Shown in pieces: positions 1 through 13,431 of a stretch of 13,431 nucleotides of DNA; position 1 is the first letter of the stretch; each line of letters opens with the position of its first letter. The position numbers were made by a program, and so were the translations under genes. Origin of the DNA: CBDUXZ01 sp965371325 [NCBI: uncultured bacterium] (lineage in GTDB: Bacteria; JAUYMQ01); NCBI GenBank assembly GCA_965371325.1, contig CBDUXZ010000016.1:1-13431 (forward strand). Reading direction: 5' to 3'. The notes below the pieces were generated by a model. The model was given only the letters and a program-made list of their open reading frames with translations. It ran no database searches and was not told the origin of the DNA.

Positions 1-760
1 GGCCGTCCTGGGGAAGCCGGCGCTCCGCGATATCGAGATCGCTCATGATCTTGATTCTGCTGGTGAGCGCGTTCTTGAGCTTGAGGGGGGGGCGCATCAT
101 CTCGTACAAAACGCCGTCGATCCTGTAACGGACGCGGAACTCCTTCTCGTAGGGCTCGAGATGTATGTCGCTGGCGAACTTCTTGACTGCGTTAGTAAGG
201 ATAAGGTTGACGAGCTTGACGACGGGCGCTTCCTCCGTCGACTTCTCCAGCTCGCTAACGTCGATATCTTCGGTCTCATCGACCAGCTCGAGATCCACCT
301 CCTCGAGATCGCTCATCACCGATGTCAGGCTGGCTGATTGGTCGTAATACTTGTCAATCGCCTCGCGGATAGACGAGTCCGACGCCACAACGACCTCGAC
401 GTTGTAGCCTGTGAGGAACTTGATATCGTCGATCGCGAAGATGTTGGAGGGATCAGACATCGCAATGATCAGAGTCGATCCCGCCCGGTTGATGGGGATG
501 ATCTGATGTTTGTTCGCGACGTCCTCGGGAACGAGCTTGATTACCGACTCGTCGGCCTCAAACTCGGCGAGATTGACGGAGGGCACACCGTACTGCTTCG
601 AGAGGAAGGAGACCAGATCCTCTTCTTTGAGGTAACCGAGCTTGACGATCTGTGAACCGAGGCGACCGCCCGAGAGCTTCTGCTCCTCGAGCGCTTTTAC
701 GAGCTGCTCTTTCGAGAGGAGGTTGCTCTTGATGAGGAGATTGCCGAGCCTGTCGTCCAT
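1..760 (-). CDS. pilB: Type IV pilus assembly / type II secretion ATPase, PilB/GspE family (3' end outside window)
   Basis: The reading frame starts with ATG at 758-760 and stays open to the left edge, giving 253 residues. Residues 1-145 form the N-terminal regulatory domain of the GspE/PilB family (GSPII_E_N type), with the usual opening RLGNLLIKSNLLS. Residues about 150-178 are an acidic linker. The start of the ATPase N2 domain follows, with ASDIHLEP at 196-203, a YRIDG element near 212-216 and SDLDIAERRLPQDG at 240-253. Walker A, the Asp and His boxes, Walker B and the tetracysteine motif all lie beyond the edge. The protein would be a cytoplasmic hexameric ATPase driving pilin polymerisation at the inner membrane. 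PilB is preferred over GspE because of the N-terminal domain length, but a secretion ATPase cannot be excluded. It starts 54 bp after aroE and is probably co-transcribed with it. Confidence 0.9.
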   Translation of the reverse strand, partial: MDDRLGNLLIKSNLLSKEQLVKALEEQKLSGGRLGSQIVKLGYLKEEDLVSFLSKQYGVPSVNLAEFEADESVIKLVPEDVANKHQIIPINRAGSTLIIAMSDPSNIFAIDDIKFLTGYNVEVVVASDSSIREAIDKYYDQSASLTSVMSDLEEVDLELVDETEDIDVSELEKSTEEAPVVKLVNLILTNAVKKFASDIHLEPYEKEFRVRYRIDGVLYEMMRPPLKLKNALTSRIKIMSDLDIAERRLPQDG

Positions 761-814
761 GCTTTCCCGTTCCAGGGGCGTCTTCCGCCGGCGCCCCCCC
801 GAACCGGGATGGCG

Positions 815-1672
815 TCAGGCCGGACCTGCCCTTGAGAGTGCTCGCCGGAGAGCGCGGCGCATAACGTCGATCGGGGCCTGCTCTCCGGTCCAGAGTTCAA
901 AAGCTTCCGCGCCCTGGTGCAACAACATTCCCAGGCCGCCATGGGTCCGCAGTCCGATCCGCGACGCGGCAACAAGGAGCGGGGTGCGCATCGGCCTGTA
1001 GACGATGTCGCTTACAATCGCCGCTCCTGGAAGCTCCTTCAGCGGAAGACCGCGATGGGCCGTTCCCCCCATTCCTACTGCGGTCGCGTTGACCAGAAGA
1101 TCGGCCTCCACAAACGCGCGTGAAACATCCTCCCGGGAGAGTCCACCCCAGGCAATGTGCGATCCCCTGAACCCCCTCCCGAGACGGCGCGCAAGCGTGG
1201 ATGCCCGTCTGGAGGTTCGATTCAAAATCGTGAGGCGTGAAGCGCCACGGCTGAGTAATGCAACTGCTATGCCACGCGCCGCACCGCCGGACCCGAGCAT
1301 GACGACACGTTTCTTCCTCGGATCGAAGCCAAGATCTTCACCCAGGGCGGTAACGTATCCACTCCCGTCCGTGTTGTGACCCACCAGGCCCCGCGGCGTA
1401 CAAACGATCGTGTTAACGGCGCCTGTCAGCCGGGCTTCCCGGCTCGCACGATCAACAAGCCGCGTCGCGCGTTCCTTGTGCGGGATCGTCAGATTGATTC
1501 CCGCCCAGCCCATGGCCCGGATACCGCGCAAGGCGGCCCCGAGATCGGAGGGCCGCACGCGTGCCGGGATGTAAATCCAGTCGAGCCCCAGCGCGCGGAA
1601 AGCCGAGTTATGCATGACAGGCGAAAGGGTCTGGCCGATCGGGTTGCCAAGGATCCCGACAATTTTCGTCAT
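815..1672 (-). CDS. aroE: Shikimate dehydrogenase (NADP+)
   Basis: This 285-residue protein reduces 3-dehydroshikimate to shikimate, the fourth step of the chorismate pathway, in the cytoplasm. The N-terminal substrate domain opens with GNPIGQTLSP (9-18). The catalytic Lys is K66 in NLTIPHKE, GAVNT is at 84-88, and the catalytic Asp is D102 in NTDG. The Rossmann domain has GSGGAARG (127-134), then NRTSRR (151-156), the basic patch expected for NADP, and NATAVGM (195-201). The C-terminus has GGLGMLLHQGAEAFELWTG, with the substrate Gln at Q253. The first Ser of the SxS shikimate clamp is replaced by T15, while S17 is kept. Length is normal for the family. The start ATG has AAGGA nine bases upstream. 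It lies between ribF (172-bp gap) and pilB (54-bp gap). Confidence 0.96.
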   Translation of the reverse strand: MTKIVGILGNPIGQTLSPVMHNSAFRALGLDWIYIPARVRPSDLGAALRGIRAMGWAGINLTIPHKERATRLVDRASREARLTGAVNTIVCTPRGLVGHNTDGSGYVTALGEDLGFDPRKKRVVMLGSGGAARGIAVALLSRGASRLTILNRTSRRASTLARRLGRGFRGSHIAWGGLSREDVSRAFVEADLLVNATAVGMGGTAHRGLPLKELPGAAIVSDIVYRPMRTPLLVAASRIGLRTHGGLGMLLHQGAEAFELWTGEQAPIDVMRRALRRALSRAGPA

Positions 1673-1755
1673 TCGCTGAGGTCCTTCTTTTTTATCGGTA
1701 ATCCCAGGAACTTCTTTACGCCTTTGTCTCTTCTGGGGAGGCCAGATGAGGATGA

Positions 1756-1784
1756 ATAATCACAGCAAAATCATATAGTTGCAA
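1756..1784 (-). promoter_or_regulatory. Weak sigma-70-like promoter candidate for aroE
   Basis: Read on the minus strand, TTGCAA (1779-1784) and GATTAT (1756-1761) are separated by 17 bases. Each matches four of six consensus positions. The site lies about 85 bp upstream of the aroE ATG in the ribF-aroE gap and is more AT-rich than its surroundings. It could give aroE-pilB its own transcription start, or be chance. Confidence 0.25.
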
Positions 1785-1802
1785 GGGGCAATCGGGGGAT
1801 GG

Positions 1803-1840
1803 CGGACATGACGGGGGTCTAAAGACCCCCATTCCGTCCG
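1803..1840. repeat. Strong hairpin just after the ribF stop codon
   Basis: A perfect 7-bp stem, GGGGGTC (1813-1819) with GACCCCC (1824-1830), closes on a TAAA loop. A second 5-bp stem, CGGAC (1803-1807) with GTCCG (1836-1840), encloses it across a symmetric 5-nt internal loop. The hairpin begins 4 bp past the ribF stop. No U tract follows on the minus strand, so it looks more like a transcript-stabilising or attenuating structure than a classical intrinsic terminator. Confidence 0.5.
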
Positions 1841-1844
1841 GCGG

Positions 1845-2843
1845 TCATTCGGTACCGAGGCGCCACGCGTTCGCGGTGTGGATCCTTCGCGCGGCGGCGA
1901 CGTCCTTGCGGATCTGTGCCGCCAGCGCCTCCGGTCCCGTGAATTTCCGTTCTCCGCGCAACCGTGCGAGAAAGAGTATCTCCACGTAACTTCCGTACTG
2001 ATCGCCTTCGATGTCGAGGAAATGAACCTCGAGTGTCCGTCGATCACGGCCAAAGGTGGGAGCGAATCCCATGTTGGCAACACCCGGGATCAGCCTCACT
2101 CCCGCCAAGGGAGGCGCAACGCCCGACCCGGAGCTCTCTCCCGGCGGATTCCCAAGCCGCCCGAAGACGGCGTAGACGCCGTCGGCGGGGAGAAGCTCGT
2201 TCAGGACGTCGATATTCGCCGTCGCGAAACCGATCGATCGCCCGCGTGCCGCGCCCGTCACCACGGTCCCCTCCACCGTGAACGCCCTCCCCAGAAGAAG
2301 GGAGGCATCCTCCACCTTCCCATCGGTCACGAGCCTCCTGATCCTCGAGCTTGAGACTTCCTGATCGTTCGACATGACCTCTTCGATCACGTTCACGCCG
2401 AATCCCAGATCTTCTCCCATTCCCTGCATGACGGAGAAGGAAGCCTCCCTCCCCTTTCCGAAATGGAAGTCGTGTCCAACATAGAGCTCGGAGGGATGGA
2501 TCCTCGCGAACAGGACGTTCTTCATGAATTCCGCGGCGCTAAGTTCTGAAAACTCTCGGGTAAACGGCTCTTCGATCAGGACGTCGATCCCCCGGGCGGC
2601 GATCAACGCATGCTTCTTCCGGCGCGTCACGATGAGAGGCGGACAGCGTTCCGGGGAGATGATTTTCTGGGGATGGGGCGTGAAGGTGTAGCAGATCGAC
2701 ACACCTTTCATCTCACGAGCCCGGGCGGTAACGATCTGGAAGATCTCCTGGTGCCCGATGTGGACCCCGTCGAAGTTTCCGATGGTGACGACTGGCGAGC
2801 CGAACTCGACAGGTCGGGAGGAACTGCCTTCGACAATCTCCAT
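1845..2843 (-). CDS. ribF: Bifunctional riboflavin kinase / FAD synthetase
   Basis: The 332-residue protein converts riboflavin to FMN and FMN to FAD in the cytoplasm. The N-terminal nucleotidyltransferase domain carries GNFDGVHIGH (22-31, HxGH type), the HDFHFGKGR loop (124-132) and VSSSRIR (163-169, the ISSTxIR motif). The C-terminal kinase domain starts at GRAFTVEGTVV (185-195), has GRSIGFATAN (201-210) and the catalytic Glu E272 in LEVHFLD. Two things are unusual. The kinase PTAN motif reads ATAN. A Gly/Ser/Pro-rich stretch of about 20 residues (231-250) is inserted after VYAVF, where typical members go straight into the next strand. The start ATG has AGAGAG nearby. The gene is the first of the minus-strand group and is divergent from lptG. 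Confidence 0.95.
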   Translation of the reverse strand: MEIVEGSSSRPVEFGSPVVTIGNFDGVHIGHQEIFQIVTARAREMKGVSICYTFTPHPQKIISPERCPPLIVTRRKKHALIAARGIDVLIEEPFTREFSELSAAEFMKNVLFARIHPSELYVGHDFHFGKGREASFSVMQGMGEDLGFGVNVIEEVMSNDQEVSSSRIRRLVTDGKVEDASLLLGRAFTVEGTVVTGAARGRSIGFATANIDVLNELLPADGVYAVFGRLGNPPGESSGSGVAPPLAGVRLIPGVANMGFAPTFGRDRRTLEVHFLDIEGDQYGSYVEILFLARLRGERKFTGPEALAAQIRKDVAAARRIHTANAWRLGTE

Positions 2844-2942
2844 GAATCTCTCTGAAAGACCGTATCCGCTCGCCGCGATCGACCGGGGCGGCCCGAGGCC
2901 CGCGCGGGTTGTTTTCCGGACCCTCGGTATACCAGAAAACCG

Positions 2943-2971
2943 TTGTCAGGCACGGGATTATACCATAGACT
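2943..2971 (+). promoter_or_regulatory. Candidate sigma-70 promoter for lptG
   Basis: TTGTCA (2943-2948, five of six) and TAGACT (2966-2971, four of six) are 17 bp apart. They overlap the ribF -10 on the other strand, so the two divergent promoters would share DNA. The leader to the lptG ATG would be about 90 nt. Confidence 0.35.
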
Positions 2972-2981
2972 TCCGTGCCTG
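2947..2981. repeat. Perfect 9-bp inverted repeat in the ribF/lptG divergent promoter region
   Basis: CAGGCACGG (2947-2955) and CCGTGCCTG (2973-2981) are exact inverse complements separated by 17 bp. The extended -10 of ribF lies wholly in the spacer. The centre-to-centre arm spacing is 26 bp, about two and a half helical turns. An operator for a dimeric regulator is one reading and a transcript hairpin is another. I saw no second copy in the window. Confidence 0.55.
2957..2965 (-). promoter_or_regulatory. Extended -10 promoter for ribF
   Basis: On the minus strand the sequence TGGTATAAT is a perfect TATAAT with the TGn extension. No good -35 lies at 16-18 bp upstream, which is typical of extended -10 promoters. 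It sits about 115 bp upstream of the ribF ATG, between the arms of the 2947-2981 inverted repeat. A second, weaker TGGTATAC lies closer to the gene (2929-2936). Confidence 0.5.
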
Positions 2982-3070
2982 CCCGTCCCGCAAGGTCCCC
3001 GCCAGGGGAAGCAGACGAAACCCGGGGCGGGAGATCGTGGCGAGGCATGACATCGGGTGGCGGCTTCCTC

Positions 3071-4150
3071 ATGCGAATTTTGTCGCGTTACATTCTGCGT
3101 GAGTTTCTCAAGTTCTTCATCGCCGCCTTGGCCGGCTTTGTCAGCATCTTTTACGTAATCGATTTCCTCGACAACGTGGGAGATCTGGTGAAGTACGGAT
3201 CTCCGTTCGGCGCCGCCGTCCTGTATTACATCTACAAGTTTCCGCAGGTGGTCTTCTACGTCATGCCAGTTGCCGTGCTCCTGGCTACCCTCTTCTCACT
3301 CGCTATTCTGGCGCGAAACAACGAGATCCTCGCAATTAGAAGCGGAGGCATATCGGTGCTCCGCTGCATCCTTCCGCTTCTCGGCGCGGCGCTACTCCTC
3401 TCCGGTTTTGCATTCGCGAACAATGAGTTTTTCGTTCCTGCGAGCAACGCCAAGAGCTCGAAGATCTACAAGCTCGAGATTAAGCGTGAGTACAGTGACA
3501 TTTACTTTGTACGCGACAAATTCTGGTACCGTAGCCAGAACGCGATCTACAACATCGGGGGCTTCGATTATCTCCGGAAAGCATTGGGAAGGATCACTAT
3601 CTACCGGATGAACGAGGACTTTCGCCCCATCGGAAGGACCGACGCCAAGAAGGCGCTCTGGTCGGGGGAAAAATGGCGATTCTATGACGTCGTGGTGCGG
3701 GACTTTCTTCCTGGTGGAGGCATGCGCGTCGAAATGGCGGATGACATGGTGATCGATATCCCGGAAACGCCCGAGAGCTTCAAGGTCATTGCCCCCGATC
3801 CAGACAACTTCTCCTATACGGAACTGAGCGCCTACATAGACAAGATCAAGGAGGACGGGTACGACCCGACCTCCTACCTCGTGGATCTGCAGGCCAAGCT
3901 CTCAACGCCCATCATCAGCCTCCTTTCCTGCCTCATCGCCATCCCCTTCGCGCTTCGAACAACCGGAGCTGGCCAGCGCCCGTTCGGCATTCTCGTGGCG
4001 ATCATCCTGGCCTCGAGCTACTACTTTTTTCTTGCCTACAGCCTCGCCTTTGGCCACCAGGGGACCCTCCCGCCCCTGCTCGCTGCATGGCTCCCCAATG
4101 CCGTCTACGCCCTTCTGGGCAGCACAATCCTGATGACGGTCGAGCAGTAG
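3071..4150 (+). CDS. lptG: LptG-type LPS export ABC transporter permease (YjgP/YjgQ family)
   Basis: A 359-residue inner-membrane permease of the LptB2FG complex, which extracts lipopolysaccharide and feeds it to the periplasmic Lpt bridge. It opens with ILSRYILREF, the family's standard N-terminus. Membrane segments are near 14-34, 58-80, 99-118, 279-296, 305-327 and 335-356, with a periplasmic beta-jellyroll at about 119-270. The cytoplasmic coupling region has NNEILAIRSGGIS (83-95). LptG is preferred over LptF from the order ANNEFFVP, FWYR and the ITIY strand. ATG 3071 is chosen by family alignment. ATG 3047 is in frame, adds eight residues and has its own purine-rich upstream, so it is a real alternative. 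No lptF neighbour is present. It converges with slipin across 20 bp. Confidence 0.92.
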   Translation: MRILSRYILREFLKFFIAALAGFVSIFYVIDFLDNVGDLVKYGSPFGAAVLYYIYKFPQVVFYVMPVAVLLATLFSLAILARNNEILAIRSGGISVLRCILPLLGAALLLSGFAFANNEFFVPASNAKSSKIYKLEIKREYSDIYFVRDKFWYRSQNAIYNIGGFDYLRKALGRITIYRMNEDFRPIGRTDAKKALWSGEKWRFYDVVVRDFLPGGGMRVEMADDMVIDIPETPESFKVIAPDPDNFSYTELSAYIDKIKEDGYDPTSYLVDLQAKLSTPIISLLSCLIAIPFALRTTGAGQRPFGILVAIILASSYYFFLAYSLAFGHQGTLPPLLAAWLPNAVYALLGSTILMTVEQ

Positions 4151-4158
4151 CGCCCCGT

Positions 4159-4168
4159 GAGGCGCCTC
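4159..4168. repeat. Palindrome between convergent lptG and slipin
   Basis: GAGGCGCCTC is a perfect 10-bp palindrome in the 20-bp gap between the two stop codons. GCGCC (4150-4154) can also pair with GGCGC (4161-4165). There is no U tract, so a role as a shared terminator is only possible. Confidence 0.25.
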
Positions 4169-4170
4169 TG

Positions 4171-4926
4171 TCAGCTCCGCTGCTTACTCTTCACATCCAG
4201 AAATCCCTGGATGAGATCGATGGGGATTGGGAAGAGCGTGACCGAGTTAGTCTCGGATGAGATCTCCACGAGCGTCTGCAGATAGCGGAGCTGCAGGGAG
4301 ATAGGATTTCGGGCCATGATGTCGGCCGCCTGGTTTAGCTTCTCGGCCGCCTGGAACTCGCCTTCGGCCGCGATGACCTTTCCCCGCCGCTCACGCTCAG
4401 CCTCCGCCTGCCGCGCCATCGCCCGCTGCATCGCCTGGGGCAGATCGATGTGCTTCACTTCCACCTGCGAGACCTTGATCCCCCAGGGGTCCGTCTGCCG
4501 ATCCAGGATCTGCTGCAGCTTCTGATTGATCGTCTCGCGGGCGGTCAACAAATCGTCCAGGTCCGATTGGCCCAGCACAGACCGGAGCGTAGTCTGGGCG
4601 AACTGGCTGGTGGCGTACAGATAGTTGCTGACGGCGATAGTGGCCTTGTTTGGATCGAGCACCCTGAAGTAGACCACCGCGTTCACCTTGATCGTAACGT
4701 TGTCGCGGGTAATCACGTCCTGAGACGGCACGTCCATCGTCACGATCCGCAGATCCACCCGGACAACGCGATCGATGATCGGAATGATCCAGCGAAACCC
4801 CGCCGTCTTGAGCTTCGACAGGCGGCCGAGCCTGAACACGACGCCGCGCTCGTACTCGTTGAAGATTCGGACACCGGAGATGAAAAGCAGGATGACCACA
4901 CCCAGGAAAATCAGCCAGGCGCTCAC
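4171..4926 (-). CDS. Slipin (stomatin/prohibitin SPFH-domain membrane protein)
   Basis: 251 residues. One N-terminal membrane helix (2-20) precedes the SPFH domain, which begins [14 protein letters not shown] (23-36). Further signatures are [14 protein letters not shown] (66-79), YFRVLDP (86-92), a charged coiled coil (about 163-200, [18 protein letters not shown]) and the hydrophobic tail [15 protein letters not shown] (229-243). Slipins oligomerise on the inner face of the membrane and organise lipid microdomains. In Pyrococcus horikoshii the partner protease 1510-N cleaves stomatin in the equivalent hydrophobic tail. Here the protease gene is immediately upstream, with its TGA overlapping the slipin GTG start (4924-4926) by 4 bp. 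That implies translational coupling. Confidence 0.93.
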
Positions 4927-6239
4927 GTTGAACCTCCCTTCGCTTTACGCACGTTAAGAACCATCCCGTTGATGCCACGCACCTCGATGCGCTCACCCAC
5001 GCCAATCGATTGATCGCTGACTGCGTCCCACCACTCCCCCGCGACAAAGACTTTTCCACTTGTCGCTGAAAGGTCGCTCCGCGCCTCGCCCTGCGCTCCC
5101 ACGAGCCCTTCAGCCCCGCTCTGCTGGGGCGTGAGGTAGCTCCGTGTCACGCTGTAGGCAACGACCCCGCCAAATACGCTGACACCGAGGATCGCCGGAA
5201 AGAGCACGGACCAGAAAGAGACACGGAGATCAGATGCGGGAGTATCGAAAAGAATGAGAAGACCGAGTGTCAAGGCGATGATCCCTCCCGTGAACAGAAT
5301 ACCGAAGCTGGGGACGAAAAGCTCCGCAACAAGAAGTCCTATTCCAAGCGCAATAAGCAGGAAACCCGCGGAGTTCATAGGGAGAACCTCCGCAGAGAGA
5401 AAGAAGAGGATGAGGCAGAGAGCGCCGGCCACGCCCGGAAAGATTACCCCGGGATGAGTGAACTCGACGTAGAGCCCCAACAACCCTCCGAGGAAGAGGA
5501 GCACGGCGATGTTCGGATGCGAGATCGTGTCGATGACGCGGTTGATGAAGTTCATCTCGTGGGTTACGACCGCCGCATCCTTCGTGTGAAGCGTGCGATC
5601 CTCGTCGTTGATCCTGACCGTCCTCCCGTCGATAAGATCGAGCAGCGCGTCGGTGTCCGGGGCCACAAGATCCACGACGTTCAGCTTCAGCGCCTCCTCA
5701 TCGGTGATTGACTTCGACTCCCGGACGGCGGTCACGGCCCATTCGGCGTTCCGCCCGCGTTGCTCCGCAATGCTCTTGATAAAGGCCGCCGTATCTTCCT
5801 CGGCCTTTGTCCTCATATCTTCGCCCATTTCACCACCGCCTGCAGCCACGGGGTGTGCCGCGCCAACACGCGTGCCCGGCGCCATGGCCGCCACGTGGGC
5901 GGACATCAGGATAAACGTGCCGGCGCTGGCCGCCCGCGCCCCTTTTGGCGAAACAAACACCACCACCGGCACGGGGCTGTTGAGGATCTGCTGAACCATG
6001 CTCTGCGTGCTTACGAGGATCCCTCCCGGCGTGTCGATCTCGACCAGTAGAATTTCAGCCCCATCATCGTGGGCCGCCGCAATCGATTTCTGGAGGAACT
6101 CGGAAGTGGCGGGATTGATCGTTCCGTTGATCACCATCCTGTGAACGGTATTCGCTTCTGCGGAGGCCGGATGGTGGCCGGATATGGTCATGATCGCGGA
6201 GAGAAACAGAAGCGGGGCCAGCGCGGGACGGGAAGGCAT
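4923..6239 (-). CDS. Membrane-bound ClpP-class serine protease, NfeD1b family
   Basis: 438 residues. A signal peptide (1-28, ending ASA) leads into an S49/ClpP-fold protease domain (about 30-225). This has GG(I/V) in the oxyanion loop (IDTPGGI, 68-74), the nucleophile S106 in ASAGTFI and the general-base Lys K145 in MRTKAEED. The spacing resembles S97/K138 of P. horikoshii 1510-N. Four membrane helices follow (about 243-262, 266-283, 290-309, 312-332), then one at 341-363. A C-terminal NfeD OB-fold runs from 375 to 431 (GEARSDL to GMVLNV). The start ATG 6237-6239 sits one base after the coaBC stop and is preferred because it gives the signal peptide directly. Longer readings overlap coaBC by over 200 bp. 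Expected role is processing of the adjacent slipin. Confidence 0.93.
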
Positions 6240-6240
6240 G

Positions 6241-7494
6241 TCAGGACCCGCGGGGATCAGCGGACACGCCCGAAGGCCGCGGCGCTGCGAGCCGCGCCGC
6301 CAGGCGATCGAGAATCGCATCGGCCGCCCCCTCTTTCGAGAGCAGCGGAAGCGTCTCCTCGGCCCCGTCTCGATCGAGAATGGTGATGCGATTCGTCTCC
6401 ACGTTGAATCCGGCGCCTTCGGCGGTAACGTCGTTGGCAACAATGAAATCGAGATTCTTTTTCGCGAGCTTCGCGCGGGCATTCTCGATCACCCGATCGG
6501 TCTCCGCGGCGAAACCCACGAGCATGCGATCGCCTTTCGCGCGACCGAGGTGCGCAAGAATGTCCTGGGTCGGAGTCAGTTCGAGACGAAGCGCCTCCCC
6601 CCCCTTCTTGATTTTCAGGGAAGAGACCGATTCGGGGGTCCAGTCAGCAACGGCGGCCGCCATGACGACGATGGAGGCCTTGGGGTAGTGCTCCATCACG
6701 GCTTCGCTCATCTCGCGCGCCGTTTCGACCCGCTTCTGCGTCACGCCCCGGGGAGCGCGCAGGCCGGCATCGACCGGACCCGAAACGATCGTCACCTCCG
6801 CGCCGCGCCGCCAGGCGGCCCGTGCCAGGGCGTAGCCCATCTTTCCCGACGAGCGATTTGAAATCACACGCACGGGATCAATCGGCTCCTCGGTCGGACC
6901 CGCCGTCACCAGGAGGGAGACGCCGGAGAAATCCTGCGCCGACAGCGCCCGCGCGGCCCCATCCACAATCTCCTCCATCTCGGCGAGACGTCCCTCACCC
7001 ACGTGCCCGCAGGCCATCTCTCCCTCGGCCGGATCCACGATGTGAGCCCCGTTGTTCCGAAGCTCCCTAAGGTTCCGCTGAACGGTTGCGTGCTTGAACA
7101 TATGGACGTTCATGGCGGGCGCCAGCACAAGCGGCCCACGGGTGGCCAGCGCGACGGTGGTCAGCAGGTCGTCCGCCATTCCCACCGCCAGACGGGCGAT
7201 GACGTTCGCGGTGGCCGGCGCGATTAAAAGAAGATCCGCCCAGTCGGCAAGCTCGATGTGCCCGATCTCGTGCTCATGGCCCGGATCGAACAAATCGGTG
7301 GAGACCGGATTTCCCGTAAGAGCCTGGAAAGTCAGCGGCGCGACGAACCGGGCCCCACCCGGGGTCAGAATGACGCGGATGTCTGCCCCTTCGCGCCCGA
7401 GCCTTCGCGCCAGATCTGCAGCCTTATACGCAGCGATGCCGCCTGTCACGCCGAGAAGAATTTTCCTTCCCCTGAGGACGTTTTCAGTGGGCAT
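6241..7494 (-). CDS. coaBC: Bifunctional phosphopantothenoylcysteine decarboxylase / phosphopantothenate-cysteine ligase
   Basis: This 417-residue enzyme joins cysteine to 4'-phosphopantothenate (CoaB) and decarboxylates the product to 4'-phosphopantetheine (CoaC), two steps of CoA synthesis. The N-terminal flavoprotein domain has GVTGGIAAYKA (15-25), the active-site His H79 in GHIELADWAD, PAMN (126-129) and the substrate-lid Cys C162 in EMACGHVGEG. The CoaB domain begins near 190 with TAGPTEEPIDPVRVISNRSS (197-216). It keeps AAAVADW (279-285) and the ligase lysines in SLKIKK (292-297). GFAAET and FIVAND follow. The C-terminus has an unconserved Pro/Arg-rich tail. GGGAG lies upstream of the ATG at a normal distance. 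It heads the coaBC-nfeD-slipin operon behind the 7568-7596 promoter. Confidence 0.96.
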   Translation of the reverse strand: MPTENVLRGRKILLGVTGGIAAYKAADLARRLGREGADIRVILTPGGARFVAPLTFQALTGNPVSTDLFDPGHEHEIGHIELADWADLLLIAPATANVIARLAVGMADDLLTTVALATRGPLVLAPAMNVHMFKHATVQRNLRELRNNGAHIVDPAEGEMACGHVGEGRLAEMEEIVDGAARALSAQDFSGVSLLVTAGPTEEPIDPVRVISNRSSGKMGYALARAAWRRGAEVTIVSGPVDAGLRAPRGVTQKRVETAREMSEAVMEHYPKASIVVMAAAVADWTPESVSSLKIKKGGEALRLELTPTQDILAHLGRAKGDRMLVGFAAETDRVIENARAKLAKKNLDFIVANDVTAEGAGFNVETNRITILDRDGAEETLPLLSKEGAADAILDRLAARLAAPRPSGVSADPRGS

Positions 7495-7567
7495 GCAGGA
7501 CTCCCGTTGAAATCACCGCTCCCGCGCCAGCACGATTTCGTCTCTTCACGGCGTGGAGCACCTTAAA

Positions 7568-7596
7568 AGCATAGGAGAGGGTCTGGCGGGTGTCAA
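7568..7596 (-). promoter_or_regulatory. Sigma-70-type promoter for coaBC operon
   Basis: On the minus strand, a perfect TTGACA (7591-7596) is followed after exactly 17 bp by TATGCT (7568-7573), four of six to TATAAT. Transcription would start near 7561, leaving a leader of about 65 nt before the coaBC ATG. It is the best -35/-10 pair in the window. Confidence 0.65.
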
Positions 7597-7652
7597 CGCG
7601 AAAAACCTTTGCGACGCGCCCGGTTAGAAGCCCTCGCAAAACAGGAGGATCC

Positions 7653-7688
7653 ATGCGTCGAAAGGGATGCCTTCCATGCTATTTTTGA
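7653..7688 (+). CDS. Possible 11-residue leader peptide upstream of Nudix gene
   Basis: AGGAGG (7643-7648) stands four bases before an ATG that opens the short frame MRRKGCLPCYF, ending in TGA at 7686-7688. The peptide is basic and contains a CxxC. The SD is close to perfect, though the spacing is slightly short. It lies 78 bp upstream of the Nudix ATG in an otherwise gene-free stretch. A frame this short can arise by chance, and no attenuator hairpin is obvious. Confidence 0.22.
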   Translation: MRRKGCLPCYF

Positions 7689-7765
7689 ACCCCCGCGCAA
7701 GATGGTTCCTGGACCGCGGACCCTTCCATGACAGGACATTTTCTGAGGAGAGGAGGTGAGCTGCG

Positions 7766-8263
7766 ATGCGCAATGACGTGACGTGTCCCGGTTGCGGCCG
7801 AGTGGTGGAAAGCTACCGGAACCCCGCCCCGACCGCCGACGTCATCGTGGAGATGCCCGACGGGGCCTTTGTGCTGATCGAAAGGAAGAACGAACCGATC
7901 GGCTGGGCCCTTCCTGGCGGTTTCGTGGACTACGGAGAGAGCCTCGAAGCCTGCGCCGTCCGTGAAGCAAAGGAGGAGATCGGTCTGGAGGTAGAACTCA
8001 TCCATCAGCTCGGCACGTATTCCAACCCCGCCCGGGACGCCCGGCGCCACACCATCACGACGGTTTATGTCGCGCGTCCATTGTCTGCGGGTGCGCCCAG
8101 GCCCGCTGACGACGCGGCGCGCACAGGCGTGTTCACGCGAGAGAGTCTCCCCGATCCTCTCGTTTTCGATCACGACCTCATTCTCGAGGATTACTTCCGC
8201 TGGCGGGAGAAGCGGGGCGGACAGGAAACGGGGCCCGGCGGTCTTGTCCGCGGGCCCCGTTGA
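7766..8263 (+). CDS. Nudix hydrolase (ADP-ribose pyrophosphatase-like)
   Basis: 165 residues with a complete Nudix box from G52 to L74: G52-x5-E58-x7-R66-E67, then EE at 70-71 and IGL. This binds the metal and nucleoside-diphosphate substrate. WALPGGFVDYGES and the SNPARDARRHTIT stretch (86-98) resemble ADP-ribose or related pyrophosphatases of the single-domain type. The true substrate cannot be read from sequence. The N-terminus has one CPGC knuckle (7-10), only half of a zinc ribbon. A very strong SD (GAGGAGAGGAGG) precedes the ATG. The last ten residues, GPGGLVRGPR, are encoded by the terminator-like hairpin at 8227-8261, so the tail is probably not functionally constrained. It is monocistronic, divergent from coaBC and convergent with the aminotransferase. 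Confidence 0.9.
   Translation: MRNDVTCPGCGRVVESYRNPAPTADVIVEMPDGAFVLIERKNEPIGWALPGGFVDYGESLEACAVREAKEEIGLEVELIHQLGTYSNPARDARRHTITTVYVARPLSAGAPRPADDAARTGVFTRESLPDPLVFDHDLILEDYFRWREKRGGQETGPGGLVRGPR
8227..8261. terminator. GC-rich hairpin between convergent Nudix and aminotransferase genes
   Basis: AACGGGGCCC (8227-8236) pairs exactly with GGGCCCCGTT (8252-8261). Inside it GCGG (8238-8241) pairs with CCGC (8248-8251), leaving a 6-nt loop and one bulged G. It overlaps the final codons and stop of the Nudix gene and lies 17 bp before the aminotransferase stop. A short pyrimidine run follows on each side but no long U tract, so it may be a weak bidirectional terminator. Confidence 0.6.
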
Positions 8264-8277
8264 TACTTCGTCTTCTT

Positions 8278-9468
8278 TCAAGAAAGGCGCTTCACCGCCT
8301 CCGCAATCCGCGCGAGGCCTTTCTCGATCGTTTCCATGTCCGTGGCATAGGAGAGTCGAACGTAGCCGTCGCTTCCGAATCCTTCTCCGGGCACGACCGC
8401 AACCCGCGCGGTATCGAGAAGATATTCCGTGAGCGCGTTCGAGCCATCGATGGTCTTCCCCTCGAACTTTCTGCCGTACAGCGCCGACACGTTGGGAAAG
8501 ACGTAGAAGGCCCCCTTCGGCCACTGGCATGAGATGCCTTCGATGGCGTTAAGTCCGTCGACCATGACGCGCCTTCGTTTCTCGAACTCCGCCAGCATCC
8601 CGGCGACACAGTCCTGGGGCCCCTCGAGCGCCGCAACGGCCCCCTTCTGCGCGAACGACGTCGGGCAGGAGGTGCTTTGATCCTGTATGCGGTTCATTGC
8701 CGCGATTACTTCCTTCTCTCCCGCCGCGTAGCCGATCCGCCACCCGGTCATTGAATAGGTCTTCGAAACGGCGTTCAGAACGAAGGTTCTCCGTCGAAGC
8801 TCCGGTGACAGGCTTGCGATGCTTGTCCATTCGAATCCGTCGTAAGTGAATTTCTCGTAGATCTCATCGCTTATGACGGAGATCCCCTTCTCGAGGATCA
8901 CTTCTCCGATGCGGCCGAGTTCCCCCCTCGTATACGCCGACCCCGTGGGGTTGGCGGGGCTGCAGAGCACCACGGCTTTTGTCTTCCTCGTAACGGCACG
9001 GCTCAGCTGCTCCGGCGAGATCAGAAATTCCGTTTTCTCGTCTGTTTCGAGAATTACGGGGGTGGCTCCGGCCAGCGTTACCATGGGAGGATAAGAGACC
9101 CAGTAGGGCGCGGGGATGAGCACCTCGTCTCCCTCCTGGAAAATCGCCTGCGCGAGATTGTAGAAGCTGTGCTTCCCACCCACCGAAACCAGAATCTCAC
9201 CGGGCTCGTACGCGAGCGAACTGTCCCGTTTGAGCTTGTCGATAATTGCCCTCTTCAGCTCCGGAATCCCGCCGCTCGCCGTGTACTTGGTGAAGCCCGC
9301 ACGAATCGCCTCGAGGGCGGCTTCCTTCACGTGATCCGGTGTGTCGAAATCGGGCTCGCCCGCCCCGAATCCGACGACATCGATCCCTTCCGCTCTCATC
9401 GCCTTCGCCTTCGCCGTGATGGCGAGCGTGGGCGACGGCTTGATCTGTTTCACGCGGCTCGAAAGCAC
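8278..9468 (-). CDS. aspB: Class I pyridoxal-phosphate aminotransferase, aspartate aminotransferase type (Thermus-like, subgroup Iγ)
   Basis: 396 residues from GTG 9466-9468. The start is chosen because LSSRVKQIKPSPTLAIT is the family's usual N-terminus and GGGAG lies about nine bases upstream. The frame extends 45 codons further up (to 9603) but that part overlaps coaD and lacks family features. Landmarks, numbered from this GTG, are GEPDFDTP (37-44), the KYTASGG loop (61-67), SPANPTG with N173, SDEIYE with D201, the PLP-binding K236 in NAVSKTYSMTGWRIGYA and the carboxylate-binding Arg in YVRLSYATD near the end. It transfers the amino group between aspartate and 2-oxoglutarate. Members of this subgroup can have wider substrate range, including prephenate. 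It is 52 bp downstream of coaD and is the last gene of the rsmD-coaD-aspB group. Confidence 0.92.
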   Translation of the reverse strand: MLSSRVKQIKPSPTLAITAKAKAMRAEGIDVVGFGAGEPDFDTPDHVKEAALEAIRAGFTKYTASGGIPELKRAIIDKLKRDSSLAYEPGEILVSVGGKHSFYNLAQAIFQEGDEVLIPAPYWVSYPPMVTLAGATPVILETDEKTEFLISPEQLSRAVTRKTKAVVLCSPANPTGSAYTRGELGRIGEVILEKGISVISDEIYEKFTYDGFEWTSIASLSPELRRRTFVLNAVSKTYSMTGWRIGYAAGEKEVIAAMNRIQDQSTSCPTSFAQKGAVAALEGPQDCVAGMLAEFEKRRRVMVDGLNAIEGISCQWPKGAFYVFPNVSALYGRKFEGKTIDGSNALTEYLLDTARVAVVPGEGFGSDGYVRLSYATDMETIEKGLARIAEAVKRLS

Positions 9469-9520
9469 AGCCCGTCTCCCGCTTCGGGCAAGGAACGCAG
9501 CGCCCTGCCCGGTTGATCCG

Positions 9521-10027
9521 TCAACCGCCGGATATCTTCTGTCCGTGGTAGGTCCTGAGTCGCTCGATGACAACGGGAGGCACGAGTCCGTCCACGTCAC
9601 CACCGAACTGGACCACCTCCTTGATGATACTCGAACTTAGATAGAAGTACTGAGCGCCGGTCATCATGAATACGGTTTCACCTTCGGGGTACATCCGCTG
9701 GTTCATCATGGCCATCTGAAACTCAAACTCGAAATCCGACAGAGCGCGCAGGCCCCGGATGATGACACGGGCCTTCTTCTGCTTGGCGAAGTTGACCAGA
9801 AGTCCCTCGAAGGAAACGACGTGAACGCCCTTTCGGTCCTTGAGGGACTCGCGAATCATGTCGATGCGTTCGGGAACGGTGAAGATCCCCTTCTTGAGGG
9901 GATTGCTCGCGACAGCCACGATCAGCTCCGGAAAGATCGCGAGGCTTCGGTCGATGATGTCCATGTGACCATACGTGATGGGATCGAAGGAACCGGGATA
10001 TACCGCGATACGGATGTCGGTCGTCAT
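9521..10027 (-). CDS. coaD: Phosphopantetheine adenylyltransferase
   Basis: 168 residues. It adenylates 4'-phosphopantetheine to dephospho-CoA, the penultimate step of CoA synthesis. The nucleotidyltransferase fold shows YPGSFDPITYGH (10-21) with the TxGH motif (18-21), NPLKKGIFT (42-50), the phosphate loop IIRGLRALSDFEFE (89-102) and the ATP-binding SSSIIKEV (131-138). The ATG at 10025-10027 lies two bases after the rsmD TAA and is preceded by GAGG, which rules out the much longer open frame running back into rsmD. Length is normal. The rsmD-coaD pair is one of the commonest conserved neighbourhoods in bacteria and supports the call. Confidence 0.97.
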   Translation of the reverse strand: MTTDIRIAVYPGSFDPITYGHMDIIDRSLAIFPELIVAVASNPLKKGIFTVPERIDMIRESLKDRKGVHVVSFEGLLVNFAKQKKARVIIRGLRALSDFEFEFQMAMMNQRMYPEGETVFMMTGAQYFYLSSSIIKEVVQFGGDVDGLVPPVVIERLRTYHGQKISGG

Positions 10028-10029
10028 GG

Positions 10030-10659
10030 TTACGCCTCGGAAGCCCCCTTGGGGGCGGGCTTGGAATCGGAGTTGCGGCCGGCATTCAAAGGCGTGCCGG
10101 CGTGCCGTAGAAAGACGACACGCGTGTCGCCGTAGCGCTTCTGCCGAAAAGTTTCGAGGCCCGCGGAATCCACCAGGACTTCCCGCGCCCCAAACTCGAT
10201 GACTACTACGCCTCCCGGCGCCAGGAGCCCCTCGGACACGAGAAGCGCCGCGGTTCCGGCCGCAATCGTCGAGCCGTAGGGCGGATCCAGGAAGGCAGCG
10301 TCGAAGGGACCCTCCCCGGCAGAACGTATCTTCGGGAGCGCGCTCCCAGCTTCGTCGACCAGCACCCTGGCCCGCTCCGTACACTCTGCGCGCCGCAGGT
10401 TCTCTCTCGTTACACGGGCCGCATCGGAGTTTTTCTCGATGAACAGGGCATGGGCTGCGCCCCGGGACAGAGCCTCGATGCCTAGGGCTCCCGTGCCGGC
10501 GAAGAGATCAATCACCCTCCCCCCGAACCCGCCCGGCATGGCGGCCTCGAGAACGTTGAAGATCGCCTCGCGAACCTTATCCGAAGTGGGCCGAATTCGG
10601 AGCCCCTTCGGAGGCCCCACGAGCTTCCTCCCACGCGCAGTTCCACCGACGATGCGCAC
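10030..10659 (-). CDS. rsmD: 16S rRNA (guanine966-N2)-methyltransferase
   Basis: 209 residues from a GTG start (10657-10659). Class I SAM-dependent methyltransferase that modifies G966 in helix 31 of 16S rRNA. The N-terminus RIVGGTARGRKL with RPTSDKVREAIFN (23-35) is diagnostic of RsmD. SAM motif I is DLFAGTGALGIEALSRG (51-67), and the catalytic motif is DPPY (125-128). After the core the protein carries about 25 extra residues of low-complexity tail (from RHAGTP), rich in Ser, Pro, Lys and Ala, with no evident function. The start has AGAGAAAG upstream. It is the first gene of the group, with its promoter in the 10686-10715 region, and is divergent from the dehydrogenase gene. Confidence 0.95.
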   Translation of the reverse strand: MRIVGGTARGRKLVGPPKGLRIRPTSDKVREAIFNVLEAAMPGGFGGRVIDLFAGTGALGIEALSRGAAHALFIEKNSDAARVTRENLRRAECTERARVLVDEAGSALPKIRSAGEGPFDAAFLDPPYGSTIAAGTAALLVSEGLLAPGGVVVIEFGAREVLVDSAGLETFRQKRYGDTRVVFLRHAGTPLNAGRNSDSKPAPKGASEA

Positions 10660-10685
10660 TGCTTTCTCTCGACTCTGAAGGTAAA

Positions 10686-10715
10686 ATTAGTAACAAAGAG
10701 GCGGTCTACAGTCAA
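10686..10715 (-). promoter_or_regulatory. Sigma-70-like promoter for rsmD-coaD-aspB
   Basis: On the minus strand, TTGACT (10710-10715, five of six) is followed after 18 bp by ACTAAT (10686-10691, four of six), embedded in an AT-rich patch. The start of transcription would be near 10680, about 20 nt before the rsmD GTG. Confidence 0.5.
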
Positions 10716-10778
10716 CGCGGCCCTCGGGCGATCCACCCTGCCGGCCTCTCTGTTCTCCGGGGACCGCTGTCGGGGTAC

Positions 10779-10784
10779 TATAAC
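10779..10784 (+). promoter_or_regulatory. Possible -10 element for the short-chain dehydrogenase gene
   Basis: TATAAC matches five of six of the -10 consensus, about 90 bp upstream of the gene, in an otherwise very GC-rich gap. No good -35 is present at 16-18 bp. A second AT patch (ATTATACC, about 10850) is too close to the SD to be the main start. Confidence 0.25.
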
Positions 10785-10860
10785 GCACGCGGCGCGGGAA
10801 GCAGGCGCCGGGAGCCGCGGAAGCGGTCATGGTCGCGTGGATGAAAACATTATACCAAGG

Positions 10861-10870
10861 GAAGGGGAGG
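10861..10870 (+). promoter_or_regulatory. Purine-rich SD deciding the dehydrogenase start
   Basis: GAAGGGGAGG ends three bases before ATG 10874. No comparable SD stands before the in-frame ATG at 10829, so the shorter start is preferred. Confidence 0.5.
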
Positions 10871-10873
10871 AAG

Positions 10874-11614
10874 ATGGAACTGGGGCTCAATGAAAAAGTT
10901 GCGCTTGTAACCGGAGGCGCTTCGGGGATCGGCAAGGCGACGGGGACGCTGCTCGCGCGGGAAGGCGCCCGCGCCGTGCTCATCGATCTCGATGCCGCGG
11001 CCGCCCAGAGTTCCGCGAAGGAGATCGGCGGCGAAGCAGCCGGTGTCGGCCTCGACATGACAGACTTTGACGAGGTGGCGCGTGTCTTCGCCGATATCCG
11101 GGAGCGCTACGGGCGGATCGACTGCCTCGTGAACGCCGCAGGCGTGCTCGTCGGCGGCTTCTTCATCGAATCTACGCCGGAGGCGTGGCAGCGCGAAATG
11201 GACGTCTGCCTCTACGGGGTCATGAACGCCTGCCGCGCCGCGCTTCCAGTAATGACGGAGCAGAAAGCCGGGAGGATCGTGAACATCGCAAGCGACGCGG
11301 CGAAAGTGGGAGAGAAACAAATGGCTTCCTACGCGGCGGCGAAGGGCGCGGTTGTTGCATTTTCGAAGTCAATTGCGAAAGAGCATGGCCGCAACGCCAT
11401 CAATGTGAACGTGGTCTGCCCGGGAACGACGAAGACCGCCATGACCTCTTTCCTCACACCCGAACTCGAGGCGAAGTGGGTTCGGACCTATCCTTTGCAG
11501 CGCCTGGGGGAGCCCGAGGATATCGCCGGGATGATCGTCTTCCTTCTCTCGGAGCGGGCGAGCTGGATTACGGGTCAGGCCATCAGCGTAAACGGTGGCT
11601 ATTCGATGTGCTAA
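10874..11614 (+). CDS. Short-chain dehydrogenase/reductase, BadH/FabG-like
   Basis: 246 residues, a classical SDR. The cofactor loop is TGGASGIG (13-20). D38 in LIDLD after the second strand points to NAD(H) rather than NADP(H). NAAG is at 87-90, and the catalytic residues are S140, Y153 and K157. The stretches GRIVNIASDAAKVG, FSKSIAKEH and INVNVVCPGTTKTAM are close to those I know from BadH-type 2-hydroxycyclohexanecarboxyl-CoA dehydrogenases. A hydroxyacyl-CoA or related hydroxy substrate is therefore plausible, but FabG-like 3-oxoacyl reduction cannot be excluded. The C-terminus (ITGQAISVNGGYSM) is standard. The start at 10874 fits the family length and the SD. ATG 10829 would add 15 residues. 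It is monocistronic with no pathway neighbours here. Confidence 0.88.
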   Translation: MELGLNEKVALVTGGASGIGKATGTLLAREGARAVLIDLDAAAAQSSAKEIGGEAAGVGLDMTDFDEVARVFADIRERYGRIDCLVNAAGVLVGGFFIESTPEAWQREMDVCLYGVMNACRAALPVMTEQKAGRIVNIASDAAKVGEKQMASYAAAKGAVVAFSKSIAKEHGRNAINVNVVCPGTTKTAMTSFLTPELEAKWVRTYPLQRLGEPEDIAGMIVFLLSERASWITGQAISVNGGYSMC

Positions 11615-11749
11615 TCCCGATCGCCGGACGCGCGGCAGAGAGGCGTGAAGGTGACGTTGCCCATTCAGAACGAAGCGGAATCCCGCGAATGAAACAATTC
11701 GGTGACGCCCGCCGCCGCCTCATGTCGGTCTGGCGGGGGCCCGGATAAC

Positions 11750-11777
11750 AAATTTTCGTCACTGCAAGCGACAATTT
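11750..11777. repeat. Imperfect inverted repeat, possible activator site
   Basis: AAATTTTCG (11750-11758) and CGACAATTT (11769-11777) are inverse complements with one mismatch and a 10-bp spacer. The site is AT-rich in GC-rich surroundings. It is centred about 200 bp upstream of the sigma-54-type promoter, a distance at which enhancer-binding activators commonly sit. Confidence 0.35.
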
Positions 11778-11957
11778 TGAGTCACCTGGCTCCCCGGAAG
11801 GTCCGCTCGAACGCCTCGCTGGCCCTGCCTGGCGGGCATGCCCCTGTTTCAAATCCGCACTCTAAAAAGCGTTAAGTCCCAAAATAAAAGGTATTTTCCC
11901 TGGGCGGGAGGACGTGACCCTTCTCCGTGTCATGCTCCCCCGGGCGAACCTCCCAAG

Positions 11958-11974
11958 TTGGCATCAGGCTTGCA
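11958..11974 (+). promoter_or_regulatory. Sigma-54 (RpoN) -24/-12 promoter upstream of the XRE regulator
   Basis: TTGGCA (11958-11963) and TTGCA (11970-11974) put the invariant GG (11960-11961) and GC (11972-11973) exactly ten bases apart, as RpoN requires. The only notable departure is T-C for the C-G that usually follows TGGCA. Transcription would start near 11985, leaving a leader of about 90 nt before the ATG at 12076. No competing -35/-10 pair is evident nearby. Confidence 0.6.
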
Positions 11975-11995
11975 TTCCCCCTACCTCAAGAGGCG

Positions 11996-12016
11996 GCAAC
12001 GGTTCCTTATCGTTGC
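11996..12016 (+). repeat. Small inverted repeat in the predicted leader of the XRE gene
   Basis: GCAACG (11996-12001) and CGTTGC (12011-12016) pair exactly around a 9-nt loop, about 10-30 nt downstream of the expected sigma-54 start. It may be an RNA hairpin or a downstream operator. Confidence 0.3.
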
Positions 12017-12075
12017 AAGAAGAGAAGAAGGCTCACCTCTTCCTGTGGGCCATGAGAGCGCTTTAGGAGACTCGG

Positions 12076-12336
12076 ATGGTGAACCCCAAACTCAACAGGA
12101 TGAAGAAGGCGCTTCCCACACGAATCGCCAAGGTTCGGGGGTCCCGCTCCCAGCGAAGGTTCGCGCGTGACCTGGGGGTATTTCAGCAGAACATCAATCG
12201 ATATGAGTCGGGAACCACCCCCCACACTGATTTTCTGATGACGCTCGGAGCGAAGGAGAGCGTCAGTATCGACTGGCTGTTGTTCGGGAAGGGCAGCATG
12301 AAGAACGGCCGGAAAAAGAGGAACGGAAGAGCCTGA
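12076..12336 (+). CDS. Small XRE/Cro-CI-type helix-turn-helix DNA-binding protein
   Basis: 86 residues. An HTH_3 domain spans about 15-72. The recognition region is SQRRFARDLGVFQQNINRYE (25-44), with the characteristic RYESG turn, then TDFLMTLGAKESVSIDWLLFGKG, the usual last helix of phage-repressor-like XRE proteins. There is no sensor or dimerisation domain beyond this. The C-terminus is a basic tail (KNGRKKRNGR). AGGAGA stands nine bases before the ATG. The target is unknown. The gene stands alone between a sigma-54-type promoter and a strong terminator, so it is probably its own transcription unit. It may regulate itself or the membrane and lipoprotein genes 300 bp downstream. Confidence 0.85.
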   Translation: MVNPKLNRMKKALPTRIAKVRGSRSQRRFARDLGVFQQNINRYESGTTPHTDFLMTLGAKESVSIDWLLFGKGSMKNGRKKRNGRA

Positions 12337-12351
12337 GTCAGCACATCGTCT

Positions 12352-12413
12352 CCCGGCAGGGTGCCCCGGTTTCCCCCCATCCCCCCCCGACGGAACCCCG
12401 GTACCCTGCCGGG
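12352..12413 (+). repeat. Large GC-rich stem-loop after the XRE gene
   Basis: CCCGGCAGGGT (12352-12362) pairs perfectly over 11 bp with ACCCTGCCGGG (12403-12413). Inside, CCGGTTTCC and GGAACCCCGG can pair further with two unpaired bases. The loop is a C-rich run. No U tract follows. It is followed 11 bp later by a true intrinsic terminator, so the two form a tandem 3' structure. Confidence 0.55.
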
Positions 12414-12424
12414 GATGGATCCCG

Positions 12425-12456
12425 AAAAGGCCTCCCCACAAGGGAGGCCTTTTTTT
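12425..12456 (+). terminator. Intrinsic terminator of the XRE gene
   Basis: AAAAGGCCTCCC (12425-12436) and GGGAGGCCTTTT (12442-12453) form a perfect 12-bp stem with a CACAA loop. A run of seven Ts begins at 12450. The A run on the other side would also allow termination on the minus strand. Confidence 0.9.
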
Positions 12457-12659
12457 CCCCGGGGGGAGAAAACGCACCTGAACTACCCTTTTTGAGAAAT
12501 TCGTTTCACACCCCCGCACGCCGTTTCCTTCTGTCTCCGCAGGGCTAACAGCTCCCCAACCGGAAAATCATCGTCCCAAAACGCCTTGAATTTCGCGGCA
12601 CTCCACCAGTACTTCGCAAAGCGCGGCTCCGACCGGATCACGCGGCATGGATATTGCTC

Positions 12660-13016
12660 ATGTCGGGATTACCCTTTTGCGAGAATTCCATGTTGATGGC
12701 CCTCAGCCTGGTGGTTATTCTATTGAACGTCGCGGACAATTACACGACGTTCATGTTCATCCACGCCACACAGGGACAGTATATTGTTGTGGAGGGGAAC
12801 CCGGTTATGCGGTTCCTCATCGGAACTCTCGGGCTCAAGGGGGCGGTGGTGCTCGAGATGGCTGCCCTGACATTCATCGCCACCTATATCGCGACAACGA
12901 ACCTCTTGGCCCGGAAAGTTCGTTTCTGGACGCTGGTTGTGCTGGGCTTGCTTCCGTTGTGGGCCGTGTTCAACAATATTCAGGTGGCGCTTTCTCTCGA
13001 TCTTCCGATCTTCTGA
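12660..13016 (+). CDS. Small three-helix membrane protein, DUF5658-like
   Basis: 118 residues from ATG 12660. Three hydrophobic helices are predicted, beginning at ALSLVVILLNVADNYTTFMF, AVVLEMAALTFIATYI and WTLVVLGLLPLWAVFNNIQ. The pattern LLNVADNYTT, then EGNPVMRFLI, a GxKG turn and FNNI at the end matches what I know of DUF5658, a family with no established function. The conserved Asp, NP and NN residues in or near membrane segments suggest a buried polar site. The start is uncertain: TTG 12654, ATG 12660, ATG 12690 and ATG 12696 are all in frame, none with a strong SD. It lies about 200 bp after the XRE terminator and 45 bp before the lipoprotein gene, probably co-transcribed with the latter. 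Confidence 0.7.
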   Translation: MSGLPFCENSMLMALSLVVILLNVADNYTTFMFIHATQGQYIVVEGNPVMRFLIGTLGLKGAVVLEMAALTFIATYIATTNLLARKVRFWTLVVLGLLPLWAVFNNIQVALSLDLPIF

Positions 13017-13048
13017 CCCTCACCCCCCCTTATGCGAGAGCCGATGAT

Positions 13049-13055
13049 GGAGGTG
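13049..13055 (+). promoter_or_regulatory. SD choosing the start of the lipoprotein gene
   Basis: GGAGGTG ends six bases before ATG 13062 (eight after the GGAGG core), an ideal distance. The in-frame ATGs at 13032, 13044 and 13047 lack any such signal. Confidence 0.55.
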
Positions 13056-13061
13056 CAACCG

Positions 13062-13431
13062 ATGGGCACGCTGCCCCGCTCGGTCGTGAACAGCCGGACC
13101 CGCAAGCAAAGACAGAGGCGCCCCGCCCAGGGCGGGTCCGCGAAGAATTTCCTTCCCGCGCTCCGCTGGAGCGCAGGCGCCCTGCTGTTGGTCCTCCTCC
13201 CGTTTACCGCATCCTGCAACCTGGGAGAGCTCGCCGTTTCGCTGAAGGCGATCGCGCGCGGGCTGGCAAATGAAACTACCGTCGCGAGAGCGGATCTCGG
13301 CGTTGCTCCGGCCGACGAGGGGAGCATGGCGCTTCGCAGGGAGATCGTAAGCTACCTGCGGCGACACCACCCGGGTCTTTCCCGGCTCGAGGAGGTCATG
13401 CTCGCGGGCGGCATCCTTCGAGCAGCCGACG
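13062..13431 (+). CDS. Probable lipoprotein of unknown function (3' end outside window)
   Basis: An open frame of 123 codons runs to the right edge with no stop. A basic N-region (residues 1-36, with RKQRQRR at 14-20) leads to a hydrophobic core ALLLVLLPF and a lipobox TASC, the lipidated Cys being C52. This suggests export and anchoring in the inner or outer membrane. Residue +2 is Asn, so outer-membrane delivery is possible. The leader is long for a signal-peptidase II substrate, so the true start might be a later codon such as the GTG in SVVNS. After the Cys the chain is soluble and charged, with a heptad-like stretch SMALRREIVSYLRRHHPGLSR. I recognise no family. It follows the DUF5658-like gene by 45 bp. 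Confidence 0.6.
   Translation, partial: MGTLPRSVVNSRTRKQRQRRPAQGGSAKNFLPALRWSAGALLLVLLPFTASCNLGELAVSLKAIARGLANETTVARADLGVAPADEGSMALRREIVSYLRRHHPGLSRLEEVMLAGGILRAAD

What the first reader, a model, noticed from the sequence alone, without database searches (positions are those of the whole stretch)
11958..12456. Sigma-54-type promoter driving a lone XRE regulator with its own terminator
A -24/-12 element with exact GG-N10-GC spacing precedes an 86-residue HTH protein that is closed off by a strong intrinsic terminator. XRE/CI-type repressors are usually transcribed from sigma-70 promoters. An RpoN-dependent one implies that an enhancer-binding activator switches on a repressor-like protein, a control layer I do not recognise. 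The promoter match and ORF are seen in the sequence; the regulatory logic is inferred.
Basis: partly seen in the sequence, partly recalled or inferred. Interest (0 to 1): 0.6.

Follow-up and report, generated by a model that had tools for sequence, protein, structure and literature searches.

The report
Conserved autoregulated repressor, lineage-specific sigma-54-type promoter
A small DNA-binding repressor that many uncultured bacteria keep at the same chromosomal place, next to the binding sites it probably uses on its own gene, here seems to have swapped an ordinary promoter for an activator-dependent (sigma-54-type) one.

Summary
The -24/-12-like site (GG 11960, GC 11972, exact N10, 10 of 11 consensus positions), the 86-aa HTH gene (12076-12336) and the terminator (12424-12456) are all there. 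The site is uncommon but not unique: 62 of 20,000 shuffles of the gap reach it, and an equal match lies inside aroE. The gene belongs to a single-domain 434-repressor-like family. In 67 of 70 testable relatives it is divergent from rsmD; in 41 of 68 a DUF5658 gene follows. A palindrome learned from relatives (GYGACAC-N6-GTGTCRC) has its two best matches in the 13.4-kb window (11689, 11914) inside the SDR-hth gap, so autoregulation is likely. Where relatives have this operator (40 of 72), 24 of 40 have a sigma-70-like promoter just upstream of it. The window has none there and instead carries the sigma-54 match, which 0 of 74 relatives have. Best reading: a conserved autorepressor with a lineage-specific promoter, probably but not surely sigma-54. 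An RpoN-driven XRE repressor is already published (XrpA, PMC11999139), so the logic has a precedent. The window's own genome was not available; rpoN, an activator and close relatives remain untested.

The parts
12076..12336 (+). hth: 86-aa single-domain 434-repressor-like (XRE/Cro-CI) regulator
   Evidence: ORF; Pfam Phage_CI_repr 1.9e-5; five relatives 59-70% identical; 434 repressor/Cro best in sequence profile and fold search
11958..11976 (+). sigma-54-type -24/-12 element (GG 11960-11961, GC 11972-11973); predicted start near 11985, leader about 91 nt
   Evidence: start position inferred from the -12 rule, not mapped
11914..11933 (.). predicted operator O2, GTGACCCTTCTCCGTGTCAT
   Evidence: 12.8 bits, second best in the whole window with a matrix that never saw the window; 8 of 230,240 background positions reach it
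11689..11708 (.). predicted operator O1, ATGAAACAATTCGGTGACGC
   Evidence: 16.7 bits, best in the whole window; 0 of 230,240 background positions and 1 of 5000 shuffles of the gap reach it
11892..11897 (+). TATTTT, possible relic of the family's sigma-70 -10, 16 nt before O2; -35 partner only 2 of 6 matches
12065..12069 (+). AGGAG, likely ribosome-binding site
   Evidence: read
12352..12413 (+). inverted repeat CCCGGCAGGGT(G/A)CC upstream of the terminator, function unknown
12424..12456 (+). intrinsic terminator (GAAAAGGCCTCCC-CACAA-GGGAGGCCTTTTT, T run to 12456)
12654..13016 (+). DUF5658-like small protein, conserved downstream neighbour
   Evidence: Pfam E 1e-4, 23.5 bits, just under the cut-off of 25.2; same place in 41 of 68 relatives
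10030..10659 (-). rsmD, the divergent neighbour of hth in relatives
   Evidence: Pfam Cons_hypoth95 4.6e-47 (that this is the RsmD family is recalled); 67 of 70 relatives
10829..11614 (+). SDR oxidoreductase that lies between rsmD and hth in the window
   Evidence: Pfam; no SDR match in any fetched relative locus

Best explanation
hth encodes a dimeric 434-repressor-type protein that binds GYGACAC-N6-GTGTCRC operators in front of its own gene and holds its own transcription down (operators shown as a conserved sequence; dimer, binding and repression inferred). The gene and its operators are old and keep their place beside rsmD. In relatives the promoter read through the operator is of sigma-70 type. 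In the window lineage an SDR gene lies between rsmD and hth, no good sigma-70 promoter is left at the operator, and RNA polymerase with RpoN most likely starts from the -24/-12 element at 11958-11976, so an unknown enhancer-binding protein switches the repressor on. O2 (about -71 to -52 from the predicted start) lies where a bound repressor could stop the enhancer loop from reaching the polymerase. The terminator keeps the transcript monocistronic.
For: Family and synteny: 5 strong relatives; 51 of 282 genomes of their phylum and 16 of 34 genomes picked for a high CoaBC match (11 of the 34 were already known non-carriers) carry it; 67 of 70 loci divergent from rsmD; median tblastn identity of hth 67.6% (75 loci) against 40.4% rsmD and 51.5% coaD. 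Operator: motif beats shuffled sets; held-out loci 18 of 55 against 4.6 expected; 17 loci never used in training: 11 against 1.7 expected; the window's top two sites both in the hth gap, 0 of 5000 shuffles match both. Sigma-70-like promoter upstream of the operator in 24 of 40 relatives against 5.1 in shuffles, not in the window. Sigma-54 site 10 of 11.
Against: The sigma-54 site is found in no relative (0 of 74). An equally good site in aroE shows that chance makes such matches, and at 3 mismatches the window holds only the chance number (41 against 39.8). The spacer lacks the T-rich stretch of the Geobacter consensus TTGGCACGGTTTTTGCT (abstract). A 7-of-12 sigma-70-like site exists at 12008, below the operator. 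No enhancer site, activator gene or rpoN could be shown; own genome not held. 32 of 72 relatives have no operator of 11 bits or more within 420 bp, and of the 17 untouched loci only 7 reach 11 bits. O1 is 387 bp from the start codon.
Confidence: 0.5

Rival explanations
1. The -24/-12 match is chance; hth is transcribed, as in relatives, from a housekeeping sigma-70 promoter (TATTTT at 11892-11897, 16 nt before O2, with a weak -35 helped by an activator; or the 7-of-12 site with -10 at 12008) and represses itself there.
For: TATTTT lies at the relatives' spacing to the operator (12-16 nt in 16 of the 24 relatives with such a promoter); a 7-of-12 site is at 12008; no relative has a sigma-54 match; equal decoy in aroE.
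Against: At O2 the -35 matches 2 of 6 and the whole site 6 of 12; the 12008 site is not at the operator and has a 3-of-6 class -35 at best by its score; a sigma-54 match as good is in 62 of 20,000 shuffles.
Confidence: 0.38
2. Both promoters work: a weak sigma-70 one that Hth represses and a sigma-54 one, outside the repressed span, for conditional high expression.
For: Both kinds of element are present on the two sides of O2.
Against: The sigma-70 element at O2 is poor; no direct evidence for two starts.
Confidence: 0.1
3. hth is a recently acquired phage repressor, and the region is a phage remnant.
For: CI-repressor Pfam hit; one IMG/VR virus contig carries a 60% identical copy.
Against: Fixed chromosomal address beside rsmD in 67 of 70 relatives and higher identity than rsmD, coaD and coaBC; the 15 window genes named by Pfam or structure matches are housekeeping, envelope or unknown ones except hth itself; the 14 records hit in the phage collection are all under 60% identical.
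Confidence: 0.02

Closest known systems
XrpA of Cereibacter sphaeroides (RpoN3/AprX-driven XRE repressor; PMC11999139: abstract, outline, found passages and sections 19 and 23 seen)
   Same: XRE-family repressor expressed from a sigma-54 promoter with conserved GG/GC, possibly monocistronic, divergent neighbour upstream
   Different: Alphaproteobacterial, other neighbours (hisN paralogue, quinone oxidoreductase); sigma-54 control shown by mutants and conserved in relatives; acts on ctrA and chpT; sequence similarity to Hth was not tested
Phage 434 repressor / 434 Cro
   Same: HTH sequence and fold; 434 Q17, Q28, Q29 align with invariant Hth Q26, Q37, Q38; two half sites separated by N6 (434 operator ACAA-N6-TTGT and its contacts are recalled)
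   Different: No C-terminal domain; half site reads ACAC, not ACAA, and 434 Q33 is R42 here; chromosomal gene at a fixed place, not prophage
RpoN regulon of Geobacter sulfurreducens (PMC2725144: abstract, section 7 part 1 of 2, sections 8 and 22 seen)
   Same: Consensus TTGGCACGGTTTTTGCT; the window keeps TTGGCA and TTGC at the same spacing
   Different: The operons in its Tables 2 and 3 are nitrogen, flagella, formate, transport and similar genes, no XRE repressor; the full list of 110 predicted promoters (additional files) was not seen
RstR / DicA repressors (NCBIfam)
   Same: HTH region resembles them (28.7 and 17 bits)
   Different: Far below their cut-offs (80 and 101 bits)

Membership tests
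sigma-54-dependent promoter | GG and GC with N10 between them | tested here: met
sigma-54-dependent promoter | close match to TGGCACN5TTGCW in a non-coding gap, gene in the right direction | tested here: met
   10 of 11; 62 of 20,000 shuffles
sigma-54-dependent promoter | element conserved in relatives | tested here: not met
sigma-54-dependent promoter | genome encodes RpoN | not testable with these tools
   own genome not held; 4 of 4 relatives' genomes have it
sigma-54-dependent promoter | enhancer-binding protein and upstream site | not tested
   no activator among the window genes named by Pfam or structure match; enhancer sites were not searched for
sigma-54-dependent promoter | RpoN-dependent transcript start 12 nt after GC | not testable with these tools
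   needs 5'-end mapping
434-type Cro/CI repressor | five-helix XRE HTH fold | tested here: met
   five helices, best model pLDDT 76 (the other four 53-59); best fold hits 3cro and 2or1, E about 0.03, none at 0.001; profile E 3e-8 to 434 repressor
434-type Cro/CI repressor | operator of two half sites with N6 spacer, near its own gene | tested here: met
   sequence only, binding not shown; 32 of 72 relatives lack a site of 11 bits
434-type Cro/CI repressor | C-terminal self-cleaving domain of CI proteins (recalled) | tested here: not met
   86 aa, only the HTH found; Cro lacks it too (recalled)
XrpA module | hisN paralogue and quinone oxidoreductase as neighbours | tested here: not met
   neighbours are SDR, rsmD and DUF5658

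The most novel reading that the evidence does not exclude
A core, autoregulated 434-type repressor, kept beside rsmD across distant lineages, has changed promoter class in one lineage: operators kept, sigma-70 promoter lost, sigma-54 promoter gained, so that an activator now turns on a repressor that can block its own enhancer loop from O2 and, with O1 225 bp away, perhaps by looping DNA itself.
Probability: 0.4. Interest if true: 0.6.

Novelty: new variant of a known kind. Interest (0 to 1): 0.45.

Why it matters
The repressor is more conserved than the enzymes next to it (median 67.6% against 40-52% for rsmD, coaD and coaBC), yet I found no described member: its best NCBIfam hits are far below cut-off, and one paper search (Myxococcota, rsmD, helix-turn-helix, conserved gene neighborhood; at least 3 of 4 terms) listed one paper, on antitoxins. 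PHROGs and PADLOC were not searched. A predicted operator makes its regulon testable. If the sigma-54 site is real, the locus is a natural case of promoter-class replacement at an orthologous, autoregulated gene. The bare logic 'RpoN drives an XRE repressor' is already known from XrpA.

Tried and rejected
Phage island: rejected, fixed synteny and no phage gene among the named window genes. Large regulon: pattern GYGACRYN6RYGTCRC with 1 mismatch in 30 of the carriers (4408 forward hits, reversed-pattern control 2738) and 30 non-carriers (3175; control 2549) was too loose to decide (sums added by hand). An exact GACAC-N6-GTGTC is in no hth upstream region (0 of 75 loci, window included), so the operator is degenerate. 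Rfam: 7 hits with E up to 1, all below gathering scores and all over the terminator. Plasmid and phage collections gave only matches below 60% (3 and 14 records). Finding the window's close kin: the highest identity among the listed CoaBC matches is 57% (259 of 377 genomes of the relatives' phylum matched; list cut off); PilB fits 5zfr and 5tsg (403 and 394 bits) better than 3jc8 (329 bits) (that the first two are Geobacter and the last Myxococcus is recalled), so the window is probably nearer Geobacter-type bacteria than its found relatives; not settled. Two searches of the relatives' phylum largely overlapped. The search of the Sodalis genome gave two weak hits and added nothing.

Limits of the counts: one search used 51 loci (near-duplicates left out by eye), two shuffled sets with fewer starts as control, and at width 14 its best motif was another one (cgcgAATTcgcg-like, 45.7 against 26.1 and 29.2). 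One search used 56 loci; searches used 72; truncated loci L051 and L063 were dropped from promoter counts, L064 repeats L005 and is among the 74. The seed palindrome was chosen after seeing the first set; only one search's 17 loci and the window are untouched data, and the 17 are kin of the training set. Loci are related, so counts are not independent events. The sigma-70 counts need A and T at -10 positions 2 and 6, spacers 16-18 and a place 8-39 nt before the operator. Ambiguous bases were scored as A (at random). DNA alignment one search used a wrongly placed L026 row and is not used.

Full report
What is there. The gap between an SDR gene (10829-11614) and an 86-codon HTH gene (12076-12336) holds TTGGCATCAGGCTTGCATT at 11958-11976, with GG and GC separated by exactly ten bases, 10 of 11 positions of TGGCACN5TTGCW. 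An AGGAG precedes the ATG by six bases. Downstream, a 13-pair hairpin with a T run (12424-12456) and a second hairpin (arms 12352-12365 and 12400-12413) together fold better than 200 of 200 shuffles (z -6.5). The promoter match is moderately unlikely by chance: 62 of 20,000 shuffles of the gap, or about 0.017 expected from its frequency in the loci fetched by then; an equally good match lies inside aroE, and at 3 mismatches the window holds the chance number of sites (41 against 39.8).

What the protein is. Pfam places it with phage CI repressor HTH domains (1.9e-5); NCBIfam has no fitting family. A profile of six family members finds 434 repressor (3e-8) and 434 Cro (3.7e-5) among solved structures, and the predicted fold (best pLDDT 76) finds 434 Cro and repressor first, though with weak E-values near 0.03. 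434 residues Q17, Q28 and Q29 align with invariant Q26, Q37 and Q38, and Q33 with invariant R42; that those residues read ACAA is recalled from the 434 literature (two searches found no paper holding all the terms).

The family has an address. One genome scan gave five strong relatives (65-75% identity in the best segment) and one weak one. A profile search found the gene in 51 of 282 genomes of their phylum and in 16 of 34 genomes picked for high CoaBC matches, all 16 among the 23 not drawn before. In 67 of 70 loci with enough sequence it is divergent from rsmD within 1 kb, and in 41 of 68 a DUF5658 gene follows on the same strand. Further out, loci L001-L004 share, as far as they reach, coaD, coaBC, nfeD, slipin, ribF and pilB with the window, in the same order and direction; aroE, the NUDIX gene and the aminotransferase were not matched there. 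Gene names rest on Pfam, PilB on structure-database matches. The window is odd in one respect: an SDR gene lies between rsmD and hth, and no fetched relative locus has it. Median tblastn identity to the window is 67.6% for hth (75 loci), 40.4% for rsmD (68), 51.5% for coaD (65), 50.7% for coaBC (12).

It has a predicted operator. A palindromic motif search on 51 relatives' upstream regions, window left out, gave GACAC-N6-GTGTC at width 16 (log-likelihood 66.7 against 25.9 and 26.5 for two shuffled sets), extended to GYGACAC-N6-GTGTCRC. At 8 of 10 or better it is in 29 of 56 upstream regions against 7.6 (maximum 14) in 100 shuffles, at 9 of 10 in 11 against 0.6 (maximum 4). Cross-validated, 18 of 55 held-out loci have their best site in the 320 bp before hth against 4.6 expected; in 17 loci fetched later, 11 against 1.7, 7 of them or 17 loci in all reaching 11 bits. 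In the window, a matrix from 72 relatives ranks 11689 (16.7 bits) first and 11914 (12.8 bits) second in all 13.4 kb; both are in the hth gap; 1 of 5000 shuffles of the gap reaches the first score and 0 reach both. The rsmD-SDR gap has nothing above 3.6 bits, so the sites went with hth, not with rsmD. The N6 spacing and ACA start resemble the 434 operator (recalled). Autoregulation is therefore the best-supported function; binding and repression are inferred. Against it: 32 of 72 relatives show no site of 11 bits within 420 bp, and the exact core palindrome is in none of 75 loci.

Promoter class. Among the 40 of 72 relatives with an operator of 11 bits or more, 24 have a sigma-70-like promoter (7 of 12 or better) shortly upstream against 5.1 in shuffles (maximum 11), 17 at 8 of 12 against 1.2 (maximum 6); the distance from -10 to operator clusters at 12-16 nt (16 loci) and 28-29 nt (6 loci). 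The window keeps a TATTTT 16 nt before the 11914 operator, but its -35 matches 2 of 6. The best sigma-70-like site of the gap is 7 of 12 (-10 at 12008, below the operator), none reaches 8. Conversely no relative has a sigma-54 match of 9 of 11 (0 of 74). So either the window lineage exchanged promoter class, or its sigma-54 match is chance and a poor sigma-70 promoter serves. I put the first, including mixed use, at about 0.6.

What could not be tested. The window's genome is not held, so rpoN and activators were not checked there; 4 of 4 relatives' genomes carry RpoN. PilB points to a Geobacter-like organism (organism names recalled); in G. sulfurreducens RpoN is essential (PMC2725144 abstract).

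Known precedent. In Cereibacter sphaeroides the XRE repressor XrpA is expressed by RpoN3 with activator AprX and represses ctrA and chpT; a strain with a change in the -12 GC has less XrpA (PMC11999139, abstract, passages and sections 19 and 23). In the Desulfovibrio vulgaris sigma-54 study (PMC4641369: abstract, outline, section 18 seen) the words Xre, helix-turn-helix and repressor do not occur in the main text. What seems new is the conserved rsmD-linked family, its predicted operator and the apparent promoter exchange.

Noticed in passing
window 12352-12413: A 14-bp inverted repeat (CCCGGCAGGGT[G/A]CC) with a C-rich loop sits between the hth stop and its terminator; function unknown; the two exact matches in the window are its own arms.
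   Followed up: partly
window 11996-12016: GCAACG-N9-CGTTGC dyad in the hth leader; some relatives have a TTGC-N-GCAA dyad over their -35.
   Followed up: no
L039 310-552: A virus contig (IMG/VR) carries a 60% identical copy of the repressor.
   Followed up: partly
G004 (L005, L065), G083 (L019, L062), G318 (L076, L085), G025 (L018, L044): Some genomes hold two copies; in the first three one copy is beside rsmD and one is not found beside it, in G025 both are.
   Followed up: no
window 10829-11614: SDR gene between rsmD and hth is absent from all fetched relative loci; possible insertion that split the divergent region.
   Followed up: partly
window 1259-1274: Equally good sigma-54-like match inside aroE, a decoy that calibrates chance.
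   Followed up: yes
L024, L025 upstream of hth: Perfect dyad TTTCCTATAGGAAA about 180-200 bp before hth in two related genomes, another possible operator.
   Followed up: no
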